Notes under the pieces: generated by a model
What the model saw: only the letters and a program-made list of their open reading frames with translations
The model's database searches: none
Told to the model about the DNA's origin: nothing
Shown here: piece by piece, positions 1 through 64,000 of the stretch
Layout: every line of letters begins with the position of its first letter
Numbering within the stretch: position 1 is the stretch's first letter
Made by a program: the position numbers and the translations under genes
DNA from: Oceaniglobus ichthyenteri
GTDB lineage: Bacteria; Pseudomonadota; Alphaproteobacteria; Rhodobacterales; Rhodobacteraceae
Assembly (NCBI RefSeq): GCF_003057885.1
Contig: NZ_QAGK01000003.1
Coordinates: 62,001 to 126,000 of the forward strand
Direction of reading: 5' to 3'
DNA: 64,000 nt

Positions 1-44
1 ATTCTGACGTCATGGTTTTGATCCTTTTTCAACTGGAGGATGAT

Positions 45-362
45 ATGCATCCGTTTTTCACTCGTCGGCTTCTTCTGGCCGAACTTCGCCGCGATAGGGC
101 CATGCATGGCGACACTGCGGTTGCCAAGCCTGGGTTGTTGCAACGTGCCATGTGGTTGGCCAACCAGCGCTGGAAACGCCACAAGACGATCGCGGCCTTG
201 CGCGCGATGGATGATCACATGCTGAAAGATATCGGCGTAAACCGGTACGAGATTACCGACATCGTCGACCGCCCCGCGCACCGCGATATGCATCTTGTGC
301 GCAATCACGCAAACCACAACAGCGTGCGGGAAGAGCAAAGCAGCCTGAAACTGGCGGCCTGA
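45..362 (+). CDS. DUF1127 domain protein
   Basis: This 105-residue protein carries a DUF1127 motif near residues 52-70 (ALRAMDDHMLKDIGVNRYEI). DUF1127 is a small helical domain abundant in alphaproteobacteria, and some members bind RNA or affect phosphate and RNA metabolism; the role of this one is unknown. I chose the ATG at 45 because GGAGG at 36-40 sits just upstream, whereas the upstream ATG at 12 lacks one. The N-terminal half is basic, and the tail after the domain is longer than in the minimal 45-residue members. A second DUF1127 protein lies at 2398-2619. Confidence 0.8.
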   Translation: MHPFFTRRLLLAELRRDRAMHGDTAVAKPGLLQRAMWLANQRWKRHKTIAALRAMDDHMLKDIGVNRYEITDIVDRPAHRDMHLVRNHANHNSVREEQSSLKLAA

Positions 363-545
363 CCGGCGCTGTTGCCGCAGGGCGCGCGCACCGTCTTACC
401 TGACGCTGTTGGAATTGCAGAATTTCAATGCGTCGGGTGGGGCGCTTTGGCGATGAGAACGTGCGTCGTGCCGTATTGGCTGGCGCAGCCGAACATGCGA
501 TGGTCCGGGCAGACAATCAGATGATCACTCGCAAGGGATACCGCC

Positions 546-1433
546 GTGCCAGCCTCAACCATCCTTGCCGCTGTGGGGCAGTTCCCACAAGATACCGCCG
601 TTCTGGCGCGGGCTGTCGCGCTGTCGGTGGCCCATGGGGCGCGGTTGCACGTCGTTCATATTCTTGATCTGCCCGAAAGCAGCGCGTTTCCCGGCGATGT
701 CGGCACCCTGTTTGGCCAAGCCGAAATCGCGGCGCGCGATACGATCAAGGCGGCGTTGGCCGAACTCGACGTCGCGCCCGACAGGATCGAAATTCATATT
801 GAGGCTGGGGCGCACGCCCTGCGTCTGATTGAGATCTGCGAACATATCGCCCCCGATCTAATTGTAATGCGCGCCCATCAAAAGACCAAAATCTCACAGC
901 GGATTCTCGGGTCGACCACCGAACGGGTGATTGCCGCCGGGTTGGCGCCGGTTCTTGTTGTAAAACAGATGGTTGGCGCGCCCTATGCGCGGGTGATCGT
1001 GGCCACCAACGGCAATGATGATGCGCAAAACGCGCTGGGATATGTGGCCAATCTGTTGCCCGACGCCAAATTGCATCTGGTTCAGGTGGTGCGCATCGCG
1101 CCGCAATTGGAAGAGGCGATGTTGCGCGTTGGAACCCGCCAATCCGGCCTGATCGCGCATCGGCGCAATTTGACCCGGATCGCCAAGGACCATCTGCACA
1201 GCCTGACCGAAACCATCGGCCCCCGTGCCACATCGCAGGCGGTGACAGGGGCGCCAGACACCGTTCTGGCGCGGTTGTGCCGCAACCCGGGCGTGGATCT
1301 GATTGCCCTTGGCCCCGGGCGTGCCAGCCTGATTCACCGTGCCTTTATCGGCAGTGTGTCGCGCCGTCTTTTGCGCGACGCGGCCTGTGACGTTCTGATC
1401 TGCACTGCCCTGCCAAAAAGTGGGTTGGCCTGA
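546..1433 (+). CDS. Tandem-domain universal stress protein (UspA family)
   Basis: The 295-residue protein has two Usp folds in series, at about residues 1-141 and 148-290. The first ends in the ATP-binding type signature with LGSTTERV at about residues 121-128. The second has a looser version (GPGRASLIHRAFIGSVSRRL), so only the first may bind nucleotide. Usp proteins are cytoplasmic stress-survival proteins. Translation probably starts at the GTG at 546, with AAGGGA at 534-539. It is convergent with the BI-1 gene, with a shared hairpin between them. Confidence 0.85.
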   Translation: MPASTILAAVGQFPQDTAVLARAVALSVAHGARLHVVHILDLPESSAFPGDVGTLFGQAEIAARDTIKAALAELDVAPDRIEIHIEAGAHALRLIEICEHIAPDLIVMRAHQKTKISQRILGSTTERVIAAGLAPVLVVKQMVGAPYARVIVATNGNDDAQNALGYVANLLPDAKLHLVQVVRIAPQLEEAMLRVGTRQSGLIAHRRNLTRIAKDHLHSLTETIGPRATSQAVTGAPDTVLARLCRNPGVDLIALGPGRASLIHRAFIGSVSRRLLRDAACDVLICTALPKSGLA

Positions 1434-1461
1434 CCACACAGGATGTTCCGTAGGCCCGCAA

Positions 1462-1496
1462 AAAAGCCTGCCAAGGGGTATCCCTGGCAGGCTTTT
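1462..1496. terminator. Bidirectional Rho-independent terminator
   Basis: A 12-bp perfect stem (AAAAGCCTGCCA at 1462-1473 with TGGCAGGCTTTT at 1485-1496) encloses a short loop. It has A runs on the left and T runs on the right. It lies between two convergent genes, so it can end transcription of both the Usp gene and the BI-1 family gene. Confidence 0.85.
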
Positions 1497-1520
1497 GCAA
1501 TTGTGGAACGAAAGGTTTCG

Positions 1521-2240
1521 TTACTCGCGGTTGCCAAAAAGTGACAGCAGCATCATGAACATGTTGATAAAGTTCAGATACAGGCTCAGCGCGCCCATGA
1601 TCGCGGATTTGCCCAACCATTCCTGATCCATCGCCTGTGCATGGGCGATATAATCTGTCTTGATCCGCTGGGTGTCATAGGCCGTAAGACCGGCAAAGAT
1701 CAGTACACCAATCACCGAAATCGCAAACATGATCGCGGGCGAGCCGAGGAAAATGTTAACGATCGACGCCACGATCAAACCGATCACACCCATGATCAGG
1801 AACGACCCCCAAGCCGAGATGTCTTTCTTTGTGGTATAGCCCCACAGTGACAGACCGGCGAACGAGATCGACGTGACCAGAAACACCTGTGCAATCGACA
1901 GGCTGGTATAGGCCGCAAAGATATAGCTGATCGAAAGGCCCATCAGCGCCGAAAAGGCGTAAAAGAACAGTTGCGCACCGGCCGCCGACATTTTGTTGAT
2001 CAGCGCGCCAAACGCGAACACCATGATCAGCGGGGCAAACATCACCAGCCAACGCAGCGGCGTGCCGAACACGGCGGCAACCATCGCGTCATTGGTGCCC
2101 ACGGCCCAGGAAACGCCAGCGGTCAACAACAGACCGACCGACATCGTGCCGTAAACCTTGTTCATGTGCGCCTTCAGCCCCTGGTCGATCTCGACCGAGC
2201 GGGCGCCGGTTTTGGCGCGGATCGTTTGATATTCAGCCAT
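1521..2240 (-). CDS. Bax inhibitor-1/YccA family membrane protein
   Basis: The 239-residue protein has about seven hydrophobic segments after a polar N-terminus of about 25 residues. This matches the BI-1 (TMBIM) family of inner-membrane proteins; bacterial members such as YccA and YetJ modulate FtsH or leak calcium and protons. The distal part is typical of the family, with the AYDTQRIK motif near residues 188-195. The start ATG at 2240 is followed by MAEYQTI, a common beginning in Rhodobacterales. It is monocistronic, and its transcript ends at the hairpin at 1462-1496. Confidence 0.88.
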   Translation of the reverse strand: MAEYQTIRAKTGARSVEIDQGLKAHMNKVYGTMSVGLLLTAGVSWAVGTNDAMVAAVFGTPLRWLVMFAPLIMVFAFGALINKMSAAGAQLFFYAFSALMGLSISYIFAAYTSLSIAQVFLVTSISFAGLSLWGYTTKKDISAWGSFLIMGVIGLIVASIVNIFLGSPAIMFAISVIGVLIFAGLTAYDTQRIKTDYIAHAQAMDQEWLGKSAIMGALSLYLNFINMFMMLLSLFGNRE

Positions 2241-2397
2241 GGATCGCCTCCTGATGGATATAGCTCTTGAGGCGGCTCAGATTGAACAGGCCGCCCTTGG
2301 GTCTAATATCGGCAGGGGCGGCCGTAAATTCAAGAACGTAAGTGTCGGATTTGCACCGTTTCTGTCGGGTTTGGTGAACAATTTGTCAAAACCCGGA

Positions 2398-2619
2398 TCA
2401 GCGGCGCCAGTTTGCAGGCACATCCCAAAGCGCGCGGCGCGATTCCGCCTCGATTTCAGCACGGCTCAGGCCCAGATCATACAGAATCGCATCGTCCAAC
2501 TCACGCAATTGCGCCCGTTGCCGACGTGCCGCGATCATCGCGGAAATCTGCGCGAACAGGCCAGGGCGCGTTTTAGGCTGCGCCGTGCAACACTCGGCGG
2601 TTGGGGTAAGGCTGGTCAT
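2398..2619 (-). CDS. DUF1127 domain protein
   Basis: This 73-residue protein ends in a DUF1127 domain at about residues 30-72, with the core LRELDDAILYDLGLSRAEIE. It is divergent from a LysR regulator, with 123 bp between their start codons. That arrangement often means the regulator controls its neighbour. Function unknown. The pair of DUF1127 genes within 2.5 kb is unremarkable for this order. Confidence 0.8.
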   Translation of the reverse strand: MTSLTPTAECCTAQPKTRPGLFAQISAMIAARRQRAQLRELDDAILYDLGLSRAEIEAESRRALWDVPANWRR

Positions 2620-2641
2620 GTCGGGTTTCTTTCTGTTTTGT

Positions 2642-2704
2642 GAACAACTGCGTGTTCGATATCATTTCTGTTGATGTATATGGCGGCTTGTGTTCAATAT
2701 TGAA
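2642..2704. promoter_or_regulatory. Inverted repeats in the lysR/DUF1127 divergent promoter
   Basis: The gap between the two divergent genes holds GAACA-N6-TGTTC at 2642-2657 and the perfect 12-bp palindrome TTCAATATTGAA at 2693-2704. The second is 38 bp before the LysR start codon. LysR-type regulators bind dyads of the form T-N11-A, so these are candidate operators. Binding is inference. Confidence 0.4.
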
Positions 2705-2742
2705 AACGAATGTTTTTTACTTCTGATATCAAGGATTGTGAT

Positions 2743-3597
2743 ATGCCCCGAAATCTCGACATGACCGCCCTGCGGTCATTCGTGGCTGTGGCCGAAACCG
2801 GGGGCGTGACCAAGGCCAGCGGGTTTTTGAACCTGACCCAGTCGGCCGTATCGATGCAGCTTAAGCGGTTGGAAGAAAACATGGGAATCAGCCTGATTGA
2901 CCGGTCAGCGCGCAGTGTTGCCCTGACGTCGGCGGGGGAACAATTGCTGTCTTATGCCCGCCGGATGCTGGACCTGAATGATGAGGTGATCGCGCGCATG
3001 ACCGGCACCTCGTATGAGGGGGAAATCATCGTTGGTCTGCCCCATGATATCGTGCACCCGGCGATTCCGCCGGTTTTGCAACGCTTTGCCGTAGATTTTC
3101 CAAGGGTGCGGGTGCAGTTGAAATCATCGCACACCCGGCGTTTGAAACAGATGTTTGCGCGGGGCGAATGTGATTTCATCCTTACCACCGAAGACGGGGT
3201 CGAAACCGGCGGCGAAACTCTGGTTGAACTGCCTCTGGTGTGGTTTGGCGCGCCGGGTGGATCGGCGTGGCGGGCGCGCCCTTTGCGATTGGCATTCTGT
3301 TCGAACTGTATTTTTCGTGCCGGGGCGCAGCGGGCCTTGGATGAGGCGGGGATCGATTGGGAAATGAGCGTGGAATCTGACTCAGATCCGGCGATCGAAG
3401 CCACAGTCAGCGCCGATCTGGGCGTTACCGCAATGATCGAAGGCACCGCGCCACAATTCATGGAGCAGATCCCCCACAACAGTGGTCTGCCCGATCTCAA
3501 ACGGCAAAAGATCAACCTGTATGCCGGGGAATTGGCCCAAGGCGAAGTCGCCGAAGGCATGGCGGCATTGCTGCGCCAGCAATATCGCCTGTTGTGA
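2743..3597 (+). CDS. LysR-family transcriptional regulator
   Basis: The 284-residue protein has an N-terminal winged helix-turn-helix at about residues 4-62, including TQSAVSMQLKRLEENMG. A periplasmic-binding-protein-like effector domain follows from about residue 85. I prefer the ATG at 2743 (MPRNLDMTAL) over the upstream ATG at 2710, because AAGGA at 2731-2735 precedes it and homologues usually begin a few residues before the helix-turn-helix. The helix-turn-helix region most resembles LrhA/HexA-type regulators. The ligand is not predictable. Its stop is 4 bp from the convergent oxidoreductase stop. Confidence 0.9.
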   Translation: MPRNLDMTALRSFVAVAETGGVTKASGFLNLTQSAVSMQLKRLEENMGISLIDRSARSVALTSAGEQLLSYARRMLDLNDEVIARMTGTSYEGEIIVGLPHDIVHPAIPPVLQRFAVDFPRVRVQLKSSHTRRLKQMFARGECDFILTTEDGVETGGETLVELPLVWFGAPGGSAWRARPLRLAFCSNCIFRAGAQRALDEAGIDWEMSVESDSDPAIEATVSADLGVTAMIEGTAPQFMEQIPHNSGLPDLKRQKINLYAGELAQGEVAEGMAALLRQQYRLL

Positions 3598-3601
3598 CGC
3601 C

Positions 3602-4564
3602 TTATTCCATGGTGATCACAACCTTGCCGGTTGAGGCGCGATTTCGCAACAGATCCAACCCTGTGGCCGCCTCGGCCAAGGGCAGGGTGTGGCTGATATG
3701 GGGGTGCAGATGCCCCGCACGGTACCACGCGAACAGCGTTTGCAGACTGTCAGTCAGAACCGAAGGGTTAAAGGCCAGATAGCCCCCCCAGTAATACCCC
3801 ATCAGCGTGATGTTTTTCACCAATAAATGGTTGGCGGGCACTTGGGGTATATCGCCGCTGGCAAAGCCCACGAGCACGATTCGCGCTTCGGGGTTGCAGG
3901 CGCGCAGGGCGGCGCGAAACAAATCGCCCCCGACCGGGTCATAGACCACATCGACGCCGCCAAGATCTTTGAGTGTGCGGCGCAGATCGCCGGCGTCACT
4001 GTCGATCAGGTGGTCGGCCCCGGCCTTGCGCGCCACGTCCAACTTGGCCGCGCCACGGGCACAGGCGATCACGCGCGCGCCCATGAGTTTGCCAATCTCC
4101 ACAGCCGTCAGCCCGACACCGCCCGCCGCACCCAGAACCAACAGGGTTTCACCTGGGCGCAGGCGTGCCTTGTGCGCCAACCCCACATGCGCCGTGCCAT
4201 AGGCAACCTGAAACGCGGCGCCGTGTTCAAACGGCATCTCGTCGGGCAGGGTGACACATCGCTCGGCTGCAAACACGCCATGGTGTGCCAGCCCGCCCTG
4301 ACCGCCAAACACCGCCACCCGTGCGCCCCGTGTCAGGCCGGTGACACCATCGCCAAGGGCTGTCACTGTCCCGGCCACCTCTAAGCCAAGGGTAAAGGGC
4401 AGGGCGGGCGTGTCCTGATAGGTGCCGTTTGCCATCAGCAGATCGGCAAAGTTCAACCCACAGGCGGCAATCCGAACCGCCACCTGTCCGGGGCCGGGGC
4501 GCGGACAGGGCACGCCGACCAGGGCGGGGGGTGATTCGTGACTGACAACTTGCAAGGCTTGCAT
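3602..4564 (-). CDS. NADPH:quinone oxidoreductase family protein (zinc-free MDR)
   Basis: The 320-residue protein belongs to the zinc-independent quinone-oxidoreductase branch of the medium-chain dehydrogenase/reductase family. It has a GroES-like N-terminal domain and a Rossmann domain with VLGAAGGVGLTAVEIGK near residues 143-159. The cysteines and histidines that bind zinc in alcohol dehydrogenases are absent. The start at 4564 (MQALQVV) is chosen because GGAG lies about 9 bases upstream; the longer form from 4589-4591 lacks this. Likely substrates are quinones or enals, and the true one is unknown. Confidence 0.87.
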   Translation of the reverse strand: MQALQVVSHESPPALVGVPCPRPGPGQVAVRIAACGLNFADLLMANGTYQDTPALPFTLGLEVAGTVTALGDGVTGLTRGARVAVFGGQGGLAHHGVFAAERCVTLPDEMPFEHGAAFQVAYGTAHVGLAHKARLRPGETLLVLGAAGGVGLTAVEIGKLMGARVIACARGAAKLDVARKAGADHLIDSDAGDLRRTLKDLGGVDVVYDPVGGDLFRAALRACNPEARIVLVGFASGDIPQVPANHLLVKNITLMGYYWGGYLAFNPSVLTDSLQTLFAWYRAGHLHPHISHTLPLAEAATGLDLLRNRASTGKVVITME

Positions 4565-4695
4565 CTGAAAATCTCCTGTCTGGGCGTCCATGCTATGGGT
4601 TTGACGCGCTATGGTCGAGGTGGGATCAACCCTAGGATGCCGTCAGATGCGCCGACAATTCCCCGATTTATTGAGGGAAAACACGCTAGAGGCGA

Positions 4696-4744
4696 GTTAA
4701 CAAATAGTTAACTGGTAAAAATCCAGGGTGGAGCAAAAGTTAAC
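4696..4744. promoter_or_regulatory. Three phased GTTAAC palindromes upstream of the XRE regulator
   Basis: GTTAAC occurs at 4696-4701, 4707-4712 and 4739-4744. The spacings of 11 and 32 bp are close to one and three helical turns, so all three sites face the same side of the DNA. They lie 118-166 bp before the start codon of the XRE regulator. I infer an operator, perhaps autoregulatory. Confidence 0.45.
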
Positions 4745-4861
4745 ATACTGTTGATAAACGGTTTTTATACCTATCTTCCATACCTGTCCTAAAAGGCAGG
4801 TTGAGTTGAACGCCCATACGCAGTTCATTGGCATGCAAGCGTAGGTATTAGGAGTAATGGT

Positions 4862-5236
4862 ATGAAACATCCTGTAGATGTGCATGTAGGTAAGCGCGTT
4901 CGTCACCGCCGGTGGATGCTGGGCATGACCCAACAACAACTGGCACAACATGTTGGGATCAAGTTCCAGCAGATCCAGAAATATGAAACCGGCATGAACC
5001 GGGTCAGCGCATCGCGTTTGTGGGATATTGCAAGTGCATTGGATGTGCCTGTCGCCTATTTCTTTGAGGGGATGGACGAAATCGAAAGCGGCGATTCCCG
5101 CGCACCCGGAACTGTCAAGGGTGATATCTTGGCCGACAAGGAAGCGTTGGAACTGGTCCGTTCCTATTATGCGATTCCCGAAAATCAGCGCCGCCGTCTG
5201 TTTGAACTGGCCCGCGTTCTGAGTGACGTCGCCTAA
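4862..5236 (+). CDS. XRE-family helix-turn-helix regulator
   Basis: The 124-residue protein has a Cro/C1-type helix-turn-helix at about residues 9-68 (VGKRVRHRRWMLGMTQQQLA, then QKYETGMNRVSASRLWDIA). A C-terminal helical part (about 85-124) contains ENQRRRLFELARVL, probably for dimerisation. This two-part layout matches small SinR-like regulators found singly in Rhodobacterales chromosomes. There is an AGGAG about 9 bases before the ATG. The upstream gap of 297 bp carries a triple GTTAAC array. Targets unknown. Confidence 0.88.
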   Translation: MKHPVDVHVGKRVRHRRWMLGMTQQQLAQHVGIKFQQIQKYETGMNRVSASRLWDIASALDVPVAYFFEGMDEIESGDSRAPGTVKGDILADKEALELVRSYYAIPENQRRRLFELARVLSDVA

Positions 5237-5299
5237 GGGCGGCTTGACCGGCCTGTTCCCAACACCTACCCACGTGGGGTGGGTAAAGGGGAATGGGCG

Positions 5300-6103
5300 A
5301 TGAAAGACAGCCAGTTGCAATCTGATTTAACGGCTTGCGCCATGGCAATGGCAGACGCGGCCCGGCCCGAAACCTTGCGGTATTTTCGCGCGGTGGGGTT
5401 GGCCGCCGACAATAAAGACACCAATGGCTTCGACCCGGTCACCCAAGGTGATCGTGCGGCCGAAACCGCGATGCGCGCGGTTCTGGCCCGGCGGCGCCCG
5501 ATGGATGGCATCACCGGCGAAGAATTCGGCACCACACCCGGCACATCCGGGCTGGTTTGGGTGCTTGATCCGATTGATGGCACCCGCGGATTTTTATCCG
5601 GCACCCCCACTTGGGGCGTCTTGATTGCGGTGGGGGATGAGACCGGGCCGAAATTGGGCGTGATCGACCAACCCTATATTGGCGAACGTTTCTTTGGCGG
5701 CTTTGGTCAGGCGTGGGTCGAGGGGCCGATGGGCCGCGCGCCCTTGGCCACCCGTCCGCCGCGCCCGTTGGATCAGGCGATCCTGTTCACCACATTCCCC
5801 GAAGTGGGGAGCGATATCGAAGGCGCGGCATTCCGCGCCGTATCGCAACAGGCACGGCTGACCCGCTATGGCGTTGATTGTTATGCCTATGCCCTGCTTG
5901 CGGCAGGGCAGATCGATCTGGTAATCGAGGCGGGTTTGCACAGTTATGATATTCAGGCCCCGATCGCAGTGATCGAGGCGGCAGGCGGCATTGTCACCGA
6001 TTGGACAGGCGCGCCGGTGCATCAGGGCGGGCGCGTTCTGGCCGCTGCCAACCGTGAAATTCATGCCGCTGCCTTGGCGATCTTGCGCAGCGTGGCTGGT
6101 TAA
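5300..6103 (+). CDS. hisN: Inositol monophosphatase family phosphatase, histidinol-phosphatase-like
   Basis: The 267-residue protein is a lithium-sensitive, magnesium-dependent phosphatase of the IMPase fold. The metal-binding motifs are DPVTQGDRAAE near residues 45-55, GEEFG near 74-78, WVLDPIDGTRGFLSGTP near 88-104 and the second-metal Asp in SYDIQAPIAVIEAAGG near 215-230. HisN-type histidinol-phosphate phosphatases of alphaproteobacteria look like this, but the substrate could instead be inositol phosphate. AAAGGGGA at 5285-5292 supports the ATG at 5300. The upstream XRE gene ends 63 bp before. Confidence 0.78.
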   Translation: MKDSQLQSDLTACAMAMADAARPETLRYFRAVGLAADNKDTNGFDPVTQGDRAAETAMRAVLARRRPMDGITGEEFGTTPGTSGLVWVLDPIDGTRGFLSGTPTWGVLIAVGDETGPKLGVIDQPYIGERFFGGFGQAWVEGPMGRAPLATRPPRPLDQAILFTTFPEVGSDIEGAAFRAVSQQARLTRYGVDCYAYALLAAGQIDLVIEAGLHSYDIQAPIAVIEAAGGIVTDWTGAPVHQGGRVLAAANREIHAAALAILRSVAG

Positions 6104-6174
6104 TCCAGCTCTTTGATTTTTCTTGCTTAAAATATCCCCGCCGGAGGCTCCGCGTGTGCAAAAAGTGCCGCCTG

Positions 6175-6801
6175 TCAATCCGTGCGCCCCAACCGTGCAA
6201 ACAAGCGCAATCCAAACGCGCTGTCCTGTGCGGCGGGGGGCAGTATCGGGTCGTACGCCGCGCGGATCACCTGACCGATTTCGGGGCGCAATATGGTCTG
6301 CCCGTCGGCAACAGTGGCCAGGGGCGAACGGTCGGTAAAGGCAAGATCCGACCATAAAACAATCACTTGCACCGCTTGCGACAGGGCCAGTGTTTCGGCC
6401 GGAATGTCGGACAAATGCGCATCCATGCGCAGGAATACAAACGCCGCCTTGATCCCGCCATCGGGGTCGAACCGGAAGATCCGGTATTGATTGGCTTCGC
6501 CCTGTGATAGCCGGTCGAGAAGCGGCATCAGGTCGGGGATCATCCGCTCTAACCCTGGCACTTCGCGCAATTCGTCCCAGTCGCGCAGGAAGAACACCAT
6601 CAGGTTGGCGCCCAATTCGGGGTCGGTTTCGGCCATTTTATGACCGGCCAGGGTCACCACAGCCTCAATCGCGCCCTTGATCACCGGCAGGGTGGCATCG
6701 TCAACGCCAAACACCACCGGCACAATCGGACGGCCCCAGCGGGCAAAGGCGAAATCGCCGGATTTTCGGGTAAACAGGGCGGTCACATCTTCGGGGGTCA
6801 T
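6175..6801 (-). CDS. Conserved hypothetical protein
   Basis: This 208-residue soluble protein has no domain I recognise. It has a mixed alpha/beta composition, no signal peptide and no membrane segment. Central stretches such as MVFFLRDWDELREVPGLERM look like a compact globular domain. Its ATG at 6801 overlaps the stop of the DUF998 gene in an ATGA, with an AGGAG 7 bases upstream. It is therefore probably translationally coupled to DUF998 and yebC. Function unknown. Confidence 0.75.
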   Translation of the reverse strand: MTPEDVTALFTRKSGDFAFARWGRPIVPVVFGVDDATLPVIKGAIEAVVTLAGHKMAETDPELGANLMVFFLRDWDELREVPGLERMIPDLMPLLDRLSQGEANQYRIFRFDPDGGIKAAFVFLRMDAHLSDIPAETLALSQAVQVIVLWSDLAFTDRSPLATVADGQTILRPEIGQVIRAAYDPILPPAAQDSAFGLRLFARLGRTD

Positions 6802-7406
6802 CGGGCATCTCCTGCGCGCCACAGCATCAACGCCAGACACGAACTCCAGCTTAGCGCGATCAGGCCAAGCCCCCGTTCATAAAGGCCATCCCACCCGTCG
6901 GGCATGAAAAAGAACACAGGTGCCGTGATGATCCACAGGGCGCCAAGGGCATAAAACACCCGCCGCATCGGTCCCTGCGCCATGGCAAAGGGGGCAATCG
7001 CAAATCCGGCCCCCAGACCGTAAACCAGATAGATATGTATCACGACGCCTTCATTGTCATTGTCACCATATTCGTTGCGCGCCCCCACAACGATGATCAG
7101 CGCGGCCAGCACCAACAATGTGAGGATGCCGATGCTCCAGCCGCGCCCGCCCGGATGCATATGCGCCGCCCCCACCGAAAGACACAGCAGGGCGGCGGCA
7201 TAGGTATAAAGCCCGATATCGACGATAATCTCATGCTCGCCTGCGCCCAGATCGCTGATCGTGTCGGCGATCCAGTTGTAATCGGGCACGAAAAGCGGCG
7301 CGATCAGGATGGTTCCGATCAGGCCCAGCGCGCCAAGAAACCCCACCAGCGCGCAAAACCGCAACAAACCGGTGCTTTGGATAGAGGAGGCGCGCTTATC
7401 GCTCAC
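6798..7406 (-). CDS. DUF998 family membrane protein
   Basis: The 202-residue protein has about six transmembrane segments and the typical DUF998 opening, with a first helix near residues 14-36 followed by [14 protein letters not shown]. The biochemical role of the family is unknown. It starts with GTG at 7406, overlapping the yebC stop (GTGA), and ends overlapping the next gene (ATGA). This makes a three-gene translationally coupled chain. Confidence 0.82.
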
Positions 7407-8143
7407 AGGGCTGCTGCCACCTCGTCGGAAATGTCGAAATTGGCGGTGACGTTTTGCACATCGTCATCGTCTTCCAAGGCTTCGATCAGTTTCATCAGCT
7501 TTTGTGCGTCTTCCAGGCCCAATTCCGTGCGGGTTTGCGGTTTCCACACCAGTTTGGTCGAGGTTGATTCGCCCAAGGTGGCCTCAAGCGCATTGGAAAC
7601 GTCATTCAGATCGGTATCGGCGCAATAGATATAGTGGCCGTCGTCGTCATGCTCTACATCTTCGGCGCCCGCCTCGATCGCGGCCATCATGATGTCGTCT
7701 TCGCTGCCGGTTTCAAGGGGGTACACGATTTCGCCCTTGTGGTCGAACATGAACGAAACACTGCCGGTTTCGCCCAGATTGCCGCCGTTTTTGGTAAAAG
7801 TGCTGCGCACGTTTGATGCGGTGCGATTGCGATTGTCGGTCATGGTTTCGACAATCACCGCCACGCCGTTGGGGCCATAACCCTCGTAGCGGATTTCATC
7901 GTAATTTTCCGATTCGCTGCCCGATGCCTTGGTGATCGCGCGTTGAATCACGTCTTTGGGCACCGAAACCGATTTTGCCTCTTTCACGGCCAGGCGCAGG
8001 CGGGGGTTTTTATCGGGGTCGGGGTCGCCCATCTTGGCCGCGACGGTGATTTCTTTGGCCAGTTTTGAAAACAGCTTTGAGCGTTGGGCGTCCTGGCGCC
8101 CTTTGCGATGCTGAATATTGGCCCATTTTGAATGGCCTGCCAT
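7403..8143 (-). CDS. yebC: YebC/PmpR family protein
   Basis: The 246-residue protein begins with the family signature [19 protein letters not shown]. It has the usual three-domain layout and length, including [14 protein letters not shown] at about residues 93-106. YebC proteins were long called transcriptional regulators; some members are now known to help ribosomes through proline-rich stretches. This is relevant because TolA in this window has a long Pro-Glu linker. The gene overlaps the DUF998 start. Confidence 0.95.
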
Positions 8144-8213
8144 GGTGGCTGCTCCGAATGCAATGGATATAATTGGTGCTGTCTATCCCAACAGGGGCGG
8201 GGCGTTCAAGCCA

Positions 8214-8546
8214 TCACAACCCGGCACCGGGCAGGCCAAAAGCGGCATCGCCCACGGCAATCACCCGCACGCCGCCACCGGGCAGGCGCACCAAAACCTG
8301 TCGCGGGGCCAATCCGCCGCCGGGCAGGGTGACGCGGTAGGGCAAAAGATGCGGGCAGCCCGCCAGTGTGCCATCCCAGGCGCGCGCCGTGCCAGGGCGT
8401 TTTGCAACACACAGCGCACCGTCGGAAAATTGCACCGTTACGGTGTTGCGGTACATGATCGCCTGTCGCGGTTCGGGCGCGGTGGGCGGCGCCATCGGTG
8501 CGGCGGCACAGCCCGCCAACAGAACCAAACCTGCCAGACGCCGCAT
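8214..8546 (-). CDS. Small predicted lipoprotein
   Basis: This 110-residue protein has a signal peptide ending in a lipobox (LVLLAGC, Cys at residue 13). A short Pro-rich linker is followed by a compact domain with two cysteines. Its ATG at 8546 overlaps the transporter stop as TGATG, so the two are translationally coupled. The start was chosen for this overlap and for the RRL start of the signal peptide. No known family is recognised. Confidence 0.7.
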   Translation of the reverse strand: MRRLAGLVLLAGCAAAPMAPPTAPEPRQAIMYRNTVTVQFSDGALCVAKRPGTARAWDGTLAGCPHLLPYRVTLPGGGLAPRQVLVRLPGGGVRVIAVGDAAFGLPGAGL

Positions 8547-10324
8547 CAGAGGGGCCAGATCAAAGGTATCGTCACACATGCACTTAACCCCAATAAAATG
8601 TTCAGCGGAATCCCGACCCGCATGAAATCGGTAAATTTATACCCACCCGGACCATAGACCAACATATTGGTCTGATACCCGATAGGCGTGGAAAACGCCG
8701 AACTGGCGGCAAACATCACCGCCACAACCAACCCCCGTGGGTCCAACCCAAGGGCAAAGCCCAGTTCGATCACGATCGGGGTTAAAATCACCCCCACCGC
8801 ATTGTTGCTGACCAATTCGGTCAGGGTTGAGGCCAACAGATAGACGCACAAAATCACCATTGTCGGCGGCAGCACGGTCAGCCATGGCTGCAACACCCCC
8901 ACCAACAGGGCCACCGCGCCCGATTCCTGCATCGCCGCGCCCACCGCCAGCATTGCAAAGATCAGTGCCAGCAATCGCCCCTCGACAAAGGAAAACGCCT
9001 CATCCGCGTCGATGCTGCGGGTCAGCAGGATCACGGTGACCGCCAGCATCGCAAGGGCAAATATCGGCGCCACGTTGAATGCCGCCAGGATCACGACAGC
9101 GGCCAGCGCGCCAATGGCAATCGGCGCTTTGGAGCGGCGATAGGCCTGCACCGTGGGGCGGTTGACGTTGACCAGGTTCATATCCTGGGCCATGCGTTCG
9201 ATATCTTCTCCGGCCCCTTCGATCAGCAGTGTATCGCCCACCCGCACCACCACATCATCCAGTTTGCGCCCGATATTCTGGTTCTGGCGATGCACCGCCA
9301 GCGGGTAAACACCATAACGGCGGCGCAACCGCATTGCCCCCAAACTGCGCCCCACCATCCGCGCGCCGGGGGTGATTAACACTTCAACGGTTTCGGTTTG
9401 GATCGAGCTGAGCTTTTCAACCGGGCGCAGGTTCGGATCGCTTTGCAGGCCCAGAAGCTCGGCCATTTCGGTGCGCAGCACGACACGGTCACCCGCCTGC
9501 AACACGACGGTGTCCATATTGCGGCGCAGCGAGGCATCGCCGCGCAACACGTCAATCACCCGCACACCTTCGCGCTGAAACAGGCCCACATCGCGCGGAT
9601 GATCACCAATCAAATCGGAATCGTGGGGCAGGGCGACTTCGGTGAAATATTTCAGCTTGCGTTTGTCACTGATCATGCCGCCCATGGATTGGCGTTCGGG
9701 CAATAAAAACCGCCCCACAAACGCCAGATACAGCCCCCCAAGACAGACCTGCACCATCCCCAGTGGGGCGATTTCAAAGATCGAAAACGCCGCCATGCCA
9801 TTTTGGCGCGCCACCCCATCGACCAACAGGTTGGTCGAGGTGCCGATCAGCGTCAGCGTGCCGCCCAGGATCGCGGCATAACTGAGCGGTATCAGAAGTT
9901 TCGAGGGCGAAATCCCCATCCGTTTGGCCAGTTGCACAAACACCGGAATCATCACCACCACGACGGGCGTGTTGTTCATGAATGCGCTGCCGATGGCGAC
10001 GATGATCAGCGATAGTACCACGGTCAGAACCGGCTGTGTTTCGGCGCGGGCATCGGCGCGTTCGGTCAGCCATTGCAACGCCCCGGTGCGCACCAACCCG
10101 CCCATGACCAGAAACATCGCCGCAATCGTCCACGGCGCCGAGTTTGAAAACACCGCAATCGCCGCGTCATAGGGCAACAGGCCCAGAACAAACATTGCCG
10201 ATGCGCCCGAAATCGCCACCACCTCGGTGGGATAGGTTTCGCGCGCAAACAGGATCAGCATGCCGATCAGGATGACGAAACATAAAATCGCCTGTGTTGT
10301 CGGATCGAAATTGAACAGATCCAT
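8546..10324 (-). CDS. SLC13/DASS-type permease with central RCK_C domains
   Basis: The 592-residue inner-membrane transporter has two blocks of membrane helices around a soluble centre (about residues 215-385) with two TrkA-C (RCK_C) modules. The paired family motifs are [20 protein letters not shown] near residue 112 and [19 protein letters not shown] near residue 505. Substrates in this family include sulfate, dicarboxylates and arsenite-like anions, and cannot be assigned here. ATG at 10324 follows an AAGGGG. It is coupled to a small lipoprotein gene. Confidence 0.88.
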
Positions 10325-10458
10325 CCCTGGCCCCTTTGGCAAATCGGTTTGTAAACCTTAGCTTGCTCGTGGCCCACCACAAGGCCGCCTTTGGCGGTGG
10401 GAAGGGAAAACCAACCGTGCAGGGCAAACAGCAGGCCAAACACCGCCGATGCCTGTTT

Positions 10459-11271
10459 TCAGGGCGCGCTGCCTTGCAAAACGCCGCCCTCACGCACCAT
10501 CGTAACGCGCAAGGCGCGGCCTGTGGCATCGTCGGTTTCCACAAACAACCCCGACAGGGTGGCGGGGCCGGCGGCGGGGGTGAACCGCCCCTTGCTCATC
10601 CCGGTGATGAACCGGTTTAACGGCTCGGCCTTGTCCATGCCGATCACTGAATTGTAATCGCCGCACATCCCGGCATCGCTTTGATAGGCGGTGCCACGGG
10701 GCAGGATCATCGCATCGGCTGTGGGCACATGGGTGTGGGTGCCCACCACAATGCTGGCCCGCCCATCGCACCAATGGCCCATGGCCATTTTTTCACTGGT
10801 CGCCTCACAATGCATATCGACCAGCGCGGCGTTCACCTGCACCCCCAGGGGCGCGGCCTTCAGCACCGGCTCAATCGCGGAAAACGGATCGTCAAACGGG
10901 CGTTTCATGAATACCTGGCCCAACACCTGGGCCACCAACACCTTGCGCCCGCCCGGCGCGGAAAACACCCGTGCGCCGCGCCCCGGTGCCGCCTTTGAGT
11001 AATTCAGCGGCCGGATAATGCGCGGTTCGTCCTCGACAAAGCGCAGCATGTCTTTTTGATCGAAGGCATGATCGCCCAGGGTGATCACATCTGCCCCGGC
11101 CTCCAACAGCGCCTTGGCGTGATCTGCCGACAGGCCCGCGCCATTGGTGGCGTTTTCGCCGTTGACCACGACGAAATCCAACCGCCAATCATCGCGCAGC
11201 CCGGCCAGACGCCCGGTTATCGCGGCACGCCCGGCGCGCCCCATTACATCGCCTAAAAATAAGATTCTCAT
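10459..11271 (-). CDS. TIGR00282/YmdB-family metallophosphoesterase
   Basis: The 270-residue protein carries the calcineurin-like metal motifs of the YmdB family. These are GDVMGRAGR near residue 7, VNGENATNGAGL near 36-47, LGDHAFDQ near 64, MHCEATSEKMA near 148 and GTHTHVPTAD near 175. YmdB of Bacillus is a 2',3'-cyclic nucleotide phosphodiesterase that affects development; the role in alphaproteobacteria is not established. ATG at 11271 (MRILFLGD) matches the family N-terminus. It is the first gene of the minus-strand series running down to 6175. Confidence 0.9.
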   Translation of the reverse strand: MRILFLGDVMGRAGRAAITGRLAGLRDDWRLDFVVVNGENATNGAGLSADHAKALLEAGADVITLGDHAFDQKDMLRFVEDEPRIIRPLNYSKAAPGRGARVFSAPGGRKVLVAQVLGQVFMKRPFDDPFSAIEPVLKAAPLGVQVNAALVDMHCEATSEKMAMGHWCDGRASIVVGTHTHVPTADAMILPRGTAYQSDAGMCGDYNSVIGMDKAEPLNRFITGMSKGRFTPAAGPATLSGLFVETDDATGRALRVTMVREGGVLQGSAP

Positions 11272-11382
11272 GGGGTGGTGGGTAAGGCGGAACCGGCCTA
11301 AGGGCAAGCCGGGGTTGGCAATTGTGCCCCCGCGTCATATCAGAGTGTAATTGTCAGTTATTACAGCCCGAAAGGCCGCGCC

Positions 11383-11697
11383 ATGTATCTTGCCATGAAC
11401 CGTTTTACCGTGCCCACCGAAAATGCCGAAGCGTTCGAGGCGCTGTGGCTGGGCCGCGACAGCCATCTGAAGGAAATGGACGGGTTTGTTGAATTTCACA
11501 TGCTGAAAGGCCCCGAAACCGACGGCACGATCCTTTATGCCTCGCACACCGTCTGGGCCGATGAAGAAGCGTTTCGCGCCTGGACCCGCAGTGACGCCTT
11601 TCGCGCCTCGCACAAATCCGCGGGCAGCAGTGCGCAGAAACTGCACCAAGGCACGCCAACCTTTGAGGGGTTTTCAACGCTTCAGCATATCCGATAA
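11383..11697 (+). CDS. Antibiotic-biosynthesis-monooxygenase (ABM) domain protein
   Basis: The 104-residue protein is a single ferredoxin-like ABM domain, with FEALWLGRDSHLKEMDGFVE near residues 18-37 and the aromatic-rich strand TILYASHTVWADEEAFRAW. Dimers of this fold include IsdG-type heme-degrading enzymes and small quinol monooxygenases. The spacing resembles the heme-oxygenase-like branch (HmuQ-like), but no heme-uptake genes are near. The substrate is unproven. It is monocistronic and convergent with the cyclo-ligase gene. Confidence 0.82.
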   Translation: MYLAMNRFTVPTENAEAFEALWLGRDSHLKEMDGFVEFHMLKGPETDGTILYASHTVWADEEAFRAWTRSDAFRASHKSAGSSAQKLHQGTPTFEGFSTLQHIR

Positions 11698-11765
11698 GGC
11701 GTGCCGCCTTTGGCGTGGCTGCCTGGGGCTGCGTGCGGAATTTGGATATTTATAGCAAGAAAAAG

Positions 11766-12320
11766 CTAGGGCGTCAGCACGGCCCGGTCTGTCACGATCA
11801 TGTCCAGTGGTTGATCGGTCGGCTCCAGCGGCAGGGTGTCGGCCTCTTGCGCGGAAAAGGCAAAACCGATGGCCAGGGTTGGCGCGGTGGCGCGTAGCTG
11901 TTCGAGGGTGCGGTCGTAATAGCCGCCGCCATAGCCCAGCCGCCCGCCGTTGCGGGTAAAGGCCAGTAAGGGCACGATCAGGATTTCCGGCACCATCCAA
12001 TCCGGTTTGGCAGGAACCATCGCCCCGAACGGACCCCGGACCAGATCACAATCGGGTGTCCACAGCGCAAAGCGCAATGGCTGTCCCCGGCCCATGATCA
12101 CCGGCACACCGACGGGGCCATGGGCCGCCGCCTCGGCCATCGCCGGGGTCGGATCGATTTCCGTGCGAATGGGTAGGAAACCCGACACAGGTACGCCGCG
12201 ATGCCCGGCCAGAACCGAGCTGAGCAGCCCGCCCGCCCCCGGCATGGCAGTGTCGAATGCCGTCTTGCGACGGGCAAAGGCAGCGGTGCGCGCAGTGGCT
12301 TTTTCATCGGCGATGGTCAT
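11766..12320 (-). CDS. 5-formyltetrahydrofolate cyclo-ligase
   Basis: The 184-residue enzyme uses ATP to convert 5-formyl-THF to 5,10-methenyl-THF in the cytoplasm. The family signature LGYGGGYYDRTL is at about residues 128-139 and the substrate-loop region FLPIRTEIDP near 48-57. Its ATG at 12320 overlaps the mgtE stop (ATGA), so it is read from the mgtE transcript. In gammaproteobacteria and some Rhodobacter this gene lies beside the 6S RNA gene, but here there is no room for one. Confidence 0.93.
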   Translation of the reverse strand: MTIADEKATARTAAFARRKTAFDTAMPGAGGLLSSVLAGHRGVPVSGFLPIRTEIDPTPAMAEAAAHGPVGVPVIMGRGQPLRFALWTPDCDLVRGPFGAMVPAKPDWMVPEILIVPLLAFTRNGGRLGYGGGYYDRTLEQLRATAPTLAIGFAFSAQEADTLPLEPTDQPLDMIVTDRAVLTP

Positions 12321-13702
12321 ATCAGCACCATCGCCGCCAGCCCGAGAAACGCAAAGAATCCGACAACATCGGTCACTGTGGTGACAAACGCGCCCGAGGC
12401 CAGCGCCGGGTCAATGCCGGCCTTTTCCAACGTCATCGGAATGACCACACCGGCCAGGCCCGCCACCACCAGGTTGATCACCATTGCCGCCCCCAGAACG
12501 ACCCCCAACAGTGGCGTGCCGAACCAGACAATGCCGACGATGCCCATGATCACCGCGAAAATACAGCCGTTCACAAACCCCGCGCCGATTTCGCGGCGCA
12601 GCACGCGCAGCGCGTTTGACGATGTCAGATCGCGTGTGGCCAGGGCGCGTACCGCCACGGTCATCGATTGGGTTGCCGCATTGCCGCCCATGGAGGCAAC
12701 GATGGGCATCAGCACCGCCAGAGCGACGATGGCAGCCAGTGTCGCCTCGAACTGGGCAATGACCAGTGAGGCGAGAATCGCCGTCACCAGATTGACCGCA
12801 AGCCAGGGAAAGCGGCGGCGCACGATCAACATCGTGCTGTCGGCCAGGCTTTCATCGCCCACACCGCCGAGGCGTTTCAAGTCTTCGTCGTGTTCTTCGT
12901 CGAGCACCATCATCGCATCGTCGATGGTGATCACCCCCACCAAGCGGCCATCGGTATCGACCACGGGGGCGGAAATCAGGTGGTATTGGTTGAACGCATA
13001 GGCCACGTCGGCCTCTTCCTCGTCCACTTCGAAAATGCGAAAGCTGGGTTCGGTGATATCGGCCAGTTTCATCGTGCGCGGCGATGACATGAGTTTTCCC
13101 AAGGTCACATATCCGGCGGGGCGCAACCGTGGATCGACCAGAATCACATGATAGAACTGATCTGGCAAGTCTTCGCTTTTGCGCATGAAATCAATCGCAT
13201 CGCCCACGTCCCAATGTTGCGGCGCCATGACGACCTCGCGCTGCATGAGGCGCCCGGCAGAATATTCGGGAAACGACAGGGCGCGTTCCACCGCCAGACG
13301 ATCGGCGGCCTCAAGCACCTCAAGGATGGCATCCTGTTGCGGCTTTTCCAGATCTTCGAGCAGATCGACCACATCATCTGATTCAAGCTCGCGCACCGCG
13401 TCCGACAACACCTGGGGCGACAGCGCGGCGATCACCTCTTCGCGGATGCTTTCATCAAGTTCGGACAGGATTTCGCCGTCGAACTCTTTGCCGTACAGCG
13501 TGATCAGACGGTGTCGGTCGGAACTGTCGATCTGTTCCAGAAGGTCGGCGATGTCGGCCGCGTGCAGCGGCTCCATCAATTCGGTCAGGCGAGGGGCGTC
13601 ACCCTGTTCGACCGCCGCAAGAATGCCCGCGACCGCACGCCTGTCCAAGGCATAGGCGTCGTCTTCGTCATTGGCGGGGGGGATCGGATCTTGCATGGTC
13701 AA
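12317..13702 (-). CDS. mgtE: Magnesium transporter MgtE
   Basis: The 461-residue protein has the MgtE layout. There is an acidic N-domain (about residues 35-135), two CBS domains (about 140-265) that sense cytoplasmic magnesium, a plug helix, and five membrane helices from about 320 to the C-terminus. The pore motif region PIVASMGGNAATQSMTVAVR is at about residues 345-364. The start is uncertain. AGGAGG lies 9 bases before a TTG at 13702 and 15 bases before an ATG at 13696, and the difference is two residues. It is followed by the overlapping cyclo-ligase gene. Confidence 0.95.
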   Translation of the reverse strand: MTMQDPIPPANDEDDAYALDRRAVAGILAAVEQGDAPRLTELMEPLHAADIADLLEQIDSSDRHRLITLYGKEFDGEILSELDESIREEVIAALSPQVLSDAVRELESDDVVDLLEDLEKPQQDAILEVLEAADRLAVERALSFPEYSAGRLMQREVVMAPQHWDVGDAIDFMRKSEDLPDQFYHVILVDPRLRPAGYVTLGKLMSSPRTMKLADITEPSFRIFEVDEEEADVAYAFNQYHLISAPVVDTDGRLVGVITIDDAMMVLDEEHDEDLKRLGGVGDESLADSTMLIVRRRFPWLAVNLVTAILASLVIAQFEATLAAIVALAVLMPIVASMGGNAATQSMTVAVRALATRDLTSSNALRVLRREIGAGFVNGCIFAVIMGIVGIVWFGTPLLGVVLGAAMVINLVVAGLAGVVIPMTLEKAGIDPALASGAFVTTVTDVVGFFAFLGLAAMVLI

Positions 13703-13808
13703 AAAATGTGCCCTCCTGTGCGCTATCAGGTTTCATACGTCAGGTGAGATGGCACGACTAGGGGATAAGGCAATTTACCTGCAGCAGTGGCAGGGGTATT
13801 GAGGCAGA

Positions 13809-15122
13809 ATGACAGATCAACACTCCGGGGCAACTGCCCGCCTTATTCTTGGGCAACTGATTGATATTCAGGATGACCCCTTTGTCGTACCACTGACGCA
13901 GGCGGTGCAATACCATCGCCATGGCGCGATTTTGGTACAGGATGGGCGGATTGTCGCCACCGGCCCAGCCGACACTGTGTGCGCCGCCCACCCCGGTGTA
14001 GCGGTGCAGGATATGGGCGAAGCGGTGCTGTTGCCCGGTTTTGTCGATGCCCATGTGCATTATCCCCAGACGGCGATCATTGCCAGTTGGGGCAAGCGTC
14101 TGATTGATTGGCTGAACACCTATACGTTTCCCGAAGAACAGCGGTTTGGCAATGCTGATTATGCCGCACAAATCGCGGCGCGGTATTTCGATCTGACCCT
14201 GGCGGCGGGGACCACCACGGTGTGCAGTTATGGCACGATCCATCCCGCATCGGTTGAGGCATTTTTTGCCGAAGGACGGGCGCGCGGCGTGCGAGCGGTG
14301 GCGGGCAAAACCTGTATGGATCGCAATGCGCCCGACGGGCTGCGCGATACGGCGCAATCGGCCTATGATGACAGCAAGGCATTGATCGACCGCTGGCATG
14401 GGGTGGACCGGTTGCAATACGCGATCACACCGCGGTTCACGCCAACGTCAACGCCCGAACAATTGGCCGCGCTGGGCGCGTTGTGGGGTGAATACCCTGA
14501 TTGCCTGATGCAGACTCATCTGTCGGAACAGGTGGATGAAATTGCCTGGGTTGGTGATTTGCACCCCGAAGCGCGCGATTATCTGGATACATATGAGGCG
14601 CATGGATTGCTGGGCGCGCGGGGCGTTTATGGCCATGCCATCCATCTGAAGCCGCGCGAGGTGGATCGTTTGGCCGAAACGGGGGCGGCGGTGGTGCATT
14701 GCCCGACCTCCAATGCCTTTATCGGTTCGGGCCTGTTTCAGATGGCGGCGCTTAAGGCGCGCGGCGTTTCGGTGGGGCTGGCGACGGACACCGGTGGGGG
14801 ATCATCGTTTTCGATGTTGCGCACCATGGCGGCGGCTTATGAAATCGGGCAGTTGGCGGGCACTGCGTTGCATCCGGCGCAATTGCTGTGGCTGGCCACC
14901 GCCGGTTCGGCAAGCGCTTTGCACATGGCCGATTGTGTGGGCACCCTGGCCGTGGGTAGTGAGGCGGATATTATCGCGCTTGATCTTGGCTCGACCCCCG
15001 CGATTGCGCAGCGGGCCGAACGGGCCGAGGATATTTGGGAGGCGGTGTTCCCCACCCTGATGATGGGCGATGACCGCGCGATTGCCGCCGTTTGGGTGGC
15101 CGGTCAGCCAATCGCAGTCTGA
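13809..15122 (+). CDS. guaD: Guanine deaminase
   Basis: The 437-residue amidohydrolase converts guanine to xanthine in purine salvage. The metal-binding HxH is in LLPGFVDAHVHYPQT near residues 74-88. Further ligands are in MQTHLSEQVDEI near 236 and LATDTGGGSSFSMLRTM near 321. The GHAIHL block lies near 277. Length and motifs match GuaD closely. It starts 6 bases after the putative hairpin-free gap with mgtE. The neighbouring downstream gene is ybgC of the Tol cluster. Confidence 0.92.
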   Translation: MTDQHSGATARLILGQLIDIQDDPFVVPLTQAVQYHRHGAILVQDGRIVATGPADTVCAAHPGVAVQDMGEAVLLPGFVDAHVHYPQTAIIASWGKRLIDWLNTYTFPEEQRFGNADYAAQIAARYFDLTLAAGTTTVCSYGTIHPASVEAFFAEGRARGVRAVAGKTCMDRNAPDGLRDTAQSAYDDSKALIDRWHGVDRLQYAITPRFTPTSTPEQLAALGALWGEYPDCLMQTHLSEQVDEIAWVGDLHPEARDYLDTYEAHGLLGARGVYGHAIHLKPREVDRLAETGAAVVHCPTSNAFIGSGLFQMAALKARGVSVGLATDTGGGSSFSMLRTMAAAYEIGQLAGTALHPAQLLWLATAGSASALHMADCVGTLAVGSEADIIALDLGSTPAIAQRAERAEDIWEAVFPTLMMGDDRAIAAVWVAGQPIAV

Positions 15123-15225
15123 CCAAAAGGAGCGCCTGCGGCGCACACGATGTTTTGTTTGGCGTTTGGTGCGCCTGTTGGATGATATAAAACCCAAGAC
15201 GGGATATGCGGCAAGGGCAGGGATG

Positions 15226-15618
15226 ATGCACCAGTTTTCAGTGCGTGTATATTATGAAGACACGGATATGGCGGGCATTGTCTATTACGCCAATTACCTG
15301 AAATATATCGAACGGGCGCGTTCGGATTGGGTGCGCGAACTGGGTATTGATCAGGGCGCGTTGCGCGACGCAGGCCAGGTGTTTGCAGTGGCGCGGATTG
15401 AGGCGGATTATGTGATACCCGCCCGGTTTGACGATGCGTTGCAGGTGCAGACCCGGATCGTCAGGTGCACGGGTGCGCGGCTGGTTCTGGCCCAGGATGT
15501 TTGCCGCGATGGGCAGGTAGTGTTTGCAGCACAGGTTACTTTAGTCGCGCTGGACCGGGCCGGGCGGGCCACCCGCCTGCCGGCAGAGTTTCGCCGAGCG
15601 GCGGGGCAGACGACCTAA
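15226..15618 (+). CDS. ybgC: Tol-Pal system-associated acyl-CoA thioesterase
   Basis: The 130-residue hot-dog-fold thioesterase has the YbgC signature VYYEDTDMAGIVYYANYLKY near residues 8-27, containing the catalytic Asp. YbgC hydrolyses acyl-CoA or acyl-ACP and is linked to phospholipid synthesis; it is nearly always the first gene of the tol cluster, as here. Adjacent ATGs at 15223 and 15226 are both possible behind AGGGCAGGG. The longer reading frame reaching back to 15070 overlaps guaD and is not supported. Confidence 0.92.
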   Translation: MHQFSVRVYYEDTDMAGIVYYANYLKYIERARSDWVRELGIDQGALRDAGQVFAVARIEADYVIPARFDDALQVQTRIVRCTGARLVLAQDVCRDGQVVFAAQVTLVALDRAGRATRLPAEFRRAAGQTT

Positions 15619-15723
15619 AATATCGGCAGGGGGCCATTGATATTGGATTTACCCCTTACAATGCTTTAAGATGCTTCTTTAATGAAGGCCGACGACAGAG
15701 CGGTCGAAGAGTGAGCAGGAATA

Positions 15724-16419
15724 ATGGAAACCGAAACCCTTGCGCTGGCGCAGAGCGCCGATTTTTCGTTGTGGGGGTTGTACGCCCGCGCCACGATCAC
15801 CGTAAAACTTGTGATGTGGTTGTTGATTCTGTCGTCCTTTTGGGGCTGGGCGGTGATCATTCAGAAACACATCGTGTTCCGCCGCGCGCGCAATGAACAG
15901 GCCCGATTCGAGGCGGCGTTCTGGTCGGGCGAACCGTTGGACGAATTATATGACAAGATCGGTGCCGATCCGGGCGGGAGGGCCGAGGCCGTATTTGTCG
16001 CGGGCATGACCGAATGGCGCCGCTCGCACCGGGGCGATGGCGGGTTGATTCCCGGCGCGCAGGCGCGAATCGACCGCAGCATGGATGTGGCCATCACCAA
16101 AGAGGCGGATGAATTGGAAAAAGGGTTGCCGCTGCTCGCGACCATCGGATCGACCGCGCCGTTTGTTGGGCTGTTCGGCACCGTCTGGGGCATCATGAAC
16201 GCGTTTATCGAGATCGCAGAGCAGCAAAATACCAACCTGGCCGTCGTCGCCCCCGGCATTGCCGAGGCGTTGTTGGCCACGGGTCTGGGCCTTTTGGCGG
16301 CGATCCCGGCGGTGGTCTTTTACAACAAGCTGAGTGCCGATTCCGACCGGATCGTGCGCGGCTATGAAAGCTTTGCCGATGAATTTGCCACCATCCTTTC
16401 GCGCCAGTTGGACGCCTGA
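15724..16419 (+). CDS. tolQ: Tol-Pal system protein TolQ
   Basis: The 231-residue inner-membrane protein is of the MotA/TolQ/ExbB family. It has three membrane helices, the first near residues 28-50 and the others near 135-200. The conserved GLFGTVWGIMNAFIEIA lies near residues 150-166. TolQ forms the proton-driven stator with TolR. It lies 105 bp after ybgC and 3 bp before tolR. Confidence 0.96.
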   Translation: METETLALAQSADFSLWGLYARATITVKLVMWLLILSSFWGWAVIIQKHIVFRRARNEQARFEAAFWSGEPLDELYDKIGADPGGRAEAVFVAGMTEWRRSHRGDGGLIPGAQARIDRSMDVAITKEADELEKGLPLLATIGSTAPFVGLFGTVWGIMNAFIEIAEQQNTNLAVVAPGIAEALLATGLGLLAAIPAVVFYNKLSADSDRIVRGYESFADEFATILSRQLDA

Positions 16420-16422
16420 ACC

Positions 16423-16899
16423 ATGGGGGCCGGAGCGATTGAAAACAGTGGTGGGGGCGGTGGGCGTCGCCGCAACCGTCGGGCCAAACGCAAACCGATG
16501 AGCGATATCAACGTCACACCGTTTGTGGATGTGATGTTGGTGTTGCTGATCGTGTTCATGGTGGCCGCGCCGCTGTTGACCGTGGGCGTGCCGATCGAAT
16601 TGCCCAAAACCAGCGCCGAGGCGCTTCCGACCGAGCGTGAGGAACCCTTGACCGTGACGCTGACCGTTGATGGGCGGGTCTTGTTGATGAGCAATGAAAC
16701 CGAAAGTGATGATCTGATCGGTCAATTGCGCGCCATTGCCGCCGAGCGCACCAGCCAAAAGGTGTTTTTGCGCGCCGATGGGGCCATTCCCTATGAGCGG
16801 GTGGTCCAGGTGATGGGCGCGCTGAATGCTGGCGGGTTCAACGAAATCGGTTTGGTCACCGAGACCGGCGGTCCGACGTTGGACGGCCAGGGGAATTAA
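16423..16899 (+). CDS. tolR: Tol-Pal system protein TolR
   Basis: The 158-residue ExbD/TolR protein has one membrane helix near residues 33-56. The essential proton-carrying Asp lies in [21 protein letters not shown] periplasmic domain follows, ending in [20 protein letters not shown]. Its N-terminus is a Gly/Arg-rich cytoplasmic stretch ([15 protein letters not shown]). It works with TolQ to energise TolA. Confidence 0.96.
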
Positions 16900-16909
16900 G
16901 GGGCAGGGT

Positions 16910-18181
16910 GTGAGAACCGGTTTCACCCTTTCTGGCGTTGGCCATGTGGCACTGATTGGTGTCGCCCTCCTTGGTGGGTTGTTTGCGCTGAATCCGCCGC
17001 CGCCGCCCGAAGTGGCGAATGTGACGCTGTTGAGCGAAGAGGAATTTGCCGCCCTGACGCGGCCTGATGCGGGCGAAACCCCGGCACCGGCAACCGAACC
17101 CGAAGTGGAGCCAGTGCCCGAGCCAACACCGCCGGTTGAAACGCCGGCCGAGCCTGAACCGGCCCCGGCGCCCGAGCCTGAGCCCGAGCCTGAGCCGATA
17201 CCAGAACCCGAGCCTGAACCGACGCCCGCGCCAGAGCCGGAACCGACGCCAGAGCCGGAATCCGAACCCGAGCCGACGCCGGAACCCGAACCGGTGGTTG
17301 AGGCCCCCGAACCGGCCCCCGTGGCCCCCGAACCCGTGCCCGAGCCGCAAGTGGCCGCGCCCGAACCCGAACAGGTCGCACCGCCCGTGGTGACCCCGCG
17401 CCCCACCGCGCCAACAGCCACCCCGCGCCCGGCCCGCCGGATCGCAAACGAGGCAACACCGCCCCCGCCGCCCGATGCGGAAACCGCGCCTGACCCGGTG
17501 GAAACCGCCGCGCCATCCCCCGACCCAACGCCCGAGCCTGATCCGGCCCCGCCCGAACCCACCCCGGTGGAACCCGCCGCCGCACCCGAAGAAACCACGA
17601 CCGAAATCGTGACCGAGGCCGAAACCCCGACGGATGAGGCCGCCACCCCACCCGCGGCCGGCGCCCCCACCACATCGGCGCGCCCGGCCCGCCGACCAGA
17701 ACGCCCGCGTACGGCCGAAGTGTCGCGCACACCCGACGCGCCGCGCACCCCGGGGCGCACCGCCGAAGCCAGCAGCGACAGCGTTGAGGCCGCGCTGCGC
17801 GAGGCGTTGGAAGGCGCGCAGCAAGATACCACACCGGTTCAGGCCGCGCCGTCGGGCCCGCCCCTGACCTCTGGTGAAAAAGAGGCGCTTCGGGTTTCAG
17901 TGCAACAGTGTTGGAACGTCGGCTCGCTCAGCTCGGAAGCGTTGCGCACCACAGTGGTTGTGGCGATGACGATGAACCGCGACGGCACGCCGATCAACAG
18001 CACGATTCGGATGCTGGAATCGTCAGGCGGCGATGATACCGCCGCCCGTCAGGCCTATGAGGCCGCACGGCGCGCCGTCATACGCTGCGGCGCGTCGGGC
18101 TTTCCGCTGCCGCAGGAAAAGTTCGGCCAGTGGCAGAATATCGAAATGACGTTCGATCCCAGCGGGATGAGGATGCGGTGA
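16910..18181 (+). CDS. tolA: Tol-Pal system protein TolA, Pro/Glu-rich linker form
   Basis: The 423-residue protein starts at the GTG at 16910, preceded by AAGGGGCAGGG; longer upstream readings overlap tolR. Parts in order: one membrane helix near residues 5-28; a very long periplasmic linker of Pro, Glu and Ala (about 55-310) with runs of PEPEPEP; and a globular C-terminal TolA/TonB-like domain (about 325-423) beginning after CWNVGSL. The alanine/lysine helical domain II of E. coli TolA is replaced by this extended polyproline-type linker. The last 50 codons are echoed in the small downstream gene. Confidence 0.92.
17070..17390 (+). repeat. Low-complexity Pro-Glu codon repeats in tolA
   Basis: This stretch of tolA is a GC-rich low-complexity array of Pro and Glu codons (CCCGAGCC-type units) encoding PEPEP runs. 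It spans about 100 codons. Its mirror frames create long spurious Gly-rich and Arg-rich open frames on the minus strand. Such arrays can vary in length by slippage. Confidence 0.85.
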
Positions 18182-18372
18182 TGTTTCCCCCCGCCTGTTT
18201 CACAGAAGTTCCGGCAGATGCGCAGGTTGACAACGCGCCACGCCAGAGCGTCGGGTCAGCGCAGCAGGCAAACATTCACGGTGGCGCACCGCGTGTTCCC
18301 CTGCCACAGTCGACGTATAACCAGTGGCGCACATTGGAACTTACGATTGATCCCAGCGGTTTGGGGGTATGA
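18181..18372 (+). CDS. Small frame repeating the TolA C-terminus (duplicate or remnant)
   Basis: This 63-codon frame starts in the tolA stop (TGATG) and ends 40 bp before tolB. Its last 50 residues align with the TolA end: DNAPRQ with DTAARQ, PLPQSTYNQW with [10 protein letters not shown], and LELTIDPSGL with [10 protein letters not shown]. Synonymous positions differ widely, so it is not a recent copy. The first 13 residues are unrelated. It is either a scar of tolA allele replacement by recombination or an old partial tandem duplication. The TGATG overlap could give real translation, but one small strand of a domain would probably not fold alone. Confidence 0.5.
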   Translation: MFPPACFTEVPADAQVDNAPRQSVGSAQQANIHGGAPRVPLPQSTYNQWRTLELTIDPSGLGV

Positions 18373-18412
18373 CACAGCCCACCGCACCCGATAGGACAGG
18401 ATGAGGATTTAT

Positions 18413-19741
18413 ATGACCCGTTTCCGCCTGCTAACCGCCGCGCTGGCATTGGCTTTGACGCCGTTTGCCGCGCCCGTTTTCGCCCAGGATGGCCCGTTAC
18501 GCATCGATATCACCGAAGGGGTGATTGAACCGCTGCCTTTTGCTGTGCCGGATTTTATAGCCGAAGATGGCGGCGGCGGTGAATATGCCGCGCGTCTGTC
18601 CCGGCTGATTGCCGCCGATCTGGCCGGTACCGGGCTGTTTCGTGAAATCCCCGCCGATGCCTTTATCACCCAAGTCACGCAATTCACCCCATCGGTCGAT
18701 TATGCCAACTGGAAAGCGGTGAATGCCCAGGCTTTGATCACCGGCGCGGTCAGCGCCAGCGCCGATGGCCGCCTGACGGTGAAATTTCGGGTGTTTGATG
18801 TGTTTTCCGAAGCGCAGCTTGGTGAAGGTCTGCAATTTCAGGGCACGACCAATTCCTGGCGGCGTATGGCGCACAAGGTGGCCGATGCGGTGTATTCCCG
18901 GATCACCGGCGAAGGCGGCTATTTCGACAGTCGGGTGGTGTTTGTATCCGAGCAGGGCCCAAAAAATGAACGCAAGAAACGTCTGGCGATCATGGATTTC
19001 GATGGTGCCAATATCCAGTATCTGACCGACAGCAGCTCTCTTGTGCTGGCGCCGCGGTTTTCACCTGCGGGCGAGCGAATTCTTTATACCAGTTACGAAA
19101 CCGGCTTTCCGCAAATTTACCAGCTGGATGTGGGAAGCGTCAGCCGCGTGAAACTGCCGGTGCCTGCCGACAGCATGACATTCGCGCCGCGATATGCGCC
19201 CGATGGGCAAACCGTGGTGTTTTCGGCGGCCCAGGGCGGCAATACCGATATTTACCGTCTTCGCCCCGGGGGGCAGCCCGAACGCCTGACCAATACGCCC
19301 AGCATCGAAACCGCGCCCAGCTATTCGCCGGATGGCAACCAGATCGTATTTGAATCCGACCGGTCCGGCACCCCGCAACTGTATGTCATGGGGGCAAATG
19401 GCGGCGAGGCGTCGCGCATTTCCTTTGGTGCGGGGCGCTATGGCACGCCGGTCTGGTCGCCGCGCGGTGACCTGATTGCCTTCACCAAACAGAATGCCGG
19501 GCGCTTTCACATTGGCGTGATGCGCACCGACGGGTCCGAAGAACGCCTGCTGACAGCATCGTTTCTGGACGAAGGCCCGACATGGGCGCCCAATGGGCGG
19601 GTGTTGATGTTCATGCGCGAATCCCAAGGGTCCGATGGGCAATCCGCGCTCTATTCCGTTGATATATCAGGGCGAAACTTGAAAAAAGTGCCGATTGACG
19701 GGGCAGCATCGGACCCGGCGTGGTCGCCGCTGTTGAAATAG
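18413..19741 (+). CDS. tolB: Tol-Pal system protein TolB
   Basis: The 442-residue periplasmic protein has a signal peptide (about residues 1-25, ending PVFAQ). An N-terminal TolB domain (about 30-165) is followed by a six-bladed beta-propeller with repeated blade motifs such as [34 protein letters not shown] and [11 protein letters not shown]. It binds Pal and is released by TolA. I chose the ATG at 18413 because GAGG is about 7 bases upstream; an in-frame ATG at 18401 would add four residues. Confidence 0.96.
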
Positions 19742-19743
19742 GG

Positions 19744-19755
19744 CGCCAATTGGCG
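19744..19755. repeat. 12-bp palindrome in the tolB-pal gap
   Basis: CGCCAATTGGCG at 19744-19755 is a perfect palindrome just after the tolB stop. The tolB-pal gap is 139 bp, the longest inside the Tol cluster, and could hold a separate pal promoter. No T run follows, so it is not a clear terminator. Confidence 0.3.
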
Positions 19756-19880
19756 GCGGTTTGCGCAAATCTGCCTGTAAATCGTCGGTTTTACCATCAG
19801 ACGGCACGTCGCCGTTTCCAAACACGAAACACAGTGCTAGAATCCCGGGAAACGGGCAGAGGCCAGAACAGGATACTACA

Positions 19881-20420
19881 ATGAAAAAAATCGGCACCGC
19901 GCTGCTGCTTATGATCGCAATGACCGCTTGCACCAACGCTGACAGGTTCGGCGGCGGTGCCGGGGGCATGGGCGGCGGCCCGAATGACGGCTTTGGCAGT
20001 TCAGGGCCATTGGGCAGTGAAACCATCGGCCAAGGCAGTCTGGACCCCAGTTCGCCAATGTATTTTCAACAGACCGTGGGTGACCGGGTGCTGTTTACAA
20101 TCGACACCTCAACCCTGACCGATGATGGCCGCGCCACCTTGGCCGGACAGGCCCTGTGGCTGACCCGCAATCCCGAATACACAGCCATCATCGAAGGCCA
20201 CGCCGACGAGCAGGGCACGCGCGAATACAACCTGGCCCTGGGCGCGCGCCGCGCGTCTGCCGCGCGTGATTATCTGGTGTCCCAAGGCGTCAGTGCCAGC
20301 CGGTTGCGGACCGTGACATATGGCAAGGAACGGCCAATCGAAGTCTGCTCCTCCGAAGCGTGCTATGCGAAAAACCGCCGCGCCGTGACGGTGATTGCCG
20401 CGGGCGGGGCGCTGTCATAA
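19881..20420 (+). CDS. pal: Peptidoglycan-associated lipoprotein Pal
   Basis: The 179-residue outer-membrane lipoprotein has a signal peptide ending in the lipobox IAMTAC (Cys at residue 17). A Gly-rich linker is followed by an OmpA-like peptidoglycan-binding domain from about residue 65. The binding signature TAIIEGHADEQGTREYNLAL is near 103-122, with the diagnostic Asp and Arg residues. It anchors the outer membrane to peptidoglycan and interacts with TolB and TolA. The start at 19881 (MKKIG) gives a proper signal peptide. Confidence 0.96.
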   Translation: MKKIGTALLLMIAMTACTNADRFGGGAGGMGGGPNDGFGSSGPLGSETIGQGSLDPSSPMYFQQTVGDRVLFTIDTSTLTDDGRATLAGQALWLTRNPEYTAIIEGHADEQGTREYNLALGARRASAARDYLVSQGVSASRLRTVTYGKERPIEVCSSEACYAKNRRAVTVIAAGGALS

Positions 20421-20422
20421 CC

Positions 20423-21250
20423 ATGAACCGTTCCCTTCTTCTTTCCGGTGCTTTGGTCTTGGCGATGGCGCTGCCGATTGGCGCACAGGCACAGGCACAG
20501 GATACCACACTGGCCGATATCCGGCAGGAATTGTCGATCCTGTTGGTCGAGGTGCAAAAACTGCGCCGTGAATTATCGACCACCGGCACGCCGGGCGTCG
20601 ATCTGTCCAACACGTCGGCGCTGCAACGCATCGACACCATGGAGGCCGAGCTGAGCCGCCTGACCGGATTGACCGAACGTCTGGAAAACCGGGTCAATCA
20701 GGTGGTGGCCGATGGCACCAACCGCATTGGCGATCTGCAGTTTCGGGTTTGCGAACTGGAACCGGGATGTGACATTGGTGCATTAGAAACCACCGCGCCC
20801 CTGGGCGGCGAAGCGGCCCCCCGTGCGGCGCCGCCCCGCCCCGCAGAGACAGGCAACACCGAATTGGCCATGGGCGAAAAGACGGATTTTGATCGGGCCC
20901 GGGCGGTGCTCGATCAAGGTGACTTTCGCACCGCCGCTGACCTCTTTGCGACCTTTTCCCAGACCTACACCGCCGGCGCGCTGACATCGCAGGCGCATTA
21001 TTACCGGGGTGAGGCGCTGTCGTCGCTCGGCGAAAACGAACAGGCCGCGCGCGCCTATCTTGAATCGTTTTCCGGTGCACCGGCAGGTGAAAAAGCGCCC
21101 GATGCCCTGTTGAAGCTGGGTTTGAAACTGGGCCAGTTGGGCCAACCCAGCGATGCCTGCGCCATTCTGGCCGAAGTCACCGACCGGTTCCCTGAAACCA
21201 CAGCCAGCCTTGAGGCACAGACCGCACGGGCCGGGTTGGCGTGTGGATAA
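20423..21250 (+). CDS. cpoB: Cell division coordinator CpoB (YbgF)
   Basis: The 275-residue periplasmic protein has a signal peptide (about residues 1-24), an N-terminal coiled coil (about 30-95, the trimerisation part) and a Pro-rich linker. A TPR-like domain runs from about 155 to the end (FDRARAVLDQGDFRTAADLF). CpoB links Tol energy use to septal peptidoglycan synthesis in E. coli. It begins 3 bp after pal and overlaps tilS by 10 bp. Confidence 0.93.
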   Translation: MNRSLLLSGALVLAMALPIGAQAQAQDTTLADIRQELSILLVEVQKLRRELSTTGTPGVDLSNTSALQRIDTMEAELSRLTGLTERLENRVNQVVADGTNRIGDLQFRVCELEPGCDIGALETTAPLGGEAAPRAAPPRPAETGNTELAMGEKTDFDRARAVLDQGDFRTAADLFATFSQTYTAGALTSQAHYYRGEALSSLGENEQAARAYLESFSGAPAGEKAPDALLKLGLKLGQLGQPSDACAILAEVTDRFPETTASLEAQTARAGLACG

Positions 21251-22482
21251 GCGGCGCGGCTGACAATCTGATCGACGCGGCGCAACGCCCCTTTGATCCG
21301 GCCCTGCCCGTGGGCGTGGCGGTTTCCGGTGGTGGCGATTCCATGGCGCTGTTGCATCTGTTAAGCCGGTCCAATCTGCACCTGCACGCCGTAACGGTTG
21401 ATCATGGCCTGCGCGACGCCGCGCGCGACGAGGCGGCGATGGTTGCACGGTTTTGTGCCGCCCACGATATCCCCCACGATACATTGCATTGGCAGGGGCG
21501 CGATGCATCGGGCAACCTGATGGACCAAGCCCGGCGCGCACGCTACGGGTTGATGTCGGATTGGGCGCGGGAATTGGGCATTGGTCAGATCGCCCTTGCC
21601 CACCACGGCGATGATGTGGCCGAAACCTTTGTGATGCGGCTGGCGCGGCGGGCGGGGGTTGATGGGCTGGCGGCGATGACGCCTGATTTTGTCTGGGGGG
21701 ATGTGCGATTTTGCCGCCCATTGTTGGGCCAGTCGCGCGCCGATCTGCACAGCTATCTTCACCGGCAGAACCTGCCTTATGTCGATGACCCCACCAATAG
21801 CGATCCGGCCCATGAACGTGCCCGGGTGCGCGGCGCCTTGGCCAACCTGGCCGATCATGGTCTATCGGTTGATATTTTACGCAATGCGGCGCAAAACCTG
21901 GCCGAGGCGCGCACTGCCTTGCGGTTTTCCGCCCATCACTTTGCCCGGGGAACCGTGACCCAACAGGACGGTGATCTTTTGATCGATGCGGTGGGGTTTT
22001 CGGCGCTGCCCCGGGAAATCCGACGCCGCATCGCCACCGCGGCGCAATGTTGGCTGAATGGGGCCGACTATGCCCGGCGGCGCGCCAAACAAGACACGTT
22101 TCTGGAGGCAATCAGGACCGGCCGCCAAACCACATTGGCGGGGTGTCTGATGTTGGCCAGGGGGGAAACCCGCCGGATAACCCGCGAATATGCGGCGGTT
22201 CAGCATTTGAAGACCGCCACAGACGCGCTGTGGGATGGGCGCTGGGTGCTGCGCGGTCCTCACGCCCACGATCTGCACATTGCGCCACTTGGCCCGTTGG
22301 GTTTGCCCCGGTGTGACACGTGGCGCGACCGCCCCTTGCCCCGGGCCAGCCTGCTGGCCAGTCCGGCGATCTGGCGCGGGAGCGCCCTGGTTGCCGCGCC
22401 CCTTGCCGGGTTTGGCGATGAGTGGTCTGCATGTCTGGCAAAACCCCGCGACGATTTCGCCGGATTCTTGTTATCGCATTGA
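21241..22482 (+). CDS. tilS: tRNA(Ile)-lysidine synthase TilS
   Basis: The 413-residue enzyme modifies C34 of the CAU-anticodon tRNA-Ile to lysidine with ATP, and is essential for AUA decoding. The N-type ATP pyrophosphatase loop is at about residues 27-34 (AVSGGGDS). AHHGDDVAETFVMRLARRAG near 120 is the family's second signature. The C-terminal part is shorter than in E. coli. Start is GTG at 21241 inside the end of cpoB, so translation is probably coupled. Confidence 0.94.
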   Translation: MWISGAADNLIDAAQRPFDPALPVGVAVSGGGDSMALLHLLSRSNLHLHAVTVDHGLRDAARDEAAMVARFCAAHDIPHDTLHWQGRDASGNLMDQARRARYGLMSDWARELGIGQIALAHHGDDVAETFVMRLARRAGVDGLAAMTPDFVWGDVRFCRPLLGQSRADLHSYLHRQNLPYVDDPTNSDPAHERARVRGALANLADHGLSVDILRNAAQNLAEARTALRFSAHHFARGTVTQQDGDLLIDAVGFSALPREIRRRIATAAQCWLNGADYARRRAKQDTFLEAIRTGRQTTLAGCLMLARGETRRITREYAAVQHLKTATDALWDGRWVLRGPHAHDLHIAPLGPLGLPRCDTWRDRPLPRASLLASPAIWRGSALVAAPLAGFGDEWSACLAKPRDDFAGFLLSH

Positions 22483-22557
22483 ACAAATCATCATGATCTC
22501 TATCTTAGAGACAACCGCCGTGATCCGGCGCAACAGATTTCTGTCAGGAGAGAACCT

Positions 22558-24477
22558 TTGGGGAACGCGCGAAACTTGGCCTTCTGGGCCGTTCTGATCC
22601 TTCTGGTCGTGGCATTGTTCAACCTGTTTTCAGGTGGCCAGTCGTCGATCAATTCACGCTCGATCAGCTATTCTGAATTTGTCGAAGCGGTGGACAGCGG
22701 CAATGTTTCGGCCGTGACCCTGGATGGTGAGCGGGTGATGTTCCGTGGTGCCGACGGCAGCGATTATGTCACGATTCGCCCCGATACCGGCGATGCATTG
22801 ACCCAGCGGTTGATCGATAAAAACGTCACCGTGAACGCCAAGCCACAGGAACAAAGCGGTTTCACCACCATTTTGATGACGTTCCTGCCGTTCCTTCTGC
22901 TGATCGGGGTGTGGATTTATTTCATGAACCGGATGCAGGGCGGCGGCAAAGGCGGTGCCATGGGATTTGGCAAATCACGTGCCAAATTGCTGACCGAAAA
23001 ATCGGGCCGGGTGACATTTGATGATGTCGCCGGCATTGATGAAGCCAAAGAAGAGCTTGAGGAAATCGTTGAATTTCTGCGCAATCCGCAGAAATTTTCC
23101 CGCTTGGGCGGTAAAATCCCCAAGGGTGCGTTGCTTGTCGGCCCTCCGGGCACGGGTAAGACCCTGCTGGCACGCGCCATCGCCGGTGAAGCGGGCGTGC
23201 CGTTTTTCACCATTTCGGGTTCGGATTTTGTGGAAATGTTTGTGGGTGTCGGCGCATCGCGTGTGCGCGACATGTTCGAACAGGCCAAGAAGAACGCCCC
23301 CTGTATCGTGTTCATCGATGAAATCGATGCCGTAGGCCGGTCGCGCGGTGTGGGCTATGGCGGCGGCAATGATGAACGTGAGCAGACGCTGAACCAGCTT
23401 TTGGTTGAAATGGACGGGTTCGAGGCCAACGAAGGCATCATCATCGTTGCCGCGACCAACCGCCCCGATGTGTTGGACCCGGCCCTTTTGCGCCCTGGCC
23501 GGTTTGACCGGCAGGTTCAGGTGCCCAACCCCGATATCAAAGGCCGTGAAAAAATTCTTGGCGTGCATGCGCGCAAGGTGCCGCTGGGCCCGGATGTGGA
23601 TCTGCGAATCATTGCCCGTGGCTGCCCCGGCTTTTCCGGTGCCGATCTGGCCAACCTGGTGAACGAGGCGGCCCTGACCGCCGCGCGTGTGGGCCGCCGT
23701 TTTGTGGTGATGGAAGATTTCGAAAACGCCAAGGACAAGGTGATGATGGGGGCCGAGCGGCGTTCCATGGTCATGTCCGAAGACGAAAAGAAACTGACCG
23801 CCTATCACGAGGCAGGCCATGCCATTGTCGGTTTGAACGTGCCGCAACATGACCCGATCCACAAGGCCACGATCATTCCGCGCGGGCGCGCCTTGGGTCT
23901 GGTTCTGTCTTTGCCTGAGCGTGATCAGTTGTCGGTGTCCTGGACAAAATACACCAGCAAGATCGCCATGGCGATGGGCGGGCGTGTGGCCGAAGAATTG
24001 GTGTTTGGCAAAGAAAACGTCACCTCGGGCGCGGCCTCTGATATTCAACAGGTCAGCAAGATTGCCCGCGCCATGGTCACCCAGTTCGGATATTCCGAGG
24101 AATTGGGATATGTCGATTACGCCAACGAACAACAGTCGCATCTGGGGTCGTATGGTGGCGGCACGAACCATTCGGCCGAATATCAGCGGATCATTGACGA
24201 AAAGGTGAAAGAGATCATCGACACCGGTTATGAAACCGCAAAACGGATTCTGACCGAAAAGCGTGATGATCTTGAACGTCTGGCCCAAGGGTTGTTGGAA
24301 TATGAAACCCTGACCGGCGCCGAAATCATGAAGGTGGTGAATGGCGAGCCGTTGAACCGCGGCGATGACAACGACAACCGCCCCGATCAGGGCAATACGC
24401 CGTCGCTGACCGCTGTTCCAAAAACCAAGAAACCAAAATCCCCCGATACAGGGTTAGAGCCTGAACCCTCTGCCTGA
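22558..24477 (+). CDS. ftsH: ATP-dependent zinc metalloprotease FtsH
   Basis: The 639-residue membrane-anchored AAA protease degrades misfolded membrane proteins and regulators. Parts in order: membrane helices near residues 6-24 and 103-122; an intervening periplasmic domain; the AAA module with Walker A GPPGTGKT near 196-203, Walker [10 protein letters not shown] near 250 and the second region of homology near 300-315; and the zinc protease motif HEAGH near 418. It starts with TTG at 22558 after CAGGAGAG, as is usual in related genomes. A Rho-independent terminator follows. Confidence 0.97.
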
Positions 24478-24500
24478 GCGTCGGGCAAAATAAGATTGCA

Positions 24501-24533
24501 AATCCCGGGTGCCGACAGGTTTCCGGGATTTTT
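24501..24533 (+). terminator. Rho-independent terminator after ftsH
   Basis: AATCCCGG at 24501-24508 pairs with CCGGGATT at 24523-24530 around a 14-base loop, followed directly by a T run. It lies 23 bp after the ftsH stop and closes the Tol-tilS-ftsH series. Confidence 0.75.
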
Positions 24534-24562
24534 GTTTGCGGCCTCTGATCGAAAGCGAAGCC

Positions 24563-25144
24563 ATGCCAGCCCTGATCGCAACCCGTTATATCGGCACCAT
24601 AAAATGGTTGGGCTTTGTCCCGCACCGCGACGGCGCCGAAATCGTAACCCGGAAACTTGAGCAAATGCCGCTGACTTGGGGCGGATATGCCCCAGATTGT
24701 CACAGTGGCGAAAATCGCCCGTCCTGTTCGCGCGTGTTGGCCCAGTACAAACGCAACACTGAAATTCGCAACACCCGGCAAATCTCGATCGTCAGTGATG
24801 AAGAATTGGCGCAGATTGCCGCAAAGCTGAGCTTGGATCGGATTGATCCGGCTTGGGTGGGGGCGTCAGTGGTGGTGAAGGGGATTCCCGATTTCACCCA
24901 TATTCCGCCCTCTGCCCGGCTTCAGGCCGAAAATGGCACAACGTTGACCGTTGATATGTTGAACCAACCCTGTCTGTTCCCCGCCAAAACCATTGATATG
25001 GCGCACCCCGGTCAGGGCAAGGGGTTCAAGACAGCGGCCAAGGGAAAACGCGGTGTGACCGCGTGGGTGGAACGGCCCGGCACCTTGCGCGTGGGTGATC
25101 GGCTGGCATTGCATATTCCGGGGCAACGGGGCTGGACCCCCTGA
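24563..25144 (+). CDS. MOSC domain-containing protein
   Basis: This 193-residue protein resembles the MOSC domain of molybdenum-cofactor sulfurases and YiiM-like proteins. Key regions are SCSRVLAQYKRNTEIRNTRQ in the first half, the central MLNQPCLFPAKTI with a cysteine near residue 138, and FKTAAKGKRGVTAWVERPGT near 155-174. MOSC proteins bind the molybdenum cofactor or carry sulfur. The substrate here is unknown. ATG at 24563 follows GCGAAG and starts within 33 bp of the ftsH terminator. Confidence 0.8.
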   Translation: MPALIATRYIGTIKWLGFVPHRDGAEIVTRKLEQMPLTWGGYAPDCHSGENRPSCSRVLAQYKRNTEIRNTRQISIVSDEELAQIAAKLSLDRIDPAWVGASVVVKGIPDFTHIPPSARLQAENGTTLTVDMLNQPCLFPAKTIDMAHPGQGKGFKTAAKGKRGVTAWVERPGTLRVGDRLALHIPGQRGWTP

Positions 25145-25148
25145 AACA

Positions 25149-25172
25149 GAAAAAACCGGGCGAGGGGCCCGG
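25149..25172 (-). terminator. Rho-independent terminator, minus strand
   Basis: CCGGGC at 25156-25161 pairs with GCCCGG at 25167-25172 around a 5-base loop. On the minus strand the hairpin is followed by six to seven T residues (25149-25155). It lies 29 bp past the stop of the putative 24-residue minus-strand peptide. On the plus strand a weaker T tract follows, so it may also end the MOSC gene. Confidence 0.7.
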
Positions 25173-25200
25173 CCTTTTCCAACCTTTAGAGAGTGAGTGC

Positions 25201-25275
25201 TTACACCAACGCGAGGGCGGCTAAAGCAAGACCTGTAAACAGGCCGCCATGAATGGCAAGTGTTACGGTACGCAT
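25201..25275 (-). CDS. Putative 24-residue hydrophobic peptide
   Basis: The frame encodes 24 residues beginning MRTVTLAIHGGLF and ending LALAALALV, a single hydrophobic stretch long enough for one membrane helix. AAGGA lies about 9 bases before the ATG at 25275. A strong Rho-independent terminator lies 29 bp downstream on the same strand. It has its own 203-bp upstream gap before fhs. These three signs together suggest a real small gene rather than chance. Alternatives are a short non-coding RNA ending at the same terminator. Confidence 0.5.
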   Translation of the reverse strand: MRTVTLAIHGGLFTGLALAALALV

Positions 25276-25478
25276 TTGATTTATTCCTTACTGTTGTCTA
25301 ACCAACCCGCCATGGCCATTCTGGTTCCCGTCGCCCGAAAAAGTTTCCGATCAACCACATATCTTCTGTACAAACGGCGATTTCACTGGCCCAAAGGTCG
25401 TAATCCCCCTCACGCTTGGGGGGCGCGCCGGGCTATGACGGGCGCATTGGACCACGCAGGGAAAAGGGACCACCGATC

Positions 25479-27155
25479 ATGAGCCACAAGACAGATATCG
25501 AAATCGCCCGCGATGCCAAGAAACGCCCGATACAAGAGATCGGCGCGAAATTGGGCATTTCGGCGGATGATCTGCTGCCCTATGGCCATGACAAAGCCAA
25601 GATCAGTCAGGATTTCATAACTTCGGTGCAGGGGCGCAAGAACGGCAAGCTGATTCTCGTCACTGCGATCAACCCGACCCCCGCTGGCGAAGGCAAAACC
25701 ACCACAACCGTTGGTTTGGGCGATGGTCTGAACGCCATCGGCAAGAATGCGGCGGTATGTATCCGCGAGGCATCGCTTGGCCCGAATTTCGGGATGAAGG
25801 GCGGCGCGGCGGGCGGCGGGTATGCCCAGATCGTTCCGATGGAAGAGATGAACCTGCACTTTACCGGTGATTTTCATGCGATCACCAGTGCGCATAATCT
25901 GTTGTCAGCGATGATCGACAATTCGATTTACTGGGGCAACCCATTGGAAATCGACGCGCGGCGCGTCGTCTGGCGGCGGGTTCTGGATATGAACGATCGC
26001 GCCTTGCGCCAGATCACCGCGTCTTTGGGCGGGGTGGCAAACGGGTTTCCCCGTGAAACGGGGTTTGATATTACCGTCGCCTCCGAAGTGATGGCCATTC
26101 TGTGTCTGGCCAAGGATCTGAAAGATCTGGAAAAGCGTCTGGGCGATATGATCGTTGCCTATACCCGCGAGAAAAAACCGATCTATTGCCGCGATATTCA
26201 GGCCGATGGGGCCATGACCGTGTTGTTGAAAGACGCGATGCAACCCAATCTGGTACAGACGTTGGAGAATAACCCGGCCTTCGTACATGGCGGACCGTTT
26301 GCCAATATCGCCCATGGGTGCAATTCGGTCATCGCCACCACGACCGCGCTGAAACTGGCCGATTATGTGGTGACAGAGGCCGGATTTGGCGCCGATCTGG
26401 GGGCCGAGAAATTCCTCAACATCAAATGTCGCAAGGCCGGTTTAACCCCGTCTGCGGTGGTTCTGGTGGCCACCGTGCGCGCGATGAAGATGAACGGCGG
26501 CGTGGCCAAGGCCGATTTGGGGGCCGAAAACGTTGATGCGGTCAAGGGTGGCTGTGCCAATCTGGGGCGTCATATCGAAAACATCAAATCCTTTGGCGTG
26601 CCGGTGGTGGTGGCGATCAACCATTTTGTCACAGACACCGATGCCGAGGTACAGGCGGTAAAGGATTACGTCGCCACCCAAGGGTCCGAGGCGATTTTGT
26701 GCCAGCATTGGGCCAAGGGCGGCGAGGGTACCCGCGAACTGGCGACGCGAATTGCAGAAATTGCCGATGCGGATCAGGTTGATTTTTCCCATACCTACGC
26801 CGATGATCTGTCTCTGGCTGACAAAATCGAAACCATCGCGACCAAGATTTATCGCGCCGACGGGGTGGTGATGGATCAAAAAATCCGCAACCAGTTGAAA
26901 GAATGGGAGGAACAGGGATATGGCCATTTGCCGGTGTGCATGGCCAAAACCCAATACAGTTTCACCACCGACCCCGAAGCGCGCGGCGCGCCCACAGGTT
27001 TCACCATTCCGGTGCGCGAAGTGCGCCTGTCGGCAGGGGCCGGGTTTGTCGTGGCGATCTGCGGAGAGATCATGACCATGCCGGGCCTGCCCCGGGTGCC
27101 CTCGGCCAATTCCATACGCCTGAATGACGCGGGCCAGATCGAAGGGCTTTTTTAA
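25479..27155 (+). CDS. fhs: Formate-tetrahydrofolate ligase
   Basis: The 558-residue enzyme joins formate to tetrahydrofolate with ATP, giving 10-formyl-THF. The ATP-binding motif [14 protein letters not shown] is at about residues 66-79. The family block [20 protein letters not shown] is near 97-116. Length and motifs are normal. ATG at 25479 ([10 protein letters not shown]) follows a GGGA-type site. It forms a one-carbon pair with folD, 44 bp downstream. Confidence 0.97.
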
Positions 27156-27199
27156 GCGTCGTCCGTAAAATTCACGAAACAGACAGGGGCAAGATTGCC

Positions 27200-28090
27200 A
27201 TGACAGCCAAGATCATTGATGGAAAAGCATTCGCCGCCACGGTACGCGCCAAGGTCGCAACCCATGTCACCCGGTTGAAACAGGATCACGGCGTCACGCC
27301 GGGTTTGGCCGTTGTGTTGGTGGGCGATGATCCGGCATCGCAAATCTATGTCCGATCAAAGGGGAAAATGACCGCCGAGGTGGGCATGGCCAGTTTCGAA
27401 CATCGCCTTGACGCCGAAACATCCGAGGCCGATCTGTTGGCCTTGATTGAAAAGTTGAACGCTGACAGCGCGGTGCATGGGATTTTGGTACAACTGCCTC
27501 TGCCCGATCATTTGAATTCTGATCTGGTGATCAACGCGATCAATCCGGCCAAAGATGTGGACGGGTTTCATATCTCGAACGTTGGCCTGTTGGGCACCGG
27601 GCAGAAATCCATGGTGCCCTGCACACCTTTGGGCGCGCTGATGATGCTGCGCGATCATTTGGGCAATTTGGCAGGGCTTGAGGCGGTGGTGATTGGCCGC
27701 TCCAACATCGTGGGCAAACCCATGGCCCAACTTTTGTTGAACGACAGTTGCACCGTCACCATTTGCCACAGCAAAACCAATGATTTGCAGGCGGTTGTGC
27801 GGCGCGCCGATATTGTGATTGCCGCCGTGGGCCGCCCGGAAATGGTGCCGGGCGATTGGATCAAACCGGGGGCGACGGTGATTGATGTGGGGATCAACCG
27901 GGTGCCGAATGGCGAAAAAACCAAACTGGTGGGTGATTGCGATTTCGCCTCCTGTGTTGAGGTGGCGGGCGCGATCACGCCGGTGCCCGGCGGCGTTGGC
28001 CCAATGACCATCGCCTGTCTTTTGGCCAATACCGTCACCGCCTGTTGTCGCGCCAATGGCTGGGCCGAACCCCAAGGGCTGACCGCCTAA
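27200..28090 (+). CDS. folD: Methylene-THF dehydrogenase/methenyl-THF cyclohydrolase FolD
   Basis: The 296-residue bifunctional enzyme interconverts 5,10-methylene-, methenyl- and 10-formyl-THF with NADP. Active-site Tyr and Lys lie in IYVRSKGKM near residues 50-58. The signature [16 protein letters not shown] is near 165-180 and [15 protein letters not shown] near 262-276. With fhs it gives a route between formate and methylene-THF. The stop overlaps that of the convergent pdeM gene by about 3 bp. Confidence 0.96.
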
Positions 28091-28761
28091 CCGGTTTTCT
28101 TGCGCCGATCCATCGGAAATGCGTGGGCCTTGGGGCCGGTGATCACGGCAATCGCCCCCGGCGCCATCAGGGTGTTTAGGGCCGGATCGTTACAGCGCAA
28201 TCCGCCGGTATAGGTGCCAAAAGCGGGCATGATCACCCGTGTGCGATCAATCAGAAAACAGGGGCGCGAAATGTGGTGCCCTTTAAGGGGCAAGGTTACT
28301 TTGGGGTGATAATGCCCCGAAATCTCGCCGCGTGTCGGTGTTGCGATATGGCGAAACACCAACGGCCCGGCATTAAACTGCGCCAGATGGTGCCCGGCCA
28401 GATCGACCGCGCCGGGATCGTGGTTCCCTTCGATCCAGACCCAACTGCGCCCGGCCATCAGCCGCGCCAGCCCTGCCCGATCACCCTGTGTCATGGCCAA
28501 ACCCGCGGCCAGATCATCAAAACTGTCGCCCAGACAGATAACTGTTTCAGGGTTCAACAGGCTGATTTCCTGTTCCAACCGCATCAACGTGTCGTGCGTT
28601 TCATAGGGGGGCAGCATCGTGCCACCGCGCCGCGCGATCCGTTCCGATTTCCCCAAATGCAGATCGGACACGCACAAAAGATTGCGCGCGGGCCAGTGCA
28701 ACGTGCCGCTGGGCCGGGCGATCAGCGTGGTATCGCAAAAGTTGAAGGTATGGCCGTTCAT
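28087..28761 (-). CDS. pdeM: Ligase-associated DNA damage response endonuclease PdeM
   Basis: The 224-residue calcineurin-like phosphoesterase has metal motifs [10 protein letters not shown] near residues 32-41, CLGDSFDD near 75-82, EGNHDPG near 112-118 and SGHYHPK near 148-154. PdeM is part of a set with an Lhr-type helicase, an exonuclease and an ATP-dependent DNA ligase. It lies 24 bp after the helicase gene and is surely co-transcribed with it. The ligase and exonuclease are not next to it. Confidence 0.9.
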
Positions 28762-28785
28762 TTTTTGTTCTTGCCGTGAAACACA

Positions 28786-31200
28786 TTAAAATTCAACGTC
28801 ATTCAGACCCGAATCTTCCATCAATTGCGTGGCTGCTTCGGCCAACAGCCGTTCGGTGGCTGCACCCTTGATTGGCACCCGCCCCATTTCCAACAGCATT
28901 GGCGCGGCAAGCGGGCTGACCGTTTCCAGTTGCCGCAGATCAATGCGCCCGGCGGTGCGCGCCAGCATGTCTTCGATCCGGCCAAAATCGACCAGGCCTT
29001 TCAACGCCTCTTCGCGGGTGATTTGCAGCAACACATGATCGGGATCGTATTTCAACAACGTGTCATACAGAATATCCGATGAAAACGCCGCCTGCCGCCC
29101 TGTCTTGCGCTTGCCGGCGGTCATGCGGTCAATCAGCCCGGCAATGACCGCTGTCGTCTTGAATGTGCGTTTCATCACCGCATTACCCGCCAGCCAGGTA
29201 TCAAACCCCGCGCGCAGGTTTTGCGCGCTGAACACCGGGGCAGGATCGGTGATTTGGTCCAGCCCCCACACCATCACCGCATAATCTGTGGCAACGAATC
29301 CCAAAGGGTTCAGGCCCAACTCCTCCATCCGTTGAGTGACCAAAAGCCCCAGTGTTTGCATGGCATTGCGCCCGGCAAAGCCATAGATCACCGTGTGTTC
29401 GCGCCCACGCCAGGGAAAGGATTCGATCAACAACCGCCCCGGTTCGGGCAATTGCGACCGTTCGCGGTGCAGGTGCAGCCAGGCGCGGGTGTGATCCGGC
29501 AGATCAGGCCAATCGTCCTGTTGAAACATTCGCAGGATACGTTCGGAGAGTTGGGTTGAGGTGGCAAATTTGGTGCCCATGAAGGTGGCGATTTTTGGCT
29601 GTTTGTCGGCGCGGCGCGTCACCTCAACGGTAAGTTCGCGCAGCCCCTCATAACGCACGATTTCACCGCCGATCAGAAACGTGTCACCGGGGGTCAGGGT
29701 GGCGGCAAAGCCTTCTTCGACTTCACCCAAAGGGTGGCCGCCAAACCGGTTTTTCAGGCGTACCTTCAACGTATCGGTATCCTGAATCGTGCCAATGTTC
29801 ATGCGGATCTGTCGCGTCGCACGCGGATCGCGCAAATGCCACAGCCCGTTGATGTGTTTCAGCCTTTGCCACCGGTCATAGGCGCGCAGGGCATAGCCAC
29901 CGGTGGCGACAAAATCGAGGCAGGCATCGAAATCGGCGCGGGACAGGGCGCTGTAGGCCCCCGCGCTGGTGACTTCATTATACAGGGCATCGGCGTCAAA
30001 CGGGCCGGCGCAGGCGGTGATCAGGATATGCTGGCACAGCACGTCGCGCGGACCGGGGCCGCGCGGCTCACCATCCAGATCGCGCGCTTTCACGGCATCC
30101 AAGGCGGCGACACATTCGACCACTTCAAACCGGTTGGCCGGCACCAAAAGAGCCTTTGACGGCGCGTTATAACGGTGATTGGCCCGCCCGATCCGTTGCA
30201 CCAGACGTTTCACGTTCTTCGGCGCGCCAATTTGGATCACCAGATCGACATCGCCCCAGTCAATCCCCAAATCCAGACTGCCGGTGCAGACAATGGCGCG
30301 CAGATGGCCAGCGACCATGGCCTGTTCCACCTTGGCGCGCTGTTGTTTATCAAGGCTTCCGTGGTGAATGCCAATGGGCAGGCTTTCCTCGTTCGCTAGC
30401 CAAAGATAGTGAAAGAAAATCTCGGCCTGGGCGCGAGTGTTGTGAAAGATCAGGGTGGTTTTATGCTGTTTCACCTGCTCCAACACCGCCGGAATTGCAT
30501 AAGCCGCGCCGCCCCCGGCCCACGGGGGCGGATCATCGGTGGTCAGCATGGAGATATCCGGGTCGGGGCCGGGATCGGCGAACAGGATATCGCAAGGGCC
30601 GGGGTGGCGGGCCAGAAAATGCGCAATCGCGCCGGGGTCTTCGACCGTGGCCGACAGGCCGACGCGGCGCAGATCGGGGATGAGCGTTTGCAAGCGGGCC
30701 AAGGCCAGCATCAATTGATCACCACGTTTGGATTCGGCAAGCGCGTGAATTTCATCCACCACCACCCGTTGCAACCCGGCAAAGATGCGCGGCGCGTCCT
30801 CATAACTGAGCAACAGCGCCAGCGATTCTGGCGTGGTGAGCAGGATATGCGGCGGATCGGCGCGTTGGCGCCTTTTTTGAGTTTGGGTGGTGTCGCCTGT
30901 GCGGTCTTCGACCCGGATCGGCAGGTTCATTTCGGCGATGGGCGTGCCAAGATTGCGTTTTATGTCGGCGGCCAGGGCCTTGAGCGGGCTAATGTATAAA
31001 GTGTGCAAGCCCGAAGGCGGATTTTCGGCCAATTCCACCAGCGAAGGTAGGAATCCTGCAAGCGTTTTTCCCCCGCCCGTGGGCGCGATCAGCAATTGCG
31101 CCGGGGCATCCGCGCGCGCCAACATCTGTTGTTGGTGCGAGTGGATGTGCCAGCCGCGGCTGGCAAACCAATCATGAAAGCGTTGGGGAAGGTCGGTCAT
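28786..31200 (-). CDS. Ligase-associated DEXH-box helicase (Lhr-core type)
   Basis: The 804-residue protein is a superfamily-2 DNA helicase. Walker A is APTGGGKTLAGFLPSL near residues 39-54, the DEIH box is VVVDEIHALAESKRGDQLML near 145-164, motif III is GLSATVEDPG near 177 and motif VI contains QRIGRANHRYN near 350. A winged-helix and a C-terminal Lhr-core domain follow. Members translocate on DNA and unwind RNA:DNA hybrids. Start MTDLPQRFHDWF fits the family. It is followed at 24 bp by pdeM. Confidence 0.92.
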   Translation of the reverse strand: MTDLPQRFHDWFASRGWHIHSHQQQMLARADAPAQLLIAPTGGGKTLAGFLPSLVELAENPPSGLHTLYISPLKALAADIKRNLGTPIAEMNLPIRVEDRTGDTTQTQKRRQRADPPHILLTTPESLALLLSYEDAPRIFAGLQRVVVDEIHALAESKRGDQLMLALARLQTLIPDLRRVGLSATVEDPGAIAHFLARHPGPCDILFADPGPDPDISMLTTDDPPPWAGGGAAYAIPAVLEQVKQHKTTLIFHNTRAQAEIFFHYLWLANEESLPIGIHHGSLDKQQRAKVEQAMVAGHLRAIVCTGSLDLGIDWGDVDLVIQIGAPKNVKRLVQRIGRANHRYNAPSKALLVPANRFEVVECVAALDAVKARDLDGEPRGPGPRDVLCQHILITACAGPFDADALYNEVTSAGAYSALSRADFDACLDFVATGGYALRAYDRWQRLKHINGLWHLRDPRATRQIRMNIGTIQDTDTLKVRLKNRFGGHPLGEVEEGFAATLTPGDTFLIGGEIVRYEGLRELTVEVTRRADKQPKIATFMGTKFATSTQLSERILRMFQQDDWPDLPDHTRAWLHLHRERSQLPEPGRLLIESFPWRGREHTVIYGFAGRNAMQTLGLLVTQRMEELGLNPLGFVATDYAVMVWGLDQITDPAPVFSAQNLRAGFDTWLAGNAVMKRTFKTTAVIAGLIDRMTAGKRKTGRQAAFSSDILYDTLLKYDPDHVLLQITREEALKGLVDFGRIEDMLARTAGRIDLRQLETVSPLAAPMLLEMGRVPIKGAATERLLAEAATQLMEDSGLNDVEF

Positions 31201-31220
31201 ACACCGTCAGATAGGGCGCG

Positions 31221-32318
31221 TCAGGGCAAAGGACCAGTGCGGTAAAGTGCGATTCGCAATCCACCATGTTGCACCGGTGGCAAGGCAGGCAGAAATTGCA
31301 GGCCCGTCGCCTTGGCCAATCCCGGATCGCTGGTGATGATGCCCACGCGCCAGCCCTTGAACCGCTCGGTCAGGGTTTTGCCCATCGCGCCATACAGCGC
31401 GAACAGCAGTTTACGTTGGCCGATGCGCGCGCCGTAAGGCGGATTAACGATAACGATGCCCGGCGCGGATTCGGGCGGGGCAAGATCGGAAATCGCCGCA
31501 CGGGTGAAGGTGGTCAGCGGTGCAACCCCGGCCCGGTCTGCATTGGCGATGCTGGCGCGAATTGCGCCATCGTCACGGTCAGAGCCAAAGAAAACCGGTT
31601 TTGCCTCAACGGGTTGCGCGGCGCGCATGGCATCCCATGCCCGGCGGTCAAACCCCGCCAGATTCTCAAACGCAAAGGCCCGGTCGCGCCCGGGGGGCAG
31701 ACCGGCGGCAATCTCTGCCGCTTCAATCACAAAGGTGCCCGAGCCGCACATTGGATCAACCACCGCCTGTGTGCCATCATACCCCATCTGACGCAGGAAA
31801 AGCGCCGCCAAGGTTTCGCGCATCGGGGCCTTGCCGATTTGCAATTTATGGCCGCGTTTGTGCAGTGGTTCGCCCGATGTATCGATTGAGAAGGTGCACA
31901 GGTCATCTTCGATTCGGGTTTTCAGAGTCAGCGTGGCTTCATCGCTGACGCTCAAACCTTGAGCATTCAGCGCGCCAACAATCCGCTGTTTTGCCGCCTT
32001 TTCATGGTAAATGCGTGATTTGTGACAGGAGACTTCCACTTTTACCGGGATGTCTGACCGCAAAATGTCAGAAAATGGAAACTTGCGCGCCCGTTTGTCC
32101 AGCTGCGCAATATGCATCGCACGAAATGCCCCCAGCCGGGCCAAAACCCGCGCCGCGCCGCGCAGATGCAAATTGCACCGCCAGACATCGAGCCAGCCGC
32201 CAGAAACGGTGACACCGCCGATGGCGATTTCGGGCGCATAGCCCAAGGCGCGTGCCTCTTCGGCAAGGGTTGTTTCAAACCCCGGAGGGCAGACCAGAAA
32301 TATGTCAAACGATTCCAT
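31221..32318 (-). CDS. THUMP-domain SAM-dependent RNA methyltransferase (RlmL/YcbY type)
   Basis: The 365-residue enzyme has an N-terminal ferredoxin/THUMP RNA-binding part (about residues 1-155). A Rossmann methyltransferase follows with DPMCGSGTFVIEAAEIA near 188-204 and the catalytic NPPYGAR near 288. This matches the N-terminal half of E. coli RlmL, which makes m2G2445 in 23S rRNA. The second RlmK half is missing, which is normal outside gammaproteobacteria. It lies 20 bp upstream of the helicase start. Confidence 0.9.
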   Translation of the reverse strand: MESFDIFLVCPPGFETTLAEEARALGYAPEIAIGGVTVSGGWLDVWRCNLHLRGAARVLARLGAFRAMHIAQLDKRARKFPFSDILRSDIPVKVEVSCHKSRIYHEKAAKQRIVGALNAQGLSVSDEATLTLKTRIEDDLCTFSIDTSGEPLHKRGHKLQIGKAPMRETLAALFLRQMGYDGTQAVVDPMCGSGTFVIEAAEIAAGLPPGRDRAFAFENLAGFDRRAWDAMRAAQPVEAKPVFFGSDRDDGAIRASIANADRAGVAPLTTFTRAAISDLAPPESAPGIVIVNPPYGARIGQRKLLFALYGAMGKTLTERFKGWRVGIITSDPGLAKATGLQFLPALPPVQHGGLRIALYRTGPLP

Positions 32319-32349
32319 CCCGCCTGCCTAACCGCAACGGAGGGGAATG

Positions 32350-33657
32350 TCAGCGGATGATATCCTCTTCCTTCACAAACATATTGGCCCAGGCCCGATC
32401 CAAAAGTTCGGGCGTCATCTGATAGGGAATGCCCTCAAACTCGCAAATTGCGATCATCTGATCGATCAGGAACACGGGCTGATAATTGGCATAGACGTTA
32501 TCAATGGTCGGATATTTCTTTTTGAACAGGTGAATCAGCGTCGCTTCGTTCAGCGGCATCTTCTTTTTCTTCGCCACCAAGGCAAAGATTTTCAGGTAAT
32601 CCTGCTGGTTCGGGCCGTCGATTTTGATCTTGTAAAAAATACGGCGCAACGCGGCCTGATCGAAAATCTTGTTGGGGTGAAAGTTGGTCGAAAAGATCAC
32701 CAGAGTATCAAACGGCACGGTGAATTTTTCACCCGATTGCAGGGCAAGGATGTCTTTTGATTCTTCCAAAGGCACGATCCAACGGTTGATCAACGCCTGG
32801 GGCGGCGATGCCTGACGGCCCAAATCATCGACGATAAACACACCGCCGGTCGATTTTAACTGCAATGGCGCCTGATAGGTGCGCGCCGTGGGATTATAGA
32901 CCAGATCAAGCATTTCAAGGGTCAGTTCCCCGCCCGTCACCACCGTTGGGCGCAAACAATAGACATAGCGCGTGTCATACCGCGTGTGGCGGCGCAGGGC
33001 GTTTGGGTCTTCCTCCTCTTCCTTTACGCGGGTGTGCACGATGGGGTCATAGACCGTGATCACCTGACCGGAATATTCAATGGCACGGGGCACATAGATG
33101 TTATCGCCAATGGCATCGCGCACCCCGTTACTGATCGAGGATTTGCCGTTGCCGGGGGGCCCATACATCAGGATCGACCGCCCCGACCCAACCGCCGGCC
33201 CCAGATTATCAAGCAGATCATCGGGCAAGATCAGATGCCCCATGGCCCCGGTCAATTGCTGCCGGGTGATTTGAATATTGCGGATCGATTGGCGCTTTAC
33301 CTGCTCGGAATACACCTCCAACGGTACCGGCATCGCCCCATAATATTCCGATTGGGCCAAAGCATCCAATGCGCGGGTTTTTCCGGCATCCGACAGGACA
33401 TAGCCCATTTCACTGCTGGAACTGGCATGCAGGGTGCCTGTAGCCTCAACCAGTTTCTGCGCGCGGGCCATATCCACCAATTCCTGGGTCACATTGACCG
33501 GCAGACAGATCAGTTTGGCAATGTCCGACACATGTTCAGCGTTCATTCGGAACATGGTTTTCAACAGGATGTCGCGCATCATCACAATGGGCAATTGCAT
33601 CTGTTCCAGAGTGCGGGGCGGGGGCGGAGCCATCACCGGCGTTGTCTGCATGTTCAT
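32350..33657 (-). CDS. AAA-family ATPase of unknown role near the pilus locus
   Basis: The 435-residue protein has an N-terminal winged-helix-like segment (about residues 15-130) and an ATPase core. The core has Walker A MYGPPGNGKSSISNGV near 165-180 and Walker B GGVFIDDLGRQ-like sequence (GGVFIVDDLGRQ) near 278-289, then a sensor region LVIFSTNFHPN near 326. The C-terminus is a helical lid. The winged helix plus ATPase resembles regulators or remodelling ATPases; no sigma-54 GAFTGA motif is seen. It is divergent from a membrane protein gene. GAGGTG is 7 bases before the ATG. Confidence 0.8.
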   Translation of the reverse strand: MNMQTTPVMAPPPPRTLEQMQLPIVMMRDILLKTMFRMNAEHVSDIAKLICLPVNVTQELVDMARAQKLVEATGTLHASSSSEMGYVLSDAGKTRALDALAQSEYYGAMPVPLEVYSEQVKRQSIRNIQITRQQLTGAMGHLILPDDLLDNLGPAVGSGRSILMYGPPGNGKSSISNGVRDAIGDNIYVPRAIEYSGQVITVYDPIVHTRVKEEEEDPNALRRHTRYDTRYVYCLRPTVVTGGELTLEMLDLVYNPTARTYQAPLQLKSTGGVFIVDDLGRQASPPQALINRWIVPLEESKDILALQSGEKFTVPFDTLVIFSTNFHPNKIFDQAALRRIFYKIKIDGPNQQDYLKIFALVAKKKKMPLNEATLIHLFKKKYPTIDNVYANYQPVFLIDQMIAICEFEGIPYQMTPELLDRAWANMFVKEEDIIR

Positions 33658-33792
33658 ATAAACACCTCAACATATTGTCTTTTATGTTGCCAATTTCACA
33701 GGCTTGCCCTGATTTGGTCACCATGCCTTGGCATTTCTCTGTCAAACCAGATGCCAGAGTATTGTGGCCAAATGATGGAAACGAGGGTTGAG

Positions 33793-35415
33793 ATGAACAG
33801 AGCGCATCCTGTCAGGCTTTTGATGGCGATTTTCGCGCTGATCGCCGTTTTGGGCGGTTTAAGCTTGGCGCGCGGTGGGCTGTATATGGATCGCTATGAG
33901 GGCGATGTATTGCATCTGATCGAAATCGTGGTGCGCATCGCCGAGGGGCAGCGGCCGCATCTGGATTTCATGACGCCGATTGGGGTGCTGGCCACCTGGC
34001 CGATTGCCGTGTTCGTCAAGGCCGGGTTCGGCATTGGAGTCTCGATCCATCTGGCGCAGATTTCGGTGGCGGTGGTGTTGGCCCTGCCGGTGTTCTGGGC
34101 CGGCTGGACCCGGTTTTCACCCGGCTTTGCCTATATTTACGCGCTGTTCTGCATGGTTTTGGCGCTGGCCTTGGTTCATGGCGAGGCCGATCCAAATGTG
34201 TCGATGTCGATGCATTACAACCGCTGGGCCTGGGCGTTCAGCTTTGTCGCGCTGGCGCTGGCGTTTCTGCCCGCGCGGGGGCGCGAAACGGCGCTGATTG
34301 ATGGGGCGCTGATCGGTGTGGCTTTAGCCATCGTGGTGTTGGTCAAGGTGACATATATCGTGGCCTTGGCCCCTGGTATCATTGTGGCGTTGTTGGTGCG
34401 CGGGGCTGGCCGGACATTGGCTGTGGCGTTGGTTTCTGGCGTTGTGACTTTGGCCCTCGTCACACTGATCATGGGGTGGCAATTCTGGCCCGCCTATGTT
34501 GGCGATCTGATTGCCACCGCCACATCCGAGGCACGCGCACATCCCGGCCGCCCATTGAACAAGGTGTTGACCGCGCCAATGTTTCTGGGCGCGCATATGT
34601 TGGTGCTTCTATGCGTCGTGATGCTGCGTCAGGGGGGGCGGCCACAGCAGGGGCTGGCGCTGTTGGTGCTGTTTCCGGGGTTGGTTTACATCACCTATCA
34701 GAATTTTGGAAACGATCCCCAATGGTTACTGCTGATCGGGTTGATGATGCTGATGGTGCGCCCCGCGCCGGGCGAACAAAATGCCTGGGGCTGGGATTTG
34801 CGCCAAGGGGTGACGTTGGCGGCGGTGGCCATGTTGGCGCTGATTTCGCCCTCGTTTTTCAACATGGGATACAGCCCGTTTCGCCATTTCACCGATGACC
34901 GCGCCGAATATGTGAAGATCTTTCCTAATTCCACCCAGCACGATGATTTCTATACTTCGGGCGAACGGGCGTTTCAGGTGAATCAACAGATTGCCGGTGA
35001 ACGCCCCGGTGCAGGTTTGGAACAATTTGCCGCCCTGTCAGAGCGGGGCGAACTGGCCGTGCTGAACGGTGAAACCTTGCCCGCCTGCGGTATTCAAAAC
35101 GGGCTGATCGCTTATTACACCGCCACGGTTGAACAGTTGGAGGCGCACGGATTTGCGGATGGCAGTTCCATCATGATGGCCGATCTGCTGTCAAACCTGC
35201 CACTGTTTTCCGATGGTATTTCTTGGGTCAAAGGCGGCGCGCCTTGGCGGTATGACGGGGTGCCTGGGGTGGAAAACGCCGATTATGTGTTGGTGCCGCT
35301 GTGTGCGGTAAACGAACGTAGCCGTCGCGCGATACTGCAGGGCATCCGCGATCGCGACATCACGCTGCGCGAGGTGCATCGCAACCCATTGTTTGTGTTG
35401 TTGGAAAAGGCTTAG
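33793..35415 (+). CDS. Polytopic membrane protein, GT-C-like
   Basis: The 540-residue protein has about nine to ten membrane helices in its first 340 residues, then a soluble C-terminal part (about 345-540). The first periplasmic loop holds YEGDVLHLIEIVVRIAEGQR followed by HLDFMTPIGVL, reminiscent of the acidic first loop and DF-x-P-x-G pattern of ArnT-like (GT-C) glycosyltransferases. This assignment is inference. The start is the ATG at 33793 after GAGGGTTGAG; the long frame extending upstream to 32986 overlaps the ATPase gene and is rejected. Stop codons of this gene and cpaA overlap. Confidence 0.72.
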   Translation: MNRAHPVRLLMAIFALIAVLGGLSLARGGLYMDRYEGDVLHLIEIVVRIAEGQRPHLDFMTPIGVLATWPIAVFVKAGFGIGVSIHLAQISVAVVLALPVFWAGWTRFSPGFAYIYALFCMVLALALVHGEADPNVSMSMHYNRWAWAFSFVALALAFLPARGRETALIDGALIGVALAIVVLVKVTYIVALAPGIIVALLVRGAGRTLAVALVSGVVTLALVTLIMGWQFWPAYVGDLIATATSEARAHPGRPLNKVLTAPMFLGAHMLVLLCVVMLRQGGRPQQGLALLVLFPGLVYITYQNFGNDPQWLLLIGLMMLMVRPAPGEQNAWGWDLRQGVTLAAVAMLALISPSFFNMGYSPFRHFTDDRAEYVKIFPNSTQHDDFYTSGERAFQVNQQIAGERPGAGLEQFAALSERGELAVLNGETLPACGIQNGLIAYYTATVEQLEAHGFADGSSIMMADLLSNLPLFSDGISWVKGGAPWRYDGVPGVENADYVLVPLCAVNERSRRAILQGIRDRDITLREVHRNPLFVLLEKA

Positions 35416-35909
35416 AAACCCGCGGCCGACAGGGCAAGGTAAAACAAAAGCGTGCCGCCCAGTGCCAGGCCCAATGGAAACTTCTTGTTGGTCCAACTGG
35501 CCCAGTGGGGCACCAGTTTACGCACGGGCGACAGGTGTTTGGCGCCGCGGTGGGTGACGAACGCCGCCAAAGTAATCGCGGCGAATAAAAACAAAACCGC
35601 GCCGCCGTCTTGTGGCATCACAAAGGGGGCGGCGGCGGCGGCGAATTTCGCATCGCCCGCGCCCAAACCGCCCGCCATGTTCATCACGAACCCAACCGCC
35701 AACACCACCACCAGATGCAGCCAGTTCCACAGCCAAACCTCAACCGACAAGGCGATTGGCCCGACGATGAGATAGACGAAAACCAAGGCCATCACCGCCT
35801 TGTTCGGGATTTTCATGAACGCCATGTCGTTCCAGGCCACCCAAATACAGATCGGGGCGACAAAGGGTAAAAACCACCAAGCGGCGCTGGCGGGCAGCAA
35901 CAGGTCCAC
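35412..35909 (-). CDS. cpaA: Prepilin peptidase CpaA/TadV
   Basis: The 165-residue membrane peptidase of the type IV prepilin peptidase family cleaves Flp prepilins. The second catalytic Asp is in the motif GGLGAGDAKFAAAAAP near residues 79-94; the first is in AWNDMAFMKIPNKAVM near 25-40. It starts with GTG at 35909, only 5 bases after the upstream TPR gene, so it is the last gene of the Tad operon. It lacks the N-methylase domain, as usual for CpaA. Confidence 0.9.
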   Translation of the reverse strand: MDLLLPASAAWWFLPFVAPICIWVAWNDMAFMKIPNKAVMALVFVYLIVGPIALSVEVWLWNWLHLVVVLAVGFVMNMAGGLGAGDAKFAAAAAPFVMPQDGGAVLFLFAAITLAAFVTHRGAKHLSPVRKLVPHWASWTNKKFPLGLALGGTLLFYLALSAAGF

Positions 35910-35914
35910 GGGCG

Positions 35915-36772
35915 TCAGTTCTGCACGTTGGCTTCTAAGGCGCGCAGGGATCGCACCGCCGCCTCAAAGTGCTGGGGGTGAGTTTCGATGGCCTGTTGCA
36001 ACAACCCCTTGCCGATAGAAATATCGCCCTGTTTGATCGCGCTTAACGCCATGGTGTGCATCAATTTCGCCTGTTCCACCTGGGTCATTGGCACCACGGG
36101 CATGTCATATTTGCGCTGGGCCCCGCGCGCCAGAACCAGATTGTTCTTGGCGGTGAACAGATCCCGGTCATAGGTGATGGCCTGGGTGAATAAACGCTCG
36201 GCCTCGCCATAATCGCCGCGCGACAGTTTGGAATAACCCCAATTGTTCATCACGCTGGCCGGCTTGGTTGTCAGCCCGGCGGCGGTTTCATAAAAACTGT
36301 CGGCCTTTGTCCATTCCTTGTTGCTGTCGGCGATCATCGCCTCGAGCCGGTAACGTTTGTAGGATTCAAAGGTGGGCGGCACGCGGTCCAGTTCGGCCTC
36401 GGCCTTGTCCCAGGCTCCATCGCGGATCAGGGCATCTGCCAGATCAATCCGGTCATCGGGGGTGGAGTCGGGGTGGTTTGTTACGGCGGTCCAGGTTGTG
36501 ACGGCTTCGGTGTTGCGTTTGGCCCGGACCAAAGATTGGCCCAAACCGCGCTGTAAATCGATACGATCGGGGTTGTCTTGGGTGGCGCGGCGGAAATAAT
36601 CGACCGCCTCGTTCGGATCGGCAACGGTCAGCATGATATCGTTCAGGTTGGTTTCGTCGATCACGTTCACGTTCTTGACGGCGCGGTCTACTTCGGCGCT
36701 GCCTGACCTGTCACAGGCCGACAGGGCAATGGCGCTGCCAAGGCAGAGCGCAAATGTAATGATGTGGCGCAT
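35915..36772 (-). CDS. TPR lipoprotein, Tad-associated
   Basis: The 285-residue protein has a lipoprotein signal (IALSAC, Cys at residue 20) and then tetratricopeptide-type helices from about residue 45 to the end, including VDYFRRATQDNPDRIDLQRG and AERLFTQAITYDRDLFTAKN. Together with the neighbouring TadD-like gene it forms a tandem pair of TPR lipoproteins. TadD-type proteins act as pilotins for the secretin. I prefer the ATG at 36772 because it makes a clean signal peptide. Confidence 0.82.
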   Translation of the reverse strand: MRHIITFALCLGSAIALSACDRSGSAEVDRAVKNVNVIDETNLNDIMLTVADPNEAVDYFRRATQDNPDRIDLQRGLGQSLVRAKRNTEAVTTWTAVTNHPDSTPDDRIDLADALIRDGAWDKAEAELDRVPPTFESYKRYRLEAMIADSNKEWTKADSFYETAAGLTTKPASVMNNWGYSKLSRGDYGEAERLFTQAITYDRDLFTAKNNLVLARGAQRKYDMPVVPMTQVEQAKLMHTMALSAIKQGDISIGKGLLQQAIETHPQHFEAAVRSLRALEANVQN

Positions 36773-36815
36773 GTGGCTGCGTCCTTTTTTCCTGCTCAAT
36801 AGTGCGCTGTGCTTA

Positions 36816-37370
36816 TCAAATACGCGACAGGATTCGGTAATCGCCCGTGCCCCTGCGCATCAGTGCAAAGCTGCTTATATCGACATCAGCATAGTCGGGG
36901 TTTTCGATTTTGGCGAGTGCCAGCGCAAGATTTGCCTTGATGTCGTCACTTTCGCCACTATCCAACGCAAAGGCGGTGCGGAACACACGCTCGGCCTCGC
37001 CATAGGTGCCGCGCTCCATCAAGACGACGCCCAGATTGTTCCAGGCGGGCACGAATGTCGCGTCTTTTTCCACAGCGCGGCGCAGGATGCGTTCGGCCTG
37101 GCCCAACCGGCCCAGTTGCAGGTTCGCCGACCCCAGCGCTGACAAGACATCGACAGTTGTGCCCTGTTGCCCCGCCGCGCGGTAATAGGCCTTGAGCGCC
37201 AATTCATGTTCGCCCGCGGCCATCAGCCGATGCCCCACCAGCAATCCATCAACGCTGTCCTCACCCCGGTCAACCTGCGGCGCAAATGGGCTGTCGGGTG
37301 AACGGCCAAGACCGCCGGTGTTGCCACAGGCGGTCAGGCTGAGAATCAACAGAATCGCGGTGGTGCGCAT
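36816..37370 (-). CDS. tadD: TPR lipoprotein TadD
   Basis: The 184-residue lipoprotein has its lipobox at LSLTAC (Cys at residue 15), then about four TPR helices pairs, such as ALKAYYRAAGQQGTTVDVLS, ALGSANLQLGRLGQAERIL and AWNNLGVVLMERGTYGEAER. It sits 5 bp after tadC, the normal place of tadD, which is needed for secretin assembly in Tad pili. Confidence 0.85.
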   Translation of the reverse strand: MRTTAILLILSLTACGNTGGLGRSPDSPFAPQVDRGEDSVDGLLVGHRLMAAGEHELALKAYYRAAGQQGTTVDVLSALGSANLQLGRLGQAERILRRAVEKDATFVPAWNNLGVVLMERGTYGEAERVFRTAFALDSGESDDIKANLALALAKIENPDYADVDISSFALMRRGTGDYRILSRI

Positions 37371-37375
37371 GGCCC

Positions 37376-38350
37376 CTACATTTTGAATTTGCCGAGCGTT
37401 TCGACGATGTTGTAAATGGATGGCCCCAACAGGATGATCAACAAAGGCGGAACCGTTAACATCATTGTGGCAAGGGTCATCTTGGTGGGCAAGGTATTTG
37501 CCTTTTCTTCGGCCCGCATCACGCGTTTGTCACGCATTTCGGCGGAAAAGACACGCAATGCCTCGGCCACCGACGTCCCAAAGGTGGCCGACTGGATCAG
37601 CACGGTCACAAAGGATGCCACATCGGTGACACCGGCGCGTTCTGCCATATCGCGCAACACCGATACCTTGTCCTTGCCGGCCTTGATTTCGTGACTGACG
37701 ATTTCAAATTCATCGGCCAGGGCCGGAAACCCGACGCGGATTTCCTTTGATACGCGCACGATGGATTGATCCAGCGATTGGCCCGCCTCGACACAGACCA
37801 GCATCATATCCAGACTGTCGGGAAACCCGTTGGTAATTTCTTCGCGACGCTGTTGCAGCCGCTTTGTGACCCAATATTTCGGTGCCATATATCCGATACA
37901 ACCCGGAATCAGCACCGATAATATCAACGCCTGGGTGCTGGGCGTGCCGGTCGCGCTGGTAGCGATGGCATAAAAAACCCCCAAAACCAGAAGGCCAAGG
38001 CCCAGCGCGAATTGCGCAAAGTGGAATGTGCGCACCGCGTCCTTGCTGCGGTATCCCGCTTGCATCAGTTTCAGGCGCACGGCGGAATATTCTTCTTCGT
38101 TTTGCGGCTCAAGAAAGCTGGAATATTTTTCCAGCTTGTCGTTTTTATTGCCTGCCCGCAGGGATTGTTGTTCGGGCGTGCCCGCCTTGGCCGCCTTGCG
38201 ATAGGCACCCAGTTTATCCAGCGGATCCTGTTTTTTGGTCAACACAAAGGGCAGAGTGACCACCACCAACAGCAGCCCCAAACCCCCCACCAACAGTAGC
38301 GGCCCCATGGGGCCCAGTTGGGCAGTGATCATTTCATTCAGCTTTTCCAT
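37376..38350 (-). CDS. tadC: Tad pilus inner-membrane platform protein TadC
   Basis: The 324-residue protein is a type II secretion F-domain membrane protein, with helices near residues 17-37, 115-150 and 290-315 and the F domain between (FPDSLDMMLVCVEAGQSLDQ near 175). TadC pairs with TadB as the rotating platform next to the CpaF ATPase. Spacing to tadB is 12 bp. Confidence 0.93.
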   Translation of the reverse strand: MEKLNEMITAQLGPMGPLLLVGGLGLLLVVVTLPFVLTKKQDPLDKLGAYRKAAKAGTPEQQSLRAGNKNDKLEKYSSFLEPQNEEEYSAVRLKLMQAGYRSKDAVRTFHFAQFALGLGLLVLGVFYAIATSATGTPSTQALILSVLIPGCIGYMAPKYWVTKRLQQRREEITNGFPDSLDMMLVCVEAGQSLDQSIVRVSKEIRVGFPALADEFEIVSHEIKAGKDKVSVLRDMAERAGVTDVASFVTVLIQSATFGTSVAEALRVFSAEMRDKRVMRAEEKANTLPTKMTLATMMLTVPPLLIILLGPSIYNIVETLGKFKM

Positions 38351-38362
38351 GGTGTTAGCCCC

Positions 38363-39331
38363 TTATACCTTGATGTTCACAAGGGTTTTCATCACAAAGA
38401 TGTTGACCACAAGGAACCCGGCGACAACCAGACAGGCCGGAATGAAATACGCGGTTTCTTTTACAGCATCGTAGTAATTTGGTGATAAAAGGTTAATCAT
38501 CACCAGCGCGCCCAAAGGAAACACCGACAGAAACATGCCCGACCACTTTGCCTCGGCTGTGATCGCCTTGACCCGGCGAAACAGTTTGAAGCGTGATCTG
38601 ATCACCTTGGCCAAGCCATCCAGAATTTCCGCCAGATTGCCGCCTGATGTCTGCTGAATCGTCACCGCGACGGCGAGAAATCGCAAATCCTGCATGTCCA
38701 TACGTTCGGCCATGGCTTTCAATGCCTCGCCCACGTTGCGGCCATAGGCGGCCTCATCCGCGATCACACCCATTTCGGTCCCCAACGGATCGGGCACTTC
38801 TTTGGCCACGATATTCACCGCAGCACTAAACGGGTGGCCCACACGCAAAGAGCGCACCATCAATTCAACCGCGTCGGGCAGTTGTTCTTCCATCAATCCC
38901 AGACGTTTCTTGGCCTTGCCATTGACCCAGACAAACACGCCGCCCACGCCCATGGCCGCCGCCACCGCAATGCGGATCGGGGTTGAGGCGCTGGTTTGCA
39001 TGGTTAACCCGACATAGGCGATCAGGCCCAAAACGCCCATCACCATGATCATCTGTACCGGCGAAAACGCGATATTTGCCAGCTGCGCCTTTTTCGCCAG
39101 CATGGAATACAGCGGAATTTTCTGGCTTTTCATGTGCTGGCCCATCTCCTTGCGGAGCTGCTCCAACACCTGTTCGCGGCCTTTGCCTTTTTCCAACATA
39201 TCCAGGCGGCGATTGACCCGGTTGTTCAGGCTGATCGATTTGCCGAAAACGGTAAGGTAGATGCCTTCGACCAACACCAAAACAGCCACAAAGATGAGGC
39301 CATAAATCAGCGGTTCTGCGCTAATGACCAT
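38363..39331 (-). CDS. tadB: Tad pilus inner-membrane platform protein TadB
   Basis: The 322-residue protein is of the same F-domain fold. It has membrane helices near residues 7-27, 95-135 and 270-320 and the F domain containing QLPDAVELMVRSLRVGHPFS near 172. It lies 5 bp after cpaF and 12 bp before tadC. Confidence 0.93.
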   Translation of the reverse strand: MVISAEPLIYGLIFVAVLVLVEGIYLTVFGKSISLNNRVNRRLDMLEKGKGREQVLEQLRKEMGQHMKSQKIPLYSMLAKKAQLANIAFSPVQMIMVMGVLGLIAYVGLTMQTSASTPIRIAVAAAMGVGGVFVWVNGKAKKRLGLMEEQLPDAVELMVRSLRVGHPFSAAVNIVAKEVPDPLGTEMGVIADEAAYGRNVGEALKAMAERMDMQDLRFLAVAVTIQQTSGGNLAEILDGLAKVIRSRFKLFRRVKAITAEAKWSGMFLSVFPLGALVMINLLSPNYYDAVKETAYFIPACLVVAGFLVVNIFVMKTLVNIKV

Positions 39332-39336
39332 GCCGG

Positions 39337-40782
39337 TTATCCTTTTGTGGGTTCAAAGATTTCCGAAGGCAATTCCATGCCCCACATCTTGAACCGTTCT
39401 GAAAAATGCGACCGAACGCCGGTGCCGGTGTAATGGCCGAGTATTTTGTTTTCGGGGGTCAGGCCGACGCGCTGAAAGCGAAATACCTCTTGCATCGAGA
39501 TCACATCGCCCTCCATCCCCGTCACTTCGGTGATTGATGTCATGCGCCGCGATCCGTCTTGCAGGCGCGACGCCTGCACGATCAGATTGACCGCCGAAGA
39601 TATTTGCGAGCGCACCGCCTTGAGCGGCATTTCAATGCCCGCCATGGCGATCATGTTTTCCAATCGCGATACCCCGTCGCGCGGATTGTTGGCGTGAATC
39701 GTGGTCATCGATCCGTCGTGGCCGGTGTTCATCGCTTGCAACATGTCGATCACTTCTTCGCCACGGGTTTCGCCCACGATAATCCGGTCAGGGCGCATCC
39801 GCAGGGCGTTTTTCAGGCAATCGCGCGCACTGACCGCGCCTTTGCCCTCTACGTTGGCGGGTCGGCTTTCCATCCGGCCCACATGGATCTGTTGCAGTTG
39901 CAGTTCGGCGGTATCTTCAATCGTCAAGATCCGTTCGGAATTGTCGATGAACGACGACAGAGCATTCAGCGTGGTGGTTTTGCCCGACCCGGTACCGCCC
40001 GATACGATGATATTCAGCCGGGTCGATACCGCCGCCTCAAGATACAGCGCCATTTCCGGGCTGAACGCGCCAAAGGCAACCAGATCTTCAATGCCAAGTT
40101 TGTCTTTCTTGAATTTACGAATCGACACCAGGCTGCCATCCACCGCAATCGGCGGCACCATCGCGTTAAACCGCGATCCATCGGCGAGGCGCGCATCGAC
40201 ATAGGGATTGGATTCATCCACCCGCCGCCCCACGGCCGACACGATCTTGTCGATGATGCGCAACAGGTGGCGTTCGTCCTTGAACGTCACATCCGAAAGG
40301 ATCAGTTTGCCGTCGCGTTCGATGAAAATTTGCCGGGGGCCGTTGACCAGAATATCATTGACGCTGTCATCTTTCAGCAGCGTTTCCAACGGGCCAAGGC
40401 CCTTGACCTCGTCATACAATTCCTGATTCAGGGTCAGGCGTTCGTCACGGTTCAGCACGATGCCGATTTCATCCAGCGCCTCGGAGGTGATCTGCATGAT
40501 CTCGGCCTTGAGATCGCTTTCGCTGGCTTTGTCCAGCGCCGACAGATTGAGGTTGTCCAACAACCGGTTGTGCAATTCGACCTTGATTTCGCCCAGACGT
40601 TCGCGGCGCTTTTTCTCTTTATCCACCGGCGCCACCTTGGCCGGAACCGGTTTGGCCATGCGCGGTGGGGCGGTGGTAGATTTGGCGGGCATCTTGGCCG
40701 CGGCGGCGACCTGGGCCAATGGTTTGGGGGCCGCATTGCCCGCCACTTTGGCGACATCTTGTTTCTTGTAGCGTGAAAACAT
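39337..40782 (-). CDS. cpaF: Tad pilus ATPase CpaF/TadA
   Basis: The 481-residue secretion ATPase powers pilus extension and retraction. It has a basic, Ala/Pro-rich N-terminal tail (about residues 1-70). An N-domain precedes the ATPase core with Walker A VSGGTGSGKTTTLNALSSF near 260-278. The Asp box TIEDTAELQLQ and the Walker B/His box (PDRIIVGETRGEEVIDML, HDGSMTTIHANNPRD) follow. All are intact. It starts 12 bp after cpaE. Confidence 0.95.
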   Translation of the reverse strand: MFSRYKKQDVAKVAGNAAPKPLAQVAAAAKMPAKSTTAPPRMAKPVPAKVAPVDKEKKRRERLGEIKVELHNRLLDNLNLSALDKASESDLKAEIMQITSEALDEIGIVLNRDERLTLNQELYDEVKGLGPLETLLKDDSVNDILVNGPRQIFIERDGKLILSDVTFKDERHLLRIIDKIVSAVGRRVDESNPYVDARLADGSRFNAMVPPIAVDGSLVSIRKFKKDKLGIEDLVAFGAFSPEMALYLEAAVSTRLNIIVSGGTGSGKTTTLNALSSFIDNSERILTIEDTAELQLQQIHVGRMESRPANVEGKGAVSARDCLKNALRMRPDRIIVGETRGEEVIDMLQAMNTGHDGSMTTIHANNPRDGVSRLENMIAMAGIEMPLKAVRSQISSAVNLIVQASRLQDGSRRMTSITEVTGMEGDVISMQEVFRFQRVGLTPENKILGHYTGTGVRSHFSERFKMWGMELPSEIFEPTKG

Positions 40783-40794
40783 CTGTTTTGCCCT

Positions 40795-42039
40795 TTATTT
40801 GGCGGCAGCGGCGGCTTTGCGGTTCAGCTCGTGGGCGGAAACCGCCAATTTCTGTATCTCGCGGCGCAGGGGGTTTTTCTTGGCCACCTCGGCCAAGGGC
40901 AGCCCGTGATCGCAGGCTTGCACCACCTGTGCGCCGCCATCGGGCAGCTGCACCTCAATCGAGATATCCAGATTTTCGGCCAGGCGTTTCACCCGGCCTT
41001 TGCCTGTAAGATCGGTGAATTTCGGGGCGCGGTTCAGGATATAGCGCAGTTTTTCAACCGGCAGATCTTCGGCCTTGAGCGCGCGGATCAGGCGCAGGGC
41101 ATTTTGCGCGCTGCGCATATCCATTTCCAACAACAGAAAATACACATGGGCGGCGTTCAGCACGGTTTCTGTCCATTGCACCACGGTCGAGGGCATGTCG
41201 ATCACGACATAATCGAAATTGGCGCGCGCCTGATCGATGATCCGCTCCACCTCTTCAGCGGAAATCAGGTCAAGCGGCAGCATGTCGACCGGGCTGGTCA
41301 ACACTTGCAGTTTGTCGTTGAACGGCAAAAGCGCCTGAAGAAAACTTTCGTTGTCCATCGTGTCGGTGTTGGTCAGCATTTCAAACACCGCCTCGCGGCG
41401 CTGCAAATCAAGATATGTGGACACCGCGCCAAATTGCAGATCAAGATCCAGCAAACAAACGCGCGGTGCGCTATCCTTTGATAATGTGGCCAATTCCCAG
41501 GCCAGGTTCACCGCAAAAGTGGTGGCGCCAACGCCACCCGACAGGCCATGCACGGGCAATACCACGCCATCGCGCCCCTCTTTCGGGCGGGCGCGGAGCG
41601 GGGTGTCGTCGGGTTCGATCGCGGCGGGTTCGGGGGCGCGAATACGTTCGATGGCTTCGTGCAGCGCACCTTCGGGCAGGGGGTAGGGCACGAATTCCTT
41701 TGCGCCAAGTTTCAGCAACTGGTGCAAAACCATCGGGCTGACTTCTTCGGCAATGACGATCACGCGGATGTTGCGGGCAACGGCGGTCTTGATCAGGTCG
41801 GCAATGGTGGCAACATTGCTTTCGTCATCTTCGTCAATCGCGATGGCAACAAATTCCAGGCCCTCGGCTTCGTCCTGGGCCAGAAACATCGTGGCATCGG
41901 CAAACGACAGATCGCCCCAGCGTTCGCCCAGCTCGGCCTCCATGTCTTCGATCAAAAGGTCAAAGTTCTGCACATTCCGGCAGATGGTACAGGCCAGAAT
42001 CGGTTCTGGCTCTGCCTGTTGAACCGCTGTGTTGTTCAT
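40795..42039 (-). CDS. cpaE: Tad pilus localisation protein CpaE/TadZ
   Basis: The 414-residue protein has a receiver-like N-terminal domain (about residues 15-135), then a ParA/MinD-type ATPase with deviant Walker A VHGLSGGVGATTFAVNLAWE near 155. CpaE/TadZ places the pilus machinery at a pole. The start is the ATG at 42039, with AGGA 9 bases before it. The preceding 300 bp hold a motif shared with other Tad units, and an upstream terminator separates it from the cpaBCD transcript. Confidence 0.9.
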   Translation of the reverse strand: MNNTAVQQAEPEPILACTICRNVQNFDLLIEDMEAELGERWGDLSFADATMFLAQDEAEGLEFVAIAIDEDDESNVATIADLIKTAVARNIRVIVIAEEVSPMVLHQLLKLGAKEFVPYPLPEGALHEAIERIRAPEPAAIEPDDTPLRARPKEGRDGVVLPVHGLSGGVGATTFAVNLAWELATLSKDSAPRVCLLDLDLQFGAVSTYLDLQRREAVFEMLTNTDTMDNESFLQALLPFNDKLQVLTSPVDMLPLDLISAEEVERIIDQARANFDYVVIDMPSTVVQWTETVLNAAHVYFLLLEMDMRSAQNALRLIRALKAEDLPVEKLRYILNRAPKFTDLTGKGRVKRLAENLDISIEVQLPDGGAQVVQACDHGLPLAEVAKKNPLRREIQKLAVSAHELNRKAAAAAK

Positions 42040-42180
42040 TGCCTTTGTCCTTTTCGTTGCCACGCACCAGAGGGGCCTTGGTGACGACAGACGTCCCCAT
42101 TTCGCCCGATCCCTGGGGTTTGACCGCGCCTGAGATTCGCGGTCCTTACCTTTGTTCTGGTGATATTGCGGGTCAATATT

Positions 42181-42193
42181 GGCGACATTGAGG
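42181..42193 (-). promoter_or_regulatory. Tad-shared motif upstream of cpaE
   Basis: GGCGACATTGAGG at 42181-42193, about 145 bp before cpaE, aligns with similar words upstream of the pilin genes and cpaB. It may be a binding site for a common regulator of the locus. Confidence 0.35.
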
Positions 42194-42253
42194 CTATAAA
42201 ATCATAATTATCCGATACTGAGAGACATTTTTATGGCCAAATCATACACAGAT

Positions 42254-42270
42254 CCGGCAAATTGTGCCGG
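42254..42270. repeat. Inverted repeat upstream of cpaE
   Basis: CCGGCA at 42254-42259 and TGCCGG at 42265-42270 form a perfect 6-bp stem around five bases, in the gap between the operon terminator and the cpaE motif. Function unknown. Confidence 0.35.
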
Positions 42271-42285
42271 TTGGGGCCGGAAACG

Positions 42286-42316
42286 GAAAAAGCCCCACCA
42301 AAGGTTGATGGGGCCT
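42286..42316 (-). terminator. Rho-independent terminator after the CpaD-position lipoprotein
   Basis: On the minus strand GCCCCA (42309-42314 complement) pairs with TGGGGC (42292-42297 complement), followed by a run of five T residues at 42286-42291. It lies 22 bp after the lipoprotein stop at 42339. It splits the locus into a cpaB-cpaC-lipoprotein unit and a cpaE-to-cpaA unit. Confidence 0.75.
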
Positions 42317-42338
42317 TAACCAAACTGTTTACTGCGGC

Positions 42339-42749
42339 TTAACCTTCGGCGCCGGCAATCTCGGCCAGGCCACCCTTTTGCGATTCGGGCTTTGAGGTCG
42401 CGCTGTCGACATATTCCTTAAAAATGACCTCGGCGTATTTTCCGTTCAGATCACCGGAACAGCGCACCTGCCCGCGGCGATATTGCGGCACAGTGGTTTG
42501 TTGCGGACTTTTGGGGTTGGCATAGGCATCGGGGTTCAGAACCACGACATATTCAGGCACGATGTGGCCCTTGGGTTTGTCGACACATTTCTGCGCGATG
42601 GTGTTGCGCATTGTCGGATTGCCAAACTGGCCTTCGTCGATGAATGCACCGGCGGGTTGGTGCCAACTGCCCAACGGGGATGAGGTGTTTGCCGAACAGG
42701 CCGCCAGGGTCAGGGCGGTGCCGATCAGAACCAGTGATGTGATGCGCAT
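42339..42749 (-). CDS. Lipoprotein in the CpaD position of the Tad locus
   Basis: This 136-residue protein has a lipobox near residues 14-18 (LTLAAC). A domain with two cysteines follows (IAQKCVDKPKG and GQVRCSGDLNGKYAEV). It sits between cpaC and cpaE, where cpaD normally lies, and its length is less than that of typical CpaD (about 200). I do not see the CpaD motif, so it may be a reduced CpaD or an unrelated secretin helper. Of two ATGs, 42749 is chosen because GAGGGG is about 6 bases upstream. Confidence 0.72.
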   Translation of the reverse strand: MRITSLVLIGTALTLAACSANTSSPLGSWHQPAGAFIDEGQFGNPTMRNTIAQKCVDKPKGHIVPEYVVVLNPDAYANPKSPQQTTVPQYRRGQVRCSGDLNGKYAEVIFKEYVDSATSKPESQKGGLAEIAGAEG

Positions 42750-42759
42750 GCTCATCCCC

Positions 42760-44184
42760 TCAATCCATTACATAGCCATAGGAGCCGCCAAAATCCTGCT
42801 TGGCAACTTCGCCGGCCGCACCCCGGGTGGGCCGATTGCTGTTTGATCCGGTGGTGCGGCCAAACAAAAACAGCTCTGATTCCGTGGGCAATGTGATCCG
42901 GTCGGTGGGCAATGCCAATGCTTCGCCGCGCACGGGGCTGACCAGATGGGGCGTGATGATGATCACCAGCTCACTTTGCTGGCGTTCGTATTCGGCGCTG
43001 CGAAACAGCGATCCCAACACGGGAATATCGCCAAGCCACGGCACCTGGCCTGACAAATCCTGAAAATCATCCTCAAGCAGGCCGGCAATGGCGAAACTTT
43101 CTCCGTCGCGCATTTCAACCACGGTGCTGGTTTCGCGCCGCCGGAATGAGTTTACCGAAAACCCGTTGGCCTGAAACGTCACGGTATTGTCCAGCCCCGA
43201 AACCGCTGCTTTCAGTTCCAGATTGATCAGATCCTTGTCCACGACACGGGGCGTAAAGGTAAGTTCGACGCCGAATGGTTTATAGCTGATCGAAACGCCA
43301 CCTTCGCCATCGACCACCGGCACCGGGTATTCACCGCCGGCCAGAAACGATGCCTCCTGCCCGGACAGGGCGGTCAGGTTTGGTTCGGCCAAGGTGCGCA
43401 CGACACCTTTGGATTCCAATGCCTCAAGCAGCACGGCAAATTGCATGCTGCCCGCGCCAAAGGTCAGGGCCAGCGACCCTTCGCTTTCCTTGTTTGAGGT
43501 GTATCCGTTACCGTTAAGTATGTCGAAAGCGTTGTTGTTTTGGCCCAGGGTGCCGGTGCCCAGGGTCAACCCTGTGCTGCCTTTGGTGCCACCCGCGGCA
43601 AACGAAGTCGACAGAGATTTGCGCACCGAGCGGGCCATTTCGGCAAACCGCACCTTCAACATCACCTGTTGGGTACCACCCACGCTCATCAGATTGCTGA
43701 CCCGTTCGGGGGCATATCGGTTTGCCAGATCCAGCGCGCGATCCAGTTTGGTGATGCTCGACACAACGCCCGACAACACGATCCCATCATTGGCGGTGCG
43801 CACTTCGATCGGCTCGCCCGGCAAAATCTGGCGCAAGCGTTCCTTGAATTCTGCGATGTCGGGGGCGACTTGCACCTCGACGTTGGTAATCAACCGGCCT
43901 TCGGCGTTCAGCAGGGTCAGGGTGGTGCGCCCCGGCGATTTGCCCAAGACGTAAATCGTTCGGTCCGACAGGGTGGAAATATCGGCAATCGAGGGGTTGG
44001 CGATCGACAGTTCCGCGAACGGCACATCCGATTCGACAACGACCGCCCGGTTCATCGGCACGCTTAGCGAACTGGACGCCGACCCGTTCATCACCCGCAG
44101 CGTTTCGGCATTGGCAGTTGGAACGCTGGCCACAGCAAGGGAAAAGCCTAATAATGCGGCTTTCCAAAATCTATCAATGTTCAT
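42760..44184 (-). CDS. cpaC: Tad pilus secretin CpaC/RcpA
   Basis: The 474-residue outer-membrane secretin has a signal peptide (about residues 1-24, ending PTANA). An N-terminal pilus-assembly domain follows (about 30-100, with VPFAELSIANPSIADISTLS). A BON-like domain ends near 185, and the C-terminal secretin barrel region begins near 230, with the family motif VPWLGDIPVLGSLFRS near 405-420. A short tail follows. ATG at 44184 is preceded by AGGCAGG. It lies 205 bp after cpaB, with no clear terminator between. Confidence 0.93.
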   Translation of the reverse strand: MNIDRFWKAALLGFSLAVASVPTANAETLRVMNGSASSSLSVPMNRAVVVESDVPFAELSIANPSIADISTLSDRTIYVLGKSPGRTTLTLLNAEGRLITNVEVQVAPDIAEFKERLRQILPGEPIEVRTANDGIVLSGVVSSITKLDRALDLANRYAPERVSNLMSVGGTQQVMLKVRFAEMARSVRKSLSTSFAAGGTKGSTGLTLGTGTLGQNNNAFDILNGNGYTSNKESEGSLALTFGAGSMQFAVLLEALESKGVVRTLAEPNLTALSGQEASFLAGGEYPVPVVDGEGGVSISYKPFGVELTFTPRVVDKDLINLELKAAVSGLDNTVTFQANGFSVNSFRRRETSTVVEMRDGESFAIAGLLEDDFQDLSGQVPWLGDIPVLGSLFRSAEYERQQSELVIIITPHLVSPVRGEALALPTDRITLPTESELFLFGRTTGSNSNRPTRGAAGEVAKQDFGGSYGYVMD

Positions 44185-44389
44185 GTGACCTGCCTCTCTG
44201 ATCACGGATGGGATCGGATCTTTTGCCCGAATTTTAACGAACCATGCGCGGATTTCGCTTTTTTTGCAATAATCAAGGTGTTGAAGGGCAGGATTGATGT
44301 GGATAAGTCGCAACACCCAAATAGGTTTTGCGCGGGCTTGGGGCGCGATCACCATATTGGGTGCCCGCGCCGTGTTTCGCACACCCCGC

Positions 44390-45241
44390 TTAATTCGTGC
44401 AAGCCACCGGAATTTCGACAACATCGGCGCCGCGGCGGGTGCGGATGGTGCACACACGTTCGACCTCGCGTTCAACGACGCGCTCTTCTTCGATACCAAG
44501 CAATTCGCGTTGGTTCATTTCAACCGCTTCGGAAATGGTGGTGTCCTGCGCGCCGACCAATGCCAACGACAGTTTGCCGGTTGATTGGGCCTGCGCCAAG
44601 GCGGCAACCTGACGCGATGTCACTTCGACGGTGACGGTCCGTGCTACGGTGGGGTTTGATCTGTCTTCGTCGGCGGATTGGTCAATACCAACCAGACGCA
44701 CGCCGGTGTCGATAAGTTGCGTTACCTCTTGGCGGTCGCCGCGTGCGGTTGGCAAATTGCCAGTCCAGAACACATCGACACGATCACCGGGGCGCAAGAA
44801 CCCCGAAACGCCCGATGCCACATCAACCCGCACCGCAAAGGCGCGCATTCCCGGCGACAGCCGCGATGATACGCCGGCGTCCACGCCGGGTTTGGTAACC
44901 TTGACGGCAAGAACCGCCTCGTCTTTTTCGATGGCGCGCAATACCGCGCGGGGTTTGCGATTGTCGTCGGGAAACAGCGTTTCCAGATCCGTGAATGCAC
45001 CGCCCGGAATTGCATTGGCGGGCCAGGCCACAGCGCGCACATCGTCGGGCGACAACCATTCACCATATTGGGCAACCCGGTTCATCACATAAACCGTTTT
45101 GGTTTCAATTGATGGGGATCGGTTGGCGCGTTCTGCGTCGATTGCGGCCTGATATTCGCCGATATATCCGCGGGCAAGGTAAACGGCAGATCCGGCAAGC
45201 CCGAGCCCGAGGATCAGCACCAGTCCAAAGATCATACGCAT
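44390..45241 (-). CDS. cpaB: Tad pilus assembly protein CpaB/RcpC
   Basis: The 283-residue protein has an N-terminal membrane anchor (residues 3-20), an SAF-like domain (about residues 50-115, with VAQYGEWLSPDDVRAVAWPA) and a periplasmic beta domain. CpaB helps secretin function. ATG at 45241 (MRMIFGLV) follows AAGGAA. The C-terminus has a Cys pair region (VERVCTIRTRR, IPVACTN) that may form a disulfide. Confidence 0.9.
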   Translation of the reverse strand: MRMIFGLVLILGLGLAGSAVYLARGYIGEYQAAIDAERANRSPSIETKTVYVMNRVAQYGEWLSPDDVRAVAWPANAIPGGAFTDLETLFPDDNRKPRAVLRAIEKDEAVLAVKVTKPGVDAGVSSRLSPGMRAFAVRVDVASGVSGFLRPGDRVDVFWTGNLPTARGDRQEVTQLIDTGVRLVGIDQSADEDRSNPTVARTVTVEVTSRQVAALAQAQSTGKLSLALVGAQDTTISEAVEMNQRELLGIEEERVVEREVERVCTIRTRRGADVVEIPVACTN

Positions 45242-45311
45242 GGCAATTCCTTTCCATAATCGTAACGCTGCGCCCAAATAATGGCGCGCTGTCTGTTGCC
45301 CCGATATTGCC

Positions 45312-45328
45312 GCGACTTTGGGGCGAAA
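45312..45328 (-). promoter_or_regulatory. Tad-shared motif upstream of cpaB
   Basis: GCGACTTTGGGGCGAAA at 45312-45328, about 75 bp before cpaB, is close to the words upstream of the pilin genes and cpaE. It is a candidate site for a shared regulator. Confidence 0.4.
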
Positions 45329-45433
45329 TAATGCTGAGAATGCGCAGTTATTGCGACGTCTGGGCGGCTGTGCTGCCTGCCTTTTGAATGCGGCGATGGG
45401 CCGGTTCGCGTAAAATTATGGCGCGGAAGGGCG

Positions 45434-45622
45434 TTACCAGTTTATCGTCGTGGGCCGCGCGGCAACGGCCGAGCTGACGTGGTTGGAAACGTCCTCTGCC
45501 CCACTGCCGTATGTGCCCATCACCGCCATCGCAAGAGATACGAGGCCAGCGGTCAGCAATACCCAATCAACCGTCGTGGCACCCGATTCGTCCCGAAAGA
45601 AGGAATGCAGTGTTTTCGGCAT
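45434..45622 (-). CDS. Divergent Flp-type type IVb pilin
   Basis: The 62-residue protein has a short basic leader, a G/A cleavage site and a hydrophobic helix (DESGATTVDWVLLTAGLVSL). Its tail differs from the twin pilins (GSGAEDVSNHVSS). It lies between them and cpaB. It could be a minor pilin. The conserved Glu5-Tyr6 of classical Flp is Asp5-Trp6 here. ATG at 45622 is preferred over a GTG 12 bases upstream. Confidence 0.8.
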   Translation of the reverse strand: MPKTLHSFFRDESGATTVDWVLLTAGLVSLAMAVMGTYGSGAEDVSNHVSSAVAARPTTINW

Positions 45623-45757
45623 TAACAAACTCACACTATTTCATTGGCGTGTTGAATGCTGCGATATCCGTATCATCCCGCGTGTTTCACGAGGGGACAG
45701 GATGCCCACCATTATATGACTGGTCGCGCCACAAAAGCAGGCGGCGCGACATAGTAT

Positions 45758-45952
45758 TCAGAATGTCGTTGTAACGGTGGTGCCGTTCAGGTGCGAAGAT
45801 ACGGCTTCGGTCACGGTTTTGGTGCCCGATGTGACCGAAGTCAGAACGGCAATGCCCAGTCCGACGATGGCGGCGGTCAATACAACCCAGTCAACGGTAA
45901 CGGCACCGTCTTCATCGTTGCGGAATGTCTTGGCAAGCTTGAACAGTTTCAT
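45758..45952 (-). CDS. flp: Flp-type type IVb pilin, copy 2
   Basis: The 64-residue pilin has a leader of about 16 residues (MKLFKLAKTFRNDEDG), predicted to be cut by CpaA after Gly, followed by the helix AVTVDWVVLTAAIVGLGIAV. It differs from the upstream copy at a single residue (Leu6 instead of Phe6). It has Asp5-Trp6 in place of Glu5-Tyr6. High similarity at DNA level marks a recent tandem duplication. Confidence 0.88.
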   Translation of the reverse strand: MKLFKLAKTFRNDEDGAVTVDWVVLTAAIVGLGIAVLTSVTSGTKTVTEAVSSHLNGTTVTTTF

Positions 45953-46050
45953 TTCATGTCCCTCATTGGGTTTCACGTTGGGTCACACTGGCGCCTGTGG
46001 ATGTGGCCTGAAGGGCCGGGGCGTCGTGCGATGACCCTGTTATGAAGGGC

Positions 46051-46060
46051 ATTTGGGGCG
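46051..46060 (-). promoter_or_regulatory. Tad-shared motif upstream of pilin copy 2
   Basis: ATTTGGGGCG at 46051-46060, about 100 bp before the second pilin gene, aligns with the motif upstream of pilin copy 1 and cpaB. Confidence 0.4.
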
Positions 46061-46124
46061 AGACCATGGCAGTTTTGGTATTATGCCAAGGCATCCGAGC
46101 GGTGTTTTAACGGCGTGAAACGGA

Positions 46125-46154
46125 AAAAGGCCGCACCTTTTGGTGCGGCCTTTT
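46125..46154. terminator. Strong bidirectional hairpin between the twin pilin genes
   Basis: A 13-bp perfect stem (46125-46137 with 46142-46154) encloses a TTTT loop. It is flanked by A and T tracts and lies 22 bp after pilin copy 1. It should end most transcripts of copy 1, which fits a pilin made far in excess of the assembly proteins. Confidence 0.88.
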
Positions 46155-46176
46155 GTTTTGCGCGGGTGCGCAAGGT

Positions 46177-46371
46177 TTAGAATGTGGTCGTGACGGTGGT
46201 GCCGTTCAGGTGCGAAGATACGGCTTCGGTCACGGTTTTGGTGCCCGATGTCACCGAAGTCAGAACGGCAATGCCCAAGCCGACGATTGCGGCAGTCAAT
46301 ACAACCCAGTCAACGGTAACAGCGCCGTCTTCGTCGTTGCGGAATGTTTTTGCGAATTTGAACAGCTTCAT
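46177..46371 (-). CDS. flp: Flp-type type IVb pilin, copy 1 (major pilin candidate)
   Basis: The 64-residue pilin is nearly identical to copy 2, with the leader MKLFKFAKTFRNDEDG and mature start AVTVDWVVLTAAIV. It is the first gene of the locus, has its own promoter region with an 8-bp inverted repeat, and is followed by a strong terminator. It is therefore the best candidate for the major pilus subunit. The mature protein is about 48 residues. Confidence 0.9.
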   Translation of the reverse strand: MKLFKFAKTFRNDEDGAVTVDWVVLTAAIVGLGIAVLTSVTSGTKTVTEAVSSHLNGTTVTTTF

Positions 46372-46408
46372 TTTGAGTTCCTTTTCAGGGTGGGTTTCAG
46401 TCAGCGTC

Positions 46409-46434
46409 CCGATCCGACGGTTTGCGCGGATCGG
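46409..46434 (-). promoter_or_regulatory. 8-bp inverted repeat in the pilin leader or promoter
   Basis: CCGATCCG at 46409-46416 and CGGATCGG at 46427-46434 are perfect reverse complements with a 10-base loop, 38-63 bp before the pilin start codon. In RNA it would form a 5' leader hairpin that could stabilise the pilin transcript; on DNA it could be an operator. Confidence 0.45.
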
Positions 46435-46485
46435 TCTTTGTCTGACCGCGCATTCGGGATGTCGCTATATGGCGCTGCAATCTGG

Positions 46486-46500
46486 GCGACATTTGGGCAG
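46486..46500 (-). promoter_or_regulatory. Tad-shared motif upstream of pilin copy 1
   Basis: GCGACATTTGGGCAG at 46486-46500, about 120 bp before the first pilin gene, shares the GCGAC-TTTGGG core with the sites before cpaB, cpaE and pilin copy 2. Confidence 0.4.
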
Positions 46501-46722
46501 AGCTGTGGAATATTTTAAGCACTGGTAAAACGGTATTGTCTTGCCATTAAGCATTTGGTTTCATGAGCGAAAATATTTCCAATTCCGCAGATCGCATCGG
46601 CAAGGCGTTCCACAATGGTAACAGTTGCCCAAGGATTGGTGCCAGAACCCGGTTAAATCTGGCGCATCGGTTGGTTTTTTGCGACGCTCTGTAAAACACG
46701 AACGGGGCGGAGCAGTCACCGT

Positions 46723-47541
46723 ATGAGGCAGAGATTTATAGCGTCGATCACAATCGCGGCCATTTTGGCGGCCGCGCCGGTTATGGCCGAAGGGCCACCG
46801 CCGTTTCCCGAATTTACATTCAAGCGGATGAAGCCGCCAAAGCCGGGGGCCGTCAAAAGAATAACGGTTCAGGTGCAACCACAAACCGCGCGAATTACCG
46901 CACGCCCCGCGATCAAGGAAGATCTGCCCGGTATTGGCGAGGATTCATCGGCCCATGCGTGGTTCTGGACCAAGGTGAAGGGTGGATCACCCGCAATAAG
47001 GGTATCCAGCGCATTGTTGGCGTTGCAACACGCCCCCGGCGGCGGCGTGGCCAGCCCGCGTTTGCAGGCCCTGCGCGAAATTGCCGACCGGCACGGCACC
47101 GAAATTCTGACGGCCACGGTCGGCACGCGGATTTCACCGGCCTTTGCTCTGGCGGTGATTGCCGTTGAATCGGGGGGCCGAAGCGATGCATTGTCCCGCG
47201 CCGGGGCGCAAGGGTTGATGCAGCTGATGCCAGCCACCGCCGAACGGTTCGGTGTAAAGGACCGCACAATCGCGGCGGAAAACATCCGTGCCGGCGTGAC
47301 CTATCTGAACTGGCTGATGGGCCGGTTCGATGGTGATCCCATCCTGGCCCTTGCGGGGTATAATGCGGGCGAGGGGGCGGTTGATAAACACGGCGGCGTG
47401 CCGCCCTTTGCCGAAACTCGGGGCTATGTGCCAAAGGTTCTGGCCGCCTGGGCCGTCGCCAAAGGCCTGTGCCTGACGCCACCCCAATTGATCACGGATG
47501 GCTGTGTGTTTGTCGGCAACCGGTCTTCGACGAATGGCTGA
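46723..47541 (+). CDS. Lytic transglycosylase (SLT domain)
   Basis: The 272-residue periplasmic protein has a signal peptide (about residues 1-22, ending PVMA). A basic Pro-rich stretch is followed by an SLT domain from about 140 to 250. The catalytic Glu is in ALAVIAVESGGRSDALSRAG near residues 143-162, and the fold signature GLMQLMPATAERFGV is near 164-178, with LALAGYNAGEGAV near 208. It cleaves peptidoglycan glycan strands. Its end overlaps the next gene by 8 bp. It lies beside the pilus locus, where such enzymes often open the wall, but it is on the other strand. Confidence 0.88.
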   Translation: MRQRFIASITIAAILAAAPVMAEGPPPFPEFTFKRMKPPKPGAVKRITVQVQPQTARITARPAIKEDLPGIGEDSSAHAWFWTKVKGGSPAIRVSSALLALQHAPGGGVASPRLQALREIADRHGTEILTATVGTRISPAFALAVIAVESGGRSDALSRAGAQGLMQLMPATAERFGVKDRTIAAENIRAGVTYLNWLMGRFDGDPILALAGYNAGEGAVDKHGGVPPFAETRGYVPKVLAAWAVAKGLCLTPPQLITDGCVFVGNRSSTNG

Positions 47542-48967
47542 GCCAAAGCCGTTGATCCTGGATGTGGATGGCACATTCCTGCGCACCGATATGTTGTTTG
47601 AATCGTTTTGGGCCTGTCTGGGGCATGATCCAATCGCAACGTTGCGTGTGACCGTTGGTAATTTTCGCCATCCGGCCCTGTTAAAGGAACGTCTGGCGGA
47701 AATTGCACCGTTGCGTGTTGATTTGTTGCCGGTTCACCCCGAAATGGCCGAAATCGCCAAGGCCGCCAGCGATACCGGAGCCGAGGTGATTCTGGCCTCG
47801 GCCTCGCACCGGACGCTTGTTCAAGATCTTGCACGCGAACACGATCTGTCGCCACGGGTTTTCGCCTCGCATGCCGGTCACAACCTGAAAGGCGCGCACA
47901 AGGCCGATGCCTTGATCGAGGCATTCGGCGCAGGCGGATACCATTATGCCGGCAATGAACCGGCCGATATCCCGGTGTGGGAAACCGCCGAAACTGCCAT
48001 CCTTGTCGGACAGCACGACAAGATTGCAAAGGATTTGCAATCCAAAGGCCACCCAACCCATCAGGTCAGGGGCGGCTGGGCGTGGCGCGATCTCAAACGC
48101 GCGGTGCGACCCCATCAATGGGTCAAAAACTCGCTTTTGATCCTGCCGATGATTGCCGCCCATGATTTCAGCCTTGACACACTGTTGCTTGTGCTGACCG
48201 GCATTATCGCATTTTCGGCTGCGGCGTCGTCGATTTATATCATCAATGATCTGCTGGATCTTGAAGCAGACCGCCTACACCCGACCAAACGCAACCGCCC
48301 CTTTGCCACCGGCAAGGTTCCGATCCGGATCGGAATGATCGCCAGCACGCTTCTGGCGGTGCTTGCCTTGGGTATCGGGGTCGCGCTGGGCGGGGCATTT
48401 TTGGCGGTGATCGTTGTTTATATGGTGCTGTCGCTGGCTTATTCTTTGAAACTGAAACGGATGCGTTGGGTCGATGTGTTCACCCTTGCCGCGCTATATA
48501 CCCTGCGTGTTGTGGCGGGGGCGGCGGCCAGCGCTGTGGATGTGTCGATCTATATGCTCATTTTCATTTTCCCGGTTTTCCTTACTCTTGGCTGTGTAAA
48601 ACGCATGACCGAACTTGCCCTGGCCACGGGGGATGAACCGCTTCCGGGCCGTGGGTATGGGCGCAAGGATCGCAGTGATTTGTTGAACATGTCGGGTCTG
48701 GGTATCGCCGGTGCCCTGGCGATTTTCACCCTGTATTCGATCAGCGATCAGGGCAGGTCACTGTACCCGACCACGTGGATTTTATGGCTTACGCTTATCC
48801 CGATCACCGCGTGGCTGATCCGGATGGTCGCGTTGGGATATTACGGCAAACAGGATTATGATCCGATCGTTTTTGCCCTGCGTGACCGGATCGGTATCGG
48901 GCTTCTCCTGATCATCCTGTCGCTGATGTTCTGGGCTGCGGGATTATGGGCGCAATGGTTTGGCTAA
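47534..48967 (+). CDS. HAD phosphatase-UbiA prenyltransferase fusion
   Basis: The 477-residue protein has an N-terminal HAD-like hydrolase (about residues 1-185) starting LILDVDGTFLRTDM, with the second motif ASASHRTLVQDLA. A UbiA-type membrane prenyltransferase follows (about 190-477) with the Asp-rich motif YIINDLLDLEADRLHPTKRN and RPFATGKVPIRIG. This resembles decaprenyl-phosphate phosphoribosyltransferases, which start arabinan-type glycan precursors; the substrate is inferred. ATG at 47534 overlaps the transglycosylase end. Confidence 0.82.
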   Translation: MAEPKPLILDVDGTFLRTDMLFESFWACLGHDPIATLRVTVGNFRHPALLKERLAEIAPLRVDLLPVHPEMAEIAKAASDTGAEVILASASHRTLVQDLAREHDLSPRVFASHAGHNLKGAHKADALIEAFGAGGYHYAGNEPADIPVWETAETAILVGQHDKIAKDLQSKGHPTHQVRGGWAWRDLKRAVRPHQWVKNSLLILPMIAAHDFSLDTLLLVLTGIIAFSAAASSIYIINDLLDLEADRLHPTKRNRPFATGKVPIRIGMIASTLLAVLALGIGVALGGAFLAVIVVYMVLSLAYSLKLKRMRWVDVFTLAALYTLRVVAGAAASAVDVSIYMLIFIFPVFLTLGCVKRMTELALATGDEPLPGRGYGRKDRSDLLNMSGLGIAGALAIFTLYSISDQGRSLYPTTWILWLTLIPITAWLIRMVALGYYGKQDYDPIVFALRDRIGIGLLLIILSLMFWAAGLWAQWFG

Positions 48968-49018
48968 GCCACAACGTTCTTTTGGCTCCGGCTTTTGGCC
49001 CGTCAGTATATGCTGACA

Positions 49019-49050
49019 ATGGGCCACGCCCCGCGCGAAGCGTGGCCCAT
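49019..49050. terminator. Bidirectional terminator between ubiA-like gene and idh
   Basis: An 11-bp perfect stem (49019-49029 with 49040-49050, ATGGGCCACGC / GCGTGGCCCAT) encloses a 10-base loop in the 98-bp gap between convergent genes. A second weak stem (GTCAG/CTGAC) lies at 49002-49017. Confidence 0.8.
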
Positions 49051-49065
49051 AAGTTTATAAGCCGC

Positions 49066-51255
49066 TTAGCCGATGATGGCGTTCAGCGTGGCCGATGGGC
49101 GCATCACAGCTGCGGTTTTCTTGGCGTCGGTGTGGTAATATCCGCCAAGATCCACTGAATGCCCTTGCGCGCTTACCAACTCGGACAGGATCTTTTCCTC
49201 GTTTGATGCCAGGGCCTCGGCGATGGGTGCGAAATGGGTGGCCAGGTCGGTATCGGTGGTTTGTGCGGCCAGGGCTTCGGCCCAGTACCGGGCGAACCAA
49301 TAGTGGCTGTCGCGGTTGTCCGGCTCGCCGACTTTGCGCGACGGTGATCGGCCATTGTCCAGAATGCCCTGGGTCGCATCGACGACGGCCTCGCCCAGAA
49401 CGCGGGCTTTTTCGTTGCCCTTGGAGTCGGCAAGAAACGTCAGGCTTTCACCAAGCGCGCAGAATTCGCCTAAACTGTCCCAGCGCAGGTGGTTTTCTTC
49501 GACCAATTGTTGAACATGTTTTGGGGCGGACCCGCCCGCGCCGGTTTCAAACAACCCGCCGCCATTCATCAGTTTGACGATGGAAAGCATTTTGGCCGAT
49601 GTTGCCAGTTCAAGGATCGGGAAAAGATCGGTCAGGTAATCGCGCAGAACGTTGCCGGTGATGGCAATGGTGTTTTCACCCTTTGTAATTGTCTCGAACG
49701 AGGCGCGGGTGGCTTCGCGCGGGGCCATGATTTCAAACTTGTCGGCGACGCCCTTTGCCTTGAGGATCGGTTCGACATAAGCGATCAGTTCGGCGTCATG
49801 GGCGCGCGCCGCATCCAGCCAGAAAATAGCGCGGCAGCCTTCGGCCTTTTGCCGGTCGATGGCCAGATTGACCCAGTCTTCGATGGGGGCCTTGCGCGCC
49901 GAGGCCGAGCGCCAGATGTCACCGGCCTCAACCTGGTGTTCGTGCAATACGGTGCCATCATCCAGAATCATCCTGACGGTTCCGGCATGGGGGATTTCAA
50001 ACGTGGTCGGGTGCGATCCGTATTCTTCGGCCTTTTGCGCCATCAGGCCGACGTTTTGCACCGTGCCGGCGGTGGCCGGGTTCAGTTTGCCGTTTTCTTT
50101 GAAAAACTTGATGGTTTCGTCGTAAACGGGCGCATAGGAGTTATCGGGAATCACGCAATTTGCATCGGATTCCTTGCCATCCGGCCCCCATCCTTTGCCG
50201 CCTGCGCGGATCAGGGCGGGCATTGAGGCATCGATGATCACGTCTGACGATACATGCAGGTTGGTGATGCCCTTGTCGGAATCTACCATGTACATCGGCG
50301 GGCGCGCGGCGATGCAGGCTTCGATATCGGCCTGAATTTCGGGGCTGTCCTTGACCCGTGCCAGAATATCGCCCAGCCCCGAATTGGGATTCACGCCCAG
50401 ATCGGCCAGGGCTTTGGCATGTTTGTCAAAGACCGGCGCAAGAAATGCCTTGACCGCGTGGCCGAAAATGATCGGATCGGACACTTTCATCATCGTCGCC
50501 TTGAGGTGCAGCGAAAACAGCGTGCCTTCGGCTTTGGTCTTTTCGATCTGATCGGCCAGGAATGATCTCAGCGCCGAGGCGCTCATGAATGTGGCGTCGA
50601 CAACTGTGCCCGCGGGATAGCTGAGCCCGTCTTTCAACACGGTTTCACCGGCGTCATTTACCAGCACGATCTTGGCTGTTGTGTCCTTGTCCAAGGTGGC
50701 CGACACCTCGTTTGAAAAGAAATCACCGCCCGACATGGTGGAAACGTGGGTTTTGCTGTCTGCCGACCAATCGCCCATGCGGTGCGGGTTTTTCTGGGCA
50801 AAGCTTTTCACCGCCTTGGCGGCGCGACGGTCCGAGTTGCCTTCGCGCAAGACCGGGTTCACGGCCGACCCTTTCAGCGTGTCGTATTTGGCGCGCACGG
50901 CTTTTTCGGCGTCAGTTTCGGGTGTTTCGGGATAATCGGGCAGGGCAAACCCCTGCGATTGCAATTCCTTGATCGCCGCCGTCAACTGCGGCACGGACGC
51001 CGAGATATTTGGCAGCTTGATGATGTTGGCCTCGGCTGTTTTGACCAGACGGCCCAGTTCGGCCAGATCATCGGAATGGCGCTGTGCCTCTTTCAGATGT
51101 TCGGGGAAAGCGGCCAGGATCCGGCCTGCCAGGCTGATATCCTTTGTGCCGACAGAAACGCCCGCCGCCGCCGCAAATTTCTGAATGATCGGAAGAAACG
51201 ACGCCGAGGCCAGTTCGGGGGCTTCGTCAACCTTGGTATAGATGATATCGGACAT
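49066..51255 (-). CDS. icd: NADP-dependent isocitrate dehydrogenase, monomeric type
   Basis: The 729-residue enzyme converts isocitrate to 2-oxoglutarate with NADP in the TCA cycle. It is the large single-chain form (IDH-II), unrelated in length to the usual 400-residue dimer. Typical blocks are [20 protein letters not shown] at the N-terminus, [20 protein letters not shown] near 158-177 and [17 protein letters not shown] near 362-378. The start ATG at 51255 fits the family N-terminus. The upstream gap is shared with the alginate-like operon. Confidence 0.95.
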
Positions 51256-51315
51256 TGGATACTCCTTGAGAGTGGATTTTCCCCCTCATACCCGACCCAG
51301 TTGAAAACGTCGACA

Positions 51316-51333
51316 GTATACCGCTGTATACAG
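51316..51333. promoter_or_regulatory. GTATAC palindrome pair upstream of idh
   Basis: GTATAC at 51316-51321 is followed by the 10-bp perfect palindrome CTGTATACAG at 51324-51333. They are 61-78 bp before the idh start codon. Similar TGTATACA words are bound by some GntR-family regulators, so this is an operator candidate for idh. Confidence 0.4.
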
Positions 51334-51509
51334 AGTAAAATTTTTCGGGGCCCACACGCGTTTTTCTGGCACCGCCCGGCGTTTCCGATTCGCATATCGC
51401 CCCGGCTGACCTTCCGCTGGGCCTGATGATTTTTGTTACAAATCACCTGATCGGTCGGGACAGTGGGGCGAAAAAATGCATCGCTTGCGCCCTTAAGCGG
51501 CAAGAGATT

Positions 51510-51524
51510 TGGCACAAACTGCCA
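51510..51524. promoter_or_regulatory. TGGCA-N5-TGCCA inverted repeat upstream of the alginate-type operon
   Basis: A perfect 5-bp dyad with 5-bp spacer lies just before a possible -35 element of the operon. It could be an operator. It resembles a sigma-54 element only superficially (spacing wrong). Confidence 0.35.
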
Positions 51525-51528
51525 TAGG

Positions 51529-51559
51529 TTGTAAAAATGCCCGATATATGTGGTATTAT
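51529..51559 (+). promoter_or_regulatory. Candidate sigma-70 promoter of the alginate-type operon
   Basis: TTGTAA at 51529-51534 and TATTAT at 51554-51559 are separated by 19 bp, slightly long. It lies about 200 bp before the first gene, leaving a long leader. Confidence 0.25.
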
Positions 51560-51756
51560 TGCACTGTTTGGAATATCGAAACAAAACCTGCCGTTCCGCC
51601 CCATTCTGTCCTTATTTAGATGTGAAATCTCTCAAACGCGCACACGAAAGATGCGTCAGGCAAAATGAGGGCAGTATGTACTGGTGCAGGACCACCAAAG
51701 AATTGCGTTTGGCGCAAGCACGCTCATCTTTTGCCCAAGGGCAGAAGTGACGGCAC

Positions 51757-53229
51757 GTGCTTGTTTTTGCCCATATCGCGTATCTTTCGGTGGTCATGAT
51801 CCTTGGATCGGTCATGTCGAAAGATCTGTTGGGCGCGGCTCCGGCGGCGATAATCGGTATCGGGTTGTTGGGCACGTGGCGCTATACTTGGGGCGCAATC
51901 AACTTTAGCCGCGCCTTCTGGTTTCGCACCGTGGCCCACCCCCGGCGCAAGGCGGCGGCGCGGGCGCGGTTTGAACGCTCGGGGCATTTGTCCCATGCTT
52001 ATATGTTGATGACATCCTACATGATTGCGCCGGAAACCACGATTGTGGTGTATCGCGCCCTGTTTCAGGCCGCCGCACAGGCCCGCGATGGCGCAACGGT
52101 TGTGGCGTCGGTTGTCGATGGCGCGGACGAGCGGTTGATCCGACAGCTTTTCGAGGCATCACCAGCGGCGCGGGCGCCAGTCAAACTGATCATTGACCGG
52201 ATACCGGCCACCGGCAAGCGTGACGCGCTGGCGCGGTCCTTGCGGATTATCGCGCGGCATTATCCGACACAGCACGATGTGCTGTTGATTGCCGATGGCG
52301 ACACCACTGTGCCCCACGACATCATCGAAGAAATCGTCCCGGTTTTCAGCGACCCGAAAATCGGCGCGCTGACCACGGACGAGGCGGTGGCAATTCCCGA
52401 TCAAGGGCTGTTTCGCGATTGGTTCGAACTGCGTTTTGATCAGCGCCAGATCATGATGTGTTCGATGGGCCTGTCAAAACGTGTTCTGACCCTGACGGGC
52501 CGGATGTCGGCATTTCGCGCCAGTCTGGCCACGAACCCCGATTTCATCGAACAGGTGCAATCGGATTACATTGATCATTTGCGCCTTGGGCGGGTGAACT
52601 TTTTGACCGGGGATGATAAATCAACCTGGTTCTGGCTGTTGAAAAACGGCTATCAAATGGCCTATCTGCCCGATGTCCGGTCACAATCGGCCGAAACCCA
52701 ACCCTTGCCCACATTCTATGCCTCGGCGCGGGTGCTGACCGTGCGGTGGTTTGGCAACATGCTGCGCACCAACGGGCGGGCATTGAAACTGTCACCGCTC
52801 AGGATCGGATTTTTCACCTGGTGGTCGATTCTGGATCAGCGGGTCTCGATCTGGACCACGATTGCGGGGCCGGCCTTGGCGCTGATGGCGGCGCTGTTTT
52901 ATGATGTTGCCCTGATTGCGGCCTATGTCGCCTGGATCATGCTGACACGATATATATACGTCACGCTGATTACCGCCTTTCGCGGTCGGCTTGGCTTTCC
53001 CATTACCTTTCCGTTCCTTTTGTATTTCAGTCAGCTTTATGGCGCACTGATCAAGAGTTTTGTTCTGTTCCGTCTTGATCGGCAAAAATGGACGCGCCAA
53101 TCGACCAATGCCGTGGCCGCGCGCCAGACCACCGGCCAGCGGGTGATCGCGGCCAGTTCCATTTACATGACATGTCTTACCTTTGGCTGGCTTTTGGTCG
53201 GCCTTCTTTATCTTGCGGGCGGCCTTTGA
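51757..53229 (+). CDS. alg8: Alg8-like mannuronan synthase (GT2 family)
   Basis: The 490-residue inner-membrane glycosyltransferase closely follows Alg8, which polymerises GDP-mannuronate. It has an N-terminal membrane part, then a GT2 core. Residues seen are DGADER (121-126), ADGDTT (179-184) and the catalytic TGDDKST block (285-291). VRWFGNMLRTNGRALKL (329-345) replaces the usual QxxRW. C-terminal membrane helices follow. The start GTG at 51757 follows an in-frame stop at 51748. No GDP-mannose dehydrogenase gene is in view, so the sugar could differ. It heads the operon. Confidence 0.85.
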   Translation: MLVFAHIAYLSVVMILGSVMSKDLLGAAPAAIIGIGLLGTWRYTWGAINFSRAFWFRTVAHPRRKAAARARFERSGHLSHAYMLMTSYMIAPETTIVVYRALFQAAAQARDGATVVASVVDGADERLIRQLFEASPAARAPVKLIIDRIPATGKRDALARSLRIIARHYPTQHDVLLIADGDTTVPHDIIEEIVPVFSDPKIGALTTDEAVAIPDQGLFRDWFELRFDQRQIMMCSMGLSKRVLTLTGRMSAFRASLATNPDFIEQVQSDYIDHLRLGRVNFLTGDDKSTWFWLLKNGYQMAYLPDVRSQSAETQPLPTFYASARVLTVRWFGNMLRTNGRALKLSPLRIGFFTWWSILDQRVSIWTTIAGPALALMAALFYDVALIAAYVAWIMLTRYIYVTLITAFRGRLGFPITFPFLLYFSQLYGALIKSFVLFRLDRQKWTRQSTNAVAARQTTGQRVIAASSIYMTCLTFGWLLVGLLYLAGGL

Positions 53230-53279
53230 TTTTGGATGAGCCGACGAAAACACCATTACCACGCGAAAGCCTGAATTTT

Positions 53280-54326
53280 ATGAAACATGCCGATTTGCAG
53301 CCGCCCGACAGCGCCGTTGCCCTGCCTGCGGGGTTCGCCCACAAGGGCGAGCATCCGCAACTTGAGGTGCCGTTCACGGCATTGATCGGCACGCAAATGC
53401 TGACCGGGCGCAGCCTGTCGTTGACCAGTGCGGTCGTTTCCGGCGCAATGCCGACAGGGGTGGACGGCACCGTTGTTGCCATGGCGCTGCGGCTGAATTT
53501 TTCGGGGTTTGCGGTACTGTTGTATGTCGATGCCTGGGTCGAAAACGGCAACGAGGATGACACCTATACCCTGCATTTCACCGAACCCACGGGCGAACAT
53601 CTGGCACCGCTGCGCTATGTTCTCAACAGTTATATCGCGGGTGATATCGTGTCTTTGGGCGGCTTCATGGGCTATACCGGCCCACTGAGTGTCAAGGAAA
53701 AGGCAGCCGCCCAAACGCCCGGTTTGTCGCATAAGATCCAGAACGTGGTGCGGCGTGGCATCGTGATTGCCCTGACCGCCGGTCTGGCGCTGATTGCGCT
53801 GAACCTTGCGCATGAACGGGTGGTATTTTCCTATGAGGCGCGGCCCGTGACCGTGACCGCGCCGGGCCAGACCCTGATGGCGACGGCGGCCGGGCAATTG
53901 ACCTATGCCGATCCGAACGCCGCCAAGGGCGAGGTGGTGTATTCCATCCTGGCCAATTCGGGCGATTACCTGAGCGTTAAAATGCCCTGTGATTGCACCA
54001 TCCTGCCGATGCGCAATTTCGTTGAAGGGGCCACAATCATGACCGGCACGCCGATTGTGCGGCTGGCATCGGGTGATGCGGGGCTGGTGGCCAACACGGA
54101 AATCAGTGCCGAAGGCGCTGTGAAACTGGTGTCGGGGCAGCAGGCCGAATTGGTGTTGGCGAATGGCACCGTTGTGCCGGTCACCCCCGAAATCCTGCCA
54201 TCGCCCGATGATGGTGATCGCACGGTACGGGTGGAAATGACGTTGGATGACACAACGAACGTGGCACCGGGTCAGGTGGCGCGCCTGCGATTCCGGCGCA
54301 ATTTGTTGCCATCGTTTCTGCATTAA
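53280..54326 (+). CDS. alg44: Alg44-like co-polymerase with degenerate PilZ region
   Basis: The 348-residue protein has an N-terminal beta-rich domain (about residues 30-140) in the place of the Alg44 PilZ domain. One membrane helix lies near 160-178, followed by a periplasmic HlyD-like barrel-sandwich region (about 185-348, with GDYLSVKMPCDCTILPMR). The position, length and topology match Alg44. The c-di-GMP motifs RxxxR and (D/N)xSxxG are not visible, so control may differ. A TTG at 53232 could extend it by 16 residues. Confidence 0.75.
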   Translation: MKHADLQPPDSAVALPAGFAHKGEHPQLEVPFTALIGTQMLTGRSLSLTSAVVSGAMPTGVDGTVVAMALRLNFSGFAVLLYVDAWVENGNEDDTYTLHFTEPTGEHLAPLRYVLNSYIAGDIVSLGGFMGYTGPLSVKEKAAAQTPGLSHKIQNVVRRGIVIALTAGLALIALNLAHERVVFSYEARPVTVTAPGQTLMATAAGQLTYADPNAAKGEVVYSILANSGDYLSVKMPCDCTILPMRNFVEGATIMTGTPIVRLASGDAGLVANTEISAEGAVKLVSGQQAELVLANGTVVPVTPEILPSPDDGDRTVRVEMTLDDTTNVAPGQVARLRFRRNLLPSFLH

Positions 54327-54364
54327 ACCGAGACTTTGAAATTTCAACAGGACCGATAGAAAAA

Positions 54365-55849
54365 GTGTACAGCCCGCCAAACCTGCCAGAGATCATCGCG
54401 GTTGCGTTCCGGCGCCGGATGCGTGGCGTGCTGACGGCGCTGGCGATGCTGTTGATGATCGCCCAGACAGGGGCGGCCCAACCCATCGAACCAATCCTGG
54501 CCGAGATCGAGGCGCGCTATCACACCCTGATCAAACAGACCCGCGCGATCAAGGCACCAACTGGCAAGGCCGCGGGCGCGGTTTCTGCAAAAACCACGGC
54601 ACATCTGGTCACATCCGATTTGCGCGTTGCGCTGTTGAAACTGGCGCGCACAGATGAAACCGAAGGCCGCAAAATCATTCTGGCGGCGCAGGGCGGGCGT
54701 GATCCCGTGGCTTTGTCGCTGGCCGCAGGTCAGGCCACGTTGCCCGGTCTGTTGGCCAAGGCACAGCAGTTGTTCCCGGGTGCGGTGGGCGAACACGGCC
54801 TGGGCATACCGTTGATTATCGAGCAGGGCGCGGAGCTGTTGTTGGATCAGGGCGCAGTGCTGAGTCTGAACCGGGCAGCGGGTGCGTTTGTGGTTAATTT
54901 CGGCGCACTTACCATAAATGGCGGTGGAATCATTGCCGCAGGTCCGGGCAATGATGCGGCCTCTTTTGCTCCCTTTGTCGTTACGGCAGGGCAGGGGGTG
55001 ATGGCCGCCGATAATGGCTATTTTGCCGGCCTTGGTTTTGGCGCTGATCTGACATTTGCCGGACTTTCTGTTATGATCAGTGGGCTTTACCCCACTGACC
55101 GGCCTTCGGTTTTGACGGGGTCAATCCTGCGCGATGTCGGGTCAGCGGTGTTTGTCGGCGGGGCAGGGGTTTCTATCACAAACAACCGGTTTGTTGATCC
55201 GCGCCGCACCGCGTTGATCCTGCGCGCAACACATGGGGCACAGATCGCCGACAATATATTTACCGACGGGGCGTCGGGTGATGCGATCCGTCTGGCGGCG
55301 GGGGCAACGGGCACCGATATTCGGGACAGCGAAATCTTTCAGCCCCGCGAAAGCGGCATCGCGCTGTTGGCGGGCAGTGGCGACACGGTGCTGCGCAATG
55401 TGACAATCTGGCGGCCCCGTCACAACGGTGTGCGGGCCGAACACTCGGCCTGTCTGTCGATGCGCAACCTGCAAATTCTGGGGGCGCGGCAAGAGGGCGT
55501 GACCCTGCGCGGTGTGCAGGGCGCGAAACTGGCCGACAGCGTTCTGATTGCCTCTAAACGTGCCGGGCTGTTGGTGGCCGATCTGCCCGGTGAGGTGACG
55601 ACGCAAATCACCGGCAACCGGTTTGCGATGAACCGCACCGGAATCGAAACCGCAGCGGCCGGGCATCTGGCCCTGTCGGGCAATGATTTTCAGGATCAGT
55701 TCCCGCGCTTTCTGGCCGGGGATGTGCAATTCATGACCCCGGATCTGTTGCGCGATCTGACCGGCAAAGAGCAGATCATTCTGGCCGGTGGCAGCGCGCC
55801 CGGCACCCCGACCCCCGCCCCCGTTTGCGCCCCCGATACAAAGGATTAA
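54365..55849 (+). CDS. algG: AlgG-like parallel beta-helix protein without DPHD motif
   Basis: The 494-residue periplasmic protein has a basic N-terminus with a signal segment (MRGVLTALAMLLMIAQ, near residues 19-34). A helical part follows (40-130), then a right-handed parallel beta-helix of CASH/PbH1-type repeats from about 150 to 465 (for example ITNNRFVDPRRTALILRATH). It fits AlgG, a mannuronan C5-epimerase. The catalytic DPHD motif of Pseudomonas AlgG is absent; the nearest is D278-P-R-R281. So it may be an inactive scaffold or use other residues. Start GTG at 54365 or ATG at 54419. Confidence 0.75.
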   Translation: MYSPPNLPEIIAVAFRRRMRGVLTALAMLLMIAQTGAAQPIEPILAEIEARYHTLIKQTRAIKAPTGKAAGAVSAKTTAHLVTSDLRVALLKLARTDETEGRKIILAAQGGRDPVALSLAAGQATLPGLLAKAQQLFPGAVGEHGLGIPLIIEQGAELLLDQGAVLSLNRAAGAFVVNFGALTINGGGIIAAGPGNDAASFAPFVVTAGQGVMAADNGYFAGLGFGADLTFAGLSVMISGLYPTDRPSVLTGSILRDVGSAVFVGGAGVSITNNRFVDPRRTALILRATHGAQIADNIFTDGASGDAIRLAAGATGTDIRDSEIFQPRESGIALLAGSGDTVLRNVTIWRPRHNGVRAEHSACLSMRNLQILGARQEGVTLRGVQGAKLADSVLIASKRAGLLVADLPGEVTTQITGNRFAMNRTGIETAAAGHLALSGNDFQDQFPRFLAGDVQFMTPDLLRDLTGKEQIILAGGSAPGTPTPAPVCAPDTKD

Positions 55850-55852
55850 GCC

Positions 55853-57292
55853 ATGGTGTTTTCGTCTGAATCCTTTCTGTTCCTGTTTCTGCCGCTGTTT
55901 CTGGCGCTGTATTACCTCACCCCGACGCGGACGAAATCCTATACCATTCTGGCGGGCTCATACCTGTTTTATGCCTGGTGGCGGGTTGATTTTCTGGGGC
56001 TTTTGTTCCTGACCACGGTATTTGCCTATGTGGTGGGGCAAAAGGTTTCGCGCCACCGTGGCACGGCGCGGGGCAAGGCGTGGTTGGGCATTGGCGTGGC
56101 GGGATGTCTGGGCGTTTTGGGCGTGTTCAAATACCTGAACTTTTTCTTGGATAGCTTTGCCGCGCTGGTTGGCACCGATACGGCGGGCCTTGGCATTCAT
56201 TGGCGGTTGATCCTGCCGATTGGCATTTCGTTTTATATCTTTCAGGCGCTCAGCTATCTGATTGACGTGCATCGCGGCGATGCCAAGGCCGACGCCCGGT
56301 TCATTGATTTCGCCGCCTTTATCGCACTTTTCCCACAACTGATTGCAGGGCCGATCCTGCGCTATAAGGATTTGGAGGATCAATTCAAAAGCCGCACCCA
56401 CAGCGCCGAAATGTTTGCCGATGGCATGGCGCGGTTTCTGATCGGGCTGGCCAAAAAGGTACTGTTGGCCGATGCCATCGCGCCCCTTGCCAATCTGGCC
56501 TTTGCCAATTCCGGCGATGTCGGCATGGGGTTGGTCTGGGTTGGGGTCATTGCCTATATGCTTCAGCTTTATTTCGATTTTTCGGGGTATTCCGATATGG
56601 CAATCGGGCTGGGCAAGATGATGGGGTTCAATTTCCTTGAAAACTTCCGCTTTCCCTATATCAGCCGCTCAATCACCGAATTCTGGCGGCGCTGGCATAT
56701 TTCGCTTTCAAACTGGCTGCGCGATTATCTCTATATCTCGCTTGGCGGCAACCGGCGTGGCAAACTCTGGACCTATGCCAACCTGATGACAGTGATGGTT
56801 TTGGGCGGGCTGTGGCATGGCGCGAACTGGACATTCGTTTTGTGGGGCCTGTGGCATGGCGGCATTTTGGCGGTTGAGCGGGCCACCGGCCATGATCGCC
56901 GCGCCGCCCGCCTGCCTTGGGCATTGCCGCTGACATTGCTGTGCGTGCTGATTGGTTGGGTGATGTTTCGCGCTGAAAACGTGGGCCAAGGGTTTGAGGT
57001 TTACGCCGCCATGCTGGGGGCCAACGGTTGGGTCGGCAACCCCGCCCTGTGGCTTGAGGTGACGCGCGAAAGTCTGGCGTTTACCTGTCTGGCGGTGGTG
57101 ATTTGCATTGTCGAACCCCGCGCCTGGACGCTGTTTGAGGCGCGACGCGATTTCGCCATTCGCCCCGATGGCACCGTCGCAATCCCGATGGTGCAGGGCG
57201 CGGTATCTTTGGGCCTGATCGCTTTGGGCGTGTTCACGGTGATGAAACTGGCCGAGCAAAGCTATTCCCCGTTCCTTTATTTCCACTTCTAA
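55853..57292 (+). CDS. algI: Alginate O-acetyltransferase AlgI (MBOAT)
   Basis: The 479-residue polytopic membrane protein passes acetyl groups from the cytoplasm to the periplasm. It begins MVFSSESFLFLFLPLFLALY, as AlgI does. The conserved FSGYSDMAIGLGKMMG is near residues 242-257. The catalytic His falls at residue 322 in GGLWHGANWTFVLWG, the same number as in P. aeruginosa AlgI. It starts 3 bp after algG and is followed by algJ at 11 bp. Confidence 0.93.
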   Translation: MVFSSESFLFLFLPLFLALYYLTPTRTKSYTILAGSYLFYAWWRVDFLGLLFLTTVFAYVVGQKVSRHRGTARGKAWLGIGVAGCLGVLGVFKYLNFFLDSFAALVGTDTAGLGIHWRLILPIGISFYIFQALSYLIDVHRGDAKADARFIDFAAFIALFPQLIAGPILRYKDLEDQFKSRTHSAEMFADGMARFLIGLAKKVLLADAIAPLANLAFANSGDVGMGLVWVGVIAYMLQLYFDFSGYSDMAIGLGKMMGFNFLENFRFPYISRSITEFWRRWHISLSNWLRDYLYISLGGNRRGKLWTYANLMTVMVLGGLWHGANWTFVLWGLWHGGILAVERATGHDRRAARLPWALPLTLLCVLIGWVMFRAENVGQGFEVYAAMLGANGWVGNPALWLEVTRESLAFTCLAVVICIVEPRAWTLFEARRDFAIRPDGTVAIPMVQGAVSLGLIALGVFTVMKLAEQSYSPFLYFHF

Positions 57293-57303
57293 GGGTTAAT
57301 GCG

Positions 57304-58359
57304 ATGATGTTTCCCACTCCAAATCTGGCCCTGAAACTGACCGTACCGGTGGCGTTTTTCGGATATGCCCTGTTGGCCAATCTGTCGTTGTTCACGGCCC
57401 CGAATGCCATGCTGCCCACTGCCCAAGGGCTGTTGAACGGTCAAATAACAGCCGCCATTGATGGGCTGTATCGTGAGAACCTGCCCCACAAGGCCCCCTC
57501 AATCGGCGTGATCGGCGCGGCGCGGTATCTGCTTTTGAGCGAAGGGCGGCCCGGCGTTGTGGTGGGCCAGGCGGGGCATTTGTTTACCTCGGAAGAATAC
57601 CGCGCGGTTGATGGCGCGGTATATGGCGCAGCTTTGGCACAGGTGGCGCGGGCGGCGGCGCAATTGGACGGGTTGGGCGTGCAATTGATCGTCGCGCCGC
57701 TTCCGGCAAAGCTGGATCTGATGCGCGATTGGGCCAATGATGGCGCGGCGGCAAATGCGCTTGCGCAGCTCTATCAAACATTTCAAACCGATCTGCGCGC
57801 CAAAGGCATCAGCGTGGTTGATAGCCGCCCCGCCCTGGCCGCCAGCCCCGCGCCGTTTTTAACAACCGATACCCATTGGACACCGCAAGGCGCGCGCACC
57901 GTTGCCACCAGTATCGCCGCCAGCGGGACAGTTGCGCCGGGGTCCGATGGTTTTACCATCGAAACCGGCCGCGAAATCATCTTTGCCGGTGATTTGGTCA
58001 GCTATATCACATCCGACGCACTTGCGCCCTTTGTCGGCCTGTCGCGTGAAACCGTCACGCCCTATACCGCCGTGGCGCAGAGTGTTGAAACCGGTGTGCT
58101 TGACCTGTTTGGCGGGGATGGCGGCGGCATTGATCTGGTTGGCACATCCTATTCCGCCAACCCGAATTGGAGCTTTGCCGAGGCGCTGAAGCTGGAGCTG
58201 AGCCGCGATGTGGTGAACCATGCCGAACAGGGGCAGGGGCCATTTGCCCCCATGGCGGCATATCTTGCCACGCTTGATCCGCTGGCCCTGCCCGAGGTGG
58301 TGATTTGGGAAATTCCGGTGCGCTATCTGACCGATCCGGCGATGAAGGGGGCGGAATGA
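57304..58359 (+). CDS. algJ: AlgJ-like acetyltransferase (SGNH fold)
   Basis: The 351-residue protein has a membrane signal-anchor near residues 10-30. An SGNH-like domain follows with the acid/His pair in TTDTHWTPQGA (Asp189, His191) and a nucleophile Ser in LVGTSYSANPNW (Ser282). This is the AlgJ/AlgX catalytic set. It relays acetyl from AlgI. An ATGA overlap links it to the next gene. Confidence 0.85.
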   Translation: MMFPTPNLALKLTVPVAFFGYALLANLSLFTAPNAMLPTAQGLLNGQITAAIDGLYRENLPHKAPSIGVIGAARYLLLSEGRPGVVVGQAGHLFTSEEYRAVDGAVYGAALAQVARAAAQLDGLGVQLIVAPLPAKLDLMRDWANDGAAANALAQLYQTFQTDLRAKGISVVDSRPALAASPAPFLTTDTHWTPQGARTVATSIAASGTVAPGSDGFTIETGREIIFAGDLVSYITSDALAPFVGLSRETVTPYTAVAQSVETGVLDLFGGDGGGIDLVGTSYSANPNWSFAEALKLELSRDVVNHAEQGQGPFAPMAAYLATLDPLALPEVVIWEIPVRYLTDPAMKGAE

Positions 58360-59162
58360 AACGGCACTCTGTATACAAGCGCCTGCTGGCGGGGATGATT
58401 GCCGCAACCTTGGCCCTGCCTGTATTGGCCGATCCTGCGCCACCACTTCTTGATCTGACGCGGCTGGGCGGTTATGACGCCGAGGCGCGCAAGATTTCCG
58501 TGACCCTGACACGCGGCGTGCGCAGCGGGCGCGATTTACCCACTCAATCTCTCAGAACCACGCGCGAACGGATGGTTGACGATTTGCCCGTAACCATCGA
58601 CGCCTTGCGCGCCTTGGCCGATGCCGGCGATGGCATCGCCGCCCTGCGTTTGATTGCCCAGCTTGAGGAGGAGGGGCACAGTGCCGCACCCGAAAATCTG
58701 GCGCATTATTACGGGCTGGCCGCGTCAACCGGGCGGGTTGTCGGGCTGTTCGGGCTGGTACGCACCCTGAAACAGGTTGATCCGGCCAAGGCCGGGCCTG
58801 CGCGGTTGCGGATGCTGCAAGATATCGTGATGGCCTATGCCAAAGCAGGCAATCCGGTGGCCTCGGCGGCAATGATGGAGTTTCACCGCACCGGACACCC
58901 GTTTGGCCCGATGCCGGGCGCGATTGCAGAATTGGCCACGGCGGGGCAGGGCAAAAGCAATGCGGTGATCGCGCTGCAACTGGCGGGGGATCTGATTCAG
59001 ACTGGATGGGATGATCCGGCCGCATTGGCCCGTGCGCAAACCCATCTGCGCGCCGCCGAGACAGCGGATTCGGTGCGCATAAAGTTGATCGCGGGCAATC
59101 TTTTGCCGGTGCTTGCGGCGCGCATTCAGACCCTTTCACCGGTTGAGGAGCCAAACGGATGA
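58356..59162 (+). CDS. Small secreted helical-repeat protein in the alginate-type operon
   Basis: The 268-residue protein has a signal peptide (about residues 1-26, ending PVLA) and otherwise consists of alpha-helices with Sel1/TPR-like periodicity (ALADAGDGIAALRLIAQLEE, YYGLAASTGRVVGLFGLV). It has no exact counterpart in the Pseudomonas cluster, although it may share AlgK's scaffold role with the much larger gene at 61262. It overlaps algJ at its start and algX at its end, both by 4 bp. Confidence 0.7.
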   Translation: MKRHSVYKRLLAGMIAATLALPVLADPAPPLLDLTRLGGYDAEARKISVTLTRGVRSGRDLPTQSLRTTRERMVDDLPVTIDALRALADAGDGIAALRLIAQLEEEGHSAAPENLAHYYGLAASTGRVVGLFGLVRTLKQVDPAKAGPARLRMLQDIVMAYAKAGNPVASAAMMEFHRTGHPFGPMPGAIAELATAGQGKSNAVIALQLAGDLIQTGWDDPAALARAQTHLRAAETADSVRIKLIAGNLLPVLAARIQTLSPVEEPNG

Positions 59163-60625
59163 TTGGACGATTGCGCATTCTGGCGCTCACCGCTCTTGTG
59201 GGTCTGTCAACCACATCTGCCATGGCCGACAGCGCCTTTGGCTGTTCGGGGTTGGAAACCGATGCCGATCTGGCCACGCTTGAGGGGCACGACGGTGTGT
59301 TTTTCCGCATGGTTTCAGACCTGCGGATGGATCGCCCGTTTTCTCAGGCGACCGTTGCCAATCTGGCCGAACTGTCGCGCGCTTTGGCCGAACGGGGCAC
59401 CACATTGGTGTTCGCGCCGGTCCCGACCAAAGCGGTGACCATGCCCGATTGGCTGCCTGAACGCGCCCGCCTGATGGGGTTTGACCTGACCGTGGCAACG
59501 GAGGTGCAGCGCGATATCTTACGCCAACTTGACGCTGCCGGTGTCATCACCGTGGATCTGCGCGCCGCCATGGTTCAGGGTGGCGCGGGCCGTCACACAT
59601 TTTTCGGCACCGATACACATTGGAATGCGTTTGGTGCCGAATTGGGCGCGATGGCCGTGGCCGAGGTGCTGAAGGCACAACCGATCTATGACAGCCTGAC
59701 CAAAACCACCCATGAAACCGTTGAGATGGGTGAGAAAACGGCGTTTTCGGGTATGCGCCGGATTTTGCAACGTCGCTGTATCGAAACCCTGCCCGAACCG
59801 GTGACCATGACCTATGAAACCCGCGTCGCCAGCACCGGCGCGGCCATGGCGGGCGGCACCCTTGATATCGGGCTGAACGACGAGACATTGCTGGATATCG
59901 GGCTGGAAGACGAACCGCTGGATATCGGGCTGGACGATACGCTGCTTGATATCGGATTGGACGACACCGCGCTTGATATCGGGCTGGGCGCGGATGCGGG
60001 CGTGGCCCGCGACCCGGCCAGCCAATTGCCTGTTGCCTTGGTCGGTACGTCGTTTACCGATCTCGCGGTCAGCAATTTTCCGGGCTTTGTGGCACAACAT
60101 GCCGGGGTTGAGGTGGTGAATTACGCGATCACCGGCGGTGGTCAGTATGGCGCAATCACATCCTATCTGACGTCCGACGATTTTCAGACCGCGCCGCCCG
60201 CGTTTCTGGTGTGGGAAAACCCGATCTATGCGAATCTGGCGCAAAATGGCAGCGGCCCGATGCGCGAACTGATCGCCGCCGTGCGCGGCTGCGCACAGCC
60301 GGTGGATATCACCATCGGCGATGATCGTGCGCGCCTGACTGCCACGTTGCCACCGGATTTGGGCCCCGATCACACCCTGTTTCTGGACACCGGCACCGGG
60401 GCCATGGCCAAGGCGACGTTCCGGTTTGCCAACGCCGCCGGGCGCAACCGCACCAAAACCATTGAACGGGGCGAACGCCTGCGCCTGAACGGGCGGTTTT
60501 ACATGCCGTTGACCGGTCTGTGGCCCGGTGGCGCGCAGAGCGTTGAAATTGATTTACCTCTTCCCTTGGGTCAGGCCGCCACATTGTCTGTCTGCGCCCC
60601 CGAACCATCATTACAAAAGGATTGA
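59159..60625 (+). CDS. algX: AlgX-like acetyltransferase with LDIGL repeat insert
   Basis: The 488-residue periplasmic protein has a signal peptide (about residues 1-23). An SGNH domain carries TDTHWNAFGAE (Asp152, His154) and nucleophile Ser298 in LVGTSFTD. A beta-rich C-terminal module (about 380-480) resembles the AlgX carbohydrate-binding module. Between them, residues 235-276 hold five LDIGL words separated by acidic spacers, just before the catalytic Ser. This insert is not part of the AlgX family as I know it. It overlaps the previous gene by 4 bp. Confidence 0.82.
   Translation: MIGRLRILALTALVGLSTTSAMADSAFGCSGLETDADLATLEGHDGVFFRMVSDLRMDRPFSQATVANLAELSRALAERGTTLVFAPVPTKAVTMPDWLPERARLMGFDLTVATEVQRDILRQLDAAGVITVDLRAAMVQGGAGRHTFFGTDTHWNAFGAELGAMAVAEVLKAQPIYDSLTKTTHETVEMGEKTAFSGMRRILQRRCIETLPEPVTMTYETRVASTGAAMAGGTLDIGLNDETLLDIGLEDEPLDIGLDDTLLDIGLDDTALDIGLGADAGVARDPASQLPVALVGTSFTDLAVSNFPGFVAQHAGVEVVNYAITGGGQYGAITSYLTSDDFQTAPPAFLVWENPIYANLAQNGSGPMRELIAAVRGCAQPVDITIGDDRARLTATLPPDLGPDHTLFLDTGTGAMAKATFRFANAAGRNRTKTIERGERLRLNGRFYMPLTGLWPGGAQSVEIDLPLPLGQAATLSVCAPEPSLQKD
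59861..59986 (+). repeat. Five tandem LDIGL repeats in algX
   Basis: The 15-base words encoding LDIGL begin at 59861, 59891, 59918, 59945 and 59972, with periods of 30, 27, 27 and 27 bp. The spacers are acidic (NDET, EDEP, DDT). CTT/CTG and GGG/GGA variants show some drift, so the array is not brand new. The reading frame stays open. Confidence 0.9.
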
Positions 60626-60628
60626 ACC

Positions 60629-61258
60629 ATGTTCGACAGACGCCGTTTTCTGGCCCTCGGCCTTGCCACACTGATCCCGACCACAACGTCCGCCGCGGGC
60701 GATGCGGGCCTGTATCAGGATGTGTTTGATCCACAATCCAGCTTTATCCGCGTTCTTGCCCCCGGTCAGGGCTTTGCCACCGTGGCCGGCACCCGGCTGA
60801 GCGATTTTGAGGCCGGCCTGTCGCCCTATGTCAACGTGATGCCCGGCAGCGTGGCCATAACCCATGCGGGCGGCACCACCGACCTGACTGTGGCGCCCAG
60901 CAGCCATTACACCATCGTGTTGCAAACCGGTGCCGATCCGGTGGTGTTGGTCGATGATCTGGCGATGAACCCGGCCAAGGCGGATGTGTCGTTATATAAC
61001 CTCAGCATGCGCGACGGGGTTGATTTGTTCGTGCCCGCCGCGCGCGCTGTGGCGTTGCAGGGCGTGCCGCTGTCGGGGGCAAAATCGGTCGCGCTGAAGG
61101 CGCCTCTGACGCTTGATTTCGAACTGCGCGTCGGTGACGAAACCCTGGCCACCGTCGGCGCGGTGGCATTGCAGCGTCGCGCCGGCGTGTCGGTCGTATT
61201 GACCGGGGCCGACAGCCAATTCACCGCCGTCGCGGTGCCAAACACCTATCAAAGGTAA
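60629..61258 (+). CDS. algF: AlgF-like alginate O-acetylation adaptor
   Basis: The 209-residue protein has a signal peptide with a twin-arginine-like start (DRRRFLALGLA) ending near residue 22. It then has a two-part beta-sandwich. The N-terminal half (GLYQDVFDPQSSFIRVLAPG) resembles AlgF. AlgF has no enzymatic motif; in Pseudomonas it bridges AlgJ/AlgX during acetylation. It lies 3 bp after algX. Confidence 0.78.
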   Translation: MFDRRRFLALGLATLIPTTTSAAGDAGLYQDVFDPQSSFIRVLAPGQGFATVAGTRLSDFEAGLSPYVNVMPGSVAITHAGGTTDLTVAPSSHYTIVLQTGADPVVLVDDLAMNPAKADVSLYNLSMRDGVDLFVPAARAVALQGVPLSGAKSVALKAPLTLDFELRVGDETLATVGAVALQRRAGVSVVLTGADSQFTAVAVPNTYQR

Positions 61259-61261
61259 CCA

Positions 61262-64000
61262 ATGATGCCCGAAGGCCACATTCAATCGCCCCCAAACCGG
61301 CGGCTGTCGGGCCTTCGGTGTGTTCTGGTGGCATGTTTCGCGCTGGGCAGTCCGGTTCAGGCGCAAGACACGCTGGATCTGCAATTCCGCCCCCCCGCGA
61401 TCACGCCGGGGCCGATTTGCGAATCCCCCCCCACCGATGATGAAACCACCGATTTTTGGGGCGATTGGGATCAACGGGTTCTGCCCGACCGCCCGATGCG
61501 CAGCATTCGGCGTGATATGAACCGGCTGGTTCAGATCGACGGCGCGCGCTGGTTCGATACGGTGACGCGCGCAATGGATCTGTTGGAAAAATCCGATCCG
61601 GTGTTTGAGGGCGAAACCGCTTTGGTCATGCGCATTGCCGTGTTGGACGGTGCGGGCAAATTCGAAGACCTGACCACAAGCGGCCTTGTCGCACAGTTGG
61701 CCGCGCAGATCGATGACTTGAAACCGGCGTCAAAACTGGTGCTGTCGCGGTATCTGCGTAACGGGATCGGTATTGCCGCCGATTCCGCCATGGCCGACCG
61801 GTTGTTGGTTGATGCGGGTTATGCCGGCGATCCCAAGGCGCTGCTGGCGCTGGCCGCGCTGCAACTGGCCGGGAAGGCCCCTGCCGACTGGTCGGTTCCG
61901 GCAGAATTGGCCGTAGCCACCGCGTTCAGCACCATGGTGGGCGAGTTGGACCCACAGATTTGCGACCGCGCCACCCGGATCGCCACCCAATTTCGGTTGG
62001 GCGGCGTCGTCACGCCCGATCCGCAGCTGGCCCATGATTGGTATCGCTTTACCGCCGATCTGGGCAGTGGCCATGCGGCATGGAAGGTGGTCGAATACCA
62101 CATGCGTGCCGAACAGTTTGAAAAAACCAACGATCTGCTGCTGCGCTATCTCGAAATGGCTGCGTCGGCCGATCTGTCTTATGCACAGATCGAACTGGCC
62201 CGGGTGTTGGAACGCGGCGCCCTGGCCCCCCGAAACATCGACCGCGCCTATGCCCTGTACGAGGCGGCGTCGCGCTCGGGCGATCTGCGCGGTTTGTCGC
62301 AATTTGCCCTGTTTTTGCGCCGCCATGAACCTGCCGATCCGACAGTGCGCGCGCCACGCGTTACGGTGTTGCAAAAGCTTACCGCGCGCAACGACGCGCC
62401 GGGCTGGGCGTTTTCGCAACTGGCTGAAACAACGCTGGAAGATCGCGGCGTCTGGGCCGGTGCGGGCGATGCGCGCCCCCTGTTGGAACAGGCGGTCAAA
62501 CGCGGCAATCTTGATGGCCATGTGATGTTGGCGCAACTGATCCTGGCCAACAGCCCCAACGCGGCAAATATCGATCGGGCCGTTGATTTGTTGGCCCATG
62601 TGGTAAATGAACGGGGTGGATCACAGCCGATGAAGATGATCCGCGCCGCCCATGTGTGCCGTGCCAACGGCGCGCCAGATCGCGCCGCGGCCCAGTATTG
62701 GCTGGCTGAAGAGCAGGCCATCGGCGTATCGGATTCCGATGATCATTCCAGCCCTTTGTTAAGCCTGACCATCGCTGACAATGCCCCCCGGCTTGCCGAA
62801 ATACAGTCTTTCGCGCTCAGCGGATCACCGAACGGATTGGCAATGTGGCGCCGCGTGATCAAGGCCGCACCGTTCGCCGATGAGGCGATGCGCAATTTCT
62901 GGGCCAACTACTTTGACCAGACCGATGCGCGCCTGGTCGCCCAGGCCAAGCTGGACCTGACCCTGACCCGCGATCCGGGCGTTCACGCGGTGATCTTTGC
63001 CGCCTTGCGCGAACGGCACGCGACCTCGGGCCCCAATTTCGCCGGTTGGCTGAACGACACCTTGGTGAGCGGCATGTATGGCCCCGAAATACTGGCACAG
63101 CTCAGCACCGAGGCCCGCACCGCCGCCACGATTGAGCTGACCCGCTCGTCTGCGATGGGGTATGGGCGGGCGATGATCGGTCTGGCCGCTCTGGCCAACA
63201 CCCCCGCCGACCGGAGCGCGATATTTGATCGGTTTCGCGCCGTGATTGACGCCAATGGCGATTACGCCGCGCAACTGTTTGCCGCCCGCCATGGCGACCG
63301 GCCCGGGTATTACGCAGCCCGCGCCGCCGGGATCATGCCCTGTTCGTTTCGCAGTGCCATGGAAATGGCCGCGCTGGGCGGCGATTTGGGCAATACTGCG
63401 CAGGAAGACCACTGGCTTGCGGTGGCTGATGTTCTGGCGCCAGAGCGGACATCCTGGATGATCGCCTTGGCGCGCGCCTATTTGCGCGGTGGCAAGGCTG
63501 AAATGGGCCCCCGTGCAATGGATTTGCTGACCGAGGCCAGCGCACAGGGCGATATCAACGCCGATGTCGAGATCTTTCGCCTGATCGTGACACCCGGCGG
63601 GCCGTCTTACGATCCTGATCGCGCGGCGCGGATAATTGCATCGGCGCTGGAGGGTGGGCAAATGACGGTGCTGTCGCGCTATCTGTCGGCCCACCGCAAC
63701 GCGGATCAGGCCACGCGCACCCGGATCGAAGCGCTGTTGGACATGCCGATGATCTATCGCAGTGCCGCCGAGGCGGGCGATGCGGTGGCGATGCGCATAC
63801 ATGGTCTGGTCTTGCGCGAACAGGCGGCAGGTGCGGCAGATCTGACCGCCGCCATGGGCTGGCTGGCCCGCGCCGCCAAGGCGGGCGATACCACCGCCAT
63901 GACCGAACTGGGCGAGGCACTGGCCTTTGGCATCGGTTTGCCGGCGGATCGCGACCGCGCGTTGATCTGGCTGACCCGCGCCGCAGAACAGGGCAGCGAC
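61262..64000 (+). CDS. Very long Sel1-repeat protein, AlgK-like (cut by window end)
   Basis: The frame is open from the ATG at 61262 through the end of the window (913 codons, no stop), so the protein is larger. It has a signal peptide (about residues 15-36, ending PVQAQ), a short acidic start and then helical Sel1-like repeats throughout (for example AMGWLARAAKAGDTTAMTEL and RALIWLTRAAEQG near the end). AlgK, a Sel1 lipoprotein of about 475 residues, guides polymer to the AlgE pore; this protein is about twice as long and has no lipobox. It is the likely periplasmic scaffold. It starts 3 bp after algF. Confidence 0.78.
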   Translation, partial: MMPEGHIQSPPNRRLSGLRCVLVACFALGSPVQAQDTLDLQFRPPAITPGPICESPPTDDETTDFWGDWDQRVLPDRPMRSIRRDMNRLVQIDGARWFDTVTRAMDLLEKSDPVFEGETALVMRIAVLDGAGKFEDLTTSGLVAQLAAQIDDLKPASKLVLSRYLRNGIGIAADSAMADRLLVDAGYAGDPKALLALAALQLAGKAPADWSVPAELAVATAFSTMVGELDPQICDRATRIATQFRLGGVVTPDPQLAHDWYRFTADLGSGHAAWKVVEYHMRAEQFEKTNDLLLRYLEMAASADLSYAQIELARVLERGALAPRNIDRAYALYEAASRSGDLRGLSQFALFLRRHEPADPTVRAPRVTVLQKLTARNDAPGWAFSQLAETTLEDRGVWAGAGDARPLLEQAVKRGNLDGHVMLAQLILANSPNAANIDRAVDLLAHVVNERGGSQPMKMIRAAHVCRANGAPDRAAAQYWLAEEQAIGVSDSDDHSSPLLSLTIADNAPRLAEIQSFALSGSPNGLAMWRRVIKAAPFADEAMRNFWANYFDQTDARLVAQAKLDLTLTRDPGVHAVIFAALRERHATSGPNFAGWLNDTLVSGMYGPEILAQLSTEARTAATIELTRSSAMGYGRAMIGLAALANTPADRSAIFDRFRAVIDANGDYAAQLFAARHGDRPGYYAARAAGIMPCSFRSAMEMAALGGDLGNTAQEDHWLAVADVLAPERTSWMIALARAYLRGGKAEMGPRAMDLLTEASAQGDINADVEIFRLIVTPGGPSYDPDRAARIIASALEGGQMTVLSRYLSAHRNADQATRTRIEALLDMPMIYRSAAEAGDAVAMRIHGLVLREQAAGAADLTAAMGWLARAAKAGDTTAMTELGEALAFGIGLPADRDRALIWLTRAAEQGSD

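Follow-up and report, generated by a model that had tools for sequence, protein, structure and literature searches.

The window, i.e. the whole stretch of DNA analysed here, comprises 64,000 nt of Oceaniglobus ichthyenteri (Rhodobacteraceae; contig NZ_QAGK01000003.1, positions 62,001-126,000, forward strand). Its ORF list contains nine close-set plus-strand genes at 51757-64000, several neighbours overlapping by 4 bases or being separated by only a few bases. Followed past the window edge, the full operon reads 8-44-G-I-J-s-X-F-S-L (s and S, small and large Sel1-type proteins), and all ten ORFs are intact. Opposite-strand genes flank it on both sides, and a trpS-like gene lies after algL. The features are as follows.

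51757-53229, plus strand: alg8-type GT2 polymannuronate synthase, 490 aa (PF13641, 9e-29)
53232-54326, plus strand: alg44-type copolymerase, likely start ATG near 53277, with a PilZ-like N-terminus and an HlyD-like periplasmic part
54365-55849, plus strand: algG-type periplasmic right-handed beta-helix (Pfam beta-helix/NosD, 8e-13)
55853-57292, plus strand: algI-type MBOAT acetyl transporter/transferase (PF03062, 1.5e-30)
57304-58359, plus strand: algJ-type SGNH acetyltransferase (PF16822, ALGX, 9e-54)
58356-59162, plus strand: small Sel1-like secreted protein, about 268-285 aa
59159-60625, plus strand: algX-type acetyltransferase (Pfam ALGX, 6e-46)
59857-59987, plus strand: tandem repeat inside algX, about 5 copies of a 27-nt unit encoding LDIGLxD repeats
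60629-61258, plus strand: algF-type acetylation adaptor (PF11182, 5.5e-8, slightly below the curated cut-off)
61262-64042 (window part to 64000), plus strand: large Sel1/TPR periplasmic protein, Sel1b, 926 aa (PF08238, 3e-18)
64039-65061, wholly beyond the window (C23:126039-127061; L002:13040-14062): algL-type PL5 lyase (PF05426, 9e-18)

The original prediction of a tight nine-gene operon with alg8, alg44, algG, algI, algJ, algX, algF and two Sel1-type genes is confirmed by the Pfam matches and by profile matches to the canonical operon. Alg44 and the small Sel1-like protein have no Pfam match. Profiles made from relatives of the window genes score 505 (Alg8), 92 (Alg44), 170 (AlgG), 604 (AlgI), 282 (AlgJ), 201 (AlgX), 64 (AlgF) and 146 bits (AlgL) on the genes of a Pseudomonas-type operon (L130). 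Searched against the PDB as single sequences, Alg8, Alg44 and AlgG returned no matches; the sequence-based PDB matches of AlgG and Alg44 given below came from profiles.

Most knowledge of alginate comes from Pseudomonas and Azotobacter, where the operon is arranged as algD-8-44-K-E-G-X-L-I-J-F-A. The gene order in the window was correctly predicted to differ from this arrangement, and algL adds a last position to it. The lyase gene had been reported as missing because the window edge falls inside the 926-aa Sel1 gene; it is in fact present directly past that edge.

The synthase itself retains the DGD, TGDDK and RWFGN motifs. In a tree test set beforehand and built without hyaluronan synthases, the 83 alphaproteobacterial Alg8 rows form one clade (100% SH-aLRT) that is sister to Pseudomonas-type Alg8, in agreement with the predicted alginate-type assignment. 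E. coli BcsA and PgaC fall far outside the alginate clades, ruling out a cellulose- or PNAG-type synthase. We consider it likely that the window genes specify a synthase-dependent machine of the alginate type, which produces polymannuronate and O-acetylates it; in this machine, Alg8 and Alg44 would polymerise GDP-mannuronate across the inner membrane. The Alg44 profile gives a weak PilZ match to the Alg44 structures 4xrn and 4rt0. The RxxxR motif for c-di-GMP is found in none of 70 alphaproteobacterial Alg44 sequences, with both arginines replaced, and in all nine comparison sequences. Since the c-di-GMP-binding arginines of the PilZ-like domain are lost, c-di-GMP probably does not activate polymer synthesis through Alg44, although a missing motif is no proof of a lost response.

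The O-acetylation set, AlgI, AlgJ, AlgF and AlgX, is present in the window operon with its catalytic residues intact. AlgI has the GGLWHG motif, and AlgJ retains DTHW and GTSY. AlgX, which matches the AlgX structure 4knc at 5e-23, has an intact Asp-His-Ser triad in addition to its DIGL tandem-repeat insert. These four proteins would acetylate the chain by a relay as in Pseudomonas. Across the family, the AlgX triad is intact in 48/48 operons with algI and algJ and lost in 17/17 operons devoid of them; two loci (L041 and L085) that look devoid of both genes in the tree because their contigs end early were excluded from this comparison. A further, separate loss of the triad occurs in Martelella (L096). 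The strict association of AlgI and AlgJ with an intact triad, together with this second independent loss, provides comparative evidence for a structural role of AlgX that outlives its acetyltransferase activity.

One of the operons with a lost triad resides in the same genome. This second, paralogous alginate-type operon (contig C33, 259102-271888) has the order D-8-44-A-G-s-X-S-L, and its Alg8 is 61% identical to that of the window. It carries algD and algA, lacks algI, algJ and algF, and its AlgX triad is destroyed (Asp-Arg-Glu); RxxxR, DPHD and the AlgL His202 are missing here too. The predicted absence of algD and algA therefore holds for the window operon but not for the genome. The C33 AlgD scores 424 bits against the P. 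aeruginosa GDP-mannose 6-dehydrogenase, compared with 249 for the best UDP-glucose dehydrogenase, and AlgA is of the GMP-PMI type with 372.2 bits against a cut-off of 372.95. AlgA and AlgD from this operon, along with a presumed general phosphomannomutase, would supply GDP-mannuronate to the window machine, while the C33 operon itself, with its dead AlgX and no algI, algJ or algF, would yield a non-acetylated form of the polymer. Such a non-acetylating type, also represented by L032, L036, L052 and others, shares the core with the window operon, from which it differs by the presence of algD and algA, the missing I, J and F genes and the destroyed AlgX triad.

The AlgG-type protein is a true AlgG homologue, as its family profile matches AlgG structures at 1.6e-39, and the AlphaFold model (pLDDT 91) has AlgG 4nk6 as the top PDB match. 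The DPHD motif is replaced in all 73 alphaproteobacterial sequences with no conserved substitute, and the arginine of the REVNDS segment is not conserved either. The family alignment shows a mean column identity of 32%, and none of its Asp, His, Arg or Lys positions is invariant. These features suggest that AlgG probably serves as a guide and not as an epimerase, although loss of the motif does not by itself prove loss of epimerase activity. The periplasmic chain may pass AlgG, the two Sel1 proteins and AlgX. Its homology and fold, and the retention of algG in nearly all complete operons, would also suit an AlgG that has kept its mannuronan C5-epimerase activity in a rearranged active site; the product would then be a gelling alginate of mixed M/G composition, like those of Azotobacter or environmental Pseudomonas. 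However, the uniform loss of DPHD and the low conservation make this unlikely. The secreted RTX beta-helix proteins encoded beside the relatives' operons in 14 loci likewise lack DPHD, so that adjacent secreted epimerases are also ruled out as a source of guluronate.

A lower probability still is assigned to another uronan, e.g. acetylated polyglucuronate made from UDP-glucuronate. The genome does contain a UDP-glucose-6-dehydrogenase-like gene (L004), and the PDB structure that AlgL matches best bears only the title 'Polysaccharide lyase'. Moreover, the dehydrogenase beside the alg8-44-L-Sel1 cluster of three gammaproteobacterial loci (L134-L136) resembles AlgD less closely (260-279 bits), and a change of sugar may thus have happened elsewhere in this type of machinery. 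Nevertheless, in nearly all relatives alg8 is paired with a dehydrogenase resembling the GDP-mannose-type C33 AlgD, a GMP-PMI-like gene is also found beside their alg8 where the contig allows, and the window Alg8 lies inside the clade paired in this way, not near L134-L136. We regard it as equally improbable that only the C33 operon is functional, the window operon being a duplicate that has decayed or fallen silent since algD and algA were lost. Consistent with such decay, both genes are missing from it, and the ORF list for the region before the window operon shows no counterpart of the LuxR-type regulator that 46 related loci conserve ahead of algD. On the other side, the ten ORFs are intact, the catalytic residues of Alg8, AlgI, AlgJ and AlgX are kept, and the same arrangement recurs in two other species (L019 and L020; 74-75% Alg8 identity) that form one clade with the window type at 100% support. 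Among the 80 related loci these three are the only ones with this arrangement, and all three genomes hold a second operon with algD and algA. The best reading of the product is O-acetylated, probably un-epimerised polymannuronate, with precursors drawn from the second operon; acetylated polymannuronate is the best-supported polymer because algD is of the GDP-mannose type, the catalytic residues of I, J, X and F are intact, and AlgG lacks the epimerase motif.

AlgL matches PL5 lyases of the PDB at 2e-17. In the window operon His202 is replaced by Leu and Arg249 and Tyr256 are kept; the active-site His is Leu in 17/17 alphaproteobacterial AlgL sequences. The H202A variant of AlgL has no detectable activity in vitro and shows normal growth in vivo (PMC8829089). 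With its changed active site, AlgL may clear stray chains. The 926-aa Sel1b is a candidate for an AlgK-like scaffold: its profile reaches AlgK 7ula at 7e-7 via generic Sel1 repeats only, and Foldseek returns only generic helical-repeat proteins. Its model is all-helical with no beta-barrel, ruling out a hidden outer-membrane barrel. No outer-membrane pore gene was found in the window operon, and the predicted lack of algE extends to the whole genome: PF13372 is absent from it, from 22 relatives' genomes and from genomes G321 and G107, and is found in 5/5 gammaproteobacterial genomes, with some matches being weak. Downstream of algL in the type 1 operons of Maritimibacter, Yoonia and Litoreibacter, which define the scope of that search (stretch L158 has no alg gene), no pore gene was recognised. 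The polymer would presumably exit by an outer-membrane route other than AlgE that is encoded outside the operon.

The operon family is not rare. At least 156 genome_contigs stretches contain it, of which 80 loci from Rhodobacterales and Rhizobiales were kept, and it occurs in about 8% of the sampled genomes of the host's own family. algD adjoins alg8 in 78 of the 80 loci, and almost every related operon has a gene for a small Sel1-like protein placed between X and the preceding J (or G). The open literature searched yielded no account of this alphaproteobacterial operon, and the two orders are suggested to be overlooked alginate producers. For organisms shown to carry a window-type operon, the searches yielded no sugar analysis. 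Yangia sp. ND199, which belongs to a related group but not to these confirmed carriers, has an exopolysaccharide composed mostly of glucose, fructose and galactose with a minor acidic sugar (PMC7892980).

Compared with the Pseudomonas and Azotobacter operon, the window operon has homologous Alg8, Alg44, AlgG, AlgX, AlgL, AlgI, AlgJ and AlgF proteins, intact J and X acetyltransferase triads and a neighbouring position in the Alg8 tree. In contrast, algD and algA reside in the C33 operon, the genome search gave no AlgE, there are two Sel1 proteins (268 and 926 aa) in place of one AlgK (about 465 aa), and RxxxR, DPHD and the AlgL His202 are lost. Alginate is a textbook exopolysaccharide with post-translational activation by c-di-GMP, modification by AlgG and AlgL, and export through AlgE. 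This widespread branch, in which those features are altered and the synthase and acetylation relay kept, offers a natural experiment on the role of each part. We tentatively propose, as a scenario that may well prove incorrect, that the branch shed c-di-GMP gating at Alg44, epimerisation by AlgG and the AlgE pore, that some genomes split the system into two paralogous operons, and that one cell could thereby make acetylated and non-acetylated polymannuronate from a single precursor supply, with non-AlgE export across the outer membrane.

'Atypical' alginate operons have been described from deep-sea dwelling bacteria (Bundalovic-Torma et al. 2020, PMC7112194); the available parts of that account do not include these alphaproteobacterial operons, their pairing or the motif losses. 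The wss acetylated-cellulose operon of Pseudomonas fluorescens also has AlgI/J/X-like acetylation proteins (PMC7112194), but its synthase is of the cellulose type, whereas that of the window is of the Alg8 type, with E. coli BcsA far outside.

The operon extends beyond the window, which covers C23:62001-126000. ORF calling recovered the nine plus-strand ORFs claimed at 51757-64000, the last of which, encoding the 926-aa Sel1 protein (sel1b), stops at 64042, past the window edge. The original prediction saw no algL, but such a gene lies just outside, giving the full order alg8-44-G-I-J-sel1a-X-F-sel1b-L, in which sel1a encodes a 268-aa Sel1 protein. A trpS-like gene follows algL on the other strand, and the opposite-strand gene upstream of the operon resembles a monomeric isocitrate dehydrogenase, a name given from its sequence alone. 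The HAD-UbiA fusion protein (PF12710 + PF01040) encoded at 47498-48967 has no relation to the operon.

Features within and beyond the window (single letters and numbers denote alg genes; s and S, sel1a and sel1b)
59857-59987, inside algX between two catalytic motifs: tandem repeat (27-nt unit), translated as about five LDIGLxD repeats
64039-65061, outside the window, directly 3' of sel1b: PL5 alginate-lyase-type gene (algL)
C33:259102-271888 (L102:1103-13889), another contig of the same genome: second, non-acetylating alginate-type operon, D-8-44-A-G-s-X-S-L

The alginate assignment holds against a cellulose-type synthase: E. coli BcsA and PgaC fall far outside the Alg8 clades of our tree, in which the alphaproteobacterial clade adjoins that of six canonical and two divergent gammaproteobacterial operons. 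As noted at first, algD and algA are absent from the window operon, but both are present in the genome, within the C33 operon. The C33 AlgD gives a full-length match of 424 bits to P. aeruginosa GDP-mannose 6-dehydrogenase and only 249 bits with the best UDP-glucose dehydrogenase, and the C33 AlgA is of the GMP-PMI type (372.2 bits; cut-off 372.95), implying that GDP-mannuronate is most likely the donor sugar. Another, standard GMP-PMI (572 bits) is found on contig C35. Three clusters from Gammaproteobacteria (L134, L135, L136), ordered D-8-44-x-L-Sel1b and devoid of G, X, I, J and F, carry a less AlgD-like dehydrogenase (260-279 bits) and possibly make a different uronan.

The Alg8 query returned at least 156 related stretches from GTDB genomes. 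The 80 loci kept, all from Rhodobacterales or Rhizobiales, show three architectures. Type 1, D-8-44-A-G-I-J-s-X-F-S-L, is the most frequent; its 20-kb loci mostly stop within S, and the terminal L was seen in three extended operons. Type 2, D-8-44-A-G-s-X-S-L, is missing I, J and F, the genes for acetylation. Type 3, without D and A, comprises the window operon and those of Rhodobacteraceae bacterium CCMM004 (L019), of the same GTDB family, and Jannaschia pagri (L020); all three genomes carry a type 2 operon in addition (C33, L036 and L049). Since type 3 forms a single clade (100%) whose sister (98%) consists of Loktanella and Alloyangia operons of type 1, it would most simply have originated once, when a type 1 operon lost D and A. 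The type 2 operons form one clade except for Martelella (L096) and two truncated loci. An alg8 of this kind occurs in about 8% of the sampled genomes of the family (31/395), with two copies in the 3.9-Mb genome studied here and in CCMM004, whose second alg8, at G748:C15:753441-754901, coincides in position with that of L036. Two loci of this family (L143, L144) hold more distant alg8-like clusters (about 31-33% identity to the window alg8) that also contain homologues of D, A, X, J and I.

The window AlgI contains the MBOAT motif GGLWHG, and AlgJ contains DTHW and GTSY. The AlgX Asp-His-Ser triad is intact in all 48 scored operons with I or J and lost in all 17 without them, being Asp-Arg-Glu in the C33 AlgX; the Fisher value (5e-16) overstates independence, since the majority of these 17 descend from a single ancestor. 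A separate loss of I/J and of the triad is nevertheless seen on the branch of Martelella L096. In Pseudomonas, acetyl groups pass from AlgI through AlgJ to AlgX, with AlgF as mediator (PMC10641220). Therefore, the window operon looks acetylation-competent and its C33 paralogue does not. The LDIGLxD repeat occurs three or four times in L019, L020, L029 and L030, and once or not at all in most relatives; canonical AlgX, in the same region, and AlgJ carry a similar DLFG motif.

Other parts depart from Pseudomonas, as is evident from which of them are present, absent or altered in the sequences. RxxxR is a mark of c-di-GMP-binding PilZ domains; it occurs in 9/9 comparison Alg44 sequences but in 0/70 alphaproteobacterial ones, which mostly have [N/T/G]-[E/D]-H-P-x there. 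The window AlgG is a true homologue by profile (1.6e-39) and predicted fold (pLDDT 91, best match 4nk6), and yet the epimerase motif DPHD is missing from 73/73 alphaproteobacterial sequences, with no conserved substitute. AlgL retains Arg249 and Tyr256, whereas His202 is Leu in 17/17; the Tyr259 position is His in 17/17, which might be a relocated catalytic His. The P. aeruginosa H202A variant had no detectable activity in vitro and supported normal growth in vivo (PMC8829089). The absence of algE, noted at first for the operon, was borne out at the genome level, as PF13372 was found neither in this genome nor in any of the 24 alphaproteobacterial genomes searched; it was found in 5/5 gammaproteobacterial genomes, weakly in one (G186). 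Two divergent gammaproteobacterial operons (L132, L137) have an AlgG without DPHD and a weakly recognisable AlgE, and the L132 genome also has a canonical operon (L131). The place of AlgK in Pseudomonas is taken by the large, helical and the small Sel1 protein, making both candidate AlgK counterparts by position.

The C33 enzymes would thus supply GDP-mannuronate, which Alg8-Alg44 would polymerise to polymannuronate; AlgI, AlgJ, AlgF and AlgX would acetylate it, AlgG and the Sel1 proteins would guide the chain, AlgL would do the clearing, and export would use a pore other than AlgE. Acetylated polymannuronate, the product originally guessed, stands with the corrections for algL and algD/algA as a quite probable polymer class, predicted from sequence; each separate step is held with less confidence.

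Bundalovic-Torma et al. 2020 (PMC7112194) count 64 alginate operons, mostly from Pseudomonas, and mention atypical ones without algKE or modification loci, and a kelp MAG study reports a Micavibrionaceae member with five alginate genes, algE among them (PMC9238374). In the open literature, which leaves most subscription journals outside, we found no description of the alphaproteobacterial operon family, the paired operons or the motif losses. The comparative picture is robust and describes a variant of a known system, with a predicted product.

Neighbouring genes vary among the relatives. A response-regulator/LuxR-type protein of about 230 aa is conserved upstream of algD in 46 related loci (e.g. 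L023, L025), directly before type 1 operons, and is a candidate operon regulator; the ORFs listed ahead of the window operon include no such protein. A PF14099 polysaccharide lyase is encoded at L005:295-1230 (minus strand), and such genes also lie upstream of algD, divergently, beside type 2 operons in L032, L035, L039, L042, L043 and L047, the L032 protein having a lipoprotein-like N-terminus. Large beta-helix proteins with RTX-like repeats and without DPHD are encoded upstream in 14 loci (e.g. L026, L029, L045), and possibly act on the polymer.

Follow-up and report, generated by a model that had tools for sequence, protein, structure and literature searches.

The closest described counterparts of the system considered here are the alginate O-acetylation proteins of Pseudomonas. 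How these hand the acetyl group from the membrane protein via AlgJ on to AlgX is unsolved, and the interactions that have been published are weak. AlgF binds both AlgX and AlgJ, weakly and with micromolar affinity, and a role in coordinating the acetyl relay has been proposed for it (PMC10641220). SGNH proteins of the PatB type act together with an MBOAT protein (PMC12148441). We analysed a stretch of 64,000 nucleotides from Oceaniglobus ichthyenteri, hereafter the window, which contains an alginate-type gene cluster with an algX-like gene whose product carries five copies of the word LDIGL. With a probability of about 0.9, we interpret this repeat as a lineage-specific tandem expansion of a common L-D-[I/L]-F-G word on an acidic, predicted-disordered loop, the extra copies having changed from F-G to G-L.

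An alginate-type gene cluster

The algX-like gene (59159..60625, plus strand, as are all features whose coordinates are given below with two dots) encodes a 488-aa SGNH O-acetyltransferase homologue with a C-terminal carbohydrate-binding-type domain. It matches the Pfam family PF16822 ALGX (5.7e-46) with a score of 157.8 bits against a cut-off of 26.5, and the closest sequences in the PDB are P. aeruginosa AlgX 4KNC (5.4e-23), P. putida AlgX 7ULA, and AlgJ 4O8V. AlgX-like matches at an E-value of 1e-20 were found in 31 of 394 genomes of the family. A single-protein query against genome contigs returned zero matches; an alignment query then yielded 149 relatives from an alignment-based scan of species genomes. 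The AlgX set used throughout comprises 81 sequences, the window protein and the best 80 of these 149, and counts out of 81 therefore describe the nearest relatives rather than the whole family. Genome searches gave 15 serine-bearing AlgX proteins, 13 of which were aligned, with one shortened frame (G212) and one partial sequence (G188) left out.

Residues D152, H154, W155 and S298 are invariant in the alignment of 81 sequences, and the nucleophile motif Gly296-Thr-Ser298 (60044..60052) reads GTS in 81/81 homologues, by which Ser298 is the nucleophile position, as the preliminary description of this DNA had presumed. The Pfam match, the Asp-x-His-Trp and Ser residues, the two-domain fold and an operon with AlgI, AlgJ and AlgF all place the protein in the AlgX family, where it had first been put; by homology it would be an O-acetyltransferase, putatively one that acts on mannuronate.

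Upstream of algX lie a family 2 glycosyltransferase (GT2 synthase) in an Alg8-like position (51757..53229; PF13641 8.9e-29), an AlgG-like right-handed beta-helix protein (54365..55849; NosD/Beta_helix), an AlgI-like MBOAT protein (55853..57292; PF03062 1.5e-30), which was the sole MBOAT found in a search of the source genome, and an AlgJ-like SGNH protein with one LDLFG word ahead of its GTS (57304..58359; PF16822 8.6e-54; best PDB match AlgJ 4o8v, 3.3e-37). A small protein ending at 59162 lies between the AlgJ-like gene and algX. Downstream are an AlgF-like protein (60629..61258; PF11182 5.5e-8, 32.9 bits, slightly below the curated cut-off of 34.4) and a Sel1-repeat protein in an AlgK-type position that runs off the window (61262..64000; PF08238). 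The names Alg8, AlgG and AlgK combine family and position with the operon order in Pseudomonas. A 412-aa open reading frame at 53088-54326, flanked by the genes for the GT2 synthase and the beta-helix protein, has no Pfam match and occupies an Alg44-like position. When 80 related loci were searched with tblastn, AlgF-like and Sel1 proteins were each found at 79, AlgI and AlgJ-like proteins each at 78, and the beta-helix protein at 74.

The same genome encodes a second AlgX-like protein (G000:C33:266800-268130; L076:2810-4129) whose motif reads GTE, Glu replacing the catalytic Ser. Genes for a beta-helix protein and a Sel1 protein flank it, and from its sequence the locus looks like a non-acetylating sister cluster. 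AlgX-like proteins without the nucleophile form a subfamily within this bacterial family, with Glu, Asp, Lys or Ala in place of Ser (13 classified rows; e.g. L045, L055-L058, L063-L071), and perhaps have a scaffold role. One of them, L067 (G126), has gained independently a Gly/Asn/Phe-rich repeat of the GFNQGN type in the linker discussed below.

The LDIGL repeat

The five LDIGL words span residues 235-276 (59861-59986) and start at residues 235 (word 1, 59861..59875, residues 235-239), 245 (word 2, 59891..59905, 245-249), 254 (word 3, 59918..59932, 254-258), 263 (word 4, 59945..59959, 263-267) and 272 (word 5, 59972..59986, 272-276). At the site aligned with word 5, relatives show LDIFG. Spacing from word to word is 30, 27, 27 and 27 bp, so the 27-bp period given in the preliminary description holds for the last three steps and not for the first, and the last word ends 22 residues ahead of Ser298, in agreement with its estimate of about 20. 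Tandem Repeats Finder reported 59857-59987 with a period of 27 and 4.7 copies (score 116) and with a period of 54 (score 142), the latter being the top score among 42 rows for the 64-kb window. A degenerate LDIGL pattern has six matches in the window, five of them within the repeat, where shuffled sequences lead one to expect 0.11, and none of 100 shuffles had six or more; the five words originally noticed are thus real. Elsewhere in the window, 17170-17294 holds tandem repeats of GAGCCNGA-like units with a period of 18-24 bp.

The words sit in a variable acidic linker that the 81-homologue alignment delimits between conserved Cys207 and the nucleophile Gly-Thr-Ser (residues 208-295; 59780..60043). 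In the window protein this linker has 19 acidic and 2 basic residues, for a net charge of -17, and the repeat unit is about 9 residues long, its Asp regularly placed. A scan of the source genome found the tandem LDIGL pattern nowhere besides the window algX, and among the 394 family genomes it occurred in three: the source genome and G374, in both cases in algX, and G124, where in our translation the match reads LDIGLASDGAFDIGF. In the open PMC literature we recognised no paper on the LDIGL or D-x-F-G word or on the repeat. The preliminary description had considered an assembly error in the event that close homologues lacked the region; this is unlikely, because the frame is open and one to four LDIGL words are present at this site in the records of several relatives.

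A common word multiplied

Linkers between Cys207 and GTS range from 38 to 92 aa (median 41) in the 81 homologues, with 88 aa in the window, and are net negative in 79/81. In 77 of the 81 the linker contains a short word of the form [DE][ILVT]F[GAS], mostly LDIFG or LDLFG; the four without it are three proteins with GIFA and the window's own. The repeat had initially been described as an unusual insert, but a word that is nearly universal at this site has been multiplied rather than inserted. A novel foreign insert is ruled out, given that among the 81 the site always has a linker and nearly always the word.

Nor is the glycine-type word, D[IL]G[LQ], unique to the source genome, as at least one copy is present in 9 of the 81 proteins. 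There is one copy in L087, L100 and L131, two in L081, three in L082 and L083, four in L085 and L104 (one L104 copy being DLGQ), and five in the window. Within one roseobacter group these form a graded series at one site, from one copy in Loktanella through two in Tropicibacter, three in Jannaschia and Rhodobacteraceae CCMM004 and four in Maritimibacter to five in the window. The other eight proteins all retain the Phe form, which only the window protein has lost. In the Tabrizicola group, seven of the 81 (L107, L126, L132, L140-L142, L144) have two Phe-type words, DIFA followed by LDIFG, which is another way of arriving at a linker with several words; with the glycine-type copies, these double words imply that the site tends toward word duplication in more than one lineage.

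The AlgJ-like neighbour shares the word, which is present in 65 of the 73 proteins that could be classified out of 78 hits. The LDIGL form was found in none of the 73. The five hits left unclassified by the script were four from Devosia, which have DIFG by eye, and L086, in which the reading frame changes.

Predicted structure of the loop

An AlphaFold2 model of the window AlgX, built with the 81-row alignment, has a mean pLDDT of 86.6, with residues 243-282 falling below 50. This segment lies between a strand at 215-223 and a strand at 292-295 that runs into Ser298, and is thus predicted to be a disordered loop beside the active site of an AlgX fold. The placement of the repeat next to the active site agrees with the preliminary description, while the turn-rich structured surface it had anticipated gives way to disorder in the model. 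A conserved word (77/81) within a segment of pLDDT below 50 is the arrangement expected of a short linear motif. The model matches 4knc_A with Z 38.7 and an rmsd of 3.1 over 389 residues (aligned 25-482), and 4o8v_A with Z 28.5 over 266 residues; for residues 371-484 there is a further match to CBM32-type chains (Z about 6), which may reflect no more than a common arrangement. For the CCMM004 AlgX, which has three LDIGL words and one LDIFG, a model built on 57 of the 81 AlgX rows placed residues 252-267 below pLDDT 50, so that LDIFG, at 265-269, lies at the edge where order resumes.

In the AlgJ crystal structure, residues A266-K278 (13 residues) are unbuilt in both molecules, as reported with the structure (PMC4148444). 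These residues read AEGDAGDALFADK and fall on the loop equivalent to the AlgX linker by our own count, anchored on Ser288, rather than by a statement of that paper.

History of the copies

A quick maximum-likelihood tree of AlgX, calculated with the linker columns excluded, grouped the window with CCMM004 and Jannaschia pagri in a starred clade with support 100, which Tropicibacter, Loktanella and Alloyangia join at 95. On this tree the presence of the glycine-type word needs five changes and the double Phe-type word two, counts that are rough because long branches were flagged. Same-residue codons of the window's five units agree in 40 of 57 comparisons, where local codon use would predict 26.6 (simulated P 0.010), an excess that suggests that some of the copies are recent.

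Two Maritimibacter species have AlgX proteins with 92 % identity over 490 aa. Their 25 word codons differ by nine synonymous substitutions and one non-synonymous; for the 56 linker codons that flank the words, the corresponding numbers are 22 and 8. These small counts lie in the direction of protein-level constraint on the words. Three strains of Loktanella salsilacus have equal copy numbers, with one glycine-type and one Phe-type position each, and in one strain the words are slightly degenerate (LDIGV, PDIFG). Copy number therefore varies between species and genera, and the strain-level slippage raised in the preliminary description left no sign among these three strains. In the annotation of the L. 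salsilacus AlgX genes (L165 660-1847, L166 660-1847) the start lies some 160 bases into the homologous frame, which matches from 501, so the N-terminus is probably lacking from the annotated proteins.

Possible roles of the repeated word

Taken as a whole, the observations are explained best, we think with about an even chance of being right, by word expansion on a mobile acidic loop that serves docking in the acetyl relay. Somewhat short of even is the functional part of this reading, in which the loop words would dock onto, or tether, a member of the acetyl-relay and export complex (AlgI/J/F/X/K). AlgX and AlgJ have the word in common, each on a mobile loop next to its nucleophile, which is why a common contact is suggested. 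With more copies and a longer tether, the local motif concentration and the reach of the loop would increase while the enzyme core stayed unchanged. AlgF would be the most plausible partner, although we regard this particular assignment as doubtful. Complementarity of net charge between linker and AlgF had the wrong sign across 79 loci (rho +0.37), and within the clade it gave rho -0.39 (p 0.083, 21 loci).

Paralogues without the catalytic serine bear on the partner as well. A word of the form [ST][ILV]F[GASN] is kept in 9 of the 13 that were classified, including the second copy of the source genome (7 of 34 rows in this survey were unclassified), and a search of that genome found no MBOAT or AlgF match outside the window cluster. 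Because the paralogue keeps the hydrophobic-Phe part without a second MBOAT or AlgF, that part cannot depend on AlgF alone. To judge from these sequences, the hydrophobic-Phe part may serve the fold or another partner, and the acidic residue may go with the acetylating forms. In the window the words keep the acidic residue and drop the Phe, so that a dock dependent on Phe would be lost or altered.

The alternative we take most seriously, though we consider it somewhat unlikely, is neutral expansion, in which slippage or unequal recombination has added copies to a permissive disordered loop with no effect beyond its greater length. The 38 to 92 aa range of linker lengths would be expected, as would the other repeats and low complexity seen at the same place in paralogues (the GFNQGN type of L067, an Ala/Pro-rich linker in L046), the codon sharing among the window copies, which fits recent duplication, and the five changes that glycine-type presence needs on the quick tree. 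It accounts less well for words that stay intact despite synonymous drift between the two Maritimibacter species, for the recurrence across genera of the same LDIGL form rather than arbitrary sequence, and for the equal copy number of the three L. salsilacus strains. Docking or tethering is for us modestly favoured over it.

Improbable, in our judgement, is a gate that mimics a polyanion, the negative loop competing with alginate for an electropositive groove until displaced by substrate or partner. The net charge of -17 and the negative linkers of 79/81 homologues would suit such a gate, as would a loop that joins the nucleophile strand in the AlphaFold2 model and the deep electropositive groove for anionic polymer of P. 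aeruginosa AlgX, yet the AlgJ-like protein has the same word and the groove of AlgJ is electronegative; AlgJ, unlike AlgX, showed no interaction with mannuronic acid oligomers, which also counts against a gate (grooves and oligomers as described in PMC4148444). Charge by itself, moreover, leaves the conservation of the L-D-I pattern unexplained. Least probable by a wide measure is the suggestion in the preliminary description that the acidic repeat binds calcium, taken here as folding on Ca2+ into a structured module. Regular Asp residues in a unit of about nine are compatible with this, and many of the relatives belong to marine genera, but no similar Pfam repeat or PDB sequence was found, so that no known calcium-binding repeat family of the RTX or dockerin type, nor any other repeat family, could be recognised; the linker alone, compared with Pfam at E up to 10, gave just an unrelated hit (E 1.1), and the Maritimibacter linker gave none. 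RTX repeats have a Gly-rich nonapeptide signature, which on inspection is missing here, and the loop is disordered in the model, although ions are not represented in AlphaFold2.

Returning to docking, a bolder version that we find rather unlikely would treat D-[IL]-F-G of AlgX and AlgJ as an unrecognised docking motif of MBOAT acetyl relays, made multivalent by roseobacters, with copy number tuning the hand-over. If this were so, AlgX would hold several low-affinity contacts at once and the window would represent a lineage shifted wholly to the Gly-Leu form. Present near the nucleophile of AlgX and of AlgJ, in a mobile loop, the word is a concrete candidate for a contact in the relay, and nature supplies ready-made variants for contact tests, with 0 to 5 extra copies. 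If the repeats are neutral, they are merely a curiosity of loop evolution.

Comparison with known systems

The AlgX proteins of P. aeruginosa and P. putida (4KNC, 7ULA) share the fold of the window protein over 389 and 402 residues (Z 38.7 and 35.7), the catalytic D-x-H-W and GTS, a DLFG directly ahead of the nucleophile, and the operon partners AlgI, AlgJ and AlgF. They differ in having that single DLFG in a short linker with no LDIGL repeats, in line with the preliminary description, which knew of no such insert in Pseudomonas AlgX, and are 20-23 % identical to the window protein. PatB-type partners of MBOAT proteins resemble AlgX in their SGNH fold, and Bacillus PatB1 (5v8d) is a distant match (Z 15.7); its profile match ends ahead of the linker, hence the word falls outside the compared region. 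AlgJ (4O8V) and the AlgJ-like neighbour have the SGNH core and a single word, LFA or LDLFG, at the same loop position, the equivalent loop being unbuilt in the 4O8V crystal by our count, but they are without the C-terminal AlgX domain and the LDIGL expansion (0/73). The nearest counterparts are the AlgX proteins of Maritimibacter, Jannaschia pagri, CCMM004, Tropicibacter and Loktanella, which have LDIGL-type copies at the same site within the same gene order and differ from the window protein in having 1-4 copies and in retaining the Phe form.
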